NCBI RefSeq assembly: GCF_016918855.1
Contig: NZ_JADKYB010000008.1
Location: 186,001 to 250,000, forward strand
From: Actinacidiphila acididurans
Lineage (GTDB): Bacteria > Actinomycetota > Actinomycetes > Streptomycetales > Streptomycetaceae
Direction of reading: 5' to 3'
DNA length: 64,000 bases
Shown: positions 1 to 64,000 of the stretch, in pieces
How positions within the stretch are numbered: the first letter of the stretch is position 1
Layout: each line of letters opens with the position of its first letter
Notes under the pieces: model-generated
Told to the model about the DNA's origin: nothing
The model's database searches: none
The model's input: only the letters and a program-made list of their open reading frames with translations
Translations under genes and position numbers: made by a program

Positions 1-251
1 TCGGCCGTCATGGTGACGTGGATCTTGGGGTGGGTGGCGTTGAACTGCTTGACCAGCGCCTGGTACGACGGTGCGTCGGGCCCGGTGAACCCGGTGAGCA
101 TGGTCAGGTTCACCACGCCGCCGGCGGACGTGCCACCGCCGCCCGCGCCGTTGTCGCCGCAGCCGGCGAGGAGCAGCGAGACCGTGGTGGCGGCGGCCAG
201 CGCGGCGGCCGCTCTGCCGTAGCCGTGAATTCTCCTGTGACTGACGTGCAT
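1..251 (-). CDS. Sugar ABC transporter solute-binding lipoprotein, N-terminal fragment
   Basis: This is the first 83 or so residues of a gene that continues off the left edge. It starts at the ATG read from 251 on the minus strand. A basic N-terminus (RRIHGYGR) is followed by a hydrophobic stretch and the lipobox LLAGC, so the mature protein should be anchored to the outer face of the membrane. The sequence after a Gly-rich linker (VVNLTMLTGFTGPDAPSYQALVKQF) resembles the start of family 1 carbohydrate-binding proteins. A LacI-type regulator lies just upstream on the same strand, which fits a regulated sugar-uptake operon running leftwards. The substrate cannot be read from this fragment. Confidence 0.8.
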   Translation of the reverse strand, partial: MHVSHRRIHGYGRAAAALAAATTVSLLLAGCGDNGAGGGGTSAGGVVNLTMLTGFTGPDAPSYQALVKQFNATHPKIHVTMTA

Positions 252-444
252 GACGATCGTTCCATTTCGTCGGTGCCCCGTGTCCCGGGGCGGGAGGGTC
301 GATAGAGCTGTCTCCTTCAGCGGACCGCCGGGCCGGCGGTCGTTCCGGGGCAGGTCCGGGGGTCGTTCCTGCGGCCGTTCCGACGGCGGGGCCGGCCGCA
401 GGTGCGGCGCTCGGCCGGGTCGGCCGGGGTGGGAGCCGGCCGGG

Positions 445-1485
445 TCAGCCGGAGTGGGGGCCGCAGGACTCGCGGATCACGAGGTCGAAGGGCAGCACGG
501 TGTGGACGGGGTCCGGCGCCGTGCCGTCGAGGAGGTCGAACAGGATGTCCGCGGCCTTGCGGCCGAGGGCCTCGGCCGGCACGTGGATCGTGGTGATGCC
601 GGGGGTGGTCAGCCGGGAGACGCCGAAGTCGTCGTAGCCGGCCAGCGCGATGTCCTCGGGGATGCGCAGGCCGCGGGACCGGATCTCCAGCATGGCGCCG
701 TACGCCATCTCGTCGTTGGCGGCGAAGATCGCCTGGAGGTCGGTCATGCTGTCCAGCACCTGGCGTGCGGCCGCCCGCCCCGACTCCTCGCTGAAGTCGC
801 CGACCGCGAGGGTGTGGGTGCACGGCCGCCCCGACGCGGCCAGCGCGCCGCGGAAGCCTTCGTAACGGTCCACCGCGGTCTGGTGGTCGAGCGGCCCGCT
901 GATGTGCGCGATACGGGTCAGCCCGTGGTCCTCCACCAGGTGGCGGGTGATCGCGGCGGCCCCCGCGATCTCGTCGATGCCCACGCTGGCCGCGTGCGGC
1001 AGGTGCACGAACCGCCCGACGAGCACCACCGGAAGGGCGGCCTCCACCATGCGGTTCACGTTCCGGTCGCTGATCGAGGCCGAGGCGATGATCGCCCCGG
1101 ACGCGGCCTGCGAGCGCAGCACCCGTTCGTACGCGGCCACGCCGTGGGTCTCGTCCGGGTTGGTCGACACCATCAGCGCCGCGTCGCGGGCGTTGGCCTC
1201 GGCCGTGACCCCCACCAGCAGGTGCATGAAGTACGGGTGGCCGAAGACGTGCTGGCCGGTGTTCGGCACGACCACGGCGATGGACGTCGAACGCCCCGCG
1301 CGCAGCGCCCGCCCGGCGGAGTTCGGGACGTAGCCGAGCCGGGCCGCGGCGGCCCGCACCGCCTCCTTGGTCGTCTCGCTGATGCGAGGGTGGTCGGACA
1401 GCGCCATGGACACCGCGCTCTGCGAGATGCCGACGGCCGTCGCGACGTCCTTGAGCGTGACGTTGGCACGCTTGGCCGCCGTCAT
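445..1485 (-). CDS. LacI-family transcriptional regulator
   Basis: 346 aa from the ATG at 1485. Residues 9-60 form the LacI helix-turn-helix and hinge (VTLKDVATAVGISQSAVSMALSDHPRISETTKEAVRAAA..LGYVPN), followed by a periplasmic-binding-like sensor domain (IAVVVPN, then AGYDDFGVSRLTTPGITT near the C-terminus). It probably represses the solute-binding protein operon immediately downstream and possibly the GH54 gene upstream until a sugar inducer binds. I prefer 1485 over the longer GTG start because homology begins there and the N-terminal extension is Pro/Gly/Arg-rich. This start has no Shine-Dalgarno of its own, but it overlaps the stop of a 17-codon ORF that has one, so translational coupling is likely. 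Confidence 0.9.
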   Translation of the reverse strand: MTAAKRANVTLKDVATAVGISQSAVSMALSDHPRISETTKEAVRAAAARLGYVPNSAGRALRAGRSTSIAVVVPNTGQHVFGHPYFMHLLVGVTAEANARDAALMVSTNPDETHGVAAYERVLRSQAASGAIIASASISDRNVNRMVEAALPVVLVGRFVHLPHAASVGIDEIAGAAAITRHLVEDHGLTRIAHISGPLDHQTAVDRYEGFRGALAASGRPCTHTLAVGDFSEESGRAAARQVLDSMTDLQAIFAANDEMAYGAMLEIRSRGLRIPEDIALAGYDDFGVSRLTTPGITTIHVPAEALGRKAADILFDLLDGTAPDPVHTVLPFDLVIRESCGPHSG

Positions 1486-1535
1486 CGTCCGGCCCCCGGA
1501 GCCCGCGGCGGGCCGCCCGGCACGGTGCCTGTCAT
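1482..1535 (-). CDS. Possible 17-codon leader ORF coupled to the LacI-type gene
   Basis: On the minus strand a good ribosome-binding site (AAAGGGG) sits six bases before an ATG at 1535. This opens a 17-codon frame (MTGTVPGGPPRAPGAGR) whose TGA overlaps the ATG of the LacI-type gene (ATGA). The LacI start itself lacks a Shine-Dalgarno, so ribosomes finishing the short ORF could re-initiate on the regulator. The peptide resembles nothing I recognise and is Gly/Pro-rich. It could be an accidental frame inside the leader. Confidence 0.4.
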   Translation of the reverse strand: MTGTVPGGPPRAPGAGR

Positions 1536-1591
1536 GAGACACCCCTTTCTCGCCATGGGCCCGCTTTGCGAAGGAAGGGGGCCGATCAGGT

Positions 1592-1607
1592 GCTCTAACG
1601 TTTCAGC
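1592..1607. promoter_or_regulatory. Candidate LacI-family operator
   Basis: GCTCTAACGTTTCAGC is an imperfect 16-bp palindrome with the central CG typical of LacI-family operators; six of eight arm positions match. It lies about 55 bp upstream of the leader ORF start and faces the GH54 gene on the other side. It is a plausible autoregulatory site. A weaker GGGAGCGCT element, like a half CebR-type site, is at 1704-1712, upstream of GH54. Confidence 0.4.
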
Positions 1608-1760
1608 GCCATGGACGCTAGGTGCCGGTCGATGGAGCGTCAACCCTTCGGACGACATTTTCCGAGGCGATTTCCCTGCGGTCACGAGGGTTGACGGAGC
1701 GGAGGGAGCGCTTTAGCTTCGGAGCGCTGAATCGTATGAGCACCCAGGCGGTGCCCGTAC

Positions 1761-1860
1761 CGCACGCCGCTGGTCGCTTTCTCGTACGGCGCACGACGCA
1801 CGCCCCCCATCGCACGCCGCACGCCGCACGCCGTACCTCGCACGCCGCGTCGCACATCGC
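1761..1860. repeat. Degenerate CGCACGCC repeat tract upstream of the GH54 gene
   Basis: The leader between the LacI-type gene and GH54 holds at least six close copies of CGCACGCC or CGCACGACG (for example CGCACGCCGCACGCCGCACGCC around 1811-1832). This is a short-period, imperfect tandem array. It accounts for much of the 362-bp gene-free stretch 1543-1904. No promoter can be assigned with confidence inside it. Confidence 0.5.
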
Positions 1861-1904
1861 CCACTCCTCGACGCCGCATCACTCCCGACGGAAAAGGGTC
1901 GACG

Positions 1905-3761
1905 ATGACCGATCACCCCCCACGCACCCACCTGCGCTCGGCACTTCGGCGTTTCCGCCGCGCGTTATTCGCCCTCGGCGGGGCCCTGGGCCTGACGCTG
2001 GGTCTGCTCATCGGCGTGAGCGGGCCGGCGCACGCCGCCGGCACGCTTCCCTGTGACATCTACGGCGACGCGGGCACCCCTTGTGTGGGTGCCTTCAGCA
2101 CGGTCCGCGCGCTGTACTCCTCGTACGACGGGGGCCTGTACCAGGTCGTCCGGGTACGGGACAACGCGACGCTGGACATCGGACCGGTGGCCGCCGGCGG
2201 TTACGCCGACGCGGGCGCGCAGAACGCCTTCTGCAACGGCGCCGTCTGCGTCATCACCAAGATCTACGACCAGTCGCCGCGGCACAACGACCTGACCATC
2301 GCCGGCGCCGGCACCGCGGGCGCCGCCAACGTCGGTGCGATGGCCAACGTCCTGCATGTCACCGTGGCCGGTCACGCGGTGTACGGCGTCTACATCCAGC
2401 CGGGGCAGGGATACCGCCATGCCCGCGGGGCCGGGGTCGCCACCAATGGGCAGGCCGAGGGCATGTACATGGTGACCAGCGGCACCCACACCATTCGTGA
2501 CTGCTGTTTCGACTTCGGCAACGTCGAGGCGAACGAGGAGGACACGGGCGCCGGTCACATGGACGCGCTCAACATCTCCCCGATCACGGCGTGCAACCCC
2601 TGCCACGGGAGCGGGCCGTGGGTGCAGGCCGACCTGGAGAACGGCATCTTCCAGGCCGACACCAACGCGCACAGCGTCAACGGCGGCAACTCCAGCGCGT
2701 TCGTCACCGCCCTGCTGAAGAACAACGGCCAGACCAGCTTCGCCCTCAAGGGCGGCAACTCCCAATCCGGCGGCCTCACGACCTGGTGGAACGGCGCACT
2801 GCCAAGCGGCTACGCGCCCATGCGCCAGGAGGGCTCCATCGTGCTGGGCACCGGTGGCGACAACAGCAACCGGGCCGGCGGCTCCTTCTTCGAGGGCGCG
2901 ATCACCTCCGGCTACCCCTCGGACGCCGCCGACAACGCCGTGCAGGCGAACATCGTGTCCGCCGGCTACGCGGGCGACACGGCCGGCGTCGCGCCGTCGA
3001 CGATCTCCGCGCCCGGCGGGGCCTGCGTGGACGTCGCCGGTGACGACGTCGCCGGCGACCGCGCCGCCGTCCAGCTCTGGGGCTGCCAGAGCTACGCGGC
3101 CGACCAGCACTGGGCCCACGAGTCCGACGGGTCGCTGCGCACGCTGGGCCGTTGCCTGGACATCAACGGCAACGGCACGGCCGCGGGTACGCAGGTCGAG
3201 TTGTGGGACTGCAACGGCGTCGGCGGCCAGAAGTGGGTGCAGCGGTCCGACGGCTCGCTGTTCAACCCGCAGTCCGGCCGCTGCCTGGACGACCCCAGCG
3301 GCAACACGGCCGACGGCACCCGGCTGCAGATCTGGGACTGCAACGGGACCGCGGCGCAGAAGTTCACCGTCAACGGCGGCGGAATGGTCGCCGGCCCGGG
3401 CGCCAAGTGCCTGGACATCTCCGCCGACGACGTCGGCGGCAACGGCGCCGCGGCCCAGCTCTGGGACTGCCAGTCCTACGCGCTGGACCAGCACTGGGTG
3501 CACACCTCCACCAACCGGCTGACCACGCTGGGCCGTTGCCTGGACATCAACGGCAACGGCACGGCCGCGGGTACGCAGGTCGAGTTGTGGGACTGCAACA
3601 CCGCCGGCGGTCAGGTCTGGGTCCAGCAGTCCGACGGCTCGCTGCTCAACCCGCAGTCCGGCCGCTGCCTGGACTCGCCGAGCGGCGCGACCGCCAACGG
3701 CACCCGGCTGCAGATCTGGGACTGCAACGGCACGGCGGCGCAGAAGTTCGCACTGAGCTGA
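1905..3761 (+). CDS. Secreted GH54-type alpha-L-arabinofuranosidase with two CBM13 modules
   Basis: 618 aa. A signal peptide (residues 1-44, ending AHA) leads into a GH54-like catalytic domain (about 45-365, beginning PCDIYGDAGTPCVGAFSTVRALY and containing CVITKIYDQSPRHNDL). Two ricin-type beta-trefoil modules follow (about 368-490 and 495-618) with repeated CLD..G/WDC motifs and QKW/QHW signatures. It should release arabinofuranose from arabinan or arabinoxylan outside the cell, with the CBM13 modules holding substrate. Fungal GH54 enzymes normally carry CBM42 instead, so the pairing is notable. AAAGGG precedes the ATG. The LacI-type regulator is divergent, so sugar-responsive control is likely. 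Confidence 0.88.
   Translation: MTDHPPRTHLRSALRRFRRALFALGGALGLTLGLLIGVSGPAHAAGTLPCDIYGDAGTPCVGAFSTVRALYSSYDGGLYQVVRVRDNATLDIGPVAAGGYADAGAQNAFCNGAVCVITKIYDQSPRHNDLTIAGAGTAGAANVGAMANVLHVTVAGHAVYGVYIQPGQGYRHARGAGVATNGQAEGMYMVTSGTHTIRDCCFDFGNVEANEEDTGAGHMDALNISPITACNPCHGSGPWVQADLENGIFQADTNAHSVNGGNSSAFVTALLKNNGQTSFALKGGNSQSGGLTTWWNGALPSGYAPMRQEGSIVLGTGGDNSNRAGGSFFEGAITSGYPSDAADNAVQANIVSAGYAGDTAGVAPSTISAPGGACVDVAGDDVAGDRAAVQLWGCQSYAADQHWAHESDGSLRTLGRCLDINGNGTAAGTQVELWDCNGVGGQKWVQRSDGSLFNPQSGRCLDDPSGNTADGTRLQIWDCNGTAAQKFTVNGGGMVAGPGAKCLDISADDVGGNGAAAQLWDCQSYALDQHWVHTSTNRLTTLGRCLDINGNGTAAGTQVELWDCNTAGGQVWVQQSDGSLLNPQSGRCLDSPSGATANGTRLQIWDCNGTAAQKFALS
3141..3599 (+). repeat. Perfect 75-bp duplication inside the CBM13 region
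   Basis: Bases 3141-3215 and 3525-3599 are identical over 75 bp, 384 bp (128 codons) apart. They encode the same segment of each ricin module (TLGRCLDINGNG... to WDCN). Flanking parts of the modules are clearly diverged, so identity confined to this core suggests recent gene conversion or duplication between the modules. Confidence 0.9.
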
Positions 3762-3799
3762 GCCCCGGCGTCCGTCCGGCCGATTCACACGGTCAGCGG

Positions 3800-3838
3800 C
3801 GACCCCGGTCCCGGGCCACTGGCGCGGGACCGGGGTCG
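3800..3838. terminator. Hairpin terminator between converging genes
   Basis: CGACCCCGGTCCCG and CGGGACCGGGGTCG form a perfect 14-bp stem with an 11-nt loop. It sits 40 bp after the GH54 stop and 50 bp from the end of the converging AraC-type gene, so it can serve both strands. There is no long U-tract, as is usual in streptomycetes. Confidence 0.8.
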
Positions 3839-3890
3839 TGCGGCTTTCCGGACGTCCCACGGCCCGGGAAAGCGGCGGAGCGGTGCGCCG

Positions 3891-4853
3891 TCACAGGCCG
3901 TCTTCGTCCCCGGCGCCGGGAAGCATGGCCGAGGTGCGGGCGTACGCGGACCGCCAGCGGCCGGGCGCGACGCCGTGGTCGCGGCGGAAGGCGGTCGCGA
4001 AGGCGAACTCGTTGCGGTAGCCGACGTCCGCGGCGATGGCGCCGAGGGTGGCGTCGGTACGGAGGAGGGCGTCCTCGGCGAGCGCCATGCGCAGGGCCCG
4101 CAGGTAACGGGCGGGGGGCTCGCCGACGACCTCCTTGAAGGCGGCGGCGAACGCGGCCCGGGACATCGCCGCCGTGCCGGCCATCCGTTCCAGGCTCCAT
4201 TCCCCGCCGGGGTCCTGGTGGACGGCTTCGATGACCCGCTTGAGCCCGGGGTGGGCCAGGGCCCGGTACCAGCCGGGCGCGTGCTGCCGGTCCTGCTGCC
4301 ACCAGGTCCTGAGGGCGTAGACGAGGTTGAGGTCCAGCAGCCGGTCCAGGAGGGCCTGCCGGCCGACGCCGTCCGTGTCGTGCCGGCCTTCTCTGCCGTC
4401 CTTGCCGGCCTCCGCCCCGAGCAGGGCGATCGCGGCGCGGTGCTGCGAATCCTGCCGGTCCGCGGGGACGTGGACGTAGCGGGGCAGCGAGCCGAGGAGC
4501 ATGGTCCCCACGCTGCCGTCGACCACGTAGGCACCGCACAGGATCCGGGCGGCGGGGCCCGGCCGGTCGTCGGAGCCCTGATGGCGGGCATCGGCGATGG
4601 GTACGGCGTCCGCGTCGGGGTGGCTGGTGACGCGGTACGGTGCCCCGGCCGTGGCGAGCAGGACGTCCCCGGCGCGCAAGGCCAGCGGCGGGTGCGCGTC
4701 GTCCACGACCCAGCCCTCGCCGTCGAGCAGGATGTGCGCGGTCAGCGGACGCTGCCCGCTGAAGCCCAGACCCCACGGAGCGACCCGGCGCAGCGTGGAG
4801 AACACCGCGCCCTTCGCCCGGGCCCGGGCGAGCTGGTCACTGAGCAGGTCCAC
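3891..4853 (-). CDS. AraC-family regulator with cupin sensor
   Basis: 320 aa from the GTG at 4853. The N-terminal cupin-type ligand domain (PLTAHILLDGEGWVVDD..LRAGDVLLATAGAPYRV) is followed by a C-terminal pair of AraC helix-turn-helix motifs (WSLERMAGTAAMSRAAFAAAFKEVVGEPPARYLRALRMALA ... IAADVGYRNEFAFATAFRRDHGVAPGRWR). I chose the GTG because relatives typically begin LSD.LARARA and because the upstream ATG at 4910 falls inside an inverted repeat. It is divergent from an NmrA-like reductase gene, which it probably controls. Confidence 0.85.
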   Translation of the reverse strand: MDLLSDQLARARAKGAVFSTLRRVAPWGLGFSGQRPLTAHILLDGEGWVVDDAHPPLALRAGDVLLATAGAPYRVTSHPDADAVPIADARHQGSDDRPGPAARILCGAYVVDGSVGTMLLGSLPRYVHVPADRQDSQHRAAIALLGAEAGKDGREGRHDTDGVGRQALLDRLLDLNLVYALRTWWQQDRQHAPGWYRALAHPGLKRVIEAVHQDPGGEWSLERMAGTAAMSRAAFAAAFKEVVGEPPARYLRALRMALAEDALLRTDATLGAIAADVGYRNEFAFATAFRRDHGVAPGRWRSAYARTSAMLPGAGDEDGL

Positions 4854-4883
4854 CCCACCGAGGGTAGTGGCGGATGGACGAAC

Positions 4884-4914
4884 ACGAATGATCCTGAGCG
4901 GAATTGCCATTCGT
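4884..4914. promoter_or_regulatory. Inverted repeat between AraC-type and NmrA-like genes
   Basis: ACGAATG (4884-4890) and CATTCGT (4908-4914) are perfect 7-bp arms with a 17-bp spacer in the short divergent promoter region. It may be an operator for the neighbouring AraC-type protein, although that family more often uses direct repeats. Confidence 0.4.
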
Positions 4915-4945
4915 CATCCACGGCCCGGTGCCTAATGTGGCCGGC

Positions 4946-5770
4946 ATGGCACGAATCGTTGTTCTCGGAGGAAGCGGCAAGGTCGGACGCCGCCTGATGG
5001 ACGAGCTCACCGCGCGCGGTCACCTGGCGGTCGCCGCGAGCCGGGGCTCCACGACCCGCTTCGACTGGCACGACCCCGCGACGTGGCCGGGCGCGGTGGC
5101 CGGCGCGGACGGGGTGTTCGTCGTCGGTCCCGGGTCGGCCCGCGACTGGAGCGACCGGCTGACCGGTTTCCTGGAGACCGCCGCCGCGGCCTCGGTACGG
5201 CACGCGGTCCTGCTGTCGGCGCGGGGCGTGGAGTTCCTGCCCGGAGGCGCCGTCGACCGAGCCGAGCAGGCGCTGGCGGGCGGGCCCGTCGCCTGGACGA
5301 TCCTGCGCCCCTCGCACTTCGCGCAGAATTTCACGGAGGCTATGTTCGCCCCCGTCGACGGCACGGTCCGCGCTCCGGTGGGGGCCGGGGCCGAACCCTT
5401 CATCGACGTGCGGGACATCGCCGAGGTGGCCGCGACCGTCCTGGCCGGCCGGCTGTGCACCGGCGAGTCGATCGCGCTGTCGGGGCCGTCCGCGCTCACC
5501 TTCGACCGGGCCGCCGCGATCCTGAGCGACACCTCCGGCGTACCGGTCCGCTTCGAGGACGAGGACCGGGAGGCCCACATCGCCCGGCTGCGGGCGGCCG
5601 GAACACCGGAGGGCTACGTCCGGTGGCGGATGGCGATGCTCGACGGCATCCGCTCCGGCGCCGACGCGTACGTGTCCGCGGGCGTGGAACGGATCCTCGG
5701 CCGCCCGGCCACGGATTTCGCCGCCTGGGCGCGGCGCGAGGTCCCCGGCTCCTCCTGGGCCGCCCGCTGA
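4946..5770 (+). CDS. NmrA-like NAD(P)-binding oxidoreductase
   Basis: 274 aa. The N-terminus MARIVVLGGSGKVGRRL holds the Rossmann GxxGxxG, followed by the family pattern LLSARGVEF, LRPSHFAQNF and FIDVRDIAEVAATVL, as in atypical short-chain dehydrogenases of the NmrA/YtfG group. Such proteins bind NAD(P)H and act as quinone-type reductases or redox sensors in the cytoplasm. The longer frame from 4904 has an N-terminus without homology, so I use 4946. The substrate is unknown. The divergent AraC-type gene is the likely regulator. Confidence 0.85.
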   Translation: MARIVVLGGSGKVGRRLMDELTARGHLAVAASRGSTTRFDWHDPATWPGAVAGADGVFVVGPGSARDWSDRLTGFLETAAAASVRHAVLLSARGVEFLPGGAVDRAEQALAGGPVAWTILRPSHFAQNFTEAMFAPVDGTVRAPVGAGAEPFIDVRDIAEVAATVLAGRLCTGESIALSGPSALTFDRAAAILSDTSGVPVRFEDEDREAHIARLRAAGTPEGYVRWRMAMLDGIRSGADAYVSAGVERILGRPATDFAAWARREVPGSSWAAR

Positions 5771-5777
5771 CGTCCCT

Positions 5778-6350
5778 TCAGGTTCGGGCGGACGCCGCGT
5801 CCAGGACCAGGTCCAGCAGGTGCGGGATGCGCGGATCGGAGCGGGTGTCCAGTTGCCAGAGGAAGCTGACCAGGGGCAGGACCTCCTCCGGCCCGAGGTC
5901 CGGACGGAGTTCCCCCGCTTCGACGCCGGCCCGGAGGATGGCGTCGATCGCCTCGATGATCCGGTCGTACTGCGCGTTGTGCAGTTCCGCCCGGGTCGCC
6001 GCGTCGAGCACCTGGGACAGGGCGTGCTTCTTGCGGCCGAAGACGGCGAGCTCGTCGAACCAGGTGCGCAGCGCCGCCCTGGGCGTGCTGTCTTCGAGCA
6101 GCGTGTACGCCGCGGTGACGAGCGCGTCGAAATCGGCCTGGTAGACCTCGAGCAGCAGTGCCTCGCGCGTCGGGAAGTGCCGGTAGATGGTGCCCTGGCC
6201 GACGCCCGCGGCCTTGGCGATCGACTGCATCGTCGTCTCGCCGTCCCCGCCGAGCGCGGCACGTGCCACCTCGAGCAGTCGTGCGCGGTTCCGCGCGGCG
6301 TCGGCCCGTGGGCGGGGCGTGCCGGGCTGCTCCGTTTGCGAAGCGGACAT
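5778..6350 (-). CDS. TetR-family repressor
   Basis: 190 aa. The N-terminal helix-turn-helix is typical (ARNRARLLEVARAAL...TTMQSIAKAAGVGQGTIYRHFPTREALLLEVYQ); the C-terminal ligand domain is all-helical and resembles repressors with a TetR_C_33-like domain. It is divergent from an SDR gene. The 14-bp palindrome CGGACATATGTCCG overlaps its own start codon and a near copy lies in the SDR leader, so the protein most likely represses both genes. Confidence 0.9.
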   Translation of the reverse strand: MSASQTEQPGTPRPRADAARNRARLLEVARAALGGDGETTMQSIAKAAGVGQGTIYRHFPTREALLLEVYQADFDALVTAAYTLLEDSTPRAALRTWFDELAVFGRKKHALSQVLDAATRAELHNAQYDRIIEAIDAILRAGVEAGELRPDLGPEEVLPLVSFLWQLDTRSDPRIPHLLDLVLDAASART

Positions 6351-6357
6351 ATGTCCG
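6344..6357. promoter_or_regulatory. TetR operator 1 overlapping the repressor start codon
   Basis: CGGACATATGTCCG is a perfect 14-bp palindrome. The minus-strand ATG of the TetR gene (6348-6350) lies inside it, so bound repressor would block its own expression. Its centre is 33 bp from that of the second site, close to three helical turns. Confidence 0.65.
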
Positions 6358-6376
6358 GGTAGCCTCTCGATTGATG

Positions 6377-6390
6377 CGGACGCGTGTCCG
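6377..6390. promoter_or_regulatory. TetR operator 2 in the SDR leader
   Basis: CGGACGCGTGTCCG matches the first operator at 12 of 14 positions and is itself a near-perfect palindrome. It lies 31 bp before the SDR start, in promoter position. Confidence 0.6.
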
Positions 6391-6421
6391 TTTCAGTCTA
6401 CGGGTCCGGAGGAAGGACGTC

Positions 6422-7159
6422 ATGACGGGAGTGTCGGGAAAGGTCGTCGCGATCGCCGGTGCCAGCAGCGGGATCGGCGAGGCCACGGCGGTGCATCTGG
6501 CCGAGCGCGGCGCCCGCCTCGTACTCGGCGCGCGTCGCGTCGAGCGGCTGGAGACGCTGGTCGAGCGCATCCGCGAAACCGGCGGCGAAGCGGTCGCGGT
6601 CAGGACGGACGTACGCGAGCGCGGCGACATGGAACGCCTGGTGACGACCGCACGGGAGCGTTTCGGCCGGCTGGACGTGCTGTTCTCCAACGCCGGGAGC
6701 ATGGCGGTATCGCCGCTGGACGACCTGCGCGTCGACGACTGGGACCTGATGGTGGACGTCAACCTCAAGGGCGTGCTGAACGGGATCGCCGCCGCGCTGC
6801 CGGTCTTCCGCGCGCAGGGCTCCGGCCACTTCGTCCACACGGCGTCCACCGCCGCCTACCGGGTCGTGCCCGAACAGGCCGTCTACGCGGCGACCAAGAC
6901 CGCGGTCAAGGTCCTGACCGAGGGCCTGCGCCAGGAGGCGGGCCCGAAGCTGCGCGTCACCCTCGTATCGCCCGGCTTCACGAACACCGAAGGCGTCGGC
7001 AAGGGCGGCAGCCCCGAGACCGCCGCGGCACTGATCGCCCGCCGCGACGAGATCGCGATGCCGCCGGACGCGATCGCACGCGCCGTCGCCTTCGCCATCG
7101 AGCAGCCCGACACCGTGGACGTCGGCGAAATCGTCGTCCGGCCCACCGCCCAGGGCTGA
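6422..7159 (+). CDS. Short-chain dehydrogenase/reductase (classical SDR)
   Basis: 245 aa. The cofactor motif TGxxxGIG appears as AGASSGIG at the N-terminus, NAG as SNAG, the catalytic Ser in the HTASTAA segment, and YxxxK as YAATK. C-terminal PxG reads SPGFTNTE. It is an NAD(P)-dependent cytoplasmic oxidoreductase of the YdfG/serine-dehydrogenase-like group; the substrate is not predictable. A strong GGAGGAAGG site precedes the ATG, which is why the longer upstream frame is rejected. The divergent TetR gene and two CGGAC-N4-GTCCG sites indicate repressor control. Confidence 0.9.
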   Translation: MTGVSGKVVAIAGASSGIGEATAVHLAERGARLVLGARRVERLETLVERIRETGGEAVAVRTDVRERGDMERLVTTARERFGRLDVLFSNAGSMAVSPLDDLRVDDWDLMVDVNLKGVLNGIAAALPVFRAQGSGHFVHTASTAAYRVVPEQAVYAATKTAVKVLTEGLRQEAGPKLRVTLVSPGFTNTEGVGKGGSPETAAALIARRDEIAMPPDAIARAVAFAIEQPDTVDVGEIVVRPTAQG

Positions 7160-7221
7160 GCCGAGAGCCTGAGTCGTACCGCGCGCCTCGGCCGTACCGG
7201 TGGGAGACGTGCGGCCGCGGG

Positions 7222-8070
7222 TCAGTCCGCGAACGCGGCCACGTACGACACCACGCACTGGTCCGGTGTCGCGAGCGAGGTGACGACGTGGCCGTCGACG
7301 GTCACCGGCGGGTCGAGCGGCACTTGGAGCACCCGTTCGGAACGCGAGCCGGCGAGTTGCTCCGCGGGCAGCAGGGTCCAGCCCGCGGGGTCCCGGCCCA
7401 CCTCGAACAGCACGTTGAGCATGTCCCCGGCGGGTGGCCGCAGCGGCGCCACGGGCAGGGCGGCGAGGATCGCGTCGTGCATCGGCGGGTCGGTGTCGCG
7501 GGCGGGGAGCCGTAGGCCGTAGGGGTCGAGGTCGCGCAGGCCGATCGCGGGTCTGCCGGCGGCGGGATGTGCGCGGGACAGCACCGCGTGCAGAGGTTCG
7601 GACCAGGCGTGCACCACGGTCAGCCCCGTGGAGGTGACCGCGCCGCGGACCAGCGCCAGATCCAGCTCGCCGTTGCGGACGGCATCCAGGCGCGCGGTCA
7701 CCGGCAGGTCGACCAGTTCCGGCTCGGCGGGCCGTTCGCTGTCGCGCAGGCGGCTCATCGCGCGGTCGAGCCGCCCGGTGACGCAGGACGCCACCCCGAT
7801 CCGCAGGACGGCCGCTGGTTCCCCGGCGACCACGCGCACCCGGGCCGCCGCGGCGAGCGTCTCACGGGCCGCGGCGAGCACGCGTTCGCCGGCGGGGGTG
7901 AGCCGTACCCGGCGTGAATTGCGGTCGAGCAGGCGCACGCCGAGCTCGCGTTCGAACCGGCTGATCTGCTGGCTCACCGCCGGCTGCACGATGCGCAGCC
8001 GTTCCGCCGCCCGCCCGAAGTGCAGCTCCTCGGCGACGGTCACGAAGTATTGCAGCGTCCTCAGTTCCAC
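7222..8070 (-). CDS. LysR-family regulator
   Basis: 282 aa from a GTG. The N-terminal winged helix is canonical ([50 protein letters not shown]). A type 2 periplasmic-binding effector domain follows. It is divergent from the F420-type reductase at 8261, its probable target. A perfect 15-bp palindrome, ATCACATGATGTGAT, lies 11 bp before its start codon. An AGAAGG immediately abuts the GTG, so spacing is poor for a normal ribosome-binding site. Confidence 0.9.
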
Positions 8071-8081
8071 CCTTCTGATCT

Positions 8082-8096
8082 ATCACATGATGTGAT
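8082..8096. promoter_or_regulatory. Palindromic LysR binding-site candidate
   Basis: ATCACATGATGTGAT is a perfect 7-1-7 inverted repeat fitting the T-N11-A LysR box rule. It lies just upstream of the lysR-type start, where an autoregulatory site is expected. Confidence 0.55.
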
Positions 8097-8186
8097 CGCT
8101 GCCGAGCGCTTGTGCTCATTGTTCGCGCAGGTCACCCGGGCTGTGATGGGTACGAGCGCGCCGCCGCGGGCCCAGCCGCCGGCTGT

Positions 8187-8233
8187 CGTGGCGCGTGGCG
8201 CGTGGCGCCTGGCACATGGGGCGTGGCGCGTGG
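8187..8233. repeat. GTGGCGC short tandem tract before the F420-type reductase gene
   Basis: Five to six imperfect copies of GTGGCGC (CGTGGCGCGTGGCGCGTGG ... GGCGTGGCGCGTGG) sit in the leader 28 bp before the GTG start. It resembles in style, but not exactly in sequence, the CGCACGCC tract before the GH54 gene. Confidence 0.5.
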
Positions 8234-8260
8234 AAACGGGAACGGGAACGGAGAACACAA

Positions 8261-9001
8261 GTGAGCACAACAACGCTCGGCATCATCGGCACCGGAATGG
8301 TCGGCGCCGGGGTCGCCCGCCGTGCTGTCGACGCCGGCCTGGACGTCGTCCTGAGCAACTCGCGCGGCCCGCGGAGTCTGGCCGGTCTCGTCGCCGAGCT
8401 CGGCGAGCGGGCCCGTGCGGCCACCCCGGCCGAAGCGGCGAGCGCCGGTGACCTGGTCCTCGCGTCCGTACCGCTGGTCGCCCACGACCGGCTGCCCCGG
8501 GCCGAGCTGGCCGGAAAGACCGTGATCGACCCGATGAACTACGCGCTGATTCCCGGCTGGAGCTTCCCGGAGCTGGACAGCGACGAGCTGACCTCCAGCG
8601 AACTGGTGCAGCGCCACCTCGCCGGCGCCCGGGTGGTCAAGGCCCTGCACAACATCGGCCCCAAGCAACTGCTGAGCCTCTTCCGCCCGGCCGGAGCCCC
8701 CGACCGCACCGCACTGCCGCTGTCCGGCGACGACCCGGGCGCCAAGAAAGAGGTGGCCGACCTGCTGGACGTCCTCGGCTTCGACACGGTGGACCTCGGC
8801 TCGCTGGCCGACAGTTGGCGCAGTGAACCCAACACCCCGCTGTACGCCCTCCCGTACGTGGGACAGCCGCCGACCGGCCTCGCCCCGACGGACCTGGTGG
8901 CCTGGTTCCAGCAGGCACCCGGCGTGCCCGTGTCCGTCGCCCGGATCAAGGAACTCGCCGCGTCCGCGGTGCGCGGACCCGCGGGCTTCCGGATGCAATA
9001 G
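8261..9001 (+). CDS. NADPH:F420-oxidoreductase-like reductase
   Basis: 246 aa from the GTG at 8261, preceded by GGAG. The N-terminus TTTLGIIGTGMVGAGVARRAVDAGLDVVLSNSRGP is the NADP-binding fold of F420-dependent NADP reductases. Later motifs LVLASVPLVAHDRLP, GKTVIDPMNYALIPG and ARVVKALHNIGPKQL follow the family pattern. Members transfer hydride between NADPH and F420 or act on related substrates. The reading frame extends to 8195, but that part is the repeat tract and is unlikely to be translated. The divergent LysR-type gene is the probable regulator. Confidence 0.85.
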   Translation: MSTTTLGIIGTGMVGAGVARRAVDAGLDVVLSNSRGPRSLAGLVAELGERARAATPAEAASAGDLVLASVPLVAHDRLPRAELAGKTVIDPMNYALIPGWSFPELDSDELTSSELVQRHLAGARVVKALHNIGPKQLLSLFRPAGAPDRTALPLSGDDPGAKKEVADLLDVLGFDTVDLGSLADSWRSEPNTPLYALPYVGQPPTGLAPTDLVAWFQQAPGVPVSVARIKELAASAVRGPAGFRMQ

Positions 9002-9058
9002 GGGGGACGAAGGGCCGGTGTCACGCGCGGGAGCCGGGACACCAGGGGCTGACCGACG

Positions 9059-9101
9059 CCGAGGGCGGTGACGAGTTCGTGGACACGTCTGCCGCCCTCG
9101 G
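9059..9101. terminator. Hairpin downstream of the F420-type reductase
   Basis: CCGAGGGCGG and CCGCCCTCGG are perfect 10-bp arms with a 23-nt loop, 58 bp past the stop codon. It would separate this transcript from the zinc-lipoprotein promoter region that follows. Confidence 0.5.
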
Positions 9102-9146
9102 ACAGTTCGCGGACCAGGGATGAGGGGGGGCGGCTGGATCAAGAAA

Positions 9147-9161
9147 TGGCAACGATTTTCA
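9147..9161. promoter_or_regulatory. Zur-type box 1
   Basis: TGGCAACGATTTTCA fits the streptomycete Zur consensus as I recall it (about TGAAAATGATTTTCA, 7-1-7 symmetry). Its reverse complement, TGAAAATCGTTGCCA, matches the second site at 13 of 15 positions. It lies 128 bp upstream of the zinc-type binding lipoprotein start. Confidence 0.65.
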
Positions 9162-9185
9162 TATTTATGCTGGCGATGATGGTGG

Positions 9186-9200
9186 TGAAAGTCGTTTCCA
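9186..9200. promoter_or_regulatory. Zur-type box 2
   Basis: TGAAAGTCGTTTCCA is a second 7-1-7 box in opposite orientation, 39 bp centre to centre from the first and 89 bp before the lipoprotein start. Paired boxes in front of a metal-uptake gene strongly suggest zinc-dependent repression. Confidence 0.65.
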
Positions 9201-9288
9201 TCTAGCGTGAGGAGCCACCCAGCCGTGCCGGTGGGTGCGCCCCCTGATGCGCATACCGACGCGGCCCGATCAAGGAGTTTCCCGCGCC

Positions 9289-10281
9289 ATGAAGGCTGCC
9301 CCCTCCCGCCCGACCGCCCGCCGACCGTTGTGGTCACCCGCCCTCGGCTGCACCGCCGTACTCGCCGCGGCGGCCCTCACCGCATGTTCGACGTCGTCCT
9401 CCTCGGGTTCCACGGCTGACGGCAAGTCCGGCAGCTCGTCGTCCTCCGGCTCCGGGGGCGGGAAGGTCATCCAGGTGGTGGCCGCCGAGAACTTCTGGGG
9501 GAGCATCGCGAGCCAGCTCGGCGGCGGGCACGTCAAGGTGACCAGCATCATCGACAACCCGGACGCCGATCCGCACGACTACGAGCCGACGGCCGCGGAC
9601 GCGCGCACGGTGGCGGGTGCGCAGTACACGATCGTGAACGGGATCGGGTACGACGCGTGGGCCGGCAAGCTGCTGGCGGCCGGCGCGGGGTCGGGCCGTA
9701 CGGACCTGAACGTCGGGGACCTGGTGGGCGTCAAGGCGGGCGGGAACCCGCACCGCTGGTACTCCCCGGCCGACGTGCACGCGGTGATCGAGCGCATCAC
9801 CGCCGACTACAAGAAGCTCGACCCGGCGGACTCCGCGGACTTCGACACGCTGAAGAACACCTTCGAGACGCAGACCCTCGGCTCGTACAACCGGCTGGTC
9901 TCGCAGATCAGGTCGAAGTACGCGGGCACCCCGATCGGCGCCTCGGAGTCCATCGTCAGCCCGCTGGCCGACGGGCTCGGGCTGAAGATGCTCACCCCGT
10001 ACTCGTTCCTGAGCGCGGTCAGCGAGGGCAGCGACCCCACCGCGCGCGACAAGGCGCTGATCGACGGGCAGATCAAGGGCAAGCAGATCAAGGTCTACGT
10101 CTACAACAGCCAGAACGCCACGCCCGATGTGCAGCAGCAGGTGAAGGAGGCGAAGGCGGCGGGCATTCCGGTGGCGACGGTGACCGAGACCCTGACGCCG
10201 GCCGGTGCCTCGTTCCAGGACTGGCAGGTCCGTGAACTGACCGGACTGCAAAAGGCGTTGGCCCAGGCCACCGGGAAGTGA
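9289..10281 (+). CDS. Zinc/manganese-type ABC transporter binding lipoprotein (ZnuA-like)
   Basis: 330 aa from the ATG at 9289, preceded by AAGGAG. The signal peptide ends in the lipobox LTACS, followed by a Ser/Gly linker and a cluster A-I metal-binding fold (VVAAENFWGSIASQLGGGHVKVTSIIDNPDADPHDYEPT). Likely metal ligands are the His in DPHDYEP and the His in NPHRWYSP; GASESIVSPLADGLGLK lies near the second lobe. No permease or ATPase gene adjoins it, so it must use a transporter encoded elsewhere or act as an orphan zinc scavenger. Two Zur-type boxes upstream and a Zur-like gene downstream support zinc starvation control. Confidence 0.85.
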   Translation: MKAAPSRPTARRPLWSPALGCTAVLAAAALTACSTSSSSGSTADGKSGSSSSSGSGGGKVIQVVAAENFWGSIASQLGGGHVKVTSIIDNPDADPHDYEPTAADARTVAGAQYTIVNGIGYDAWAGKLLAAGAGSGRTDLNVGDLVGVKAGGNPHRWYSPADVHAVIERITADYKKLDPADSADFDTLKNTFETQTLGSYNRLVSQIRSKYAGTPIGASESIVSPLADGLGLKMLTPYSFLSAVSEGSDPTARDKALIDGQIKGKQIKVYVYNSQNATPDVQQQVKEAKAAGIPVATVTETLTPAGASFQDWQVRELTGLQKALAQATGK

Positions 10282-10320
10282 CCGCGCAGGTGAGAGAGCT
10301 GCGCCGACCCGGCACGGCCG

Positions 10321-10353
10321 CCGGCCCGGCAGGGGGTGCCCCTGCCGGGCCGG
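10321..10353. terminator. Strong hairpin between the lipoprotein and Zur-like genes
   Basis: CCGGCCCGGCAGGGG and CCCCTGCCGGGCCGG form a perfect 15-bp stem with a GTG loop. It would terminate or attenuate transcription from the lipoprotein gene, so the Zur-like gene may depend on read-through or its own promoter. Confidence 0.8.
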
Positions 10354-10413
10354 GCGGTGTCCGCGCCGGATCCGGCGGCCCGCGCCGCCCTGCCCGCGCC
10401 GGAGCGGCCTGAC

Positions 10414-10866
10414 ATGGCGCCGGACGACCCGAGTGACGAACCGGCCGAGGCGTACGTGATCGGCCGCCGCACGCCGCAGCGCACGACCGTGCTCACCGCC
10501 CTGATCCGCAGCGGGGATTTCGTCAGCGCCCAGGCACTGCACATCCATCTGGCCGCGGCCGGCGAGCGCGTCGGCCTGAGCACGGTCTACCGCACGCTGG
10601 CCGCGCTCGCCGAGGCCGGCCGCGCCGACGTCGTGCGGGAACCCGGCGGCGAACGCCTCTTCCGCTACCGCCCCAGCCGGGAACACCGCCACTACCTGCT
10701 GTGCCGGTCCTGCGGCCAGGGCGTACCCGTCGACGCCGGTCTCGTGGAGGCATGGGCCGCCGCGACAGCGGACTCCTCGGGCTACGCCGAGGTCCACCAC
10801 ACCGTCGAACTGACCGGCGTCTGCCCGGACTGCCTCGCCAAGCGCCGCGCGGAGAAGGAGAAGTGA
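10414..10866 (+). CDS. Fur-family repressor, Zur-like
   Basis: 150 aa from the ATG at 10414 (GGAG nine bases before). The winged helix is QRTTVLTALIRSGDFVSAQALHIHLAAAGERVGLSTVYRTLAALAEAGRADVV. The dimerisation domain carries metal-site signatures EHRHYLLCRSCGQGV and VCPDC, i.e. two CxxC pairs forming a structural zinc site. HHTVELTG matches the Zur/Fur C-terminal strand. With zinc bound it should repress genes carrying 7-1-7 boxes. The neighbouring ZnuA-like gene and boxes point to zinc rather than iron. Its 3' end is two bases from the converging gene. Confidence 0.85.
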   Translation: MAPDDPSDEPAEAYVIGRRTPQRTTVLTALIRSGDFVSAQALHIHLAAAGERVGLSTVYRTLAALAEAGRADVVREPGGERLFRYRPSREHRHYLLCRSCGQGVPVDAGLVEAWAAATADSSGYAEVHHTVELTGVCPDCLAKRRAEKEK

Positions 10867-10868
10867 CA

Positions 10869-11519
10869 TCACGCGCACCACTCCCGGACCACGGCGAGCA
10901 CCGACTGCCGGAAGGCCTGCGCGGAGTCGGCCCGGCTCCGGCGCCACGGCGGCGCCGGCTGTTCCGTGCGCAGGCCCGGCTCGCGGCGGTGGGCCTCGCG
11001 CAGGACGTCCTCGCGGCACACCCGGGCCACCCGCCGTGCGACCTGGAGCGTCACCGGCCAGGGCGCCAGGTACCGCCCGTGCCGGTCCTCGAACGCCAGG
11101 GGTTCGCGGCGCAGTTGGTGCGCGCTGATCGCCAGCCAGGAGCAGGTCGGGTCCAGATTCCTGATCTCCAGAACGCCGGCGTCGGCGATCCGGCCCCGCA
11201 TCCTCACCCGGCCCCGCGGGCGCGCGGCACTCAGTACCAGGCGCGCGGCTTCGAACTCCACGCTGCCCCTGACCGACCGGGACGCGGCGGCCACCTCCGC
11301 CGTGCGGCGCTCGTCGTCCAGGAACGCGCCGGCCTGATCCCAGGGCGCCACGAGACCGCGCTGGTCCGCCCACTCCAGTTCCTGCGGGCCGTCGAGAAAC
11401 GCGATACGCGCCTGGCCCGATCTGAGCACGCCGCCGATCCGGACGATCCGGACGCGGTGCACCGGGCCGCCGGCCGTTCCGGGGTCCGGCCGGAAAGCCC
11501 ACACTTCGCCGATCTCCAT
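10869..11519 (-). CDS. Conserved-looking protein of unknown function
   Basis: 216 aa. I do not recognise the family. The N-terminus MEIGEVWAFRPDPGTAGGPVHRVRIVRIG looks like a small beta-rich domain, and a segment with WADQRGLVAPWDQAGAFLDDERR follows. The remainder is Arg-rich with no signal peptide or membrane segment, suggesting a cytoplasmic protein. It is divergent from the PLP-enzyme operon; two Fur-family-type boxes lie 70 and 119 bp upstream of its start. It may therefore belong to the same metal-responsive regulon. Codon use is like that of its neighbours. Confidence 0.65.
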   Translation of the reverse strand: MEIGEVWAFRPDPGTAGGPVHRVRIVRIGGVLRSGQARIAFLDGPQELEWADQRGLVAPWDQAGAFLDDERRTAEVAAASRSVRGSVEFEAARLVLSAARPRGRVRMRGRIADAGVLEIRNLDPTCSWLAISAHQLRREPLAFEDRHGRYLAPWPVTLQVARRVARVCREDVLREAHRREPGLRTEQPAPPWRRSRADSAQAFRQSVLAVVREWCA

Positions 11520-11588
11520 CCGTCAATTGAGCCATCGCCGACCCCGAATGGAGAAGGGAAGTTTTACGCTGCCGGAAGTGCGCGTACG

Positions 11589-11603
11589 TGAGAACGATTC
11601 TCG
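11589..11603. promoter_or_regulatory. Fur-family (Zur-type) box 3
   Basis: TGAGAACGATTCTCG has 7-1-7 symmetry with one central base and five matching arm pairs. It lies 70 bp before the orphan gene start on the minus strand and faces the PLP operon on the plus strand. Confidence 0.6.
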
Positions 11604-11637
11604 GCTGACAACGCGAGCGGCCGCCCGCCGGTCCAGC

Positions 11638-11652
11638 TGAGAATCATTCTCA
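11638..11652. promoter_or_regulatory. Fur-family (Zur-type) box 4, perfect palindrome
   Basis: TGAGAATCATTCTCA is a perfect 7-1-7 palindrome, extended to 17 bp by one flanking C-G pair on each side. Its centre is 49 bp from the centre of the previous box. Confidence 0.7.
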
Positions 11653-11699
11653 GGTGCCCGCCCCGGGACTCCTTCCGCCTTATTCTCCCGCCGGGCCGG

Positions 11700-11714
11700 T
11701 GAAAGTGATTTCCA
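11700..11714. promoter_or_regulatory. Fur-family (Zur-type) box 5
   Basis: TGAAAGTGATTTCCA matches the box at 9186 at 13 of 15 positions. It is 409 bp upstream of the PLP-operon start codon, so if it regulates that operon the transcript has a long leader. Confidence 0.6.
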
Positions 11715-12122
11715 TGACTGGATGCGGAAGCGGGAGAGTGGGGCACCTGTTCGGTGATCGGCCCGGTGACCGGCTGACAATCGCCAAAGCGAAAACCCCG
11801 CCGATCGCCGTCCCGCGGCGATCGGCGCCGTTGCCCAGGCGCCGGCCGGACCAGGAAAGCGGCAGGTCACACCCGGACGGCCGGACACCGAGAGGCTGCG
11901 TGCATACGCCACGGGCATCGGAACAACCTCGCTGAAACCGGAACTTTCCCGCAGTGAGAGATCTGCCCGGGCCTGCCGGAAAACCGACCCGTGACGCACT
12001 TCCGGGAGGTGTCCCGGGTGTGAAGCGAAACCGCGCGGGGAAACACGTCGTACGGCCCTGCGCGCACAGCGGAGGGCCGTACGCCCGGATTCGGGGCGTA
12101 GCGCTCTGGGGAGGGACCGGGG
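11715..12122 (+). other. Long structured leader of the PLP operon, no gene recognised
   Basis: This 408-bp stretch carries no convincing gene; a 73-codon frame from 11714 is Arg/Pro-rich and looks non-coding. It contains three inverted repeats. GCCGATCGCCG/CGGCGATCGGC is at 11800-11826 (11-bp arms, 5-nt loop), CCGGGA/TCCCGG is near 12002-12017, and CGTACGGCCCT/AGGGCCGTACG is at 12049-12083 (11-bp arms, 13-nt loop, 39 bp before the start codon). Such a leader could attenuate expression or hold a small RNA. No known riboswitch class was recognised. Confidence 0.55.
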
Positions 12123-13595
12123 ATGGGCGAGGAGCCCTTGTATCTGGAGCCGCGGCTCGAAGAGCCGTTGCGCTCACTGCTGGAGTCGCCGGGGTTGCTC
12201 CACACGCTGACAAATGCGCTCGGGTCACCGCTGAACGTGCTTCTTCCCGACCGGATCGCGGCGAATGTGGAGCGATTCCGTTCGGTGTACCGCGCGCATC
12301 ACCTGTCCGGGCAGGTCTGGTTCGCGCACAAGGCCAGCGGATCCAGGGCGCTGCTGCGCAGGCTGGCCGCGACGGACGCCGGAGTGGACGTCGCGTCGCT
12401 GACGGAGCTCCAGCATGCGCTCGGCGCCGGCTTCACGCCGGACCGCATCGTCGCCACCGGACCGAAGAACCCGCCCTTCCTGTGGCTGGCCGCGCGCACG
12501 TCGGTCACCGTCGCCGTCGACAGCCGCGCCGAGCTGGAACACCTCGTCTCGCTGGTACGCGGGCACGCGCTCTCCCGCGCCAGGATCCTGCTGCGGCTGT
12601 CGGGGTTCGAGTCGACGGGCGTACGGGTGCTGAGCCGCCGCAGCCGCTTCGGTTCGCCCGTGGCGAACGTGGGGCCGCTGCTGGACGAGGTCGAACGGTA
12701 CGGCGACGCGGTGGAGTTGGTGGGTGTGGCATACCACCTCGACACGACCGGCCTCGACGAGAAGGCGGTGGCCCTCGAAGGATGCCTGCGGGTGCTGGAG
12801 GAGTGCCGCGGCCGCGGACTGCGGCCCGCCGCGGTGGACGTCGGCGGCGGATTCGGGGTCAGTTACGTCGACGAGCGCGAGCAGTGGGAGCGGTACACGA
12901 CCGCGCTCACCGACGCCGTCCTGGGCACCCGCCCGCCGCTGACCTGGGGCGGACACGGCTACGGACTGCGCAACGAGGGCGGCACGCTGCGCGGCACCCT
13001 CGGGCTCTACCCCGCCCACCGCCCGGTCGCCGGAGCGGGATACCTCGACGAACTCCTCTCGCGCCCGGCGGCCTCCTTCGGCGGGCGCCCGCTGGCCGCC
13101 CTGCTGCTGGAACACCTCTACGACCTGCACGCCGAACCCGGCCGGGCGCTGGTGGACCAGTGCGGGGTGACCGTGGCGAAGGTGCTGGAAGTACGCGCCG
13201 ACGACGCGGGTGCGCAGCTCCTGGTGCGGCTGGCGGCGAAGGCCGACGACGTGGCCCTGGAGGACCACGGGGTGCTCGTGGACCCGGTCGTCGTGCCGCG
13301 CGATCCGGCGGGCGGGCGCGCCGGCGACGGGCCGGTCGCGGTCCATCTGGCCGGCAGCCTGTGTCTGGAGACCGACCTGATCACCCGCAGGACGGTCTTC
13401 CTGCCGCGCCGCCCCGAGCCGGGCGACCTGCTGGCCTTCGCGAACACCGCGGGCTACTGCATGGACTTCCGGGCCACCCGCGCCCAGCAACAGCCCGCCG
13501 CACGCAAGGTCGCCGCCTGGCAGGAGGGCGGCTCGTGGCAATGGTGTCTGGACGACGAGTACTGGCCGACCGTACCCGTGGGGGGAACGCAGTGA
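12123..13595 (+). CDS. Fold-III PLP decarboxylase-like enzyme (Y4yA-like)
   Basis: 490 aa, GGAGGG six bases before the ATG. The domain is that of diaminopimelate/ornithine decarboxylases: PLP lysine K70 in WFAHKASGSRALLRRLA, the ATGPKN strand, Gly-rich phosphate-binding DVGGGFGVSYV, and a C-terminal beta-domain with SLCLETDLITRR, resembling the active-site Cys-Glu-x-Asp region. It resembles the Y4yA group known from rhizobial symbiotic plasmids, whose reaction is, to my knowledge, not established. It probably decarboxylates an amino acid or a condensed intermediate in the four-gene pathway. It overlaps the next gene by GTGA, showing translational coupling. Confidence 0.85.
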   Translation: MGEEPLYLEPRLEEPLRSLLESPGLLHTLTNALGSPLNVLLPDRIAANVERFRSVYRAHHLSGQVWFAHKASGSRALLRRLAATDAGVDVASLTELQHALGAGFTPDRIVATGPKNPPFLWLAARTSVTVAVDSRAELEHLVSLVRGHALSRARILLRLSGFESTGVRVLSRRSRFGSPVANVGPLLDEVERYGDAVELVGVAYHLDTTGLDEKAVALEGCLRVLEECRGRGLRPAAVDVGGGFGVSYVDEREQWERYTTALTDAVLGTRPPLTWGGHGYGLRNEGGTLRGTLGLYPAHRPVAGAGYLDELLSRPAASFGGRPLAALLLEHLYDLHAEPGRALVDQCGVTVAKVLEVRADDAGAQLLVRLAAKADDVALEDHGVLVDPVVVPRDPAGGRAGDGPVAVHLAGSLCLETDLITRRTVFLPRRPEPGDLLAFANTAGYCMDFRATRAQQQPAARKVAAWQEGGSWQWCLDDEYWPTVPVGGTQ

Positions 13596-14911
13596 GATAC
13601 GACAGCATCACCGAGGCCATCGGCAACACCCCGCTGGTGCGCATCGACCCGGCCGTGCACGGCCTGGAACACATCGACCTCTACGCCAAGCTGGAGCTGT
13701 TCAACCCGTTCGGATCGGTGAAGGACCGGGCGGCCTGGAACATGGCGCGCCCGCACCTGGCGGCCGCGGTCGAGCACGGCAGCACGGTCGTCGAACTGTC
13801 CAGCGGCAACACCGCCAAGGCGCTGGCCGTCCTCGCCGGCATGCACGGCCTGCGGTTCAAGAGCGTCACCAACCGGATGCGGGTCCCCGAGATCAAGGAC
13901 CTCCTGCTGCTGCTCGGCGCCGAGATCGAGGAACTGCCCGGACAGAGCGAGTGCCTCGACCCGGCCGCGACCGACGACCCGCTGACCCTCTTCCACCGCA
14001 CCCTGTCCGAGCCGGGAGGCGACTACCTGCACACCGACCAGTACTTCAACCCGCACAACGTCGAGGCCCACCTCACCGGCACGGGCCCGGAGATCGTGAA
14101 GGACCTGGACGGCCGGGCACCGGACTGGTTCGTGGCCGGCGTGGGCACCGCCGGATCGTCCACCGGCATCGCCCGCGCGCTGCGCGAAACCGACCCTGCC
14201 GTACGGGTCCTGGGGCTGGTCGCCGCCAAGTCCGACTTCATCCCCGGCATCCGCACCATCGACGAGGTGCACGAGGTGGGCCTGTTCGACCCCGGCACCT
14301 ATGACGCGATCGAGGCCGTCAGCGCCGACGAGGCGATCGAGGGGATGCTGACCCTCAACCGCCGGTGCGGCATCCTGGCCGGCCCCACCGGAGGAGCGGC
14401 CTACCAGGGTGCCGTGCGCCGGCTGGGGGCCCTCGACGCGGAACTGACCGAACGCCAGTCGGCGGTGTTCGTCGTCTGCGACCGTGTCGAGAGCTACATC
14501 GGCTACGTCCGGGAGCGCCGCCCGGACCTGTTCGGCCGGCCCCCGCGCCGGAACTCCCCGGCCGACCTGTCCGACGCCGAGGTACGCGCGGCCCCCGCCA
14601 TCGGGGTCGCCGACGCCCAGGCGTGGATCGCCACCGGCCGGCCGCTCGTCGTCGACCTGCGCAGCACCTTCGCGTACGCCGCCCTGCACATCGACGGATC
14701 GGTCAACATCGTCGACGAGGTCTTCGAGGAACTCCTGCGCGGCGGCCTGCCCTTCAGCCGCAGCCGCCCGGTGCTGCTGGCCTGCCCGGTGGGCGAGAAG
14801 TCGGCCCGCTACGCGGCGCTGCTCACCCGGATGGGACACCCGGAGGTCCGCAGCCTCACCGGCGGCATCGTCGCCTGGCGCGACGCGGGCGCCCCGCTGG
14901 TACGGGACTGA
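13592..14911 (+). CDS. Cysteine-synthase-like PLP enzyme fused to a rhodanese domain
   Basis: 439 aa from the GTG at 13592. Residues 1-315 are a fold-II PLP enzyme (AIGNTPLVRI, PLP lysine K44 in NPFGSVKDRAAWN, SSGNTAKALAVLAG, phosphate loop GTAGSSTGIARAL, GILAGPTGGAAYQGA). This is the group that performs beta-replacement, as in cysteine synthase or SbnA of staphyloferrin B synthesis. Residues 335-439 are a rhodanese (RPLVVDLRSTFAYAALHIDGSVNI) with catalytic loop CPVGEKS, Cys398 intact. The fusion suggests persulfide sulfur delivery to, or turnover by, the PLP centre. It is coupled to both neighbours, with short spacing to the SufS-like gene. Confidence 0.88.
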   Translation: MRYDSITEAIGNTPLVRIDPAVHGLEHIDLYAKLELFNPFGSVKDRAAWNMARPHLAAAVEHGSTVVELSSGNTAKALAVLAGMHGLRFKSVTNRMRVPEIKDLLLLLGAEIEELPGQSECLDPAATDDPLTLFHRTLSEPGGDYLHTDQYFNPHNVEAHLTGTGPEIVKDLDGRAPDWFVAGVGTAGSSTGIARALRETDPAVRVLGLVAAKSDFIPGIRTIDEVHEVGLFDPGTYDAIEAVSADEAIEGMLTLNRRCGILAGPTGGAAYQGAVRRLGALDAELTERQSAVFVVCDRVESYIGYVRERRPDLFGRPPRRNSPADLSDAEVRAAPAIGVADAQAWIATGRPLVVDLRSTFAYAALHIDGSVNIVDEVFEELLRGGLPFSRSRPVLLACPVGEKSARYAALLTRMGHPEVRSLTGGIVAWRDAGAPLVRD

Positions 14912-14972
14912 ACCCGTTGTGCAGTGACCCGGAGTGACCCAAGTGACATGCACCGACCTGGAGTTGACCGCC

Positions 14973-16247
14973 ATGACCGTACCCGGGACGCACGACGGCC
15001 CGCTCACCGACGAACCGTACGCCCTGGACCAACCGAACGACCCGCACGCCTTGGACAGCCTGCGCGCATGGCAGCGCGCCCTGCGCGACCAGTTCCCGAT
15101 CATCACCGGCAACCCGGACCTCGCCTACCTGGACAACGCCGCCACGGCCCAGAAACCGCGGGCCGTCCTCGACGCCGTGCACACCTACCTCACCACGACC
15201 AACGCCAACGCCGGCCGCGGCACCTACCCGTGGGCCAACCGGACCACACAGGCCGTCGAAGGCGCCCGCGACCGGGTCCGGCGATTCCTGAACGACCCGG
15301 ACCCGGGAACGTCGGCCGTGCACTTCACCAGCGGCACCACCGAGGGGCTGCGCGCCATCGCCCTCGACTGGCTGCCCCGCTTCCTGCGGGACGGCGACGA
15401 GATCATCGTCCCCTTCGCCGACCACGAGGCCAACATCTCGCCCTGGCGGGAGGCCGAACGGCTGCTCGCCGACCGGGGCGTGCACATCCGCGTCCTGCCG
15501 ATGCCGTACCAGGCGAGCTCCGGCGACTACGACCACATCGCGCTGGCGGACCTGGCCGGACCCCGTACCCGGTTCGTGGCCGTCACCCACGTCCACCACG
15601 TCTACGGCGGCGACATGAACGTCCACCGGGTCCGCCGGGCCGTCGGCCCCGACGCGGTCATCTGCCTGGACGCCGCCCAGAGCATCGGGCACCTGCCGGT
15701 TTCGCTCGCCGGAGGCGGCGAACTGCCCCGGGCCGACGTCGACTTCGTGGTCTTCTCCGGCCACAAGGCGATGGCCCTGCCCGGGACGGGGGCGGTCTGG
15801 GCCCGCCAGGCGCGCGGACCGGCGTTCGTCCCGGGCGGCTGGTCGGGGACCCCCAACACCGTCGGCATCGTCTCGCTGGCCGCGGCGCTGGACTGGCTCG
15901 ACGCCGCCGGTGTCGAGCGGATCGAGCGCTGGACCGTCGCCCTGGCGGCCCGGTTCACCGACGCGCTGCGGCACCTGGCGGCGTACGAGATCCTCGGCTG
16001 CCGGACCAGCCTGGCCGCCGACTCGCCCGTCCAGCGGCGCAAGGGCGTGGTGACCTTCCGGCATCACGGCATCCCCTCCGGCGACCTGGGGTTCATCCTG
16101 TTCAGCCACGGCTTCATGGTCCGCTCCGACAACCACTGCCAGGGCAGCGCGGGGGAGAGCGCCGGCTCGGTACGGGTGAGCCTGCACGTCCACAACACCG
16201 TGGAGGAGGTCGACCGGCTGCTGTCCGTCCTTGCCTCGCTCGGGTGA
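14973..16247 (+). CDS. Class V aminotransferase / SufS-like cysteine desulfurase
   Basis: 424 aa from the ATG at 14973, with GGAG nine bases before; an in-frame GTG at 14934 is the alternative. The fold-I signature is clear: AYLDNAATAQKPRAVLDAV, HFTSGTTEGLRAIA, DHEANISPWR, VTHVHHVYGGDMNV, LDAAQSIGHLPV and PLP lysine K265 in FSGHKAMALPGTG. The catalytic Cys position of SufS is retained as C389, but its context is RSDNHC in place of the usual R.GHHC. It may take sulfur from cysteine or a cysteinyl intermediate, feeding the upstream rhodanese. A housekeeping Fe-S role is less likely, since no suf genes adjoin. Confidence 0.85.
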   Translation: MTVPGTHDGPLTDEPYALDQPNDPHALDSLRAWQRALRDQFPIITGNPDLAYLDNAATAQKPRAVLDAVHTYLTTTNANAGRGTYPWANRTTQAVEGARDRVRRFLNDPDPGTSAVHFTSGTTEGLRAIALDWLPRFLRDGDEIIVPFADHEANISPWREAERLLADRGVHIRVLPMPYQASSGDYDHIALADLAGPRTRFVAVTHVHHVYGGDMNVHRVRRAVGPDAVICLDAAQSIGHLPVSLAGGGELPRADVDFVVFSGHKAMALPGTGAVWARQARGPAFVPGGWSGTPNTVGIVSLAAALDWLDAAGVERIERWTVALAARFTDALRHLAAYEILGCRTSLAADSPVQRRKGVVTFRHHGIPSGDLGFILFSHGFMVRSDNHCQGSAGESAGSVRVSLHVHNTVEEVDRLLSVLASLG

Positions 16248-16278
16248 TCCGGCACCCCTCGGAACCCACAATGCGGAA

Positions 16279-16293
16279 TGGAAACCGTTTCCA
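16279..16293. promoter_or_regulatory. Fur-family (Zur-type) box 6 before the methyltransferase gene
   Basis: TGGAAACCGTTTCCA is a perfect 7-1-7 palindrome, 58 bp before the methyltransferase start. The odd-length centre favours a Fur-family protein over a LacI-type one, whose sites have an even CG centre. Confidence 0.65.
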
Positions 16294-16351
16294 CCTGTAG
16301 AGTCCGATCGACAGACCGGACAGATGCGAGACGGCAAGGTGGTACGACCCG

Positions 16352-17113
16352 ATGGGGCTGAGCCTGGCAACGGCCGAGCGATGGGTGCAGCGCTGGGAAC
16401 ACCAGCAGCAGCGGTACGCGGTGGACCGCGAGGACCGGTTCACCGTGATCGCCGATGTCGTCGAGCACGTCACCGCGAACCGGGCGCACCCGCTGCTGGT
16501 CGCCGACTTGGGTTGCGGCCCCGGATCGCTCGCGGCCCGGCTGGCCGGGCGGCTGCGCACCGCGGACATCGTGGCCGTCGACCGGGACCCGCTGCTGCTG
16601 GCCCTGGCCCGCACCCGTCACGCGGACGCGGCCCGGTACGTCGACGCGGTGATCGGCGAGCCGGGCTGGACCGGGGCGCTCGGCCTGGACCGGCCGCTGG
16701 ACGCGGTGGTGTCGACGACCGCGCTGCACTACCTGAGCCTGGACGCCCTGCGCCGCACCTACAGCGAGCTGGCAGCCCTCCTGCGGCCCGGCGGTGTCCT
16801 CGTCAACGGCGACCACCTGCCGCCGGACGACCCCGCGCTCGCCGAGTTCACCGGCCGTGTCGGCCACCGCCGGGCCGAGCGGCTGCACGCGTACGACCCG
16901 GAGGACTGGGCCTCCTGGTGGACGGCCGTCGCCGAGGAACCCGAACTGGCCGACGCCCTCGCCGAACGCCGCCGCCGTCCCCCGGCCGGCACCGGAAGCG
17001 CCGCCCGCCTGTCCCTGTCCGGGCACGTACGGCTGCTGCGTCAGGCGGGGTTCGCGCACGCCGGTCCGGTCTGGCAGTGCGGCGACAGCCACGTGGTCGT
17101 GGCGATCCGCTGA
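16352..17113 (+). CDS. Class I SAM-dependent methyltransferase
   Basis: 253 aa. SAM-binding motif I reads LLVADLGCGPGSLAARLAG, the acidic end of strand 2 is IVAVDRDPL, motif IV is DAVVSTTALHYLS, and LLRPGGVLVNGDHL follows. These are hallmarks of a Rossmann-fold methyltransferase of the Methyltransf_25/12 type. It probably N-, O- or S-methylates the pathway product in the cytoplasm. It lies 104 bp after the SufS-like gene, with its own palindromic box between, so it may be expressed separately as well as from the operon. The substrate is unknown. Confidence 0.85.
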   Translation: MGLSLATAERWVQRWEHQQQRYAVDREDRFTVIADVVEHVTANRAHPLLVADLGCGPGSLAARLAGRLRTADIVAVDRDPLLLALARTRHADAARYVDAVIGEPGWTGALGLDRPLDAVVSTTALHYLSLDALRRTYSELAALLRPGGVLVNGDHLPPDDPALAEFTGRVGHRRAERLHAYDPEDWASWWTAVAEEPELADALAERRRRPPAGTGSAARLSLSGHVRLLRQAGFAHAGPVWQCGDSHVVVAIR

Positions 17114-17152
17114 CGCCCACCGCGTACAGCGCTGACACCTGCCCGTACAGCA

Positions 17153-17184
17153 CTGAGGGCGAGCACCAAGGTGCTCGCCCTCAG
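17153..17184. terminator. Perfect bidirectional terminator hairpin
   Basis: CTGAGGGCGAGCACC and GGTGCTCGCCCTCAG form a perfect 15-bp stem with a two-base AA spacer, lying between the converging methyltransferase gene and the large secreted phosphatase gene. Confidence 0.9.
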
Positions 17185-17254
17185 CCGGGCCGCGTCGCGC
17201 GGCGGACCGTTCAGCAGCAGGGCCGCCGCGGCCGCGATCCGGGGTTGACCGCGG

Positions 17255-20200
17255 TCACTTCGAGGTGGACGGCACGACCTGGATGGTCTTCGAGGTCGTG
17301 ATCGGCGCCAGCGAGGTGTCGTCGGTGTAGGCGCGCATCGAGTCGTTCGTCACCGAGACGGTCACCGAGCCGCGGCGCAGCGCGGTGAGCGTACGGGTCT
17401 GCGGGTCGAGGATCGCGACCTTGCCCTCGTCGCGGGCCTTGTCGACGGCCGCCTTGCCGCTGCCGATCGCCAGGTTGGACGAGCCGCCCCACTCGACGGA
17501 CATCGGGTACCGCAGCGGCACCACACGCGTGCCGGTCGACACACCCTCCGGCTGGATGATGCTGCCCGAGAGCTGCGCCGTCTTGCCGGCCTCGACCGAG
17601 TCCGGGGTGTCGAGCGTGATGGACTGCGCGAAGGCCCGCACGTCGGCCTCGAGCCACTGCTGGTCCGCGTTGCGCTGGGTGTCGACGGACCAGTCGACCC
17701 AGCCGGTGAAGCCGCCGCGGTCCGGCGTGCCGTACGGGTCCTTGCCCGACGACGGCAGCACCGTGTACGGCACACCCTCGACGCGGTGGACGTTGGCGAT
17801 CTGGGCGTGGGAGCCGACCATCGCGGCGCCCTTGCCCGTGGTGTCGCGGAAGTCCGTCAGCATCTTCTCGATGAGCGAGACCTCGTCACGGTCGCCGAGC
17901 TGGCTGGACTTGGTCTCGGCGGGGTCGTCCACCGGGTGGTGGGCGAAGACCATGACGTTCTTGACCGTCGGGTCCTTCTCGGCGTCGGCCAGCGCCTTCT
18001 GCATCATCGGGAGCTGGTCCCACGCGGTGCCGTGCAGCGTCCCGAGGGAGCTGGCGAGCAGGATGAACCGCGTGCCCTTGTGGTCGAACGTCCGGTATGG
18101 CTGGCCGAATTCACTGGTGAAGTTCGTCAGGTCCTGCTGGACGTTGTTGAGACCGTAGGACTCGTGGTTGCCCGGCACGTAGTAGCACGGGATCGAGCCG
18201 GCCTTCGGGTCCGGCGTGCTGTACTCCGCCGGCTCCTGGCCGACCGGGATCAGATCGCAGCCGGCGTCGGTGAGCACCTTGCGGGCCAGCGCGAGGTCCT
18301 GCGGCAGGCCGCGGTCGGTGATGTCGCCGTTGAGGACGAGCAGGTCCGGCTTGGTCTTGCGGATCCGCTCGATGGCGGCCGTCGCGACCTGGGACAGCGC
18401 CGGGTTGTCGGCCGTGAACTGCACGTCCGACAGCGTGGCGAACTTCCACGTGCCGGAGCCCTGGAGCAGCGAGCCGTCGTCGGAGACGAGCGGGTCGGGC
18501 TGGAGGTCGGGCTGCGCGGGCAGGTCGATCGTCGTCGGGACGTCGGCCTCGACGCGGTCCAGGACGAACGTGCCCGCCTTCTGCTGGGCGACGCTGGTGT
18601 TGATGCCCTGGAAGCTCGAGATCGAGATCGGGAACGCGGTGTTGGCCGGCAGCGTGAACGTCGCGTACTGGTAGTTGCTGCTCGCCGTCAGGCCGGTCCC
18701 GTAGATGCCGTTGGCCTTGCCGTTCCCGTCGTAGTAGCCCAGGTACGTCAGGCCGCTCGGCACGCTGATGCTCGACTTGATCCGCACCCGCAGGCGCAGC
18801 GGCTGGCCGGGCACCTGGATGCGCTGGGCCGCCGACGCCGCCGTGATGCCCACGTTGCGCATCGCGTTGAAGTCGATCCGCAGGCCGTCGGGGTCCTTGG
18901 AGAACGTCGTGGCCGCGGTGCTGTTGTTGTGCCAGCGGGCGAGCACGTCGTCGTCGAAGTCGTAGACGGTCTTGGTCTGGACGCCGACGGTGATGGGCAG
19001 CTGGACCGACTTGCCGCCGGCCGAGACGGTGAGGATCGTGCCCGCGTCGGTGAGCGGGGTGATCTTCAGCTTGCCGTCCACCGGCTGGATGTCGACGACG
19101 CTGTGGTCGTAGTCCAGCGACAGGTCCCGCGGGTCGATCGGGGCCGTGTAGCCCTGGTCGTCGCGGCCGGTCACGGACAGCGTGACGGCGTCGTCCGGCG
19201 TGGCGTCGGCGATCGACAGGCGTTCGGAGGACAGTTCGACGCTGCTGACCGGGTCGAGCACGGTGACCTGCTGCCGCGCCTTCTTGCCGCCCACGTGCGC
19301 GTCGATCGTGATCGTGCCGTGCGCCTTGGCCGGGGCCGCGAGCGTACCGTCGGTGACGGACGCGCCGTGCCCGTTCCACCGCACGGACTTCGGGTCGACC
19401 GTCACCGGCGTCTGGTTGCTGTCGGTGCCCTCGGCGACGAGGGCGCGGTGCATCCCCGGGAAGACCTTCACGCCGCCGTCGGCCGCCGCCGCGCCGGCCG
19501 CGGGCTTGACCAGGAGCTGGTGCAGCTTGCCGTCGCCCTTGGCGACGAAGACCCCCACCCCGTTCGGGTCGCTGCGCTCCCCTCCGTCGGACGGTACGTT
19601 GCGCACGGTCGCGGCGTCCTCGCCGAGGGCGCGCGCGACCATGGTGGTCGAGCCGCCGCCGTCGAGGTTGACCGCGGTCTGCACGCCCATCGCGGCCAGG
19701 TCGCGCGCCTCCTTGTCGATCCCGACGCCGCCCTTGCCGGTGCCGCCCGGGCCGTCCCAGGTGGCGAGCACGAGCGTGTGGCCGTCGTCCTTGAAGCCGA
19801 GCGCGGTGCGCGGGGCGATCGAGGTGTCGAGGCCGTTCACGACCTTTCCGCCGGAGACGATGGTGCCGCCGTCGCCGAGCGCGAACTTCATCGTCTTGGC
19901 AACGTTGTCCGCCAGTGCGTAGCTGAGCGCGACCGGGTCGCCGGGCTGCAGCGCGCGGATCGCGGTCGCCGCGGCGCCGCGCCCGACGAGTACGAAGCCG
20001 TCGTCCGGGATCGCTCCCGAGCCGGCCGGGCCGGTCGGCGTGACCGAGACGACCTTGCCGTTCTCGACCAGTACCTCGGCGATCTGGTCGTTGGACACGC
20101 CGGTCAGGGCACGGTTGCGGCTGTAGGTGCCCCACGCGGACGTGTACGCGATCATGCCGTCCGCGGGGACCCCGCTGCCGTCCGCCGCGTTGATCGACAG

Positions 20201-20758
20201 GACCTTGTGGTCCGCGCCCGCGAAGTTCGCGCTCGCATTGACCGTGAGGTCCACGAGCTGGGCGATGCCGTCGTTGCTGACGCCCACGTGGTCGCGGCCG
20301 CCGATGTCAGCGGACTTGAGCAGCTTTCCGTCCTGGACCTCGCCGCCGAGCGCCGCGTTGGAGTTGCCGATGTCGAAGAACTCGCCATTGACACCCGCGA
20401 CGGCGCCGGCCTTGTTGGCGACCGCGCTGAGCGGCCCGCCGGAGGCGACCGGCCCGGAGGTCAGCAGATTCGTGCTGACCGCGCTGTTGGCCAGGTTCAC
20501 GGTGAGGTACTGCGCGTCGTACCAGCCCTTCTGGTCGAGGGCCTTCACGTGCTGCAGGTTGATCCCCGGGCCGATCTTCTCGGCCGTGTCGACCAGGGGG
20601 ATTCCGCCGGTGACCGGAGCGGCCTGGCTGCTGTCCGCCGTGCCGGTGTCCGCGTGGCCGCTGTCCGCGTACGCGGCGGCGGGCGCGATCACCGTCAGGG
20701 CGGTCGTCGCGGCGAGCGCGAACAGTGCCGGTCTGGTCCACCGATGGTTCAGGACCAT
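17255..20758 (-). CDS. Secreted phosphodiester glycosidase / metallophosphatase fusion
   Basis: About 1167 aa from the ATG at 20758, which has AAGG at good spacing; the ATG at 20767 is the alternative. A signal peptide ends near AYADS. Residues about 90-410 form a phosphodiester-glycosidase (NAGPA-like) domain with AGVNGEFFD and the NLDGGGSTTM signature. Beta-sandwich linkers follow (about 420-780). The C-terminal part (about 790-1080) is a calcineurin-type metallophosphatase: TLSDVQFT, LNGDITDRG, YYVPGNHES, FAHHPVDD and GSHAQIANVH. A final Ig-like domain ends the protein. It likely attacks phosphodiesters of cell-wall or exogenous glycopolymers outside the cell. It is a single, intact frame. 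Confidence 0.88.
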   Translation of the reverse strand: MVLNHRWTRPALFALAATTALTVIAPAAAYADSGHADTGTADSSQAAPVTGGIPLVDTAEKIGPGINLQHVKALDQKGWYDAQYLTVNLANSAVSTNLLTSGPVASGGPLSAVANKAGAVAGVNGEFFDIGNSNAALGGEVQDGKLLKSADIGGRDHVGVSNDGIAQLVDLTVNASANFAGADHKVLSINAADGSGVPADGMIAYTSAWGTYSRNRALTGVSNDQIAEVLVENGKVVSVTPTGPAGSGAIPDDGFVLVGRGAAATAIRALQPGDPVALSYALADNVAKTMKFALGDGGTIVSGGKVVNGLDTSIAPRTALGFKDDGHTLVLATWDGPGGTGKGGVGIDKEARDLAAMGVQTAVNLDGGGSTTMVARALGEDAATVRNVPSDGGERSDPNGVGVFVAKGDGKLHQLLVKPAAGAAAADGGVKVFPGMHRALVAEGTDSNQTPVTVDPKSVRWNGHGASVTDGTLAAPAKAHGTITIDAHVGGKKARQQVTVLDPVSSVELSSERLSIADATPDDAVTLSVTGRDDQGYTAPIDPRDLSLDYDHSVVDIQPVDGKLKITPLTDAGTILTVSAGGKSVQLPITVGVQTKTVYDFDDDVLARWHNNSTAATTFSKDPDGLRIDFNAMRNVGITAASAAQRIQVPGQPLRLRVRIKSSISVPSGLTYLGYYDGNGKANGIYGTGLTASSNYQYATFTLPANTAFPISISSFQGINTSVAQQKAGTFVLDRVEADVPTTIDLPAQPDLQPDPLVSDDGSLLQGSGTWKFATLSDVQFTADNPALSQVATAAIERIRKTKPDLLVLNGDITDRGLPQDLALARKVLTDAGCDLIPVGQEPAEYSTPDPKAGSIPCYYVPGNHESYGLNNVQQDLTNFTSEFGQPYRTFDHKGTRFILLASSLGTLHGTAWDQLPMMQKALADAEKDPTVKNVMVFAHHPVDDPAETKSSQLGDRDEVSLIEKMLTDFRDTTGKGAAMVGSHAQIANVHRVEGVPYTVLPSSGKDPYGTPDRGGFTGWVDWSVDTQRNADQQWLEADVRAFAQSITLDTPDSVEAGKTAQLSGSIIQPEGVSTGTRVVPLRYPMSVEWGGSSNLAIGSGKAAVDKARDEGKVAILDPQTRTLTALRRGSVTVSVTNDSMRAYTDDTSLAPITTSKTIQVVPSTSK

Positions 20759-20767
20759 CAATTTCAT

Positions 20768-21095
20768 CCTTCACTCAAGTGCTGGGACAGGGGTATTCAC
20801 CCCCCTTTTCCATGAATTCGATCAAGGGGGCGCACTTGATTAAGGAGAGCAACCGAGACGCGCAGAAGACGCTGCCACGTGCGCTCGATGAACGCTGGTG
20901 AAAGAGGCAGACCTGCAATGGTTGGGCAACAGGCACGTCACTCGCGGTAGTTGGGTTGACCGCCGCAGCCGGCCGCACCGCCGCACGCTGCCGGGCCGAG
21001 GACGCGTCAGGGAACCTGTCCCTGTCGTGCAGCAACTCGCGGCGCCCGTCGCATTGGAGAGGCGTGAGCACCTTGGAGCACTCCAGAGGAGTGAC
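20768..21095. other. Gene-free divergent promoter region with nested inverted repeats
   Basis: The stretch between the phosphatase and the sigma-factor start carries no gene. It holds TCAAGTGC (20775-20782) paired with GCACTTGA (20832-20839) and, inside these, CCCCCTT (20801-20807) paired with AAGGGGG (20824-20830). This nested inverted repeat directly abuts the phosphatase start and could be an operator or mRNA structure. The remainder to 21095 is featureless apart from the sigma-factor ribosome-binding site. Confidence 0.5.
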
Positions 21096-21635
21096 GTGAC
21101 GCAGACAGCGAGGCCAACCTTCGAGGAGTACGTGAGCGGCCGCGGGACGGCGCTGCTGCGGCTGGCGTACCTGCTGAGCGGCGACAGCCATCTCGCCGAG
21201 GACCTGACCCAGGACGTTCTGCTGCGCGTGCATCGGCGCTGGCGGCGGGTGGCGACACTGGACCACCCGGACGCGTACGTCAAACGCATGCTCCTCAACG
21301 AGTACCTGAGCTGGCGCCGGCGGCGCAGCAGCACCGAAGTGCCCGCTCCGGCGGACACCGGCGTGCCGGTCACCGGAGCCGACGGCGACATCGGCGAGCG
21401 GGTGGCCATGCAGGAGGCCGCGTGGCGTCTGCTGGCGACCCTGCCCAGGCGCCAGCGCGCCGTACTCGTCCTGCGCTTCTACGAGGACCTGTCCGACGCG
21501 CAGATCGCCGAGGTGCTCGGCTGCGCGGCCGCGACGGTGCGCAGCCAGGCCGCCCGGGCGCTGGCCACCCTGCGGGCGGAGCCCGCGCTGCTCGGCGTGT
21601 TCACCGGGCGCACATTCGACGTCAAGGAGGCATGA
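21096..21635 (+). CDS. SigE-family ECF sigma factor
   Basis: 179 aa from the GTG at 21096 (AGAGGAG upstream). Region 2 is FEEYVSGRGTALLRLAYLLSGDSHLAEDLTQDVLLRVHRRWRRV..DHPDAYVKRMLLNEYLSWRRRR and region 4 is LLATLPRRQRAVLVLRFYEDLSDAQIAEVLGCAAATVRSQAARALATLR. This is the compact actinobacterial SigE-type ECF class. It should direct RNA polymerase to stress promoters. The following membrane protein overlaps or abuts it, the usual position for an anti-sigma factor. The longer frame from 20898 lacks sigma homology in its first 66 codons. Confidence 0.9.
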   Translation: MTQTARPTFEEYVSGRGTALLRLAYLLSGDSHLAEDLTQDVLLRVHRRWRRVATLDHPDAYVKRMLLNEYLSWRRRRSSTEVPAPADTGVPVTGADGDIGERVAMQEAAWRLLATLPRRQRAVLVLRFYEDLSDAQIAEVLGCAAATVRSQAARALATLRAEPALLGVFTGRTFDVKEA

Positions 21636-21637
21636 CG

Positions 21638-22780
21638 ATGGACCAGCCGGAGGAGAACGGCGCGGTCGGGGCCGTACTGACCGAGGCGTTGCGCTCGCAC
21701 GCCGAACACGCGCCGTCCGCGGCGACCTTGCTGGACGCGCTGTCGGCCAAGGCCGCCAGGCGGCGGGCCGGCAGGCGCAGGGGCGCGGTGCTGGCCGTGA
21801 CGGCCGCCGTGGTCGCCGCCGTCGGCGCCGGTTTCGTCGTCGCGGAGACAAGCGGCCACGGGGGGCGGCACGGGACGACCGCCGCGCACACGGGCGCCGA
21901 CACGATGCGGACCTGGACCTACCACGGCCTTCAGGTGAAGGCGCCCAGCGGATGGGGCGTGAACGCGCTGCGGTGCGGCACACCGGTCAAGGACACCGTC
22001 GTGATCGACCAGGGGCCGACGGCGGCGTGCGCGATCAAGCTTCCCGGTCCGATGCCCCAGACCGTGACGTTCGGGACCTTGGGCAAGCGGGCCGACCCGT
22101 CCGCCCGGAAGGTCACCGTCGACGGCCGGCCCGCCACCGTGCACACCGAGCGGATGCCCGACGGACTCTTCCGGACAACCCTGACCGTGCCGAGCCTGGA
22201 CGCCTTCGTGGACGTACGGACCAGGTCGCGGGCGCTCACCGCGGCCGTCATCGCCTCCGCCCGCATCGTGTCCGTGGACACGAACGGCTGCGCGGCCCAT
22301 GTGGATGCGCTGCGCCCCGGTGGCGCGCCGCAGCGCTCCGGCGCCGCCGCGCACCTGGTGCCCGGCCTGCCGTCCGGCGCCACGGTGTGCCACTACGAGG
22401 ACCACCGGCTCGCGCACTCCACCCGCCTCACCGGCAGCCGGCTGACCGAGCTCCTCGACCAGTTGGCGGCCCTGCGCCCGGGCCTGAAGCCGGCCGACCC
22501 GCGGCCGAACCCGAAGCAGCCCCCGAGCGTCACCCTTGGCTCCTGCTTCGACCAGGCCGACCGCGACGGCTACCTGCTGCGCTTCACCTACCCCTCCGGC
22601 CCCGCGCTGGACGTCTACGCCCACTTCGACGGCTGCATTCGGCTCGGCGCCGACAACGGCGCCCGCACCGGCGGGCTGACCCCCGCCTTCGGCGACAGCT
22701 TCTTCGGAAAGGTCGACCCCGGATTCGGCGGGGTCGTCGCGGGCGGCCTGCGCGAGCCCGTGGGTCCGGTCCGGCACTGA
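21638..22780 (+). CDS. Membrane-anchored partner of the SigE-type factor, putative anti-sigma
   Basis: 380 aa. I use the ATG at 21638, seven bases after AAGGAGG; another ATG at 21632 overlaps the sigma stop. A short cytoplasmic segment (about 47 aa, TEALRSHAEHAPSAATLLDAL) precedes one transmembrane helix (GAVLAVTAAVVAAVGAGFVVA). A large extracellular region containing several Cys residues and no recognised domain follows. The topology fits a membrane-tethered anti-sigma factor, but no zinc-binding HxxxCxxC motif is visible in the cytoplasmic part. The role is inferred from position. Confidence 0.65.
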   Translation: MDQPEENGAVGAVLTEALRSHAEHAPSAATLLDALSAKAARRRAGRRRGAVLAVTAAVVAAVGAGFVVAETSGHGGRHGTTAAHTGADTMRTWTYHGLQVKAPSGWGVNALRCGTPVKDTVVIDQGPTAACAIKLPGPMPQTVTFGTLGKRADPSARKVTVDGRPATVHTERMPDGLFRTTLTVPSLDAFVDVRTRSRALTAAVIASARIVSVDTNGCAAHVDALRPGGAPQRSGAAAHLVPGLPSGATVCHYEDHRLAHSTRLTGSRLTELLDQLAALRPGLKPADPRPNPKQPPSVTLGSCFDQADRDGYLLRFTYPSGPALDVYAHFDGCIRLGADNGARTGGLTPAFGDSFFGKVDPGFGGVVAGGLREPVGPVRH

Positions 22781-22786
22781 GTCGCG

Positions 22787-22824
22787 GGTCCGGCCCGGGT
22801 CCGGGCCGGACCCGGGCCGGGACC
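22787..22824. terminator. Long GC hairpin between converging genes
   Basis: GGTCCGGCCCGGGTCC pairs with GGACCCGGGCCGGGACC (16-17 bp with one bulged G) across a five-base loop. It ends the sigma/anti-sigma transcript and faces the end of the RING gene. Confidence 0.85.
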
Positions 22825-22847
22825 CCGCCGCGCGTCGGCCGACCCGG

Positions 22848-25442
22848 TTACCGGACGGCCAGCGCGCTGACCAGGTCGGAGGCGGCGAGCAGCCGCACGG
22901 ACCGGGGATCGAGTCCGGCCGGATACAGCGCGTACGCCTCGCTCCCGCCGGACAGGTCAAGGTCGCCGCGCAGCAGGTAGGCCAGCTCCGCCCGCGCGGG
23001 ATCGGCCTCGGGGGTGTCGGTCGCCGGGGTCCCGATCCGCTCGGCGAAGGCCGCCGTCCCCTCGTCGGGGCGGCGCCGGTAGGTGGAGGCCGAGCCGTCC
23101 AGGTGGCGCAGGACGACCGTGCGTGCGCGGGCCGCCGCCTGCCAGGTGGCCAGCTCGCCCAGGCCGACCCGGGCGCCGGAGGCGAAGTGCGCGGTCAGGT
23201 GCCGGCCGAGCGCGGTCAGGCCGTCGGCGTGACGGTGCACGGCGTGATGGGTGCCGGTGACGCCCTGCACGATGTCGAGCCAGCGCATGGTGCGCGCCTG
23301 CACGTCCAGCACCAGCGCGACACATGCCTTGGCCGCGGCGGTCAGGTCGAAGCGCTGCTCGACCTGCCGCGGATCGAACACCGGCCCGCGCCGGCCGGGC
23401 TCGTCCCGCACCATCACCCCGGCGAACGCCGCGGCCAGGTCGGCGAACGGGACGCTGTTGAAGGAGAAGACGACGCCCACCGCGTACCGCACGCCGGCCG
23501 CCGCGAGCTGCTCCAGATCCAGGTCGACGAACTCGCTCGCGCCTCGCGGAGCCGGTGCGCTGGTCAGGTCACCGGAGTGCACGGCGGCGGTGCCGCGGTA
23601 GCGCAGGTGGGTGTAGTCGCAGGTGCCGATGTGCGCCCAGTCCGGGTCCAGGAGGGCGACCGACAGGTCGAGGTCGGTACGGCCGGAGGCGGGCGATTCC
23701 ATCCAGTGCAGGAACAAGCGCACGGTACGGCCCGGCGCGATCGGGAGTTCGCTGCCGCGCGGCAGCGTCACCAGGGCCCGGGACGCCGTCCGCTCGGTGA
23801 AGGGGGCGATCAGCCCGTCCAGTTCGGCGTCCACGACCGCGATGTCCACGGCCGGCAACTGCTCCGCGCGGCGCAGGACTTCGCGGGTGAGCAGCGCGGC
23901 CGCGTGCTCGACGACATCGGCCGCGAGTACGCCGCGCTCGTCGGCGGCGAGATACGCCTTGGCCGCGCCGCCTTTGGGGAAGAACACCCGTGCCTCGTGC
24001 GGGGCGGTACGGGTGCGCACCGAGCCGAGCGCGGACAGCAGCACCGCCGGCGCCACGGCGGGCACCGCCGTACCGAGCGCGGCGAGCACCTCATCGGCGT
24101 CGTACGGGCCCGCCAGGCGCAGCAAGTGGTCCAGCCGGCGCACCAGTTCGCCGGGGCGCCGGGCCAGCAGCGCCAGAGCGCCGGGCACGTCGCCGCCGGC
24201 CAGGGCCGCCTCCACCCGGGCCGCCCACACCGGGAGGCGGACACCGTCGGCGTCCGCGGTGGCGCCCGGGACGCCGGCCGCGGTCGCCCGCAGACCCGCG
24301 GACAGGGCGTCGTCGTGCGGACGGAAGCCACGCAGTGCGGCAAAGGCCAGGGCGGCGCGCGGGTGGCGGGCGGCGTGCTCGAAGGGGTGCAGGACTTCGC
24401 CCGCCGTGATCCACCGGCGCCGGTGGCGGCGCATGTCCTCGGCGACCAGCACCGGGTCCAGAGCGTCCAGGGCGCCGAGCAGGGTACGGCGCAGCGGGCG
24501 GGGGACCGCGGTCAGGCGCGGCACGTCGGTCAGTCCCGGGTCCCCGCCGGAGCGGACCGAGAGCAGGCGCAGCACGTCGGTGGCGGTGGAGACCGCGGCG
24601 GCGACGGCCGGGAGCGTGACGGGGAAGGCCCGCGGGTCCGCCAGCAGCCAGGCCAGCACCCGGGCCTTCGTCGCACGGCCCGGGACGGTCCCGGGCAGCC
24701 ACGACAGATCCCCGCGGTCACCGGCCTGGTCGAGCAGTACGGCCAGGTCGTCGCTGTCCTGCGGGCTGAGCGCGGTGGTACGGGCGAGCAGCACGCCGAG
24801 TTCGGCCGCCGCGTCGGCGCGGCGCGCGGCCGGGTCGCCGCCGAGGGACAGGACGCGCAGCCGCTCCGGCAGTGCCCGGTGCACCGACGCGGCGGGCCGG
24901 GGGAGGGCCGGGCGCAGGAACGGGTCGCGCGGGTCGATCCGCCGGTGGCAGATGGGGCAGGCCGAGAAGTCCATGCCGTCGAAGCAGTCGCCGCACACCA
25001 GGTGGCCGCACGGGGCGACCGCTTGGACGCTGCCGGTGGTGCCGCACAGCACGCACGGCTGCTCGGGCGCCTGGTACAGCAGCGCCAGGACGCGGTCGAC
25101 GTAGAAGGCCGTCGTGTCGACCGCGGTCGAGACCGGGAAGCCGCGGAAGAGCGGGGTGTGGTCGCGGTCCGCGCCGAGGCAGGCGTCGATGTCCGCCAGC
25201 AACGCGGTGCCGGCCGCGGCCAGTTCCGCCGCGTCCAGGGCGGACAGGGCCGCGCGCAGGCCGGCGGACATCAGGAAACCGCTCTCCAGCAGGTCGCTCT
25301 CCAGCAGGGAGACGCCGGCGAGCACCCGAGGGGACGGGTCGGCCGTCCCGGCGGCCACATAGACCGCGCCGCGGCGCGCCAACAGCACCGCGGCCAGGTT
25401 CTTCGAGGCGCGCGAGGTGCCGTTGAGGGCTTGCGTGGTCAT
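22848..25442 (-). CDS. RING-finger protein with TerD-like domain (SCO0854/MXAN_6230 type)
   Basis: 864 aa. A canonical C3HC4 RING is present: C130, C133, C145, H147, C150, C153, C162, C165 (CVLCGTTG, then PCGHLVCGDC, then CPICHRR). Residues about 180-520 are helical, Ala/Leu-rich, possibly a repeat scaffold. Residues about 560-690 (VRLFLHWMESPASGRTDLDLS, SGDLTSAPAPRGASEFVDLDL, YAVGVVFSFNSVPF) look like a TerD/CABP fold of the tellurite-resistance type. It resembles the family I know as MXAN_6230/SCO0854 RING-domain proteins. No signal peptide or membrane segment is seen. E3-like activity is not established. It stands alone on its strand. Confidence 0.85.
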   Translation of the reverse strand: MTTQALNGTSRASKNLAAVLLARRGAVYVAAGTADPSPRVLAGVSLLESDLLESGFLMSAGLRAALSALDAAELAAAGTALLADIDACLGADRDHTPLFRGFPVSTAVDTTAFYVDRVLALLYQAPEQPCVLCGTTGSVQAVAPCGHLVCGDCFDGMDFSACPICHRRIDPRDPFLRPALPRPAASVHRALPERLRVLSLGGDPAARRADAAAELGVLLARTTALSPQDSDDLAVLLDQAGDRGDLSWLPGTVPGRATKARVLAWLLADPRAFPVTLPAVAAAVSTATDVLRLLSVRSGGDPGLTDVPRLTAVPRPLRRTLLGALDALDPVLVAEDMRRHRRRWITAGEVLHPFEHAARHPRAALAFAALRGFRPHDDALSAGLRATAAGVPGATADADGVRLPVWAARVEAALAGGDVPGALALLARRPGELVRRLDHLLRLAGPYDADEVLAALGTAVPAVAPAVLLSALGSVRTRTAPHEARVFFPKGGAAKAYLAADERGVLAADVVEHAAALLTREVLRRAEQLPAVDIAVVDAELDGLIAPFTERTASRALVTLPRGSELPIAPGRTVRLFLHWMESPASGRTDLDLSVALLDPDWAHIGTCDYTHLRYRGTAAVHSGDLTSAPAPRGASEFVDLDLEQLAAAGVRYAVGVVFSFNSVPFADLAAAFAGVMVRDEPGRRGPVFDPRQVEQRFDLTAAAKACVALVLDVQARTMRWLDIVQGVTGTHHAVHRHADGLTALGRHLTAHFASGARVGLGELATWQAAARARTVVLRHLDGSASTYRRRPDEGTAAFAERIGTPATDTPEADPARAELAYLLRGDLDLSGGSEAYALYPAGLDPRSVRLLAASDLVSALAVR

Positions 25443-25685
25443 GGTGATCCTCTCCCCCCTGGGCCTGCCTGGGCTTCGTCCGCTTCCCGCGAGCGGGCGT
25501 GCCCGGGCGCCAGGGCGCCGGACGGCGCACGGGGGCCGGGGTGCAGGCCGGATGCGGGGCGGAAATGGGGCGCACTTTATCCATGGGAAAGAGAGTGAGA
25601 AGGAAGCACGCCTCGGAGCCGCCCCGCAGCGCCGACCCTACCAATCGCCGCGACCGGTCACACGGGCATTTCCGGCCCGTCACCG

Positions 25686-26228
25686 TCAGCTCAACTGGTC
25701 GCTCCGGGCACCGGAGTTGTCCGGAACGTGCGCCGGCCGGCGGACGGAGGAATAGTAGATCTGCCCTGTGCCCCGCGGCTGCGCCGGGACGTGCCCCCGC
25801 CACAGCAGCAGCCCGCGCCTGCGCTCCCAGTAGGTTCCGTACGCGGCGTTGAGCAGCCACATCCCGATCAACGGCAGGTAGCACAAAGCGGCTACGGAAT
25901 TCCATGGCAGCGAAAAAACCAGAATCAACAGCAATAAGACCGTCATGAGCCCGCCGTCGAACAAGTGATGCCGTAAGGCGTCCTCGGCGGGCAGAACCGC
26001 ATCGGGGTCCTCCAATGGCACCACGGTCCGGAAAGACCGTCCCTCCACCACCACGTCCAGCACCGCCAGCACGACCGCGCAGCCCGCGAGCCACACCGCC
26101 CCCTGCGCCGACGGCGCATGCACCCCCTGCGGCAGCCCCCGTATCCCGAAGGTCACCGCCGACCCGACAACTGTGGCGCACAAGGCCATGCACGCGGACG
26201 TCAGCTCATGATGCACATACCTGACCAC
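25686..26228 (-). CDS. Multi-pass membrane protein of unknown function
   Basis: 180 aa from a GTG at 26228, with a run of Gs seven bases before. Four hydrophobic segments are visible (ACMALCATVVGSAVTFGI; WLAGCAVVLAVLDVVV; MTVLLLLILVFSLPW; AALCYLPLIGMWLLNAAYG), followed by a basic C-terminal tail with WERRRGLLLWRG. I do not recognise the family. The longer frame to 26804 is antisense to the secreted-protein gene and is rejected. It lies upstream of the RING gene on the same strand, 243 bp away. Confidence 0.6.
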   Translation of the reverse strand: MVRYVHHELTSACMALCATVVGSAVTFGIRGLPQGVHAPSAQGAVWLAGCAVVLAVLDVVVEGRSFRTVVPLEDPDAVLPAEDALRHHLFDGGLMTVLLLLILVFSLPWNSVAALCYLPLIGMWLLNAAYGTYWERRRGLLLWRGHVPAQPRGTGQIYYSSVRRPAHVPDNSGARSDQLS

Positions 26229-26469
26229 CGATTTGCCCCCCGATTCCAGCCGCCCCCGACGCGGCCAGTCTGTCGTGCCCCCGCCCCACGCACCCCCGGA
26301 ACCCACCCCTCCGCCGACAGCTCCCGGCGACGCCGGAGCCGTACGGGAACGCGGCCGGATCGTGCGGGTCCGGGGGGCGGGGCGGTGGCTACGATGCTGG
26401 CGCTCCTGCACGGTTCGCCCCTTGAGCCGCGGGCCCTCGGGGGTCCGGGGCGCCGACTCGGAGGTAGAC

Positions 26470-26970
26470 ATGCGCAGCACGCACCGCCGCTCGTCCCGGT
26501 ACGCAACGGTCGCCGCAGTGGCACTGTTCGGTGGAGCCATCGGCTTGCCGGCGGCCTCCGCCGCCGTGGTGGACCCGGCGCCGATCGGGCCGCACCAGTA
26601 CTTCACCGGCGAGGTCAACGGGGCCTCGGTCAACGCCGTGATCAAGCTCGCCTGCCCCGGCCCGGTCGGTATCGGCCAGACCGGGCACCCGCTCGCCGGG
26701 CAGACCGTGGACGTCCTGCCGGCCGCGTCGTCCTCCGCCGCCGGCGTGGGGTACACGGGCGAATCCGCCGACAGCGTACGGGTCGACTTCGGCGGCGCGA
26801 CCACGACCGCGCCGCTGGTGCTGACCAGCTACGCGGTCAAGGCCGCGATCCCCACCAGCCTGAACCTGCCGTGCTCCGGCACCGGCACGGTCGCCTTCGT
26901 CCCGGCCCCGACGAGCACCACCGCGAGCCCGGCTCTGGTGAAGGTCACCTACGCGAACATCGCCCTCTGA
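26470..26970 (+). CDS. Small secreted protein of unknown function
   Basis: 166 aa. GGAGG precedes the ATG. A signal peptide (about 30 residues, RRSSRYATVAAVALFGGAIGLPAASA) is followed by a beta-rich, Gly/Thr/Val-rich mature domain of about 135 residues with two Cys (in KLACPG and NLPCSG) that probably form a disulfide. The pattern resembles small immunoglobulin-like secreted proteins common in streptomycetes, but no function can be assigned. Confidence 0.75.
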   Translation: MRSTHRRSSRYATVAAVALFGGAIGLPAASAAVVDPAPIGPHQYFTGEVNGASVNAVIKLACPGPVGIGQTGHPLAGQTVDVLPAASSSAAGVGYTGESADSVRVDFGGATTTAPLVLTSYAVKAAIPTSLNLPCSGTGTVAFVPAPTSTTASPALVKVTYANIAL

Positions 26971-26994
26971 GCGCCCGCGTCGGCCACCAGGGGC

Positions 26995-29481
<2,487 letters not shown>

Positions 29482-31083
29482 CTACGGGAGCGACCAGCGC
29501 TGGGCGTTGGTGCCGTTGCAGTCCCAGATCTGGACCTGGGTGCCCGCGTTGGTGGAGCTGTTGGGGTCGTCCAGGCACTTGCCCGAGTTCGGGTTCAGCA
29601 GGGAGCCGTTGGACTGCGGCACCCAGACCTGGGCCCCGGTGCCGTTGCAGGTGTAGAGGTCGACCTGAGTGGCGTCGGCCGTGCCCGCCGCGTAGACGTC
29701 GAGGCACTTGCCCAGCACCTGGAGGGTGTTGCCCGCGCCGATCGTCCACTGCTGGGCGTTCGTGCCGTTGCAGCCCCAGATCTGGACCGGGTTGTAGTCG
29801 GCCGTGCTGGACGAGCGGTCGTCCAGGCAGAGCGAGGCGGAGACGCCCGAGACGATCGGGCCGGTCCCGCTGCCGCCGCTGGAGCTGCCGTTGAAGGCGC
29901 CCAGGCCGTTGGGGGTGCCGAGGCCGGTGGGCCCGTCGTAGCCGGCGCCCGCCGTGCACAGGTAGGAGGGGCTGCACGAGCCGTCCGAGCCGGAGGTGAC
30001 GTCGTTCAGGCTGCCGGTGTGGGAGTAGACCACCGACGCTGCCGCGGCCGAGGGGGCGCCCGCCAGCGCGTACATCGAGGCGATGACCGGCGACGACACG
30101 CTGGTGCCGCCGACCACGAACCAGCCGCCCTGCCCGTACGTGTCGTAGACCGCGACTCCGGTGCCGGGGTCGGCCACCGCGGCGATGTCCGCGACGGTCC
30201 GGTGGCTGCCGCAGCCGGTGTCCTTCTGCCAGGACGGCTTGGCCTCCCAGGACGAGCAGCCCGCGCCCGCTCCCGACCACGCCGTCTCCGACCAGCCGCG
30301 CGCGGAGGAGTCGTGGCGCAGGCTGGTGCCGCCCGCGGCGATCACGTACTGCGACGTGGCGGGGAAGCTCACGCCGTAGCCGCTGTCGCCGGAGCTGGCG
30401 ACGTCGACCACGCCCGCGTGGTTGAAGTCCCCGTCGGCGCCCGCGTTGCCCGAACCGTCGCCGGTGCCCCAGCTGTTGGAGATGAAGTGCGCGCCGAGCG
30501 ACACGGCGGTGTTCTGCGCCGCGTTCAGGTCGCCGGCCTCGACCACCAGGATGTGGCAGTTGGGGCAGATCGCGGAGATCATGTCGATGTCGAGGGACGC
30601 CTCGGTGCCCCAGCCGGTGTCACCGGGCGGGTAGTTGCCCTGCTGGCCGCTCTGGTTGACCTTGCGGAAGCAGCCGTTGGCCGTGGTACAGGCGGGCAGG
30701 CCGTACTGGGAGCGGTAGGTCGCCAGGTCCGATTCGAGGTTCGGGTCGTCGGCCAGTTCGGCGACCGCCACGGTCGCGCCGCCGCCGTTGGAGGCCGCCG
30801 CCGAGGCGATGTTGTACGCGCCGCGGAGGTCGGAGGGGCCGTAGCCGCCCGGCGTCGCGTTCGGCGAGAGCGCGTTGGCGTGCACGGCGGGGAGGTCCGT
30901 GCGCACCAGCGCGTAGCAGACGGGCGCGCCGGGGTGGAGGGGCTTGTCGCAGGCGTGCGTGGTGGCGACGTGGGCGCTCGGGCCGCTCGGCGCCGCGGGC
31001 GCGGCCTGCGCCGCCATCGGGGCGCCGACGGCGATCCCGGTCGCGGCGGCGAGCGCGAACGCCCACCGGAGGAGTCTTCTCAT
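29482..31083 (-). CDS. Secreted S53-type serine-carboxyl peptidase with CBM13 module
   Basis: 533 aa. A signal peptide (MRRLLRWAFALAAATGIAVGAPMAAQA) precedes a sedolisin-like catalytic domain: GPSDLRGAYNIASAA, the Glu/Asp pair in WGTEASLDIDM, oxyanion Asp in VASSGDSGYGVSFPA, and catalytic Ser in VGGTSVSSPVIASMYAL. A short Ser/Gly linker leads to a ricin-type lectin module (about 410-533) with three CLD...WDC/QxW repeats. The large propeptide normal for S53 is short or absent, so maturation may differ. It is an extracellular protease attached to polysaccharide by its lectin domain. An 18-bp palindrome lies about 100 bp upstream. Confidence 0.85.
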   Translation of the reverse strand: MRRLLRWAFALAAATGIAVGAPMAAQAAPAAPSGPSAHVATTHACDKPLHPGAPVCYALVRTDLPAVHANALSPNATPGGYGPSDLRGAYNIASAAASNGGGATVAVAELADDPNLESDLATYRSQYGLPACTTANGCFRKVNQSGQQGNYPPGDTGWGTEASLDIDMISAICPNCHILVVEAGDLNAAQNTAVSLGAHFISNSWGTGDGSGNAGADGDFNHAGVVDVASSGDSGYGVSFPATSQYVIAAGGTSLRHDSSARGWSETAWSGAGAGCSSWEAKPSWQKDTGCGSHRTVADIAAVADPGTGVAVYDTYGQGGWFVVGGTSVSSPVIASMYALAGAPSAAAASVVYSHTGSLNDVTSGSDGSCSPSYLCTAGAGYDGPTGLGTPNGLGAFNGSSSGGSGTGPIVSGVSASLCLDDRSSSTADYNPVQIWGCNGTNAQQWTIGAGNTLQVLGKCLDVYAAGTADATQVDLYTCNGTGAQVWVPQSNGSLLNPNSGKCLDDPNSSTNAGTQVQIWDCNGTNAQRWSLP

Positions 31084-31486
31084 CTGTTCCACCTGTGGAT
31101 GTGGGGGGTGGCCAGGGCGACGGCTGCCGCTGGCCGCGAGGGTGTTCGGCCGGGTGTTCAGTCCGGGGTGTGGGGGAGGAGTGTCATGTGCATGACACGA
31201 CTGAACAACGGACGGGGCAGACGTACCGGGGCTCCTGCGCCCCGCCCGAACGCTCGCTGCACATTGAGCACTCTTGTGGGTTCCGTTGTCAATGCCCCCA
31301 GGAGCACGGGGAGTTCCAACAAATCCCCACAGTCGCGCATTGGTGCAGACCAGCGCCCGGGAGCGGCCTGCGGCCCTGCGGAGAAAGGCCGACATCGTTG
31401 TCCGGTTCTCGCCGCCGGGGCCCGGCGCTCAGCCGTATGACGGGCGAGGGGTGGGTGCCGTACTACGCGCGACCGGTGGATGCGGG
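31084..31486. other. Gene-free region upstream of the S53 protease
   Basis: No gene is convincing here. The stretch holds the palindrome GTGTCATG-TG-CATGACAC (31181-31198, perfect 8-bp arms), a probable operator for the protease promoter. A 19-bp direct repeat GGGCGAGNGGTGGGTGCCG is at 31442-31460 and 31491-31509, the second copy reaching into the 3' end of the TetR gene. Confidence 0.5.
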
Positions 31487-32149
31487 CTACGGGCGAGCGG
31501 TGGGTGCCGGACCGCCGAACAGCACCTCCGCGGCGGCTTCCCAGCGCCGGACCAGGTCGATGCCTTCCGGATCGTGCAGCCATTGGATCTGCAGGCCGTC
31601 CATCATCGCCACGATGTGGCCGGCCAGCACGTCGGGCTGATCGGTGTGGTCCTTGGCGAGCGCGGTGAAGGCGGCGACGGCCTGCTGCTGTCGTTTGACG
31701 AAATAGGCGTGCGCGGGATGGCTCGGCGTCAGCGACTCGGCTTCCAGGACCACGAACAGCCGGACGAACTCGGGCTGCCGCGCGTTGCGGCGGATCGTCG
31801 CCGAGCACAGTTGCCGCAGGTCGACCCCGACCGGGCCGGCGTCCGACCACTCGTCCGGCACCTGGTCCTCGCTGACCCCGAGGTGGGCGCGCAGCGAGCG
31901 GGCGTCCTCCAGGTCCCGGTGCGCCAGGACGGCGGTCAGCAGGCCGGTCTTCGAGCCGAAGTGGCGGAGCACGCCGGGGACGGTCAGGCCGCAGCGGTCG
32001 GCGACGTCCTGCATCGACATGCCCCAGAAGCCGCGTTCGGCGATCAGCCGGGAGGTGATCTCCATGATCTGGTGGCGCCGTTCCGCGGCCGGCAGACGTG
32101 GCCGGTCGCGCCGCAGCGGCGGGACCTCCCCGGTCATGATCCGAGCCAT
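31487..32149 (-). CDS. TetR-family regulator
   Basis: 220 aa; an internal ATG four codons in is the alternative start. The helix-turn-helix is RRHQIMEITSRLIAERGFWGMSMQDVADRCGLTVPGVLRHFGSKTGLLTAVLAHRD. The C-terminal domain (ATIRRNARQPEFVRLFVVLEAESLTPSHPAHAYFVKRQQQ) resembles BetI-type and related TetR regulators often found near glycoside hydrolases. It lies between the S53 protease and GH5 cellulase on the same strand, so it may regulate secreted enzymes. No clear palindrome is seen in the 170 bp before its start. Confidence 0.85.
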   Translation of the reverse strand: MARIMTGEVPPLRRDRPRLPAAERRHQIMEITSRLIAERGFWGMSMQDVADRCGLTVPGVLRHFGSKTGLLTAVLAHRDLEDARSLRAHLGVSEDQVPDEWSDAGPVGVDLRQLCSATIRRNARQPEFVRLFVVLEAESLTPSHPAHAYFVKRQQQAVAAFTALAKDHTDQPDVLAGHIVAMMDGLQIQWLHDPEGIDLVRRWEAAAEVLFGGPAPTARP

Positions 32150-32320
32150 CCTCCCCCGGCGGCGGGGCCGTGATCAGTGTCGTCGCCTCATGTTAGCGCT
32201 GCCGGTCCGACGTGTCCGGCCGGCCACAGGGGGCCGGCCGGACGGGGTCCTTGCGGGTGCGGCGGATCGGGTGGAGCGGACCCTTCGGTCAGCGGATCCG
32301 TCGCTCAGGGGACCCTTCGG

Positions 32321-33874
32321 TCAGGAGTACACGGCCGACAGCCGGTTGACGACGGTGGGCCATTGCCAGGTGACGCTGTTGCGGTTGAGGAGGCCGAACT
32401 GGTCGTCGCCGGTGCCGGTGCTGCCGTTGTCCCACACCATGGTCTTCTGGCCGTACTGCTTGGCGTACGAGGCGATGTGGGTCTCGAAGTTGGCCACCTG
32501 GTCGGAGTTGTTGCCGCCGCCCACGGGCTTGACGGTGGCGCCGAACTCGGTCCAGACGACCGGGATGCCCTTGCTGCTGAACAGGCGGTTGGCGTTGTTC
32601 ACGTCGCCGTCCGGCAGGTAGTTCATCGAGCCGTCCCAGGTGGTGTAGTTCGGGGCGGTGGTCGAGCAGAAGGCCCAGGGGTTGTACGTGTGGACCGATA
32701 CGGCGACGTGGCTGTCGTTCGGGACGACGAGGTTGTTCGCGCCGGTCTGGGCGTTGGCGCCGTAGGGGACGACCAGCAGCCAGCGGGTGGCGTCGTTGCC
32801 GCCGACGGCGCGTACGTCGTTGACGAAGTCCCGGTTGAGGGTGTTGATCGCCCCCCAGTTGTCGGAGGTGCCGCCGCCGTAGCGGTTGCCGCCGTTCGCG
32901 TCCTGCGGCTCGTTCATCGCCTCGAACAGCAGATGCTGGTCGTAGCCGGCGAAGTAGCCGGCCACCTGCTTCCAGATGGCGTTGAACTCCGGTTCCACCT
33001 GCGGCATCCGCGCGGCGCTGGGGATGAGCCACTGGTCGCCGCCGCCGTCGTGGTGCATGTTGACGTCGACGTACATGCCGTCGGCGATCGCCCAGTCCAC
33101 GACCTGCTTCAGCCGGCCGAGGAAGGCGGGGTCGATCGTGTAGTTCGGCGCGCCGGAGGTCAGGTGGGGGTACCAGGTGACCGGGATGCGCAGGAAGTTG
33201 AACTTGGTCGCGACCTGGTCGATCATCGCCTTCGTCGTGGCCGGGTTGCCCCAGCAGGTCTCGCACGGAGTCGCGTCGAAGGAGTTGCCGAGGTTCCAGC
33301 CGGCCTTGATCCCGCTCCAGAAGTCGCCGCCCGTACCGCCGGTCCCGGTGCCGTTGACGGTCCACTGCTGGTTGGCGGTGCCGCCGCAGTCCCAGATCTG
33401 GAGGTAGGAGCTGTTGGCGCTGCCGTTGGCGTCCAGGCACTTGCCGGACTGGGGGTTGGTGACGGTCCCGTTGGAGTTGACCTGCCACTTCTGCGCGCCG
33501 GTGCCGTTGCAGTCGTAGAGCTGCACCCGGGAGCCGTTGGCGGTCGCGCCGCCGGTGATGTCGAGGCAGCGGCCGGAGTTCGGGTTGAGTACGGAGCCGT
33601 CCGCGCGCGGCTGCCACTGCTGGGCGACCGTGCCGTTGCAGTCGTAGATCTGTACGACCGTGCCGTTGGCGGTGCCGGCGGCGGCCGCGTCGACGCACCT
33701 GCCGCTCTGACTGCCGACGATGGTGCCGGGGGTGGTCACCGCGGCCGAGGCGGTGCCGGTGCCGAGGCCGGTCCACACCGGGACCAGGCTCGTCGCGCAC
33801 ACCGCGAGCGCCACAAGTACCGCTCGTACGAGACGCCTTGGGCGTGTGTGGGGGCGTTGCCGTCCGGATCGCAT
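32321..33874 (-). CDS. Secreted GH5 cellulase with N-terminal CBM13 module
   Basis: 517 aa, GGAGGACATACAGC before the ATG. A signal peptide (to about residue 45) is followed by a ricin-type module (about 50-172, three C.D...QIYDCN/QxW repeats), a Gly/Thr linker and a GH5 barrel. Key residues are the Asn-Glu pair of FEAMNEP (E322, acid/base) and the nucleophile E443 in VVWTEFG; VNMHHDGGG and SVHTYNPW supply the conserved His residues. It should cleave beta-1,4-glucan outside the cell. CBM13 at the N-terminus, instead of the CBM2 common in actinomycete cellulases, is unusual. The paired GACCCTTCGGTC elements near 32280 and 32312 may form small hairpins at its end. Confidence 0.9.
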   Translation of the reverse strand: MRSGRQRPHTRPRRLVRAVLVALAVCATSLVPVWTGLGTGTASAAVTTPGTIVGSQSGRCVDAAAAGTANGTVVQIYDCNGTVAQQWQPRADGSVLNPNSGRCLDITGGATANGSRVQLYDCNGTGAQKWQVNSNGTVTNPQSGKCLDANGSANSSYLQIWDCGGTANQQWTVNGTGTGGTGGDFWSGIKAGWNLGNSFDATPCETCWGNPATTKAMIDQVATKFNFLRIPVTWYPHLTSGAPNYTIDPAFLGRLKQVVDWAIADGMYVDVNMHHDGGGDQWLIPSAARMPQVEPEFNAIWKQVAGYFAGYDQHLLFEAMNEPQDANGGNRYGGGTSDNWGAINTLNRDFVNDVRAVGGNDATRWLLVVPYGANAQTGANNLVVPNDSHVAVSVHTYNPWAFCSTTAPNYTTWDGSMNYLPDGDVNNANRLFSSKGIPVVWTEFGATVKPVGGGNNSDQVANFETHIASYAKQYGQKTMVWDNGSTGTGDDQFGLLNRNSVTWQWPTVVNRLSAVYS

Positions 33875-34540
33875 GCTGTATGTCCTCCTGCGTTGTCAGG
33901 TGCGGCCCGTGTGGGGCCGGAGACGCGACCTGCCGCCCGCGGCAACTGTCCGAGGCACGACCGCGGGTGTGTTGTCGGTCGGGCTCCGGTGGCCGAGCCG
34001 CCCGGTGGGGGTCGGACGGCGCCGGACCGAAGCCGTGTCCGTACGGGTCGGCCGGTTCATCGGCCGTGACCCGCGCCCGCCGGTGCGGCGGGCTGCGCTG
34101 TACGTACGGTGGCCCGCCTGCGGCGGGAGCCGGAAGGTGGCAGGGCAAGGCATCGGCGGAGCCGTCCTCGCGGTCCGGAGCCCGACGTGCCGGCAGCCAC
34201 TTCCCGTTGGTTAGTAGTCAGTAGCTGATTGCTGGATTGGACCGAACCATAGGCCCGCGCCCCATGCCCCGGCAAGAGAGCGGACGGCATCGGCCGGCGT
34301 TCGACCGGTGAAGCCGTCCGGATGCGCATGACCGGCTCTCGCGCGACGCCTGGTCCGACAACAGCCTGATATCGCAGGCGATTTGCCGTACGTCCTGCCG
34401 GCGGCCGTTCCGCGGGCCGCGGGCTCCCTTCGGGACATGAAGTCCTGCGCGCCTCCTTGACAGTGAATCGGCTCCGCAGGCTTCATGTGATGTGGCGGTG
34501 AGCGCGCTGGGCACGCTCTCCCGCCGGGCACCGGGCCCCC
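33875..34540. other. 666-bp gene-free stretch, little recognised
   Basis: This is the longest gap in the window. Candidate frames here have poor codon bias and no homology I recognise. It includes the GH5 promoter region and a small hairpin CCCGCC-TGC-GGCGGG (34113-34127). A slightly AT-richer patch lies around 34208-34240, and there is a TTGACA-like element near 34457. No ncRNA, repeat or mobile element is recognised. Confidence 0.5.
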
Positions 34541-35728
34541 TTACGAGAGCCGCCGTGCGGGCGCCGCGGACGCGGTCACGCGGCGGCGGCGCGCCGTCAC
34601 GGGGCCGGGGTGGCGGAAGAACAGCTTGGCTCCGTTCAGCGTCGCGTTCTTGTACGCGATCGCCGCGCGGCCGGTGAGGATCCGGTCCTTGGGCGATCCG
34701 TCGGCGTCGAGGAACTGCACCAGGCCGTGCCGTCGCCCGAGGCTGATGCACTCGTGGAAGTAGCGGTAGTGGAACGGGGCGGCTTCCCGGCCGGTCAGCC
34801 GGGCCGCGATGGCGTCGGCGGCCGCCGGCGCGGTGAAGCCGCCGGTGCGGCAGCCCATGGCGAGCTGGGCGCCCCAGGAGCCGGGCACGGCCGCCGCGTC
34901 ACCGATGACGTAGACGTCCGGGTGGGAGACGGACCGCAGCGTGCCGTCCACCAGGGCGCGGCCCTCGTCGTTGACGGCCAGTCCGCCGGCGCGGGCCAGT
35001 TCGGGCACCCGGAAGCCGCCGGCCCACAGGCACAGGTCGAACCCGACGCGGTCCCCTTGGTCGAGCACCAGCGCACCGTGCTCGACCTCCCGCACCCGCC
35101 GCCCCGTGCGGACGGTGACGCCGAGCGCGGCGAAAGTGCGTGCGAGGTGCCGCTGTGCCCGGCCCGACAGCCAGCCGCCGGGGGCGCTGCCGCTGACCAG
35201 GACCACATCGAGGCCGGGCTGGGACTCGGCGACTTCGGCGGCGATCTCGATGCCGGTCATGCCGCCGCCGCACACCGCGACCCGGCCGGTGCGTCCGGCG
35301 AGCGCGGTCAGGCGCGTCCGCACCTCGGCCGCCGCGTCCGTGCCGACCAGGCCGTACGCGTGCCGGGCCGCTCCGGGCACGGCCGCGAGGTCGACGTTGC
35401 TGCCGAGCGCGTAGACGAGCGTGTCGTAGTGGATGAACCGCCGCGTGCCGTCCCGGCCGACGGTGACCGTACGGGCGGCCGGGTCGATGGCGGTGGCCGC
35501 CCCGATCACCGGACGGACGGCGGTGCCGTCGAGGTAGTCGGCGACGGGCACGGCCCGGATCCGCTGTCCGGCCGCCACCTGGTGCAGCCGGGGGCGCTCG
35601 ACGAAGTCGGGGAACGCCGTCACCAGCGTCACGGACACCTCGTCGTCACGGACCTGCCGCGCGAGTCGCAGAGCCGCGGGCAGACCCGCGTAGCCGCCGC
35701 CCAGTACCACTACGTCGTGATGACTCAT
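34541..35728 (-). CDS. FAD-dependent NAD(P)H oxidoreductase (type II NADH dehydrogenase-like)
   Basis: 395 aa. FAD-binding GxGxxG at VVVLGGGYAGLPAALRLARQ, a second NADH-binding GGGMTGIEIAAEVAE, and a C-terminal FAD site YVIGDAAAVPGSWGAQLAMGCRTGGF define a pyridine-nucleotide-disulfide-fold dehydrogenase without the redox Cys pair. It likely passes electrons from NAD(P)H to quinone or another acceptor at the membrane face. A TGTCACA-N15-CGTC promoter upstream matches ECF41 promoters, and the ECF41 gene is just upstream on the same strand. That makes this the sigma factor's probable target. Confidence 0.88.
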   Translation of the reverse strand: MSHHDVVVLGGGYAGLPAALRLARQVRDDEVSVTLVTAFPDFVERPRLHQVAAGQRIRAVPVADYLDGTAVRPVIGAATAIDPAARTVTVGRDGTRRFIHYDTLVYALGSNVDLAAVPGAARHAYGLVGTDAAAEVRTRLTALAGRTGRVAVCGGGMTGIEIAAEVAESQPGLDVVLVSGSAPGGWLSGRAQRHLARTFAALGVTVRTGRRVREVEHGALVLDQGDRVGFDLCLWAGGFRVPELARAGGLAVNDEGRALVDGTLRSVSHPDVYVIGDAAAVPGSWGAQLAMGCRTGGFTAPAAADAIAARLTGREAAPFHYRYFHECISLGRRHGLVQFLDADGSPKDRILTGRAAIAYKNATLNGAKLFFRHPGPVTARRRRVTASAAPARRLS

Positions 35729-35768
35729 GAGGGTTTCCTTCAGGTCCGGGAAAGCTGTCCCTCTCTCG

Positions 35769-35794
35769 GACGAGCGCGGTGGCCCGCTGTGACA
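35769..35794 (-). promoter_or_regulatory. ECF41-type promoter of the FAD oxidoreductase gene
   Basis: Read on the minus strand, TGTCACA (35794-35788) is followed after 15 bases by CGTC (35772-35769). This is the known ECF41 -35/-10 pattern, placed 41 bp before the oxidoreductase start. Confidence 0.7.
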
Positions 35795-35861
35795 CCCGTA
35801 CGCCGGCCAACGGCATGGGCCCGCCTCGCGAAGGCCGCCCGGGACCCGCGGCGGGCCGGCG

Positions 35862-36809
35862 CTATCGGGCGCGTTCGCCGCGCGGGAGGCCCCGCAACGG
35901 GTGGTCCGGCGGGATCAGCGGTGCCAGGTGCTCCAGCTTGTCGGGGTTGACGATCGAGCGGACCGCCTGGACCCGGCCGTCGGCCACGTCCACGGACAGG
36001 ACGTTGAGCAGCGCGCCGGAGGTGTCACGGACCAGCACACCGGGCTGACCGTTGACCGTCGCGCGGTCGAAGTGCAGGCCGAAGCGGTGGACGGCCGCGG
36101 TCAGCGCCGCCAGCAGGCGCAGCGCCTTCTCGCGCCCGGCCACCGGGTTCGGCAGCGAGAGGGTGCGACGGCCTCCGTCGCCGTACACCACGGCATCGGC
36201 CGCGAGCATCCGGACCAGGCTCGTGGCGTCGCCGGTCTCGACCGCGGTGAAGAACCGCTCGGCGAGCGCGGCCCGCTGGCCGGCGGACGCGGTGAACCGC
36301 GGCCGCCGCGCCTGGACGTACCGGCGTGCCCGGGTCGCGATCTGGCGGCAGTTGACCTCGTTCTTGCCGACGATCGCCGCGATCCGCGCGTAGTCGAAGT
36401 CGAACACGTCGTGCAGCAGGAACACCGCGCGCTCCACCGGGCTGAGGCGTTCCAGCACCACCAGGAACGCCAAGGACAGCGACTCCGACAGATCGGCGTC
36501 CGCCGCGTCCGCCGCGTCCGCCGCGTCGGCCGCCCCGGCGATCAGCGGCTCCGGCAGCCAGGTCCCGAAGTACTGCTCCCGCCGCACCCGCGCCGACTTC
36601 AGATGGTCGATGCTCAGCCGGGTCACCACCGTCGACAGGAACGACTTCAGCGACCGGACGCCCCCGCCGTCCGCCTGCGCCCGGTGCAGCCGCAGAAACG
36701 CCTCGGACACGATGTCCTCCGCGTCGCCGACGCTTCCGGTCATCTTGTACGCGATCGAGAACAGCAGCGGACGCAGGCGCAGGTAGCCCTCGACATCAGG
36801 ATCGGTCAT
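35862..36809 (-). CDS. ECF41-type sigma factor with SnoaL-like C-terminal domain
   Basis: 315 aa from the ATG at 36809. Sigma region 2 is LRPLLFSIAYKMTGSVGDAEDIVSEAFLRLHR and region 4 is LSPVERAVFLLHDVFDFDYARIAAIVGKNEVNCRQIATRARRYV. The C-terminal NTF2/SnoaL-like extension (about 190-300) ends with the ECF41 hallmark NPDKL. This extension modulates sigma activity in place of a separate anti-sigma factor. The linker between regions 2 and 4 contains four AAD repeats from a 9-bp tandem array. A TGTCACA-N16-CGTC promoter precedes it, predicting autoregulation. Confidence 0.92.
   Translation of the reverse strand: MTDPDVEGYLRLRPLLFSIAYKMTGSVGDAEDIVSEAFLRLHRAQADGGGVRSLKSFLSTVVTRLSIDHLKSARVRREQYFGTWLPEPLIAGAADAADAADAADADLSESLSLAFLVVLERLSPVERAVFLLHDVFDFDYARIAAIVGKNEVNCRQIATRARRYVQARRPRFTASAGQRAALAERFFTAVETGDATSLVRMLAADAVVYGDGGRRTLSLPNPVAGREKALRLLAALTAAVHRFGLHFDRATVNGQPGVLVRDTSGALLNVLSVDVADGRVQAVRSIVNPDKLEHLAPLIPPDHPLRGLPRGERAR
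36496..36531. repeat. Four 9-bp tandem repeats in the sigma linker
   Basis: Three exact copies of GCGTCCGCC plus a fourth, GCGTCGGCC, lie end to end. On the minus strand they encode an Ala-Ala-Asp tandem in the flexible linker between sigma regions 2 and 4. Copy number could vary without breaking the frame. Confidence 0.85.
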
Positions 36810-36863
36810 CGGAACTCGGCTCGACGCGGGCGGACGGGTGGCAGACGGGTCGCACACCTCTGG

Positions 36864-36890
36864 GACGAGGGGACCCCTGCCCCTGTGACA
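36864..36890 (-). promoter_or_regulatory. ECF41-type promoter of the sigma-factor gene
   Basis: On the minus strand TGTCACA (36890-36884) and CGTC (36867-36864) are separated by 16 bases, an exact ECF41 promoter pattern, 55 bp before the sigma start codon. Confidence 0.78.
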
Positions 36891-36924
36891 GCCGCGGGCC
36901 GATTCGCCCGAGTCGGTGGGGGAC

Positions 36925-37602
36925 TCAGGCGGCGGGCGCTCCCGGGATCACCGCCGCCTCCGCCTTCGGGCGGGTGAAGACCTGGATGAAGGTGTCCAGG
37001 AGTTCGCGGGGGCCGTCCAGTGCGACCAGTCCGCATGTGGCGGCCTGCATCAGGGCCGGGTAGGCGGGCGGGTCGTCCGTTTCGAGGGTGATGACGAGGT
37101 CGGGGTGGTCCGGGGCCGGGCCCACGCCGGGGGCGAGCCGGCCGTCCGTGACGGCGGCGTGCACCACGATGTCGTTGGCGTGGATCTCCCAGGAGGCCGT
37201 CAGTCCGGCCGCCGCGGCGGGATTGAAGGAGGCGCGCAGGGCCATCACGACCGCCGACGGGGTGACGATCTCCCCGGGCCGGAGGTCGCCGAGCTGGGTG
37301 ACGCCCCAGCGGCCGAGGGCGCTGACGGCCGGTTCGAGGTCGCGCCCGGCGGCGGTCAGGGCGTAGAGCACACCACGCTGCGGCGCCGCAGCGATCCGGC
37401 GCTCGACGATGCCCGCTTCCTCGAGTTCCTTGAGCCGGGTGGAGAGCACGTTGGTGGGAATCCCCGGCAGCCCGTCGAGCAGGTCGGTGTACCGCTGCGG
37501 CCGCACCGTGAGGTCGCGAATGATCAACATCGCCCACCGCTCGCCCACCAGCTCCATGGCGCGCGCGAGGCCGCAGTACTGGCCGAAGGTGCGACGTTTC
37601 AT
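36925..37602 (-). CDS. HxlR-family regulator with SCP2-like C-terminal domain
   Basis: 225 aa from the ATG at 37602. The winged helix is MKRRTFGQYCGLARAMELVGERWAMLIIRDLTVRPQRYTDLLDGLPGIPTNVLSTRLKELEEAGIVERR, including the N-terminal Cys10 that is a redox-sensing residue in many HxlR/YodB proteins. The C-terminal half (WEIHANDIVVHAAVTDGRLAPG..PDLVITLETD) resembles an SCP2 sterol-binding fold. It is divergent from an MFS exporter, the probable target. A longer frame to 37755 covers the promoter region and is rejected. Confidence 0.88.
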   Translation of the reverse strand: MKRRTFGQYCGLARAMELVGERWAMLIIRDLTVRPQRYTDLLDGLPGIPTNVLSTRLKELEEAGIVERRIAAAPQRGVLYALTAAGRDLEPAVSALGRWGVTQLGDLRPGEIVTPSAVVMALRASFNPAAAAGLTASWEIHANDIVVHAAVTDGRLAPGVGPAPDHPDLVITLETDDPPAYPALMQAATCGLVALDGPRELLDTFIQVFTRPKAEAAVIPGAPAA

Positions 37603-37695
37603 GCTGTCACTGTAGCTGACTCCGGATTTCGCCGTACGCATCGTATGAACAAGTGAGCTTGCAAAAACGAAGTACGCCTGCCTAGTCTCGGGGCC

Positions 37696-39135
37696 ATGAG
37701 CAAGCAGAGCCAGGTGATCGCGCCGCCCAGCCCCGTACCGGAGAAGGTCGCGCACGGCCCGCGCGCGATCCTCGCGGTCCTCTCACTCGCCGCGTTCATG
37801 GCGAGCCTGGACGTCTTCATCGTCAACGTCGCGTTCGACCGGATCGGCGCGAGCTTCCACGGCGCGTCGATCGGTGACGTGAGCTGGGTGCTCAACGCGT
37901 ACGCGATCGTCTTCGCGGCGCTGCTGGTGCCGCTCGGCCGCCTGGCGGACAGGATCGGCCGCAAGTCGATGTTCTCCCTGGGGCTCGGGCTGTTCACGGC
38001 GGCGAGCGTCGCGTGCGCCGTGGCTCCGGGGCTGTGGTGGCTGGTGGCCTTCCGGGTGCTGCAGGCCGCCGGCGCGGCCGCGCTGACCCCCACCTCGCTC
38101 GGCCTGCTGCTGGCGGCGGTGCCCGCGGAGAAACGGATGCCGTACGTGCGGATCTGGTCCGCCGTGGCCGGGATCGCCGCGGCGGCCGGCCCCGTACTGG
38201 GCGGCCTGCTCGTCACCGCGAGCTGGCGCTGGGTGTTCCTGGTGAACCTGCCGGTCGGCATCGTCGCGCTCGTCGCGGTGGCCCGCGTCGTACCCGACTC
38301 GCGCGACGCCGACGTCTCCAAGGTCCCCGACATGATCGGTGCAGCCGCGCTCACCGCGGGCATCGGCGCGCTGGCGCTCGCGATCGTCAAGGGCGGCGAC
38401 TGGGGCTGGGGGAGCGGCGGCACGATCGCGTCCTTCGCCGTCGCGGCGCTGCTCCTCGCGGAGTTCGTCCGGCGGGCCGAGCACCACCCCGTCCCGCTCG
38501 TCGAGCCCGACCTGTACCGGGTCCGTACCTTCGCCGCCGCGAACATCGCCATGATCACCTTCAGCATCGGCTTCGCCGGCTTCCTGCTCACGCTGGTGCT
38601 CTGGCTCCAGAACGTCTGGCACTGGTCGACGATCACGACCGGCCTCGCCGTCGCCCCGGGCCCCGCGGTCGTACCGGTCGTCACCGTGCTGATCCAGCGG
38701 TACGCCCGCCGGGTGCGGCCCGGCGTGCTCACCGCGCTCGGCTGCCTGGCCTTCGCGGCCGGCATCGTCACGACGCTCTCGCTCGTCGGCCCGCACGGCG
38801 CCGACTACGCCGGCGAACTCCTGCCCGGCGAACTCGTCTCCGGCCTCGGCATCGCGCTGGCCCTCCCGACGCTCCTGGCATCGGCCACCGCCGGGCTGCC
38901 GGCCCACCGCACCTCCACCGGCAGCGGCGTCATCACCATGACCCGCCAGATCGGCTACGTCCTCGGCGTCAGCATCCTCGTCGCCGTCCTCGGCACACCG
39001 ACGTCCTACGACGCCGCCCACCGCGCCTTCGTGCACGGCTGGTGGACCATCGCGGCCGTCGAGGTCGCCGCCGCGGCCGCCTGCCTCGGGATCGTCGACC
39101 GGCGCAAACAGCCGGCCACGCCGGCCACGCCGTGA
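37696..39135 (+). CDS. MFS transporter, DHA2 (EmrB/QacA) type
   Basis: 479 aa with 14 predicted hydrophobic helices. Motif A reads GRLADRIGRKSMFSLG; TM1 contains FMASLDVFIVNVA, typical of the 14-helix DHA2 drug:proton antiporters; motif C is PVLGGLLV. It likely exports a hydrophobic toxin or antibiotic at the cytoplasmic membrane. The HxlR-type gene is divergent across a 93-bp promoter region, which fits ligand- or redox-induced efflux. The substrate is unknown. Confidence 0.9.
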   Translation: MSKQSQVIAPPSPVPEKVAHGPRAILAVLSLAAFMASLDVFIVNVAFDRIGASFHGASIGDVSWVLNAYAIVFAALLVPLGRLADRIGRKSMFSLGLGLFTAASVACAVAPGLWWLVAFRVLQAAGAAALTPTSLGLLLAAVPAEKRMPYVRIWSAVAGIAAAAGPVLGGLLVTASWRWVFLVNLPVGIVALVAVARVVPDSRDADVSKVPDMIGAAALTAGIGALALAIVKGGDWGWGSGGTIASFAVAALLLAEFVRRAEHHPVPLVEPDLYRVRTFAAANIAMITFSIGFAGFLLTLVLWLQNVWHWSTITTGLAVAPGPAVVPVVTVLIQRYARRVRPGVLTALGCLAFAAGIVTTLSLVGPHGADYAGELLPGELVSGLGIALALPTLLASATAGLPAHRTSTGSGVITMTRQIGYVLGVSILVAVLGTPTSYDAAHRAFVHGWWTIAAVEVAAAAACLGIVDRRKQPATPATP

Positions 39136-39250
39136 CGCGGGTGCCCCGGCCGGCGGCTGTCACCATCCCTGCCGCCACCCCCGTCACCGACCCTCACCAC
39201 TGACCCCCCACCACAGACCCTCACCACCCGTACGAAGAAAGTGAGTTCCC

Positions 39251-39601
39251 ATGTCCATCGCCGTTTTCGGCATCACCTTCGACGCCCGCGACGCCAAGGC
39301 CGTCGCGACCTTCTGGGCCCAGGCCCTGGGCCGTACCGTCCTCGACGGCGCCGACGAGGCCCAGGCGTCCGTCGCCCCCGACCCCGCCGTTCCCGGATCG
39401 CGTGTCGGCTTCCGCCAGGTCCCCGAGGACAAGCAGGTCAAGAACCGCATGCACTTCGACTTCGTCACCAGCGACTTCGACGCCGAAGTGACCCGGCTGA
39501 CCGGCCTCGGCGCCACCAAGCTCAAGGAGGTCGAGGCCGGTATCCACTACGCGACCTTCGCCGACCCCGAGGGCAACGAATTCGACGTGATCGCCGGCTG
39601 A
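39251..39601 (+). CDS. VOC-family (glyoxalase-like) protein
   Basis: 116 aa. The beta-alpha-beta-beta-beta fold is seen as ITFDARDAKAVATFWAQALGRTV ... KNRMHFDFVTSDFDAEVTRLTGLGATKL ... HYATFADPEGNEFDVIAG. The terminal DPEGNEF is typical of the glyoxalase/bleomycin-resistance/dioxygenase superfamily. Metal-ligand positions (His in RMHFDF, Glu in GNEFDV) are at least partly present. The substrate is unknown. It sits 115 bp after the MFS gene and 43 bp before the carbonic anhydrase gene, possibly in one transcript. Confidence 0.85.
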   Translation: MSIAVFGITFDARDAKAVATFWAQALGRTVLDGADEAQASVAPDPAVPGSRVGFRQVPEDKQVKNRMHFDFVTSDFDAEVTRLTGLGATKLKEVEAGIHYATFADPEGNEFDVIAG

Positions 39602-39644
39602 CCGCCACCGGTGGGCACCGGAATCACGAGGCGAGGAGCTTCCG

Positions 39645-40160
39645 ATGGGTGTCGTGGAAACCCTGGTCGGCCGCAACGCGGAGTTCGCGCGGACCCGGTT
39701 CGATCCCCGGCTGAGAATGCGGCCGAACACCGCGACCATCGTCGTCGGCTGCGTCGACGCGCGGGTCGACCCCGCTGTCGTCCTGGGCGCGGAGCAGGGC
39801 GACATCATGGCGATCCGCAATGTCGGGGGCCGCGTGACCCGGCGCACGCTCATGGAGCTCGTCATGCTCCGCGAGGTCGCACGGGCCGCCGGTTCCGACT
39901 TCGCGGACGGCTGGGAGATCGTCGTCCTGCAGCACACGCGGTGCGGCATCACCCTGCTCCAGGACCGGCCGGACCTGCTCGCCGCCTATTTCCAGGTGGA
40001 TGAAGCGGACCTGCCCGGCCGGTCGGTGGGCGATCCGCGGGCCGCCGTCGCCCACGACCTGGCCGCGCTGCGTGCCGAGTCCCGGCTCGAAGGGGTGCGG
40101 TTCTCGGGCCTGGTCTACGACGTGGCGACCGGGCTGGCCGACCTGGTCGTCGCGCCCTGA
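39645..40160 (+). CDS. Beta-class carbonic anhydrase-like protein
   Basis: 171 aa, GAGGAG upstream. The zinc ligands of beta-carbonic anhydrases are all recognisable: Cys36-x-Asp38-x-Arg40 (GCVDAR), His97 and Cys100 (HTRCG), with the Asp-Arg catalytic dyad retained. IRNVGGRVT is also conserved. It is somewhat short and belongs to the small type found in mycobacteria and streptomycetes. It hydrates CO2 in the cytoplasm. It ends 12 bp from the converging AraC-type gene, leaving little room for a terminator. Confidence 0.85.
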   Translation: MGVVETLVGRNAEFARTRFDPRLRMRPNTATIVVGCVDARVDPAVVLGAEQGDIMAIRNVGGRVTRRTLMELVMLREVARAAGSDFADGWEIVVLQHTRCGITLLQDRPDLLAAYFQVDEADLPGRSVGDPRAAVAHDLAALRAESRLEGVRFSGLVYDVATGLADLVVAP

Positions 40161-40172
40161 CCCGGCCGCCCG

Positions 40173-41093
40173 TCAGCGGCCGGGCGCCACCGCGGACCGC
40201 CGCCAGCGGGCCGGGGTGGTGCCCGTGACGGCCCGGAAGGCCCGGCCGAAGGCGGAGGGCGAGCGGTAGCCGACGCTGGCGGCGATGTCGTCGACGCCGC
40301 GGTCGGTGGTGGTCAGCAGGTCGGCCGCCACCGTCATCCGGGTACGGGTGAGGAAGTCGGCGACGCCCATGCCGGTGGCCGCGGAGAAGTGCCGTACCAG
40401 GGTCGCCCGGGAGACCCCCGCTACCCGGGCGAGGCCGGCGATCGTCCATGGTTCGTGCGGCGCGTGGACCACCGCGTCGATGACGGCGCGCAGCCCGGGG
40501 TCGGCCACGGCGGTCCACGGCGGGGGCACGGCCGCGGCCGAGGGGCTGCCGCCGTCCCCCCGCAGGACCAGGGCGAGCAGTGCTTCGCAGAGCGAGGCGA
40601 GCAGGGCCCCGGCGCCCGGGCCGTCGAAGGCCGCCTCCTTTCGCATGAGTTCGCCGAGCAGCCGCAGCGGGGAGTCCGCCGCGGTACCGAAGGAGGCGTG
40701 CAGCACATCGGGCAGCCCGGCGAACAGCAACTCCCCGGCGCCCGGCCGGAAGGTGTAGTGGCCGCAGAAGAGGTCCACGGCCGGCGCCGCCGTGCCGCGC
40801 AGGGTGGCCACCGACGCGCCCTCGTACCGCTCGGCGGGCACCGGCGATCCGCTCACGTCCACCCGCACCCGGTGCTGCCCGGCCCGGGGCAGGACGAGCA
40901 CGTCGCCCGCCCGCAGTTCCACGGTGCGTCCGCCGGTCTCCGCCACGCAGCGGCCCTCCAGCAGCACATGGAACGGCACCTCGCCGGTCCGCCGCGGCGG
41001 GTTGTCCAGCACATGACCGCCGGTCAGCAGGCAGCGCACGTCGAGGGTGGCCTCCAGGCGGGCCAGGCGGATGAGGGTACTGATCGCGTCCAT
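40173..41093 (-). CDS. AraC-family regulator with cupin sensor, RclR-like position
   Basis: 306 aa from the ATG at 41093. The N-terminal cupin-type domain (TGGHVLDNPPRRTGEVPFHVLLEGRCVAETGGRTVELRAGDVLVLPRAGQHRVRV) is followed by two C-terminal HTH motifs (WTIAGLARVAGVSRATLVRHFSAATGMGVADFLTRTRM ... IAASVGYRSPSAFGRAFRAVTGTTPARWRR). It is divergent from a flavin disulfide reductase like RclA. In E. coli RclR, also AraC-type, senses reactive chlorine and activates rclA. The Shine-Dalgarno (AAGGTG) comes from a 9-bp tandem repeat abutting the start codon. The longer frame merely translates this repeat. Confidence 0.85.
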   Translation of the reverse strand: MDAISTLIRLARLEATLDVRCLLTGGHVLDNPPRRTGEVPFHVLLEGRCVAETGGRTVELRAGDVLVLPRAGQHRVRVDVSGSPVPAERYEGASVATLRGTAAPAVDLFCGHYTFRPGAGELLFAGLPDVLHASFGTAADSPLRLLGELMRKEAAFDGPGAGALLASLCEALLALVLRGDGGSPSAAAVPPPWTAVADPGLRAVIDAVVHAPHEPWTIAGLARVAGVSRATLVRHFSAATGMGVADFLTRTRMTVAADLLTTTDRGVDDIAASVGYRSPSAFGRAFRAVTGTTPARWRRSAVAPGR

Positions 41094-41138
41094 GAGCACC
41101 TTGAGCACCTTGAGCACTGCGAGCACTGCGAGCACTGT
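41094..41138. repeat. Five 9-bp tandem repeats at the AraC-type start codon
   Basis: On the plus strand the units read GAGCACCTT twice, GAGCACTGC twice and GAGCACTGT once, with no gaps, ending exactly at the ATG of the AraC-type gene. On the minus strand each CCTT unit supplies AAGG, so the array contains the only ribosome-binding site. Confidence 0.92.
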
Positions 41139-41209
41139 GAGTCGATCTCGACGGAAAATGATCCTGATCCGCCTTGTCGGATCACCGGGCCCGGGTCGAG
41201 TGTAGCCCC

Positions 41210-42592
41210 ATGGACACTTTGCACGCGGATCTGCTGGTCATCGGCTTCGGCAAGGGCGGCAAGACGCTCGCGGCAGTCGTGGGCCGTACGGGACGGCGCG
41301 TCGTGATGGTGGAGCAGTCCGCCGCGATGTACGGCGGCACCTGCATCAACATCGGCTGCGTACCGACCAAGGCGCTCATCCACCGGGCGTCCGGCCGGCC
41401 GCAGCACGCGGACCCCGACAAGTGGTTCGCCGAGGCGGTGGCGTCGACGGCCACCCTGACCTCCGTGATGCGTGACAAGAACTTCCGCATGCTCGACACC
41501 CTCGACTCCGTGACGGTCGTGACCGGCACCGCGGCCTTCCTGGACGACAAGCGGGTGGAGGTCGTGGCCGGCGCCGACCGGCTGGAGATCACCGCGGACA
41601 CCATCGTGGTCAACACCGGCGCCGAGAACGTGGTGCCGGACATTCCCGGCCTGCGCGCCAGTGCGCATCTGGTCACCGGCACCGACCTGATCGGCTCGCC
41701 CGACCTGCCGCGCCGGCTGGCCGTCATCGGCGCCGGCTACCAGGGCCTGGAATTCGCCGCGATGCTCCACCGCTACGGAGCCGAGGTCACCGTCCTGGAG
41801 AGCACCGCACGCATCCTGCCGCGCGAGGACGACGACATCGCCTCGGCCGTACGGGACATCCTCCAGGAGGAGGGCATCACCTTCGTCACCACCGCCCGCG
41901 TCACCCGGGTCGAGGACGCGGGCGACGCGGCGATCGTCCACTACGAGGCGGACGGCGTCGCGGGCACTGTCCCGGCGGACGCGGTGCTCGCCGCCACCGG
42001 GCGTGCGCCGCGCACGGCCGGACTGCGGCTGGAGGCGGCCGGCGTACGCACCACCGCCCGCGGTGCCATCGAGGTGGACGAGCACCTGCGCACCAGCCGC
42101 CCGCACATCTTCGCGCTGGGCGACGTCAACGGCGGACCCCAGTTCACGTACATCTCCCTCGACGACTACCGGATCGTCGCGGACCAGCTGCTCGGCGAGG
42201 GCGAGGGAAAGCGCTCCACCACCGACCGGGTGGCCGTCCCGTACACCCTGTTCATGACGCCGCCGCTGGCCCGCGTGGGCCTCACCGAGGCCGAGGCGCG
42301 CGCCGCCGGCCGCCCGGTGCGCGTGGCCGCCAAGGCGGTCGCCGACCTGATGGCGATGCCGCGCGCGAGCATCGTGGGCGAGGTGCGCGGCCTGATGAAG
42401 TTCGTCGTGGACGCCGAGACCGACGAGATCCTCGGCGCGGCCCTCCTCAGCGTGGACGCGCAGGAGCTGATCAACACCGTGGCCCTGGCGATGCGCACCG
42501 GCGTGACAGCGAGCGTCCTGCGCGATGCGATCTATACCCACCCCAGCTCCACCGAGGCCTTCAACGAGGTGCTGGCCACCGTCGTGCGCTGA
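41210..42592 (+). CDS. RclA/MerA-like pyridine nucleotide-disulfide oxidoreductase
   Basis: 460 aa. FAD-binding DLLVIGFGKGGKTLAAVVG, redox-active disulfide GGTCINIGCVPTK (Cys45, Cys50), NAD(P)-binding VIGAGYQGLEFAAML, the second FAD site HIFALGDVNGG, and the C-terminal dimer interface ending AIYTHPSSTEAFNEVL are all intact. The opening VIGFGKGGKTLA is typical of the RclA subgroup, which protects against hypochlorous acid and reduces Cu(II), rather than of lipoamide dehydrogenase. There is no N-terminal HMA domain or C-terminal Cys pair, so it is not a mercuric reductase. The divergent AraC-type gene supports an RclR/RclA pair. Confidence 0.85.
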   Translation: MDTLHADLLVIGFGKGGKTLAAVVGRTGRRVVMVEQSAAMYGGTCINIGCVPTKALIHRASGRPQHADPDKWFAEAVASTATLTSVMRDKNFRMLDTLDSVTVVTGTAAFLDDKRVEVVAGADRLEITADTIVVNTGAENVVPDIPGLRASAHLVTGTDLIGSPDLPRRLAVIGAGYQGLEFAAMLHRYGAEVTVLESTARILPREDDDIASAVRDILQEEGITFVTTARVTRVEDAGDAAIVHYEADGVAGTVPADAVLAATGRAPRTAGLRLEAAGVRTTARGAIEVDEHLRTSRPHIFALGDVNGGPQFTYISLDDYRIVADQLLGEGEGKRSTTDRVAVPYTLFMTPPLARVGLTEAEARAAGRPVRVAAKAVADLMAMPRASIVGEVRGLMKFVVDAETDEILGAALLSVDAQELINTVALAMRTGVTASVLRDAIYTHPSSTEAFNEVLATVVR

Positions 42593-42625
42593 ACCGCCCC
42601 GGGACGCGGGGGTACGGCGGCAGCG

Positions 42626-43417
42626 TCACGCCGCCGGGGTGCCGGGCAGGGCGGCGCGGGCCCGGGCGACCAGCCGGCCGCGCTCCGAGGAGGGGAAGCG
42701 GTCGAGCATCGCCCGCAGCGCGGGGGCTTCGACGTCCGCGCCGAAGGGCTCGGTGCCGGGCTCCATGCGGACGCCCTCCGCGAGGCCGCCGGCCGGCACG
42801 GGGTCGAAGCCGAAGGCGTCCACCAGCGCGGAGACGGCGACGACGGCCGCCGGGTCGTCGCCCGCGACGGCGATGGCCTTGCGGCCGGGAGCGCCGGCCG
42901 GCCGGGCCTCGTCCTCCAGATCGTGGTAGCCCATGTGGTTGAACGCCTTCACCACGCGGGACTGCGGCAGGAACGCCTGCACCGTCTCGCTGGAGGACGT
43001 GGCCGGGTCGGTGAGGTCCGTCCGGGGGCCGTCCACCTCCCACCAGTAGTTCATCGCGTCCACCACGAGCTTGCCGCGCAGCGCCTCGGTGGGGATCGTG
43101 CGGTATTTCCCGAGTGGGAGCGCGAGTACGACCACGTCCGCGCGGCTCGCGGCTTCCGCGGCGGTGGTCGCCTCGGCTCCGGGGGTGAGCACCTCCGTGC
43201 TCAGCGCGATCCTCGCCGGGTCGCCGGAGCCCGCGACGAGCACCCGCAGGCCCGCCGCCAGCGCCAGCCGGGCGAGCACGGTGCCGAGCTTGCCCGCGCC
43301 GAGGATCGCCAGCGTCGTCCCGTCCGCCGTGCCGGGCGCCGTTCGGGCCGTGCCCGTGGCCGGGTCCCTGCCCGTGTCCGTTTCGGTGTCCGTGGCCGCG
43401 GTGTCCCTGCTGTCCAT
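42626..43417 (-). CDS. NADP-binding F420-reductase-like protein
   Basis: 263 aa. After a low-complexity Thr/Asp-rich N-terminus of about 30 residues comes the NADP fold [30 protein letters not shown], then [36 protein letters not shown] and [21 protein letters not shown], as in NADPH:F420 oxidoreductases. It is a second member of the family in the window (compare 8261-9001), with clear divergence. It lies downstream of the LLM flavin-type oxidoreductase on the same strand. Many LLM enzymes use F420, so a shared cofactor role is plausible. The true start may be further in. Confidence 0.82.
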
Positions 43418-43438
43418 GTCCGTCGTCTCCCGCCTCTC

Positions 43439-43620
43439 GTGTGCCCGGCCCGGCGCTCCCGGCCGGCGCGTCGCAGCCCTGCCGCGCTAGCGCGCCGGTC
43501 GTACCTCCGCCGTATCGCGTGCCGTGTGCCCGGCCCGGCGCTCCCGGCCGGCGCGTCGCAGCCCTGCCGCGCTCGCGCACCGGTCGTACCTCCGCCGTGT
43601 CCCCCGTCGTATCGCGTGCC
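43439..43620. repeat. 85-bp tandem duplication between two oxidoreductase genes
   Basis: Copy 1 (43439-43523) and copy 2 (from 43524) begin GTGTGCCCGGCCCGGCGCTC and match except for two substitutions and a 12-bp insertion near the end of copy 2. Both end in ATCGCGTGCC. The array fills nearly the whole space between the LLM gene stop and the F420-reductase-like gene start. Confidence 0.9.
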
Positions 43621-43636
43621 GTGTCCCCGCCGAGCC

Positions 43637-44668
43637 TCAGTCGGCGAGCAGTTCGCGCACCATCGGGATCACCCGCGACCCGTACAGCTCGACCGCGCGC
43701 AGGCGGGCCGAGGCGGGCACGTTCCCGCTGCTGTAGATCATGTCGAACCGGCCGACGCCGAGGGCGCGGACGGTGTCCGCGATCCGGCGGGCGACCGTCT
43801 CCGGCGCGCCGATGTACATCGAGCCGTGCGCGATCTCGGTGTCGTACTCGATCCGGCGCACCGGCGGCCAGCCGCGCAGCGCGCCGATCCGGTCGCGGAT
43901 CACCCGGTAGTGCGGCCAGAAGATCTCGCGCGCCTCCTCGTCGGTGTCGGCGACGAAGCCGGGCGAGTGCATGCCGATGGGGTGCGCTGTGGTGCCGAAC
44001 TCGGCGGCGGCGCGCCGGTAGAGCTCGATCAGCGGCCGGAACCGGACGGCCGGCCCGCCGATGATGGCGAGCATCAGCGGCAGCCCGTACTGCGCGGTGC
44101 GGATCACCGACTGCGGGGAGCCGCCGACGCCGACCCAGGTGCGCAGCCGCCCGGAGTCGGTCTTGGGGAAGACGTCCGCGTTGTCCAGCGCCGCGCGGAC
44201 CGTGCCGTTCCAGGTGACGGGCTTCTCGTCCAGCAGCTTCACGAAGAGGTCGATCTTCTCCTCGAACAGCGTGTCGTAGTCCCGCAGGTCGTAGCCGAAC
44301 AGCGGGAAGGACTCGGTGAACGAGCCGCGCCCGAGGATCACCTCGGCCCGCCCGTCGGACAGGGCGTCGACGGTGGCGAAGCGCTGGAAGACGCGTACGG
44401 GGTCGTCCGAGCTGAGCACGGTGACGCCGGAGCCGAGCCGGATCCGGGAGGTGCGGGTGGCGATGCCGGCGAGCACCGTCTCCGGAGTGGAGATCGCGTA
44501 CTCGGGCCGGTGGTGCTCGCCGAGCGCCAGCGCGTCGACGCCGAGCTCGTCCGCGAGCACCGCCTCCTCGACGACATGCCGGATCGCGGCGGCGTAGGAG
44601 AGAGTGCGGCCGTCGTCGTCCTGCGGCAGGTCGCCGAAGGTGTCGAGGCCGAAGAGCAGATCAGTCAT
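43637..44668 (-). CDS. LLM-class flavin- or F420-dependent oxidoreductase
   Basis: 343 aa. The luciferase-like TIM-barrel is recognised by FGLDTFGDLP, LGVDALALGEHHRPEYAISTPETVLAGIATRTSRIRLGSGVTVLSSDDPVRVFQRFATVDALSDGRAEVILGRGSF and YIGAPETVARRIADT. Such enzymes use FMNH2 or F420 to oxidise or monooxygenate small molecules. The HHRPEY segment is typical of the FMN-type alkanal-monooxygenase-like subgroup. It is divergent from a MarR-type gene with two matching operators, implying repression released by a ligand. Confidence 0.88.
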   Translation of the reverse strand: MTDLLFGLDTFGDLPQDDDGRTLSYAAAIRHVVEEAVLADELGVDALALGEHHRPEYAISTPETVLAGIATRTSRIRLGSGVTVLSSDDPVRVFQRFATVDALSDGRAEVILGRGSFTESFPLFGYDLRDYDTLFEEKIDLFVKLLDEKPVTWNGTVRAALDNADVFPKTDSGRLRTWVGVGGSPQSVIRTAQYGLPLMLAIIGGPAVRFRPLIELYRRAAAEFGTTAHPIGMHSPGFVADTDEEAREIFWPHYRVIRDRIGALRGWPPVRRIEYDTEIAHGSMYIGAPETVARRIADTVRALGVGRFDMIYSSGNVPASARLRAVELYGSRVIPMVRELLAD

Positions 44669-44687
44669 GGCTTCCGTCCAGGCAATG

Positions 44688-44705
44688 TGATTGACGTATC
44701 AACCA
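44688..44705. promoter_or_regulatory. MarR operator 1 (LLM side)
   Basis: TGATTGACGTATCAACCA is an imperfect version of the palindrome at 44725-44742, 20 bp before the LLM start codon. The two centres are 37 bp apart. Confidence 0.65.
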
Positions 44706-44724
44706 CTGCCATCATGCGGCGATA

Positions 44725-44742
44725 TGATTGACGTGTCAATCA
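44725..44742. promoter_or_regulatory. MarR operator 2 (MarR side)
   Basis: TGATTGAC-GT-GTCAATCA has perfect 8-bp arms, typical of MarR-family sites, 15 bp before the MarR start codon. Bound protein would block both divergent promoters. Confidence 0.75.
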
Positions 44743-44756
44743 GCGAAGGGGTGACC

Positions 44757-45236
44757 ATGACGCACACCACAGGAGCCCGGTCCGGCCGGTGGCTGACCCC
44801 GTACGAGCTGGCCACCTGGCGGGCCTTCATCGAGACCGCGGAGCAGCTCAGGAACGTCCTCGGGGCGCGGCTGCGGGAGGACTCGGGCCTGTCGGAGGGG
44901 GACTACGCGGTGCTGCTCGCGCTCAGCGAGGCCGAAGGGCGCCGGCTGCGCTCCTCCGCGCTCGCCGCGCACATCGACTGGGAGCGCAGCCGGCTCTCGC
45001 ACCACCTCGGGCGGATGGAGCGGCGCGGGCTGATCGCCCGCGAGGAGTGCGAGGACGACAACCGCGGGGCGGAGGTCGTCGCCACCGCCGAGGGAATGAG
45101 CGCCTTCCGCCGGGCGACCGTCCCCCACCTGCGTGCCGTCCGCGAGCTCTTCCTGGACGCCCTCACCCCCGAGCAGCTCGACGCCGTCGCCGAGATCACC
45201 GCGGTCCTGCGCGACCGCCTCCCGCCGCGGCCCTGA
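44757..45236 (+). CDS. MarR-family repressor
   Basis: 159 aa, AAGGGG before the ATG. The winged helix is GLSEGDYAVLLALSEAEGRRLRSSALAAHIDWERSRLSHHLGRMERRGLIAREECEDDNRGAEVVATAEG; the wing carries the conserved D-x-R-G pattern. Helices at both ends form the dimer. Its start and that of the divergent LLM gene are separated by only 88 bp holding two TGATTGAC-type sites, so autoregulation plus control of the LLM enzyme is likely. Confidence 0.9.
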   Translation: MTHTTGARSGRWLTPYELATWRAFIETAEQLRNVLGARLREDSGLSEGDYAVLLALSEAEGRRLRSSALAAHIDWERSRLSHHLGRMERRGLIAREECEDDNRGAEVVATAEGMSAFRRATVPHLRAVRELFLDALTPEQLDAVAEITAVLRDRLPPRP

Positions 45237-45332
45237 CACCCTGTCACGACGTCACGCCCTCACGTCCCCGTCCCGAGCGGGGCCGGCCCCACCCCAAGAA
45301 GCGGGACATCGGCCGGAGTTCTGCTTTTTTCA

Positions 45333-45362
45333 TTGACAGCGGAAAAGAACTGCACCTACGTT
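45333..45362 (+). promoter_or_regulatory. Housekeeping-type promoter of a probable leaderless mRNA
   Basis: TTGACA (45333-45338) and TACGTT (45357-45362) are separated by 18 bp. The ROK gene ATG is 7 bp after the -10 element, so the transcript would begin at or within a base of the start codon. No Shine-Dalgarno precedes the ATG. Confidence 0.6.
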
Positions 45363-45369
45363 TCCGGCC

Positions 45370-46557
45370 ATGCGCTCCGCCTCCCCGAACGAGGCGGTCC
45401 CGGCGACGACGCCGGCCGCCTCCCTGGTCTTCACGACCGTGCTGTCCCACGGCCCGATCACCCGGACCGAGATAGCGCGGCGGACCAAGCTGTCCTCCGC
45501 CGCGGTCACCAAGGCGGTACGGCCGCTGATGGAGATCGGCTATCTCGTCGAGGACGTGGGCGAAGGGGCCCGGCGCGCCATCGGCCGGCCGGCCAACCCG
45601 GTGCGAGTGGACGGGAGCAGGGCCCTCTTCGTCGGCATCAAGGTGACCGGCGACGCGATCATCGCGGTGCTCGCCGACCTGTGCTGCCGGATCCTGACCG
45701 CCCGGACCGTACCGCTGTCCGGACGCCGGCCGGCCGCCGTGCTCGCGGACATCGTCGCGGTGCTGCACGACCTGCTGACCGAGGCCGACGCCATCGGCGG
45801 CCGGGTGCGCGGTGTCGGCATCGCCGTCTCCGGGGACGTGGACCGCGCCGAGGGCGTGGTCCGCTACTCACCGTTCCTGGAGTGGCGCGACATACCGCTC
45901 GCCGAGATCGCCGGGACCGCCACCGGGCTGTCGGTCACGGTCGACAACGACGTACGGGCACTGACCCGCGCCGAGCACTGGTTCGGGGCCGGCGTGGGAC
46001 TGTCCGACTTCGCGCTGGTGACCGTGGGCGCCGGCATCGGCTGCGGCCTGGTGGTGCACGGCCGGGTGGTCTCCGGCGCCCACGGCGTGGCCGGCGAGAT
46101 CGGCCACCTGCCCATCGACCCGCAAGGGCCCCTGTGCTACTGCGGCAACCGCGGGTGCGTCGAGGCCGTCGCCGCGGACCCGGCCATCCTGCGGGACGTC
46201 CGCGCGGCCACCGGCCTCCCGGTGGCGGACCTGGCCGAGGCACTGGAACTGGCCCGCGGCGCAGACCCGCGGGTCCGTGCGGTCTACGCCCGGGCCGGCG
46301 AGGCCATCGGCCGGGCCATCGCCTCGGTGGTCAACATCCTCGGCCCCGAGCGGGTGATCATCTCCGGCGAAGGCCTTGCCGCCTACGACCTGTTCGCCGC
46401 CGGCATCAGGGACGCCTTCACCCGGTCCGCCTTCGGCATCGCGGAGCAGTGCGACCTGACGACCCGTCCGCTGCCGTTCGAGGAATGGGCGCGGGGCGCC
46501 GCGGCGACCGCGATCCAGTCCTTCATCGGATCCATCACATTACGCGCGACGACGTAA
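45370..46557 (+). CDS. ROK-family transcriptional regulator
   Basis: 395 aa. An N-terminal winged helix (SLVFTTVLSHGPITRTEIARRTKLSSAAVTKAVRPLMEIGYLVE) is joined to a sugar-kinase-like ROK domain (GVGIAVSGDVD, TVDNDVRALTRAEHWFGAG, VTVGAGIGCGLVVHG, GEIGHLPIDPQGPLCYCGNRGCVEAVAA). The zinc-binding motif CYCGNRGC of ROK proteins is intact. It probably binds a mono- or disaccharide and controls the GH27 and GH95 genes immediately downstream. Promoter spacing suggests leaderless translation. Confidence 0.92.
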   Translation: MRSASPNEAVPATTPAASLVFTTVLSHGPITRTEIARRTKLSSAAVTKAVRPLMEIGYLVEDVGEGARRAIGRPANPVRVDGSRALFVGIKVTGDAIIAVLADLCCRILTARTVPLSGRRPAAVLADIVAVLHDLLTEADAIGGRVRGVGIAVSGDVDRAEGVVRYSPFLEWRDIPLAEIAGTATGLSVTVDNDVRALTRAEHWFGAGVGLSDFALVTVGAGIGCGLVVHGRVVSGAHGVAGEIGHLPIDPQGPLCYCGNRGCVEAVAADPAILRDVRAATGLPVADLAEALELARGADPRVRAVYARAGEAIGRAIASVVNILGPERVIISGEGLAAYDLFAAGIRDAFTRSAFGIAEQCDLTTRPLPFEEWARGAAATAIQSFIGSITLRATT

Positions 46558-46702
46558 GGAGTAGCGCTGACGCTGCCGAGCCGCGGCAGAGGCTGAGCCC
46601 CCGACCGTATCCGGGCACACGCAGGTCCGGTGCCCGGACGGTCCCCCCTGCCCGGCTGCCACCGCACGATGATCGCCCCGCTCCTTCACCAGGAGGTCCT
46701 CC

Positions 46703-48544
46703 ATGCCGTCATCCTCGTCCTCCCCACTGCCACCGACGTCCGCGGGCCCGGCCCGGCGGGCCGCCAGAACCCTGCTCGTCCTCGCCGTCACCGCGGGCCT
46801 GGCCGCCGCCGTCCCCGCCGCGGGCAGTGCCGCCTCCGCGCCCACCACCCCCCAGCCGTCCGCCACCACCGGCGTGGCCGCCAAGCCGTACATGGGCTGG
46901 TCCAGCTGGAGCATGCAGTCCTCGAAGTACCCGGGCCTGAACCCGGACGGCGACTACAGCTACCTCACCGAGGCGAACGTGCTGAAGCAGACGGACGCCC
47001 TCGCCGCCAAGCTCAAGGACTACGGCTACACGTACGTCAACATAGACGCCGGCTGGTGGCGCAAGAACGACTGGACGCCCGAGTACGACCAGTACGGCAG
47101 ACAGGCGGCCGACCCGCTCCGCTTCCCCCACGGCATGAAGGCGGTGGCCGACCACATCCACGCCAAGGGCCTCAAGGCGGGCATCTACCTGCCCGTCGGC
47201 CTGGAGAAGGAGGCGTACGGCGGCGGCAGCGTGCCGATCTGGAACGCCCCCGGCTGCACCACCGCCGACATCGTCTACCCCGACCTGCGCACCACCAACG
47301 GCTGGGACAGCTCCTACAAGCTGGACTTCGACAACCCCTGCGCGCAGAAGTACATCGACTCCCAGGCGCAGCTCCTGGCCGGCTGGGGCTACGACTTCCT
47401 CAAGCTGGACGGTGTGGGCCCGGGCTCCTTCAAGTCCGGCGACAACTACGACAACGTGCCCGACGTGGCCGCCTGGCAGCGGGCCATCGCCGCCACCGGC
47501 CGCCCGATGCACCTCGAACTGTCCTGGTCGCTGGACATCGGCCACGCCGCCGACTGGAAGCAGTACTCCAACGGCTGGCGCATCGACACCGACGTCGAGT
47601 GCTACTGCAACACGCTGGTCACCTGGGAGAACTCGGTCAACGACCGGTGGAACGACGCCCCGGCGTGGAGCGACAAGGCGGGGCCCGGCGGCTGGAACGA
47701 CCTGGACTCGCTCGACGTCGGCAACGGGCAGATGGACGGCCTCAGCAACGCCGAGCGGCAGAGCTACATGACCCTGTGGGCGATCAACAAGTCCCCGCTG
47801 TTCACCGGTGACGACCTGACCAGTCTGGACAGCTACGGCCTGTCCCTGCTGACCAACCAGGAGGTCATCGGGGTCGACCAGAGCGACTCGCCGGTCGCCC
47901 GCCCGGTCACCTCGGTCGGCGACCAGCAGGTGTGGGGCACCCGGAACTCCGACGGCAGCTACACCGTCGCCCTGTTCAACCTCTCCGGCGCGCCCGCCTC
48001 GGTCACCGCCGACTGGGCCGACTTCGGCTTCACCGGCAACGCCGCCGTCCGTGACCTGTGGAACAAGCAGAACCTCGGGTCGTACAGGAACGGGATCACC
48101 GAAGCACTGCCGGCCCACGGCTCGCGGCTGTTCACCGTCAAGCCCCGCACCGCGCTGGCGACCACGGGTTACGAGGCGGAGTCCGCCGCCAACACCCTGA
48201 GCGGCAACGCCTCCGTCGCCGGATGCGACGCCTGCTCCGGCGGCCAGAAGGTCGGCAACCTCTACCTCGGCGGCAAGCTGACGTTCAACGGCGTCCAGGC
48301 GCCCAAGGACGGGATCTACACCGTCCAGATCTCCTACGTCAGCGGTGACCCCCGCTCGGCGACCGTCTCCTCCAACGGCGGCAACGGCACCGGCGTGAAC
48401 TTCCCCTCCACCGGGGACTGGAACACGGTCCACGCCATCAGCGTCCAACTGGCCCTGAAGGCTGGCCCGAACACGATCACCGTCGACAGCGGCAACTGGT
48501 ACGCGCCCGACATCGACAAGATCGCCGTGCCGCAGACCCTGTGA
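46703..48544 (+). CDS. Secreted GH27 exoglycosidase with C-terminal CBM35-like module
   Basis: 613 aa, AGGAGG six bases before the ATG. A signal peptide (AARTLLVLAVTAGLAAAVPAAGSA) is followed by the GH27 barrel: KPYMGWSSWS, YGYTYVNIDAGWW, GLKAGIYLP, nucleophile D236 in FLKLDGVG and acid/base D297 in GWRIDTDVE. A beta-domain comes next, and a CBM35-like module at about 488-613 (YEAESAANTLSGNASV ... WYAPDIDKIAVP). It may be an alpha-galactosidase or a beta-L-arabinopyranosidase; both activities occur in streptomycete GH27. It lies 145 bp after the ROK gene and before GH95, as a likely exoglycosidase operon. Confidence 0.9.
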   Translation: MPSSSSSPLPPTSAGPARRAARTLLVLAVTAGLAAAVPAAGSAASAPTTPQPSATTGVAAKPYMGWSSWSMQSSKYPGLNPDGDYSYLTEANVLKQTDALAAKLKDYGYTYVNIDAGWWRKNDWTPEYDQYGRQAADPLRFPHGMKAVADHIHAKGLKAGIYLPVGLEKEAYGGGSVPIWNAPGCTTADIVYPDLRTTNGWDSSYKLDFDNPCAQKYIDSQAQLLAGWGYDFLKLDGVGPGSFKSGDNYDNVPDVAAWQRAIAATGRPMHLELSWSLDIGHAADWKQYSNGWRIDTDVECYCNTLVTWENSVNDRWNDAPAWSDKAGPGGWNDLDSLDVGNGQMDGLSNAERQSYMTLWAINKSPLFTGDDLTSLDSYGLSLLTNQEVIGVDQSDSPVARPVTSVGDQQVWGTRNSDGSYTVALFNLSGAPASVTADWADFGFTGNAAVRDLWNKQNLGSYRNGITEALPAHGSRLFTVKPRTALATTGYEAESAANTLSGNASVAGCDACSGGQKVGNLYLGGKLTFNGVQAPKDGIYTVQISYVSGDPRSATVSSNGGNGTGVNFPSTGDWNTVHAISVQLALKAGPNTITVDSGNWYAPDIDKIAVPQTL

Positions 48545-48581
48545 GGGCGCGCGGCCCTCGGCGCCCGGGCCGTACGCGCCC
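48545..48581. terminator. Imperfect hairpin after the GH27 gene
   Basis: GGGCGCGCGGCCC and GGGCCGTACGCGCCC can pair with a two-base bulge directly after the stop codon. It may terminate or attenuate reading into GH95 118 bp later. Confidence 0.45.
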
Positions 48582-48662
48582 CCGCCCGACGGCCGCGCCC
48601 GCCGCACCCCCCCCCACACGTCGCACCCGCATCCGCCGTTCCCCCGATAGGGAGTGCAGAAC

Positions 48663-51080
48663 GTGGACATCCAGCACACCGATCCGACCGAGCACCCCAC
48701 CAGCCGCAGGCGCTTCCTGGCCCTGGCCGCCGCGGCCGGTACGACCGCCGCGCTGGGCGGCCTGAACGCCTTCACCGCGTCCGCCGCCCCGCTGCGTCCC
48801 ACGCAGTCGCCCATGCTCTCGGCGGCCGACGCCGCGAAGAACCAGCTCTGGTGGCAGGCACCCGGCTCGTCCACCTCGATGATCGGGCAGGGGCTGCCGG
48901 TCGGGAACGGGCGCCTCGGGGCGCTCGCGAGCAACGATCCGGGCACCGAGTTCCTGACGGTCACCGACGCCGGCCTGTGGACCGGCGGACTCAACGACAC
49001 GCTGCAGGACGACGGCCAGTTTCCGTACGGCCGCGACGACTTCGGCTCCCTGACCCTGCTGGCCGAGCTCACCGTCGCCGTCCCCGGCCACGACCTGGGC
49101 CGGGCGAACAACTACCGCCGCGTCCTCGACCTGGCCCAGGGGCTGGTCAGCGCCTCGTACGACATCGGCGGCGTCACCTACCAGCGGCAGATCTTCGCCA
49201 GCCGTCCGGACGACGCGATCGTGCTGCACTTCTCCCAGCAGGGCGGCGGCACCTACACCGGCACGGTCTCCCTGGCCGGCACCCACGGCGAGTCCACCGC
49301 CGCCGGTGACGCGGCCCGTTGCGTCTCCTTCGGCGGCACGCTCGGCAACGGCCTGAAGTACGGCGCCGCCGTCACCGCGTACAGCGGCAGCGGCAAGGTC
49401 GCCGTCGACGGCACGACCCTCTCCTTCACCGGCTGCAAGGACCTCACGGTCGTCCTCAGCGGCGGCACCGACTACGCGCCCGACGCCGCCGCGGGATTCC
49501 GCAACCCCTCCGTGGACCCGCGGGCGCTGGCGATCTCCAAGGTCCTGGCCGCGGCCGGCCACTCGTACGACACCCTGCTGCACACTCATGTCGCCGACTT
49601 CCGCCCGGTGTTCGGGCAGCTCGACATCAATCTCGGTACGTCCTCGGCCGCGCAGCGCGGCCTGGACACCTGGGAGCGGGTGCAGGCGCGCTACCGGGAC
49701 AACGTCCCCGACCCGGAACTGGAGGCGGCCTACCTCCAGTTCGGCCGCTACCTGATGATCTCCGGGTCGCGGGGCACCCTGCCGATGGGCCTGCAGAGCG
49801 TGTGGCTGGACGGCAACGACCCGGACTGGATGGGTGATTACCACACCGACATCAACATCCAGATGAACTACTGGATGGCGGACCGGGCGGGCCTGTCCGA
49901 CTGCTTCGACAGCTTCGCGGACTACTGCCTGGCGCAGTTGCCGTCCTGGACGGACGTCACGCAGCGGCTGTTCAACAGCCTCACCAACCGCTACCGCAAC
50001 TCCAGCGGCAAGATCGCCGGCTGGACCGTGGCCATCTCCACCAACCCCTACGGCGGGGGCGGCTGGTGGTGGCACCCGGCCGGCAACGCCTGGTTGTGCC
50101 ACAACCTCTTCGACCACTACGAGTACACCCAGGACCGTGCCTACCTGGAAAAGGTGTACCCGCTCATCAAGGGTGCCGTGGAGTTCTGGGAGGCGCGCCT
50201 GATCACCACCACGGTGACGGACGCGTCCGGGGCCTCGCGCGAGGTGCTGATCGCCGACAGCGACTGGTCGCCCGAGCAGGGCCCGCTCGACGCCAAGGGC
50301 ATCACCTACGCCCAGGAACAGGTGTGGAACCTCTTCGGGCATTTCCACACCGCGACCGAGGTGCTGGGCCGCGACGCCGCCTACCGTGCGACCATCGACG
50401 GCCTGCGTGACCGCCTCTACCTGCCGGTGGTGAGCCCCACCACCGGCTGGCTGGAGGAGTGGATGTCCCCCGACAACCTGGGGGAGACCACCCACCGGCA
50501 CCTGTCCCCGCTGTTCGGCCTCTTCCCCGGCGACCGGATCCGCCCGGACGACTCCACGCCCAAGGACATCCTGGACGGCGCGACCGCGCTGCTCACCGCC
50601 CGCGGCATGAACAGCTTCGGCTGGGCCAACGCATGGCGCGCCCTGTGCTGGGCCCGGCTGAAGGACGGCGACAAGGCGTACCAGCTCATCGGCACCAACC
50701 TGCAGCCGTCGGTCAACGGCAGCAACGGCAGCGCCATGAACCTGTTCGACATCTACCAGACCGAACCGGGCCGCGGCATCTTCCAGATCGACGCCAACTT
50801 CGGCACGCCGTCCGCGATCGTGGAGATGCTGGTCTACTCCCGTCCCGGCCACGTCGAACTGCTTCCCGCGCTTCCCGCCGCCTGGGCCGCCTCCGGCTCG
50901 GTCTCGGGCGTCGGCGTACGCGGCGGCTTCACCGCCGACTTCACCTGGAAGAACGGCAAGGTCGTCCAGGCCACGCTGACCAGCGTGCGCGGCGGCACCA
51001 CCACCCTCGTCGCCGGCGCCGCGACCCGCAAGGTCAGCCTGAAGCCCGGTGAGTCCGTCACCCTCCGCAACCTGGCCTGA
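48663..51080 (+). CDS. Exported GH95-type alpha-L-fucosidase/galactosidase
   Basis: 805 aa from the GTG at 48663, eight bases after GGAG. The N-terminus carries a twin-arginine-like signal (SRRRFLALAAAAGTTAALGGLNAFTASA). The GH95 pattern follows: LWWQAPGSSTSMIGQGLPVGNGRLGALASNDPGTEFLTVTDAGLWTGG, ISGSRGTLPMGLQSVWLDGNDPDWMGDYHTDINIQMNYWMAD, GWWWHPAGNAWLCHNLFDHYEYTQD and FQIDANFGTPSAIVEML. The enzyme removes alpha-L-fucose or alpha-L-galactose from plant or host glycans. Its place after ROK and GH27 suggests a side-chain-trimming operon. Length is normal for a single-domain member. Confidence 0.92.
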   Translation: MDIQHTDPTEHPTSRRRFLALAAAAGTTAALGGLNAFTASAAPLRPTQSPMLSAADAAKNQLWWQAPGSSTSMIGQGLPVGNGRLGALASNDPGTEFLTVTDAGLWTGGLNDTLQDDGQFPYGRDDFGSLTLLAELTVAVPGHDLGRANNYRRVLDLAQGLVSASYDIGGVTYQRQIFASRPDDAIVLHFSQQGGGTYTGTVSLAGTHGESTAAGDAARCVSFGGTLGNGLKYGAAVTAYSGSGKVAVDGTTLSFTGCKDLTVVLSGGTDYAPDAAAGFRNPSVDPRALAISKVLAAAGHSYDTLLHTHVADFRPVFGQLDINLGTSSAAQRGLDTWERVQARYRDNVPDPELEAAYLQFGRYLMISGSRGTLPMGLQSVWLDGNDPDWMGDYHTDINIQMNYWMADRAGLSDCFDSFADYCLAQLPSWTDVTQRLFNSLTNRYRNSSGKIAGWTVAISTNPYGGGGWWWHPAGNAWLCHNLFDHYEYTQDRAYLEKVYPLIKGAVEFWEARLITTTVTDASGASREVLIADSDWSPEQGPLDAKGITYAQEQVWNLFGHFHTATEVLGRDAAYRATIDGLRDRLYLPVVSPTTGWLEEWMSPDNLGETTHRHLSPLFGLFPGDRIRPDDSTPKDILDGATALLTARGMNSFGWANAWRALCWARLKDGDKAYQLIGTNLQPSVNGSNGSAMNLFDIYQTEPGRGIFQIDANFGTPSAIVEMLVYSRPGHVELLPALPAAWAASGSVSGVGVRGGFTADFTWKNGKVVQATLTSVRGGTTTLVAGAATRKVSLKPGESVTLRNLA

Positions 51081-51086
51081 CCCCCC

Positions 51087-51136
51087 GCCCGCCGCGAGCC
51101 GACCATCCCGTTCACGGTCGCCGGCTCGCGGCGGGC
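51087..51136. terminator. Perfect 15-bp terminator stem after GH95
   Basis: GCCCGCCGCGAGCCG and CGGCTCGCGGCGGGC are exact 15-bp arms with a 20-nt loop, six bases after the GH95 stop. Confidence 0.85.
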
Positions 51137-51215
51137 TCCGGACCATCCGTCCGAGGGCCGTCCGAGGCCGGAAAGACATTGGACGCAAGATCGTGGGATC
51201 GGCCATGATCCCGGC

Positions 51216-51902
51216 GTGCACATACCGAGACGACACGCCGAGGTCCTCGCCGCAACCTTTCTGACGGCAGTGCTGGCCGGCTGCTCGACGCCACCGGCCT
51301 TCCAGGCCGTGCCGGTGACCACGGGCTCGGCGGCTTCGTCCCCGTCGGCCCCCGCACCCCCCTCCTCGACCCGGGGCGCACCTGCGTCCGGGGCGGGAGC
51401 ACAGCTCCTGGCCACCATCCTGCCGGTACCGGCGGGCGCGCATGCCTGGACCGTCCGCAACGGCGTCCTGGACCTGGACGGCTTCGCGCGCGGGCTCTTC
51501 GCCGCAGACGCCGTCTCGGGGGAGAAGGCGGTGCTCGCACGGCGACGCTTCGTCGTGGCCGCGCGGCAGAGCTGGTTCGGTACCGACGGCAGCCAGGCCG
51601 ACATCTTCCTCGTCCGGTTCGCCGCACCCACCGGCGCCGAGAGCATGTACGAGTCCATGGCACACACGTGGCAGACCGGAAACACGCCGCATCAGACGAT
51701 CTTCGCGGACCCCGCGGACCACGCCACCGGCGCCGTCAACAGCGCCGTCGACAAGCTCGGCAACGCCGGTGTCAAAATGATCAGTGTCCGCGGCGACGTG
51801 TTCGTCTACGTCCACTACTTCACCGCCGCCACGCCCGACCGCAGCGGGGCGCAGCACCTCTTCCGTCGCCAACTCGACGCCCTCCACGCCCTCGAGAAGT
51901 AG
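51216..51902 (+). CDS. Putative lipoprotein of unknown function
   Basis: 228 aa from a GTG. A signal peptide ends in lipobox LAGC, followed by a Ser/Pro/Ala-rich linker to about residue 60 and a globular domain (VRNGVLDLDGFARGLFAADAVSGEKAVLARRRFVVAARQSWFGTDGSQADIFLVRFAAPTGAESMYE ... VFVYVHYFTAATPDRSGAQHLFRRQLDAL). I do not recognise the domain. It should be anchored outside the membrane. It is isolated between the GH95 terminator and the converging XRE-type gene. Confidence 0.7.
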   Translation: MHIPRRHAEVLAATFLTAVLAGCSTPPAFQAVPVTTGSAASSPSAPAPPSSTRGAPASGAGAQLLATILPVPAGAHAWTVRNGVLDLDGFARGLFAADAVSGEKAVLARRRFVVAARQSWFGTDGSQADIFLVRFAAPTGAESMYESMAHTWQTGNTPHQTIFADPADHATGAVNSAVDKLGNAGVKMISVRGDVFVYVHYFTAATPDRSGAQHLFRRQLDALHALEK

Positions 51903-51936
51903 GGGGCGACCCGTCGCCCCCGCCGACGGCAGGCGG

Positions 51937-52782
51937 CTAGTGCTCGGCGGTCCGCGTCGGGGCGGGGGTCGTCCGGGCCATGGAGGCGAGGAGGCGGAGT
52001 TTCTCGTCGCTCTCGCTGCCCTGGTCGGCGTAGTAGAGGACCAGGAGCACGTCGTCGACGGGGAGCTTGTCGCGGTGGAGGTGGAGCTCACCGACGACGG
52101 GGTGGTTCACGGTGGCGGTGCCGCCGTCGAGGTTGCGGACGTCGTGGCGGGCCCAGAGGGTGCGGAAGCGTTCGCTCGACAGGGCGAGCTCGCCGACCAG
52201 CTCCACGAAGCGCGGGTCGTCGGTGTCGTCGCCGACGGATTTTCTGAAGGCGGCGACGAATCCCTCCGTGGAGCGGGCCCAGTCCTGCTGGAACGCCCGC
52301 TCCTCGGGATCGAGCAGCAGCGAGCGGAGCCGGTTGTGCGGGGGCTGGAGGCGCGGGGAGAGCGCGACCGCGAGCCGGTTCGACGCGAGCACGTCGAAGG
52401 CGCGCCCTTCCACGAAAGCGGGCACCTGCACGCTCGCCAGGAGCTGATGCAGCCGTGCCGGTACGCGCTCGGGCCTGCGGCGCCGCTGCGGCCTCGGGCG
52501 CGCGGCGGCCAGGCCGAGGAGGTATTCCTGTTCGAGCTCGTCGAGGTGCAGGACCCGGGCGAGCGATTCGAGGACCTGGAGTGAGGGGTTCTTGTCGCGG
52601 CCGCGCTCCAGCCGCAGGTAGTAGTCGGCGCTGATGCCCGCGAGCATGGCCACTTCTTCCCGGCGCAGCCCCGGGACGCGGCGATTCGCGCCCGCCGGAA
52701 GCCCGGCCCGTTCGGGAGTGACCAGGGCTCTGCGGGCCCGCAGGTAGCCGCCGAGCAGGTTGCCGCGGTCGTCGTCGGTCAT
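51937..52782 (-). CDS. XRE-family regulator with MmyB-like ligand domain
   Basis: 281 aa. The HTH_XRE (GGYLRARRALVTPERAGLP..RRVPGLRREEVAMLAGISADYYLRLERGRDKNPSLQVLESLARVLHLDELEQEYL) is followed by the MmyB-type ligand-binding domain (FDVLASNRLAVALSPRL ... RSLLLDPEERAFQQDWARSTEGFVAAFRKSVGDDTDDPRFVELVGELALSSERFRTLWARHDV). This pairing is common in actinomycetes next to a divergent SDR gene, exactly as here, so it probably controls 52921-53682. The effector is thought to be fatty-acid-like in the family. Confidence 0.9.
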   Translation of the reverse strand: MTDDDRGNLLGGYLRARRALVTPERAGLPAGANRRVPGLRREEVAMLAGISADYYLRLERGRDKNPSLQVLESLARVLHLDELEQEYLLGLAAARPRPQRRRRPERVPARLHQLLASVQVPAFVEGRAFDVLASNRLAVALSPRLQPPHNRLRSLLLDPEERAFQQDWARSTEGFVAAFRKSVGDDTDDPRFVELVGELALSSERFRTLWARHDVRNLDGGTATVNHPVVGELHLHRDKLPVDDVLLVLYYADQGSESDEKLRLLASMARTTPAPTRTAEH

Positions 52783-52797
52783 ATTTCGGATCGTAGT

Positions 52798-52827
52798 TCA
52801 GGGCCGCGTCGGCAAAGGGGGCCCTGA
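52798..52827. promoter_or_regulatory. Inverted repeat in the XRE/SDR divergent promoter
   Basis: TCAGGGCC (52798-52805) and GGCCCTGA (52820-52827) are perfect 8-bp arms with a 14-bp spacer, 16 bp before the XRE-type gene start. This is a candidate binding site for the MmyB-type regulator. Confidence 0.45.
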
Positions 52828-52920
52828 CAGGACCCCGGAAAACGGGGGCACTGCCTCCACCCGGCGAAGGGATCGACACTGGAGGTGTTCCTTCGTATCC
52901 GTGCTGATCAGGAGCCACCC

Positions 52921-53682
52921 ATGGATATCACCAACCGCACCGTCTTCATCGCCGGAGCCACCTCGGGCATCGGTCTGGAGCTCGCCCGCCGCTTCGCCGC
53001 GGCCGGCAGCACCGTCGTCGTCGGCGGACGGCGGACCGACCAGCTCGAGCACATCGCGGCCGAGGGGTTCGCCACCGTCACCATCGACGTGACCGACCAG
53101 GACAGCGTCGACCACGCCCGCGACACGATTCTGCGCGACCACCCGGCCCTCGACACGATCGTGACGATGTCCGGGGTCATGCTCCCCGAGGACCTGCGCG
53201 ACCCCGCGCACTTCAGTGCCGCGCGGACCACGATCGACACCAACCTCCTCGGCACCATCCGCGTCATCGACGCCTTCACCCCGCACCTGATCGGGCGCGG
53301 CGCCGGCACCATCGTCACGGTCACCTCGGGCATCGGGTTCCTGCCGTTCCCGCCCATGCCGACCTACGCCGCCTCGAAGGCCGGCGTGCACGCCTACTCC
53401 GAGGCGCTGCGCGCACAGCTGGACGGCACCGGCGTCGAGGTCGCCGAACTGGTCCCGCCGGCCGTCGCCACCTTGCCGGAGCACGCCCGGGCCAACCCCC
53501 GCGCGCTCAAGCTGGACGACTTCGCCACCGAGGTGATGGACCTGCTCCAGGCCGACCCCACCCCGCACGAGATCCTCGTCAAGGGCGTGATGATGCACCG
53601 GTGGGCCGAGCGCGACGGCACCTACGACGAGCTGGTCGCCCAGCGGTCGCAGGCGCTCTCGATGCTCCCCGGCCGTCAGTGA
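52921..53682 (+). CDS. SDR-family oxidoreductase (DltE-like)
   Basis: 253 aa. Cofactor motif AGATSGIGLELARRFAAAG, NAG-equivalent TMSGVM, catalytic Ser in TVTSGIGFLPFP and YxxxK as YAASK identify a classical SDR; ELVPPAVAT follows. The YxxxK and Ser are intact, so it should be active with NAD(P). The overall pattern is that of DltE/YdfG-like short-chain dehydrogenases. Its expression is probably set by the divergent XRE/MmyB-type regulator. The substrate is unknown. Confidence 0.88.
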   Translation: MDITNRTVFIAGATSGIGLELARRFAAAGSTVVVGGRRTDQLEHIAAEGFATVTIDVTDQDSVDHARDTILRDHPALDTIVTMSGVMLPEDLRDPAHFSAARTTIDTNLLGTIRVIDAFTPHLIGRGAGTIVTVTSGIGFLPFPPMPTYAASKAGVHAYSEALRAQLDGTGVEVAELVPPAVATLPEHARANPRALKLDDFATEVMDLLQADPTPHEILVKGVMMHRWAERDGTYDELVAQRSQALSMLPGRQ

Positions 53683-53700
53683 CGGCAGTCGGTGAGGCCG

Positions 53701-54867
53701 TCAGTGACCGGAGCGCGGGGCCGGCGGCCGGGCGGAACGGCGGTCGCGGAAGAACTCGGTGATGTCGTCCGCCAGCAGGCCGGGCTCTTCGTGGGCGGCG
53801 AAGTGCCCGCCGCGCGGCATGTGCGTCCAGCGCGCGATGGCGTAGGTCCGCTCGGCCCAGCTCCGCGGCGGCCGGCTCAGGTCGGCCGGGAACAGGGCGA
53901 CCGCCGTGGGCACACTCACCCGCTCGACCCGCCTGGTCAGGCCCTGCGCGTACTCGTAGTAGGGGCGGAACGAGGTGGAGATCGTGCCGGTGAACCAGTA
54001 GAGGGACGCCTGCGTGAGGAGGAAGTCGTCGGTGAAGCGCGCGGACAGCTCGCCGCCGCTGTCGCTCCACGCGCGGTACTTCTCGGTGAGCCAGGTGAGC
54101 AGGCCTGTGGGGGAGTCGGCCAGGCCCTGGCTCAGGGTGAGCGGGCGGGTGCTCTGCTGGTGCTGGTAGCCGCCCTCCCGCGCCTGCCAGGCCGACACGG
54201 CGTCGAGGTGGGCCTGCTCCTGCGGGGTGAGGCCGGCCGGGTCGTAGGACGCCGGGGCCGCCACGGCCAGCACATGGATGCCGACCAGCGCCTCCGGGCG
54301 GGCCTCGGCGAGCCGTGAGGTGACGCCGGCGCCCAGGTCGCCGCCGTGCGCCGCGTACCGCTCGAAGCCGAGTTCGTCGTGCATCAGCCGGTGCCAGAGG
54401 TCGTGGGTCTGCTCCGCGCCGGTGAGCGCGGGCCGCTGCGGTGAGAACGCGAATCCGGGCAGCGACGGGACGATCACGGTGAAGGCGTCCTCGGCCGCAC
54501 CGCCGTACCGGGAGGGGGCGGCCAGCCGCTCGGCGAGGGCGGTGAGCTCGAGGAAGGAACTGGGCCAGCCGTGGGTGAGGACGATCGGCAGCGCGTCCGG
54601 GTGCTCGCCGTCGTAGCGGAGGTAGTGCACGGGGGTGCCGCCGAGGTCGGCGAAGCGGGAGGGGAGGGCGTTGATCGCTGCTTCGTGGGCCCGCCAGTCG
54701 TAGCCGTCGGCCCAGTACGCGGCCAGGCGGCGGATCTCCACCGGGTCCGTACCGGCCGCCCAGCCGTCGACCGGCCACGGCTCGGCCCATCGTGTGTCCT
54801 TCAACCGGGCGCGGAGCCCGGCCAGTTCGGCGTCACTGACCGAGATCACGGGTGGGTTGCTCGGCAT
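53701..54867 (-). CDS. Epoxide hydrolase (EHN-domain alpha/beta hydrolase)
   Basis: 388 aa, AAGGAG before the ATG. An N-terminal epoxide-hydrolase lid (SDAELAGLRARLKDTRWAEP ... YWADGYDWRAHEAAINALPSRFADLGGTPVHYLR) precedes the hydrolase core: oxyanion HGWP (99-102), nucleophile D177 in HGGDLGAGV, and catalytic His in PRGGHFAAHEEP. It opens epoxides to diols in the cytoplasm, either in detoxification or catabolism. Its first 35 bases overlap the end of the MFS gene, so TetR, MFS and hydrolase form one tightly coupled operon. Confidence 0.9.
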   Translation of the reverse strand: MPSNPPVISVSDAELAGLRARLKDTRWAEPWPVDGWAAGTDPVEIRRLAAYWADGYDWRAHEAAINALPSRFADLGGTPVHYLRYDGEHPDALPIVLTHGWPSSFLELTALAERLAAPSRYGGAAEDAFTVIVPSLPGFAFSPQRPALTGAEQTHDLWHRLMHDELGFERYAAHGGDLGAGVTSRLAEARPEALVGIHVLAVAAPASYDPAGLTPQEQAHLDAVSAWQAREGGYQHQQSTRPLTLSQGLADSPTGLLTWLTEKYRAWSDSGGELSARFTDDFLLTQASLYWFTGTISTSFRPYYEYAQGLTRRVERVSVPTAVALFPADLSRPPRSWAERTYAIARWTHMPRGGHFAAHEEPGLLADDITEFFRDRRSARPPAPRSGH

Positions 54868-56155
54868 GGCGTTCTCCTTGGCGTGTTGCGGTTCCCGCCG
54901 TGACGGGTGGGTCTGTTGGGTTCGCCGGGGTGGTACGGACCGGTGGGCGGTCGGCGCGCGGGTCGCGGCGGGCGGCGCCGGCCAGGGCGGCGGACCCGGT
55001 CATGAGGACCGCGACGACGAGCAGGGCGGGGGCGAGACCGGTCCGGCCGGCGAGGAATCCGATCAGCGGAGGGCCGCCGACGAAGCCGCCGTATCCGATC
55101 GAGGTGATGACACCGACCCGGTCGGCGGCACGTACGGGCTCGTCCGCGCCCGCGCTCAGCGCGACCGGGAAGCCGAGCGCCGCGCCCCCTCCCCACAGCA
55201 GCACACCGGCGACCGCCGCCCAGGCGCCCGGCCCGAACGCGAAGAGGACGACGCCGGTGGCCGCGGCGGCGGCAGCCGCGCGCAGCGCCCCGGGCCGGCC
55301 CAGCCGGCCGATGACCGCGGGCCCGAACCAGCGGCCCAGCGTGATCGCGGCGAGGAACACGGCATAGGTCAGCGTCCCGACGGCAGCCGTGGCGTGGTGG
55401 CGGTCGATGACGGTGAGGCTGATCCAGTTGCTGCCCGCGCCTTCCGCGACCGCGAAGGCCAGCGCGATCAGGCCGATGGCCGGCGTGCGCGGGTCGCGCC
55501 AGGGAGCCGGGCCGAGGGGTGCCATCGCCCGGTGCGGACCGGCCGTGCGGGGTGCGGACCCGGGGAGCTCGGGGAGGAAGTGCCGGGCGGCCGCGGGCGT
55601 CGCGAGGGCGACGAGTACGGCGACCGCGGCGATGTGCAGGCTCACCGGAATCCGCCAAGCGGTCATCAGGGCGCCGAGACTCGCTCCGGCGACCGTACCG
55701 AGACTGAACCCGGCGAAGAAGCGCGGCATCACCGGACGGCCGAGCCGGCGTTCGACGGCCGCGGCGTGCACGGTCATCGCGACGTCCCAGATGCCGGTGG
55801 CCGCGCCCTGCAGGAACAGGCCGGCCATCAGCAGCGGCGACCGGAGGGCGTACCCGAGCGCCACCACGCCGAGACCGGCGCCGACCAGTACGGCCACGGC
55901 GCTGACCGCCCGGCGGGGCCCGATCCGGCCGACGACCCTCCCGGCCGGCGGCAGCACCAGCGCGCCGCCGGCGGCGATCACGAGGAGCATCAGCCCCAGC
56001 GACGCCGGGTCCAGGCCCATCCGGGCACGTATCTGCGGCAGCCGGGAGGTCCACGTCGCCCCGGCGACTCCCAGGGCGGCGAAGACCGCGTACGTCGATC
56101 TCACCGCGGCCGCGGTCTCCCGCGCCCGCGGATCGGCGGCGGCGGTCGCGGTCAC
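54833..56155 (-). CDS. MFS transporter
   Basis: 440 aa from the GTG at 56155, which overlaps the TetR stop as GTGA. About 12 hydrophobic helices are visible (VRSTYAVFAALGVAGATWTSRLPQIRARMGL, GLMLLVIAAGGALVLPPAG, MAGLFLQGAATGIWDVAMTVHAAAVERRLGRPVMPRFFAGFSLG). Features such as WTSRLPQIR and VERRLGRPVMPRFFAGFSLG recall the YbjJ/fucose-permease-like branch of MFS. The C-terminal 35 residues (about 400-440) are hydrophilic and overlap the epoxide-hydrolase gene start. The substrate may be related to that of the hydrolase. Confidence 0.85.
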   Translation of the reverse strand: MTATAAADPRARETAAAVRSTYAVFAALGVAGATWTSRLPQIRARMGLDPASLGLMLLVIAAGGALVLPPAGRVVGRIGPRRAVSAVAVLVGAGLGVVALGYALRSPLLMAGLFLQGAATGIWDVAMTVHAAAVERRLGRPVMPRFFAGFSLGTVAGASLGALMTAWRIPVSLHIAAVAVLVALATPAAARHFLPELPGSAPRTAGPHRAMAPLGPAPWRDPRTPAIGLIALAFAVAEGAGSNWISLTVIDRHHATAAVGTLTYAVFLAAITLGRWFGPAVIGRLGRPGALRAAAAAAATGVVLFAFGPGAWAAVAGVLLWGGGAALGFPVALSAGADEPVRAADRVGVITSIGYGGFVGGPPLIGFLAGRTGLAPALLVVAVLMTGSAALAGAARRDPRADRPPVRTTPANPTDPPVTAGTATRQGERHAEQPTRDLGQ

Positions 56156-56733
56156 GATTCCGGTCCGATGGCCTGGGCCAGGGCCCGTACGATCGCCGCC
56201 CGCGTCGTTTCCCGCGGCTCCGGATCCGCCGCGAGCAGCGCATGCATGATCAGCCCTTCGAGCAGGGCGTCCAGCGAGGCGGCGACCTCCGGTCCGGTGA
56301 AGCGGGCCAGCACCGCCCGGCTGTCCCGGGTCCACCGCTGCGTGAGCGCGCGCAGCGCCGGATCGCGCAGCGCGGCCAGGTGCAGTTCGAAGCCGAGCAC
56401 CGCACTGCGGCGCCGGGACGGTCCTCCCCGCACGAGTTCCACCAGGACCTCGACCAGGTCCTCCCGCGCCTCCACCCCCGTGAACAGCCCCTCGAACTCC
56501 GCGGTCCGCCGCTCCACGTACCAGCCGAACGCCTCCGCCTGCAGCTCCGCCAGGCTCGCGAAGTGATACGTGACCGATCCGAGGGGTACGTCCGCGCGTG
56601 CGGCCACCTTCCGATGCGTGATCCCGGCCGCCCCGTCCGTCACGAGCACGTCGAGCGCGGCGTCCAGAATGCGGGTCCTCCGCTCCGGATCATGCCGCCG
56701 AGCCCGTCTCCCGCCGCCTTCCGTCCTCTCCAT
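56152..56733 (-). CDS. TetR-family repressor
   Basis: 193 aa. HTH: RTRILDAALDVLVTDGAAGITHRKVAARADVPLGSVTYHFASLAELQAEAF; C-terminal dimer helices follow. No Shine-Dalgarno precedes the ATG. A -10-like TACATT ends seven bases before it, so the mRNA may be leaderless. Repeated GGAACANATGTAC elements immediately upstream are probable operators. It heads the operon TetR-MFS-epoxide hydrolase and likely represses it. Confidence 0.88.
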   Translation of the reverse strand: MERTEGGGRRARRHDPERRTRILDAALDVLVTDGAAGITHRKVAARADVPLGSVTYHFASLAELQAEAFGWYVERRTAEFEGLFTGVEAREDLVEVLVELVRGGPSRRRSAVLGFELHLAALRDPALRALTQRWTRDSRAVLARFTGPEVAASLDALLEGLIMHALLAADPEPRETTRAAIVRALAQAIGPES

Positions 56734-56769
56734 AGGAACAAATGTACATCCCTTGAGGAACAGATGTAC
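56734..56769. promoter_or_regulatory. TetR operator repeats at the operon start
   Basis: AGGAACAAATGTAC (56734-56747) and AGGAACAGATGTAC (56756-56769) form a direct repeat with 22-bp period. GTACATC (56744-56750) and GATGTAC (56763-56769) also make a perfect 7-bp inverted repeat. Both abut the TetR start codon. Confidence 0.65.
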
Positions 56770-56962
56770 GTAACGGCGGCGCTGTCGGTGGGAGGCGCTA
56801 TGTTCTGGCCCGTGGAGACCTCACCGACAACCGTCCGGCTCACCGGAGACCGCGGCCGGAAGAGGTCCAATAATTGCGTCCGGCCGGCCCTGAACCTAGG
56901 CTCCCCCACGGCTGGCGATCACAGTCTGCAATCACATCGTTCCGAGGGCGGGAGGCCCTGGC

Positions 56963-57610
56963 GTGTCCCGAGTGAGAGTCCACAACTTCGCCGTCTCCAT
57001 CGACGGTTTCGCCACCGGTGAAGGGCAGAGCCTCGACGCCCCGTTCGGCCATGCCGGCACGCGGCTGCACGAGTGGTTCTTCGGGACCCGGACCTTCCAG
57101 CAGCAGGTGCTCGGCAAGCCGGACGGGAGCACCGGGGCCGACGACGCCATCGCCCGCACCTGGAACGACGGCATCGGGGCGGAGATCATGGGCCGCAACA
57201 AGTTCGGCCCCCAGCGCGGGCCGTGGGAAGACCACGACTGGAACGGCTGGTGGGGGCCCAACCCGCCCTTCCACACCCCGGCGTTCATCCTGACCCACCA
57301 CCCCCGCCCCTCGGTGGAGATGGAGGGCGGCACCACCTTCCACTTCATCGACGCCACGCCGCAGGAGGCACTGCGTCAGGCGCGCGAGGCCGCGGGCGAC
57401 CTGGACGTGCGGATCGGCGGCGGGCCGACCACGGTCCGCGCCTTCCTCGCCGAGGATCTCGTCGATCACCTGCACATCGTTGTCGTCCCCATCGTCCTGG
57501 GCCGGGGCGAGCGCCTGTGGGACGGACTCGAAGGACTCGACCAGCGCTTCCAGGTCGAGTCCGTGACGACCCCCAGCGGCGTCACTCACATGACCTACAC
57601 CCGGCCGTAA
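56963..57610 (+). CDS. Dihydrofolate reductase-like (RibD C-terminal) protein
   Basis: 215 aa from a GTG. The family pattern is VRVHNFAVSIDGFATGEGQSLDAPFGHAGTRLHEW at the N-terminus, IMGRNKFGP in the middle, HHPRPSVEMEGGTTFHFID, and the C-terminal DLDVRIGGGPTTVRAFLAEDLVDHLHIVVVPIVLGRGERLWDG. It is an NADPH-binding reductase of the RibD_C superfamily, not a true folate enzyme. Such proteins are common in actinomycetes and their substrates are mostly unknown. It ends 28 bp from the converging NmrA-like gene. Confidence 0.88.
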   Translation: MSRVRVHNFAVSIDGFATGEGQSLDAPFGHAGTRLHEWFFGTRTFQQQVLGKPDGSTGADDAIARTWNDGIGAEIMGRNKFGPQRGPWEDHDWNGWWGPNPPFHTPAFILTHHPRPSVEMEGGTTFHFIDATPQEALRQAREAAGDLDVRIGGGPTTVRAFLAEDLVDHLHIVVVPIVLGRGERLWDGLEGLDQRFQVESVTTPSGVTHMTYTRP

Positions 57611-57638
57611 GCGACTGTCCGCCCGGTCCGCGGCCCCG

Positions 57639-58496
57639 CTAGCGGGCGATGCCGGCCGCGAACCGGTCGGCGACGGTGCGGGGTTCGCGGCCGAGCAGTT
57701 CGGCCAGTGCGGGGCCGACGCCGGCGAAGCGCCCTTCGCGGGCGGCCCGGAACGTGGTGAGCGTCATCCGTGCCATCGCCTCCGGCGTGCCGGCCGCGAC
57801 CTTGTCCGCGATCCACTCCTCGTCGTCCACCACGACGCGCTTGACCTCCCGGCCGCCGACCCTGGAGGCGATGGCGGCGACGTCGTCGAACGTCACGGCC
57901 CGGGACGCGGTGAGCGTGACCGGCCCGTCGAACGTCCGGTCACCGGCCAGGACGACCGCTGCCGCTTCGGCCACATCGGCGCGGTCGGTCCAGGAGACCG
58001 GCCCGTCGGCCGGGGCCGTGATGGTGCCGGTCCGCTGCCAGGGGCCGAGCAGCCAGCCCAGGCTGTGGGCGTAGAAGCCGTTGCGCAGCGAGGTCCAGGC
58101 GACCCCGGAGCCGGCGAGGAGCGTTTCGGTGGCGGCGTGATCGCGGGCCGGGGGGAAGGGGCTGTCGGCCCCGGCGCCCTGGTGGCTGGTGTAGAGGATG
58201 CGCCGGACTCCCGCCGCGACGGCGGCCTCGATGCCGGCGCGGTGCAGGGCGACCGCGTCGGCGTGCGGGTCGTTGGAGGAGACGAGCAGGACCTGCTCGG
58301 CGCCTTCGAAGGAGTGGCGCAGCGCGACCGGGTCCTCGTAGGAGCCCTGTCGTACCCGTACGCCGCGCTCGGCGAAGCGTCGTGCCTTGTCGACGTCGCG
58401 GACGCTGACGCCGATCCGCTCCGCGGGGACCCGCTTCAGGAGGTGTTCGACGGTGGCGCCGTTCAGCGCGCCGGTCGCACCGGTGACAACGATCAC
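57639..58496 (-). CDS. NmrA/YtfG-like NAD(P)H-dependent reductase
   Basis: 285 aa from the GTG at 58496 (AAGGA upstream). The Rossmann motif VTGATGALNGATVEHLLKR is followed by GVSVRDVDKARRFAERGVRVRQGSYEDPVALRHSFEGAEQVLLVSSND, YTSHQGAG, TSLRNGFYAHSLGWLLGPW and DRADVAEAAAVVLAG. This is the quinone-reductase-like branch (YtfG/QOR2). It lies 41 bp downstream of a TetR gene on the same strand and is presumably co-transcribed with it. The frame extends upstream into the TetR gene but without homology. Confidence 0.88.
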   Translation of the reverse strand: MIVVTGATGALNGATVEHLLKRVPAERIGVSVRDVDKARRFAERGVRVRQGSYEDPVALRHSFEGAEQVLLVSSNDPHADAVALHRAGIEAAVAAGVRRILYTSHQGAGADSPFPPARDHAATETLLAGSGVAWTSLRNGFYAHSLGWLLGPWQRTGTITAPADGPVSWTDRADVAEAAAVVLAGDRTFDGPVTLTASRAVTFDDVAAIASRVGGREVKRVVVDDEEWIADKVAAGTPEAMARMTLTTFRAAREGRFAGVGPALAELLGREPRTVADRFAAGIAR

Positions 58497-58537
58497 GAGG
58501 GGGTTCCTTTCGTGCCCGCTCCGCGCGCGGGCGTGTC

Positions 58538-59161
58538 TCATCGGCCGCGCAGGAGCGGCAGCAGGATGTCGTCGACGAGGTGCTCGACGAAGCGCTGGTC
58601 GCACGGCTCGCCGGCGACGACCACGCGGTGCACGATCACGGCCGGGGCCACCTCGGCGAAGAGCTCGGCGGCGCCGGGCACCAGGTGTTCGCCGCGCCCG
58701 ATCGCCTTGCGCAGCGGCTGGTCGGTCATCGCGGCCTCGTCGCGGCGCAGGATGCGGCGCATCTCCTCGGCGAGCCTCGGGTCGCTGCGCATGCCGGCGA
58801 ACAGTGCCCCGAGCAGCCCGATCTCCTGCTCGGCGATCTGCCCCGCCAGCCAGGCGACGAGCGCGAGCAGGTTCTCGCGAAGGTCGTCCGCGGCGGGCTC
58901 GGGCGGCGTGGCGTGCGAGCGATGTTCGACCGCGGCCGCGACCAGGGCGGCCTTGTCGCGGTAGCGGCGGTAGATCGTCGTCTTCGCCGCCCTGGAGCGG
59001 CCCGCGACCGCCTCCATGGACAGATGCTCGTAACCGACCTCGACCAGCAGGGACAGCGTCGCCTCGAGGATCGCCACGTCACGACTCGCGTCACGCGGCC
59101 TGCCCGTTCCGGACGACTTGTCCGGCCCGCCGGCGCCCGGGCCACCCGATGCATTCACCAA
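58538..59161 (-). CDS. TetR-family repressor
   Basis: 207 aa. HTH: DVAILEATLSLLVEVGYEHLSMEAVAGRSRAAKTTIYRRYRDKAALVAAAVEHR, preceded by a flexible Gly/Ser-rich N-terminus. The C-terminal region is of the TetR_C_16/AcrR-like kind (NLLALVAWLAGQIAEQEIGLLGALFAGMRSDPRLAEEMRRIL). A 35-bp near-perfect palindrome lies 14 bp upstream of the start. With the NmrA-like gene it forms a repressor-enzyme operon. Confidence 0.9.
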   Translation of the reverse strand: MVNASGGPGAGGPDKSSGTGRPRDASRDVAILEATLSLLVEVGYEHLSMEAVAGRSRAAKTTIYRRYRDKAALVAAAVEHRSHATPPEPAADDLRENLLALVAWLAGQIAEQEIGLLGALFAGMRSDPRLAEEMRRILRRDEAAMTDQPLRKAIGRGEHLVPGAAELFAEVAPAVIVHRVVVAGEPCDQRFVEHLVDDILLPLLRGR

Positions 59162-59174
59162 GGGACGACCTCCT

Positions 59175-59209
59175 TACTTTCGCTACGCTACTGTAGCGTA
59201 TCGAAAGTA
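59175..59209. promoter_or_regulatory. 35-bp nested palindromic operator of the TetR operon
   Basis: Outer arms TACTTTCG (59175-59182) and CGAAAGTA (59202-59209) are perfect. Inner arms TACGCTA (59184-59190) and TAGCGTA (59194-59200) are also perfect around CTG. Only the single bases between the arms and the central three fail to pair. It lies directly before the TetR gene and may bind two dimers. Confidence 0.8.
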
Positions 59210-59242
59210 GGCGGAACGGGGTCATGCCCCAACGGCGGCCCC

Positions 59243-59830
59243 CTAACGCTCGTGGATCCCGCTGATGCGGCCGCGTGCGAGGACCGGGGCCTCGATGGCG
59301 GCGAGCAGGGGGCGCGGCCGGGTTTTGAGGAGGGCGTCGCGGTCCGGGCGGTTCAGGAGGGTGCGGCCGAGTGCGTAGAGCTGGACGACGTAGCGGTGCG
59401 GGCCGTGGCCCTTGAGGGGTTCCGGTCCGTGGTAGCCGCGGCCGATGGTGGAACGCAGCAGGGTGACGCCCGGAGCGGGGTGCCGCTTGGACAGCGCGCC
59501 CGGCGGGAGTTCGTGCGGGCTCCGGAGGCCGGCCTCGTCGATGATTGCGAGGCAGTGGACGGCGGGCTTGCTGCCCAGCGGGCTGTCGATGTCCTCGATC
59601 AGGAGCAGGAGTTCGGCGGTTCCGGCCGGCGGCTCGCTCCAGGACAGGTGCGGCGAGAGGTTCTCGCCGCCGACCCGGGAGCCGGCGTGCCGGGGCGGGA
59701 GCGGGTGCGAGTCGGTGAAGTCGCCGCTGGTGATCCGAAGCGTTTCCGGTGCGGACAGGTTGGGTTGGTTCCACGCGTAATTGCCCTCGTCGGGGCGGCT
59801 GTTGCGCAGAAGAGTGCCCAGGAGTGTCAT
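59243..59830 (-). CDS. PEBP-family (YbhB/YbcL) protein
   Basis: 195 aa. The phosphatidylethanolamine-binding-protein fold is seen in LRITSGDFTDSHPLPPRHAGSRVGGENLSPHLSWSEPPAGTAELLLLIEDIDSPLGSKPAVHCLAI (the DxDxP and xHxx motifs of the anion pocket) and RGYHGPEPLKGHGPHRYVVQLYAL. There is no signal peptide, so it is cytoplasmic. Family members are small-ligand-binding proteins of unclear role. It lies 13 bp after a MarR gene and closes a LysR-MFS-MarR-PEBP operon. Confidence 0.85.
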   Translation of the reverse strand: MTLLGTLLRNSRPDEGNYAWNQPNLSAPETLRITSGDFTDSHPLPPRHAGSRVGGENLSPHLSWSEPPAGTAELLLLIEDIDSPLGSKPAVHCLAIIDEAGLRSPHELPPGALSKRHPAPGVTLLRSTIGRGYHGPEPLKGHGPHRYVVQLYALGRTLLNRPDRDALLKTRPRPLLAAIEAPVLARGRISGIHER

Positions 59831-59843
59831 GCGTCTGCCTTGC

Positions 59844-60296
59844 CTAACTGGTCGGGGGTTCGGCTTCGGAATTCAGGGCCGCGAAGATGCGGGTAAGGGC
59901 GGACAGGTCGTCCGAGTCGAGGGCGGCGAGGGCGGGCGGCGGGTCGGTGAGGATCCGCTGGGCGGTCGCGGCGGCCTGCCGGCCGGCGTCGGTGAGGTGC
60001 ACGAGTTTGCGGCGGTTGTCCTCGGGATGCGCTCCCCGGCGGACGAGGCCGCGTCGCTCCAGCCGGTCCACCGCGACGGTGGCGGCGGAAGGGTCGACCT
60101 CGACGGCCTGCGCGATCTCCCGCAGCGTCATCGGAGCGTCGGCGAGCCTGATCAGCAGTTCGGCCTTCCCCACGCCGAGGTCCAACTCGACGCGCAGCGC
60201 ACGGCGGCGGTCCTCGCCCGCGATGAATTTCTGCATCCCCGCCCAGGCCTCGGCCGCCGGGGCGTCGTTGCCTGCGGTGCTCGCGTCGGAGTTCAT
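59844..60296 (-). CDS. MarR-family regulator
   Basis: 150 aa from the ATG at 60296, overlapping the MFS stop as ATGA. The winged helix is GVGKAELLIRLADAPMTLREIAQAVEVDPSAATVAVDRLERRGLVRRGAHPEDNRRKLVHLTDAG; DNRRKLV is the conserved wing. It probably represses its own operon through the AACAA-N3-TTGTT palindrome before the MFS gene, released by a substrate of the exporter. Confidence 0.9.
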   Translation of the reverse strand: MNSDASTAGNDAPAAEAWAGMQKFIAGEDRRRALRVELDLGVGKAELLIRLADAPMTLREIAQAVEVDPSAATVAVDRLERRGLVRRGAHPEDNRRKLVHLTDAGRQAAATAQRILTDPPPALAALDSDDLSALTRIFAALNSEAEPPTS

Positions 60297-61732
60297 CGGG
60301 TCATCTCCAGGGCTTTGGCGCTCAGCTGCGCACGGGTGCGTTCGGCATGGGCGGTGGCCCACCGCCCGGTCGAGATCAGGCCGAACAGTACGGTCGCACC
60401 GCCGCAACCGGCGAGTAGGGCCCAGGCGGCACGGCTCGACGCCACGAACCCGGCCGAGCCGCCCGCGACGATCGAACCGCACACCGCCACGCCGATCGCC
60501 GCACCGGTCTGCCGGCATGTCGAGGCGATCGCCCCGGCGACCCCGGCCTGGTCCCGGGGCAGGCCCGACAGGGCGGTATTGGTGACCGGGGTGCCGACCA
60601 GGCCGCATCCCGCGCCGAACAGGACGTAGGCGAGCACGAGGTACCCGGCACTCGTCCCGCGCCCGGCCCCGGTCAGCAGACCCGTACCCGCCGCCAGGAG
60701 CAGTCCGGCGAGCACCAGCGCGGGCCTGGGGCCCCGGGCGGCCACGACGCGTCCGGAGACCGTCGAGCACACCGCGAGCGCGGCCGCCATCGGAATCGTG
60801 AGCACTCCCGCGTGCAGTGGACTGAAGCCGCGCACATCCTGCAGATACAGCGTGTTGAGGAACAGGAAGCCGCCGAGCGTCATCAGCGCGACCAGCGCGA
60901 TGAGCGTCGCTCCGGAGAAGGCCGGGCTGCGGAAGAACCGTAGGTCCACCAGCGGCTCGGACCGACGGGGCTCCAGCAGCACCAGCCCGGCCACCGAGGC
61001 GCCCGCCACGACGAACATCACGACGATCAGCGGGGAACCCCACCCGTGCCGCGGCCCTTCGATCACCGCGGCCGTGACCGGACCGAGGAAGGTCACGACG
61101 AGCGCCTGTCCGAGCGGATCGAACCGCTTGCCGCGCGTGGCCTTGGACTCGGGGACGTACTTCTTGGTCAGATACATGGCCAGCGCGCCGACCGGCACGT
61201 TGATCCAGAAGATGGAACGCCACCCCAAGGCGCTGACCAGCAGGCCGCCGAGCACGGGACCGCTCGCCAGGCTCAGACCCGCCACCGACCCCCAGGCGCC
61301 CACCGCGCGGGCCCGCGCGGCCGGCTCGGTGAAGGTGGTGGCGATGATCGACATCGCGACCGGGTTGAGCATCGACCCGCCGACGGCCTGGAGCGCGCGG
61401 AAGGCGACCAGGGCGCCCAGGGAGGGCGCGATGCTGCACAGCAGGGAGCCGAGCGAGAAGATCGCCAGCCCGGTCAGGAACACCCGCCGTCGGCCGAAGC
61501 GGTCGGCGAGCGAGCCCGAGAGCATCAGCAGACACGCGATCACCAGCGTGTAGGCGTCGATCGCCCACTGCAGACCGCTGACCGGCGTGTGCAGCGCCCG
61601 CTGGATCGAGGGGAGGGCCACGTTGACGATCGTCGCGTCGAGACCCGCCACGAACACGCTCAGGCAGCAGGTCAGCAGCACGACGGTCTGCCCGCGGGGC
61701 GAGAGCCCGCGCGGCATCACTGAGTCGCTCAT
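60293..61732 (-). CDS. MFS transporter, DHA2 type
   Basis: 479 aa and about 14 helices. TM1 VVLLTCCLSVFVAGLDATIVNVALPSIQRAL and motif A GSLADRFGRRRVFLTG are DHA2 (EmrB/QacA) signatures; GPVLGGLLVSALGWRSIFWINVPVG is motif C. It likely exports a toxic small molecule by proton antiport. It overlaps the downstream MarR gene and follows a LysR gene by only 19 bp, so it may answer to both regulators. Confidence 0.9.
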   Translation of the reverse strand: MSDSVMPRGLSPRGQTVVLLTCCLSVFVAGLDATIVNVALPSIQRALHTPVSGLQWAIDAYTLVIACLLMLSGSLADRFGRRRVFLTGLAIFSLGSLLCSIAPSLGALVAFRALQAVGGSMLNPVAMSIIATTFTEPAARARAVGAWGSVAGLSLASGPVLGGLLVSALGWRSIFWINVPVGALAMYLTKKYVPESKATRGKRFDPLGQALVVTFLGPVTAAVIEGPRHGWGSPLIVVMFVVAGASVAGLVLLEPRRSEPLVDLRFFRSPAFSGATLIALVALMTLGGFLFLNTLYLQDVRGFSPLHAGVLTIPMAAALAVCSTVSGRVVAARGPRPALVLAGLLLAAGTGLLTGAGRGTSAGYLVLAYVLFGAGCGLVGTPVTNTALSGLPRDQAGVAGAIASTCRQTGAAIGVAVCGSIVAGGSAGFVASSRAAWALLAGCGGATVLFGLISTGRWATAHAERTRAQLSAKALEMTR

Positions 61733-61746
61733 AATGGTTAATGTAC

Positions 61747-61759
61747 AACAACTATTGTT
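61747..61759. promoter_or_regulatory. MarR-type palindrome overlapping the lysR stop
   Basis: AACAA-CTA-TTGTT (palindrome arms of 5 bp) lies 14 bp before the MFS start codon and includes the TAG stop of the LysR gene. It is a possible internal operator for the MarR protein of this operon. Confidence 0.5.
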
Positions 61760-62627
61760 CGCCGACTCGCCGACACCTGAGCGCGGCGGTGACGAACGAG
61801 GTGACGAGGGGACGGCGGTCCTGCTCGTTCCAGGCGAGGACGAGGCGGCTGGGGGGCGCGTCGGACACCGGGACGCAGTGCAGGCCGGGCGGGAGACGTT
61901 CGACCAGCGAGCGGGGCAGCACCGCGATCATCCGGCCCACCGTGATCATGTGCATCATCTGGACCACGTCCGCGACCTCGGGACCGGCGCCGGGACCGGT
62001 CATGGCATCGGCGCCGTCACCGTTGTGGATGCCCTTCCAGAGCGGCAGCGTCTCCCCGTCCAGATCGGCCGTCCGCACCGACGTGTGCCCGGCCAGCCGG
62101 TGCCCGGACGGGACGATGACCACGCGGTCCTCGACGTGGAGCGTCTCGTGGGCCAGGCCGTCGAGATCGTCGAAGGGGGCGTAGAGCAGGCCCACGTCGG
62201 CCCGGCCGTCGCGCAGGAAGTCGGTGCGGTCGGCCGGGCCGCTGAACAGGATGTCCACCCGGCGGGCATCGGGCCGGCGGGCGTATTCCGCCAGGATCCC
62301 GGACAGCAGGCCGGCGTCTCCGCCGGGCTTGAGCACGAGCTGGAGGTGTGCCGGGCTGTCACCGGCGCGCCGGGCGTTGCGTACGGCGGCGCCGACCGCG
62401 TTCAGCGCGTGCCGCCCATGCTCCTGCAACGCCCGCCCGGCCGGGGTGAGTTCGACGTGCCGGCTGGAGCGGACGAAGAGTGCGACGCCGAGCCGGGCCT
62501 CGATCCGCCGGATCGCCTTCGACAGCGCCGGCTGGGCGATGGAGAGCCGGCCGGCGGCCCGGCCGAAGTGCAGCTCGTCGGCGACTGCGATGAAGTACTC
62601 GAGCTCGCGGGTCTCCAGTTCGATCAT
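61752..62627 (-). CDS. LysR-family regulator
   Basis: 291 aa. [72 protein letters not shown], then an effector-binding domain (LQLVLKPGGDAGLLSGILAEYARRPDARRVDILFSG). It is divergent from a small gene at 62722 and upstream of the MFS-MarR-PEBP genes. A direct repeat GGTTATCGNCG lies in the divergent region. Confidence 0.9.
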   Translation of the reverse strand: MIELETRELEYFIAVADELHFGRAAGRLSIAQPALSKAIRRIEARLGVALFVRSSRHVELTPAGRALQEHGRHALNAVGAAVRNARRAGDSPAHLQLVLKPGGDAGLLSGILAEYARRPDARRVDILFSGPADRTDFLRDGRADVGLLYAPFDDLDGLAHETLHVEDRVVIVPSGHRLAGHTSVRTADLDGETLPLWKGIHNGDGADAMTGPGAGPEVADVVQMMHMITVGRMIAVLPRSLVERLPPGLHCVPVSDAPPSRLVLAWNEQDRRPLVTSFVTAALRCRRVGEQ

Positions 62628-62634
62628 GCCCGCA

Positions 62635-62670
62635 GGTTATCGCCGATCCATTCCCCTGGGTTATCGGCGG
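62635..62670. promoter_or_regulatory. Direct repeat in the LysR divergent region
   Basis: GGTTATCGCCGAT (62635-62647) and GGTTATCGGCGG (62659-62670) form a direct repeat of 24-bp period between the LysR-type gene and the small divergent gene. It is a candidate regulatory site. Confidence 0.45.
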
Positions 62671-62721
62671 ATGTCGAACCGGTCTTGGACGCCTGCGGCG
62701 TACGCGATCGAGAATTGCCGC

Positions 62722-63039
62722 ATGATCAACCACACGATGATCGTCTCCTTCGATCAGCCCCTCCCTGACACCGAGCTCGATCAATACCTCGCGGATATCG
62801 AACGCGTCATGCTCGACTCCGGTCTCGTGCAGTCGTTCGCGGCCCGGCGCCACGTCCCGATCCCCGGCGAGGAGGCCGTCCCGGCGCTGATCGCGACCGC
62901 GATCGTGCAGTTCGCCCTCGCCGACACCGAGGCGCTGGCCAAGGCGTTCACCGCGCCCGGCCTGCACGAGGTCATCGACCACTGGCAGTCGCGGCACCCG
63001 TACAAGGTCGCGTGGGCGAACCACGAGCCGCTGGCCTGA
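62722..63039 (+). CDS. Small protein of unknown function
   Basis: 105 aa from the ATG at 62722. The sequence (MIVSFDQPLPDTELDQYLADIERVMLDSGLVQSFAARRHVPIPGEEAVPALIATAIVQFALADTEALAKAFTAPGLHEVIDHWQSRHPYKVAWANHEPLA) has the look of a small ferredoxin-fold dimer protein, as in ABM/Dabb-like families. I cannot name a family with confidence. It is probably controlled by the divergent LysR-type protein. Codon bias is good, supporting a real gene. Confidence 0.7.
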   Translation: MINHTMIVSFDQPLPDTELDQYLADIERVMLDSGLVQSFAARRHVPIPGEEAVPALIATAIVQFALADTEALAKAFTAPGLHEVIDHWQSRHPYKVAWANHEPLA

Positions 63040-63127
63040 CCGTCTCGGCACGGGTCCGCTGCCGGCGCCCGCGCCCGCGGCGGACCCGGCCGGCCCGGCG
63101 GACCCGGCCACTGGTCCCGGTCCCCGG

Positions 63128-64000
63128 TCAGGGCTGGATGTTCTCCAGGTCCTCCAGCAGGCTCGGGTGCTTCGGCTCCCAGCCGAGGGCCTGCCGGGTG
63201 TGGGCGCTGGACGCGGGCTGGTCCGTCGCGAAGATCTGGCCGAGCGGGCCGTACGTCTCCGGCGGCACCGACTGGACCGGCAGGCCCAGCCGCCGCCCGA
63301 TGACCGCGGCGATGTCACGTACCTTGTCTCCCTCGTCGGCCACGGCGTGCCAGGCGGTGCCGGCCGGCGCCTGCTCCAGGGCGAGCCGGAAGAGGACCGC
63401 CGCGTCGAGCGCGTGCACGGCCGGCCAGCGCTGTTCGCCGTCGCCCGCGTAGCCGGACACTCCGCTCTGGCGTGCGATGTTGGTCAGCAGACCGGCGAAC
63501 CCGCCCGTGCCCTGGTTGTGCACGGTGCGCGGCAGGCGTACGGCCGAGCTCCGCACCCCGCGCGATGCCAGGCCCAGAACCGCCGTGACCGCGCGACCGC
63601 GACCACCGACCGGTCCCTCCACCGCCGCCGGGTCGGCCTCGGTGGAGGGGCGGCCCGGCGCGTAGGGCGTACCCGAGCAGGCGACGAAGGGACGGTCGCT
63701 GCCGACGAGTTCCTCGCCGATGGTCGCGAGGGCGGCACTCTCCTCGGCGACCGCGTTCGCCACGGCCTCGGGGCTGCTGAAGTCGTTGGCGAACGCCAGG
63801 TGGATCACGCCGTCGGCCCGGGCGACGCCGGCGCGAATGACGTCCAGGTCGGCGAGACCTCCCCGCAGCGGCTCGGCGCCGGCCTCCTCGGCGGCCCGTG
63901 CGGACGCGTCGGAGCGGGCGAGTGCGAGGACGGTGTGGCCGTTGCCGAGCAGTTCGGCGACGACGGCGGACCCGATCAGACCGGTGCCACCGGTGACAAA
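63128..64000 (-). CDS. NAD-dependent epimerase/dehydratase-type SDR, 5'-truncated
   Basis: The gene runs off the right edge; at least 290 codons are visible. Reading from the edge, the Rossmann signature FVTGGTGLIGSAVVAELLGNGHTVLALARSDASA is intact, then LRGGLADLDVIRAGVARADGVIHLAFANDF. The C-terminal half includes VRLPRTVHNQGTGGF, WPAVHALDAAVLFRLALEQAP and WHAVADEG, and ends near SSAHTRQALGWEPKHPSLLEDLEN. It is an extended SDR of the NAD(P)-binding epimerase type acting on a small substrate. Only the first few codons are missing. Confidence 0.85.
   Translation of the reverse strand, partial: FVTGGTGLIGSAVVAELLGNGHTVLALARSDASARAAEEAGAEPLRGGLADLDVIRAGVARADGVIHLAFANDFSSPEAVANAVAEESAALATIGEELVGSDRPFVACSGTPYAPGRPSTEADPAAVEGPVGGRGRAVTAVLGLASRGVRSSAVRLPRTVHNQGTGGFAGLLTNIARQSGVSGYAGDGEQRWPAVHALDAAVLFRLALEQAPAGTAWHAVADEGDKVRDIAAVIGRRLGLPVQSVPPETYGPLGQIFATDQPASSAHTRQALGWEPKHPSLLEDLENIQP

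Follow-up and report, generated by a model that had tools for sequence, protein, structure and literature searches.

Four genes in a 64,000-nucleotide stretch of DNA from Actinacidiphila acididurans (the window) appear, with slightly better than even confidence, to supply the central enzymes of a zinc-starvation pathway whose product is a small metal ligand, derived from amino acids and probably containing sulfur. At its most complete, this pathway would yield a zincophore that is exported and re-imported. This reading draws on the encoded enzyme families, the Zur-type boxes near them, and the composition of related neighborhoods in other genomes. Reading-frame positions and Pfam scans bear out the four open reading frames and the families assigned to them in a preliminary description of this DNA:

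12123..13595, + strand: gene 1, Y4yA-like fold-III PLP enzyme, likely a decarboxylase (Pfam Orn_Arg_deC_N)
13592..14911, + strand: gene 2, CysM-like PLP domain with a fused rhodanese domain (Pfam PALP, Rhodanese)
14934..16247, + strand: gene 3, SufS-like class V PLP enzyme, start codon uncertain (Pfam Aminotran_5)
16352..17113, + strand: gene 4, class I SAM methyltransferase (MTase; Pfam Methyltransf_25)

Coupling by GTGA overlap, previously proposed for the operon, holds for genes 1 and 2 (12123-13595 and 13592-14911). It does not extend to gene 3, whose GTG at 14934 lies 22 nt past the end of gene 2, or to gene 4, which follows gene 3 after 104 nt and is preceded by a box of its own together with a -10-like TAGAGT. 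The features upstream of the operon and before gene 4 are as follows:

9147..9161: Zur-type box before znuA (pattern search)
9186..9200: second Zur-type box before znuA (pattern search)
9235..10281, + strand: ZnuA-like lipoprotein gene, ATG at 9289 the likelier start (Pfam ZnuA)
10414..10866, + strand: Zur-like regulator gene (Pfam FUR)
10869..11519, - strand: P0007, divergent gene and alternative target of the next three boxes
11589..11603: Zur-type box between P0007 and gene 1 (matrix score 17.1)
11638..11652: Zur-type box between P0007 and gene 1 (matrix score 23.6)
11700..11714: Zur-type box between P0007 and gene 1 (matrix score 25.5)
11799..11827: perfect 13-bp inverted repeat in the interval between the boxes and gene 1
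16279..16293: Zur-type box TGGAAACCGTTTCCA upstream of gene 4 (fits the exact pattern; matrix score 24.8; also present in orthologues, where it is conserved)
16298-16303: -10-like TAGAGT downstream of the gene 4 box

The streptomycete Zur box is given as a 7-1-7 element, tGaNNatSatNNtCa (PMC5472717). The exact 7-1-7 pattern occurs at three places in the 9.69-Mb genome, all within the window, and at none with a reversed-pattern control; with at most one mismatch, there are 35 places in the genome against 12 in the control. Within the window only, up to two mismatches yield 9 sites where 3.19 are expected, a modest excess matched by 1 of 100 shuffles. Because the same box type precedes znuCBB and genes for L33/L31 paralogues in the same genome, we ruled out that the boxes are noise. 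The operon boxes do match those on the ZnuA side, as originally noted, with the Zur-like gene in between. This regulator has 3mwm, which we take to be S. coelicolor Zur, and 7vo0 as its best solved-structure matches, and a genome search returned a single match to the ZnuA-like protein.

The positions of the four operon boxes (11589, 11638, 11700, and 16279) stand as first described; the leader role given to three of them is not supported in that form. These lie in the 603-nt gap between gene 1 and the divergent P0007, closer to P0007 (roughly 70-180 nt from its start) than to gene 1, whose start is 423-534 nt away. The 13-bp stem predicted at 11799-11827 separates them from gene 1, and this inverted repeat may be a terminator or attenuator. 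Overall, the folding of the leader region does not exceed chance (17 of 200 shuffles did equally well), and a sigma-70-type scan of the leader gave 0 sites. An Rfam scan gave 0 matches. P0007 has no Pfam or NCBIfam match and has homologues in 11 other genomes among 200 sampled, one of which (L262) sits at a contig end.

The residues conserved in the operon's enzymes are consistent with PLP and sulfur chemistry. The product of gene 1 aligns over most of its length with Y4yA of Sinorhizobium fredii NGR234 (31% identity, 458 aligned columns, 148 bits), and its NCBIfam matches include no curated Y4yA model; K70, EPGR, and C414-L-E-x-D418 are invariant in an alignment of 15 sequences. K44 of the gene 2 PLP domain is invariant. 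This protein scores higher against CysM/CysKM models (165-170 bits) than against the SbnA model TIGR03945 (141.6 bits; cut-off 349.95), and it misses all curated CysK, CysM, and CysKM cut-offs (best 170.1 versus 344.15 bits). Its AlphaFold model is poor (mean pLDDT 61.2). By score, gene 2 is not an SbnA. The staphyloferrin B analogy drawn in the preliminary description is weak, as a Pfam scan of the four genes detected neither an NIS synthetase nor an SbnB-type dehydrogenase; given the scores and the missing enzymes, we rejected membership in the staphyloferrin-B-like group. Gene 3 also falls below the cut-off of the SufS model TIGR01979 (237 bits, cut-off 475.1) and has SDxHCQ-type loops. It carries both desulfurase mechanism residues that we tested for: the PLP lysine K278, which is invariant, and the loop cysteine C402, found in 41/41 full-length orthologues. 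The rhodanese cysteine in the CPVG motif of gene 2 is likewise present in 41/41; these counts omit L066, where gene 2 is cut short, and L084, where gene 3 is. Invariant cysteines in both the SufS-like enzyme and the rhodanese domain suggest that the two form a sulfur relay.

In the pathway that we propose, the SufS-like enzyme would draw sulfur from cysteine and pass it to the rhodanese cysteine, and the CysM-like domain would attach a nucleophile, sulfur or another, to an activated serine at its beta carbon. An intermediate would be decarboxylated by the Y4yA-like enzyme, and the methyltransferase, induced once zinc leaves Zur, would act late in the route. In species that have ATP-grasp enzymes, these may join the resulting unit to other amino acids. 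The window's operon contains no transporter gene, and in this host the product may stay inside the cell or use transporters encoded elsewhere.

Strong gene 1 homologues occur in 89 of 394 sampled genomes of the family, a patchy distribution. Our first set of 42 neighborhoods comprised the window, a plasmid locus (L035), and 40 genome loci hand-picked for variety among 88 other gene 1 matches; L034, a repeat of L086, was left out, and gene 1 counts have n = 41 as L074 lacks a gene 1 call. A second, named set held the best 80 of 524 confirmed loci. Sixteen of these repeat the first set and were removed from box counts and kept in transporter and zinc-marker counts; L154 and L160 are repeats of L072 and L073. 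Neighboring genes were named by Pfam for examples and by similarity grouping for the others. Co-occurrence of the four families, proposed earlier as a check, was confirmed in all 42 neighborhoods of the first set, with genes 1-3 adjacent and the MTase gene within about 8 kb. The gene calls themselves break strict adjacency in L066, where gene 2 is split, and in L074; translated searches recover all four genes there. Two genomes (L246 and L247) have the triad with no MTase match nearby. At most loci, the window included, just the four genes are found together. Zinc-starvation markers occur in 16/42 neighborhoods of the first set and in 29/80 of the best 80 of 524, with 16 loci shared between the sets, and genes for ribosomal paralogues are among the operon's neighbors.

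A few species carry a much larger arrangement. In Streptomyces bikiniensis (L203) and a relative (L098), the four genes are part of an 11-gene run on one strand, in the order SBP-OppB-OppC-OppDF-Y4yA-CysM/rhodanese-SufS-ATP-grasp-ATP-grasp-MFS-MTase. In S. bikiniensis the whole run is headed by a box, 40 nt upstream of the SBP gene; in the relative a box precedes the Y4yA gene. Ligases and exporter together are found in only 3/42 neighborhoods, plus that of S. bikiniensis, and Opp genes lie beside 10/80 named loci (the best 80 of 524). At L071-L073, Opp genes adjoin the operon and their SBP genes lack a box (scores of -1.5, 1.8, and -1.1 at best). ATP-grasp and MFS identities were scanned in the L091 orthologues; for the first ATP-grasp protein, the top function-named NCBIfam model is dapdiamide synthase DdaF, at 209 bits and below the cut-off of 840. 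The genome of A. acididurans has no close match to this protein (best 35% identity, contig C24), and the set around that match lacks Zur-type boxes above 13, the scan level of this search; we ruled out that the ATP-grasp/MFS half is kept elsewhere in its genome. The combination of an Opp-type importer, ATP-grasp ligases, and an MFS exporter in these few species fits a metallophore.

More tentatively, and well short of even confidence, we speculate that the operon represents a new metallophore class: sulfur from cysteine would pass through a desulfurase-rhodanese relay to a CysM-built amino acid trimmed by a fold-III decarboxylase. The triad might then be reused in actinomycetes for different metals: for zinc under Zur, together with the methyltransferase (S. 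bikiniensis adding ligases, an MFS exporter, and an Opp importer), and elsewhere, in another family, with a copper-chaperone-like HMA-domain protein.

The predominance of loci with four genes only and an operon without a transporter would also suit an intracellular role in zinc sparing or sulfur metabolism, with the product an internal thiol or persulfide that stands in for zinc-dependent thiol chemistry or buffers zinc and is not secreted. Much of the known Zur response replaces zinc-dependent parts, and ribosomal paralogues adjoin the operon; the conserved sulfur-relay residues fit this role as well. However, the importer, ligase, and exporter genes of S. bikiniensis and its relative, and the Opp genes at further loci, argue against an internal product, and the patchy spread is unlike that of a core metabolic replacement. 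We consider an intracellular role unlikely.

How much of the operon answers to zinc depends on where the boxes are conserved. We scored orthologous loci with a matrix trained without the operon's own boxes, using the 95% control level (8.75) as the working threshold; the 99% level (23.2) is inflated, the control set containing some unlisted Zur targets. A box precedes the MTase gene in 99 of 103 loci, exceeding the working threshold in 40/42 of the first set and in 59/61 further loci from the best 80 of 524. In the first set, TAnnnT follows within 14 nt downstream of the MTase box at 26 of 40 loci, compared with 0.4% of random places. For gene 1, the matrix finds a box no more than 300 nt away in 22 of the same 103 loci and none in 81, the window among the latter. 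Above the inflated 99% level are 9/42 MTase genes and 1/41 first genes. Zur control is thus well predicted for the MTase gene and no more than possible for genes 1-3, and whole-operon control through the leader boxes is not supported as first claimed. Conservation of boxes in orthologous loci, whose absence would have counted against the original reading, is borne out; the conserved box is that of the MTase gene.

This disparity raises the possibility that the MTase gene alone is Zur-responsive and that the triad is independently expressed from another promoter, reducing the "zinc pathway" to its last step. At 17/41 loci, GGNRTAAA occurs no more than 200 nt from gene 1, against 2/557 control genes, in line with such split control, and a strict form of this element occurs once per genome, at the gene 1 promoter, in 6/7 genomes. 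Yet strong boxes do precede gene 1 at L083, L098, L159, and L180, among other loci, and the S. bikiniensis box heads an entire run; we regard split control as improbable. A specialized metabolite such as an amino-acid-derived antibiotic, its production timed by zinc and its action not exerted by zinc binding, would suit the patchy distribution and the ligase scoring nearest, below the cut-off, to DdaF, but importer and zinc-uptake genes adjoin the set in several species, and we give this explanation little credence.

Few zincophore pathways are known. If the metal-ligand pathway is as proposed, a common, unstudied gene set would constitute a new pathway of zinc response or acquisition that uses sulfur chemistry. 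We would not expect cluster rules that look for NRPS, NIS, or opine enzymes to name it. We found no paper on the four-gene set among openly licensed PMC papers; Y4yA by name turns up in four. The S. bikiniensis run, which has import and export genes together behind a leading Zur-type box, offers a practical source of the compound and a direct way to test the question.

Known systems resemble the operon in part. In the Y4yA cluster of NGR234, a Y4yA-family gene adjoins a cysteine-synthase-family gene, as in the operon and in the staphyloferrin B (sbn) pathway; the NGR234 proteins share 31% and 35% identity with those of genes 1 and 2, respectively. The NGR234 cluster includes an MFS gene and has ParB-like, octopine/nopaline-dehydrogenase-family, and IucA/IucC genes, where the operon instead has the rhodanese fusion, the SufS-like enzyme, and the methyltransferase. 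Gene 3 shares its class V fold, PLP lysine, and loop cysteine with SufS and other cysteine desulfurases that use rhodanese acceptors, and gene 2 supplies a rhodanese cysteine; unlike in SufS systems, gene 3 scores below the SufS cut-off, its loops are of the SDxHCQ type, and a CysM-like domain is joined to the acceptor in one protein. Amycolatopsis japonicum makes [S,S]-EDDS, described as a zinc-/Zur-controlled amino-acid-derived ligand (PMC9252823); we claim no relation to it. Coelibactin of S. coelicolor, described as a Zur-controlled predicted zincophore (PMC5472717, PMC6103462), shares the Zur link but is a nonribosomal peptide, and none of the four genes here encodes an NRPS. The opine-like zincophore clusters (staphylopine, pseudopaline, bacillopaline, and yersinopine) are zinc-linked, and one of their main layouts is described as MFS export with Opp-type import (PMC7438024), as in S. 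bikiniensis and its relative. Unlike them, the window's operon and the S. bikiniensis run lack nicotianamine-synthase-like and opine-dehydrogenase-like genes, and we rejected membership in this group. The operon most likely encodes a Zur-linked, sulfur-using metal-ligand pathway unlike those for coelibactin, the opine-like zincophores, and staphyloferrin B.

The window with the four-gene operon comes from contig C58; the whole genome measures 9.69 Mb. The four open reading frames are real and belong to the families first assigned to them: a Y4yA-like fold-III PLP enzyme (gene 1), a CysM-like enzyme fused to rhodanese (gene 2), a SufS-like class V enzyme (gene 3) and a SAM methyltransferase (gene 4). 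The preliminary description is sound as an observation, with corrections needed. The GTGA overlap it reported is present between genes 1 and 2 and absent from the other two joints (22 and 104 nt). For all four products the closest NCBIfam models score under their curated cut-offs, and therefore family membership does not fix the substrates. Our searches of openly licensed PMC papers showed none on this gene set.

The set is conserved as a group. Translated searches placed all four genes together in a first set of 42 neighbourhoods (40 hand-picked genome loci, one plasmid locus and the window), with genes 1-3 consecutive, although as called they are not strictly adjacent in L066, where gene 2 is split, and L074. 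The methyltransferase gene directly follows this triad in most of the 42; in L085, L090 and L097 it instead precedes the triad by ~1 kb, and extra genes intervene in L081, L091 and L098. Among the best 80 of 524 confirmed loci (the named set), which include Streptomyces, Kitasatospora and Streptantibioticus relatives with these genes, gene 2 adjoins gene 1 in 79, as does gene 3, and 77 have a methyltransferase match. Strong gene 1 homologues (E up to 1e-60) occur in 89 of 394 genomes of the family, host counted, and matches at E 1e-177 or better in 4 of 35 genomes of the genus. In a phylum-wide sample of 396 genomes, gene 2 reaches E 1e-90 in five, three of which fall within the family. Distances between orthologues rise and fall together across the four proteins (pairwise, r 0.76-0.82); a unit should behave in this way, but plain vertical descent would have the same effect. 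Interrupted copies, with a stop or frame break, are seen for gene 1 in L211, gene 2 in L066 and gene 3 in L084, reflecting either decay of the gene set or assembly errors.

Zur-type palindromes (7-1-7; hereafter boxes) and the divergent gene P0007 are arranged in the window as follows.

9147 and 9186: boxes before znuA
10869-11519, minus strand: P0007, upstream of gene 1
11589, 11638 and 11700: boxes in the leader region
16279: box before gene 4

We scored upstream regions with a matrix of 20 boxes from ribosomal-paralogue, ZnuA, Zur and CobW genes plus own-genome sites, excluding the operon boxes, and took as threshold the score that 95% of 489 control regions stay below. In the first set, this level was exceeded before 40/42 methyltransferase genes, 14/41 first genes (L074 has no gene 1 call), and one of 42 each for genes 2 and 3; further loci from the best 80 of 524 gave 59/61 for the methyltransferase and 8/62 for gene 1. 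TAnnnT follows the methyltransferase box within 14 nt in 26/40 first-set cases (0.4% at random places) and, by our count, in 52/59 of the further loci from the best 80 of 524. Loci lacking the box include L098 and L203, in both of which the methyltransferase gene ends a long run. Gene 1 of the window starts 423-534 nt downstream of the three leader boxes, which stand closer to P0007, and it has neither a near box nor the GGNRTAAA element described below. Upstream of the closest P0007 homologue (57% identity), ~9 kb from its genome's operon, a box-like site scoring 17.8 stands at a distance of 100 nt; nine of another ten homologues were scorable, and none passed the box level. Zur control, as proposed for the operon, is thus well predicted for gene 4, likely for the whole set in some species, and no more than possible for genes 1-3 of the window.

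In place of a box, many first genes have GGNRTAAA: it occurs within 200 nt of gene 1 in 17/41 loci versus 2/557 control genes, and in 6 of 7 genomes its strict form occurs once, at the gene 1 promoter. This conserved promoter-like element, GGGCGTAAA, stands ~30-175 nt before gene 1 (L065, L067-L072, L075, L076, L079, L083 and others), with a GGAAA/TATACGG-like block ~15-25 nt beyond it.

The host genome contains the exact box TGRNAAYNRTTNYCA three times, always inside the window (control, 0); with one mismatch there are 35 places versus 12 in the control. We retrieved and read six regions bearing further sites. An ABC ATPase and two znuCB-type permeases on C14 are preceded by twin boxes with a spacing of 40 nt, much like the znuA pair (39 nt); single boxes stand before L33 and L31 genes on C56 and before a MinD/CbiA-type ATPase gene on C26. 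In the other three regions the genes at the boxes show no clear connection with zinc. The box at 7956 of L215, identical to one znuA box, directly precedes the MinD/CbiA-type ATPase gene (8002-8976), possibly a further Zur target. A second Zur-like gene, on C19, is 47% identical to that of the window and adjoins glycyl-tRNA-synthetase-like and uppS-like genes; in the stretch read, with gene labels by eye, znuABC was not found near it. Zinc uptake genes are thus split: C19 has a canonical-looking zur, C14 has znuCBB behind its twin boxes, and the window (9147-10866) has znuA, twin boxes and another zur.

Zinc-starvation markers (ribosomal paralogues, CobW, Zur, ZnuA or a histidine-rich protein) occur in 16/42 first-set neighbourhoods and in 29 of the best 80 of 524, the sets sharing 16 loci, with examples verified by Pfam; we infer that this is more often than chance. 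An Opp-type ABC importer adjoins the operon in L071-L073, where its substrate-binding protein (SBP) gene lacks a box, in L098, and in 10 of the best 80 of 524. In S. bikiniensis NRRL B-1049 (L203), genes for SBP, OppB, OppC, OppDF, Y4yA, CysM-rhodanese, SufS-like, ATP-grasp 1, ATP-grasp 2, MFS and methyltransferase run on one strand, overlapping or with small gaps; a box (20.2) begins 40 nt ahead of the called SBP start, and the run adjoins CobW and L32-like genes. In L098 the order is identical; there the run is preceded by znuC- and znuB-like genes, and its box stands in front of Y4yA. Of the ligase and exporter genes, L091 carries two ATP-grasp genes and MFS, and L081 a single ATP-grasp gene and MFS. 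ATP-grasp 1 passes only the uncharacterised subfamily model PRK07206; its best function-named match, under cut-off, is DdaF of the dapdiamide pathway. The original interpretation is partly supported: because relatives carry transporter genes, the metallophore reading is better founded than could first be known, even as control of the whole operon by Zur is weakened.

A histidine-rich protein of ~75-108 residues with HGDxCGH-like repeats is encoded in L070-L073, L081, L083, L088, L095 and plasmid locus L035, often immediately after the methyltransferase gene. It has no Pfam or NCBIfam match, and none of nine genes scored has a box directly before it. An ArsR-family gene, often adjoining, has a box ~32-38 nt upstream in 4/4 cases.

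As predicted from enzyme families, which underlie all of the proposed chemistry, sulfur from cysteine would pass via the gene 3 enzyme and then rhodanese to the product of the CysM-like site, with decarboxylation and then methylation following. All 41 of 41 full-length orthologues keep the gene 3 loop cysteine, and 41/41 likewise keep the rhodanese CPVG cysteine of gene 2. Alignments of 15-16 sequences show no variation at the PLP lysine in any of genes 1-3, nor in the gene 1 motifs EPGR and C-L-E-x-D; these features fit such a relay.

Related arrangements extend further. Two genomes from another bacterial family (L246, L247) carry the triad with no methyltransferase match nearby. Three genomes from a third family (L212, L213, L248) have a divergent version in the order SufS-like, ~430-residue protein, Y4yA-like and CysM-rhodanese; in L212 the ~430-residue protein has a C-terminal HMA domain similar to copper chaperones. 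In NGR234, a Y4yA gene is accompanied by ParB-like, cysteine-synthase, octopine/nopaline-dehydrogenase, IucA/IucC and MFS genes, and this is therefore a precedent for metal-ligand genes alongside a gene 1 and gene 2 pair. Opine-like zincophore clusters come in two main layouts, one of them combining MFS export and Opp-type import (PMC7438024), and the host box pattern agrees with the Zur motif given for S. coelicolor, tGaNNatSatNNtCa (PMC5472717).
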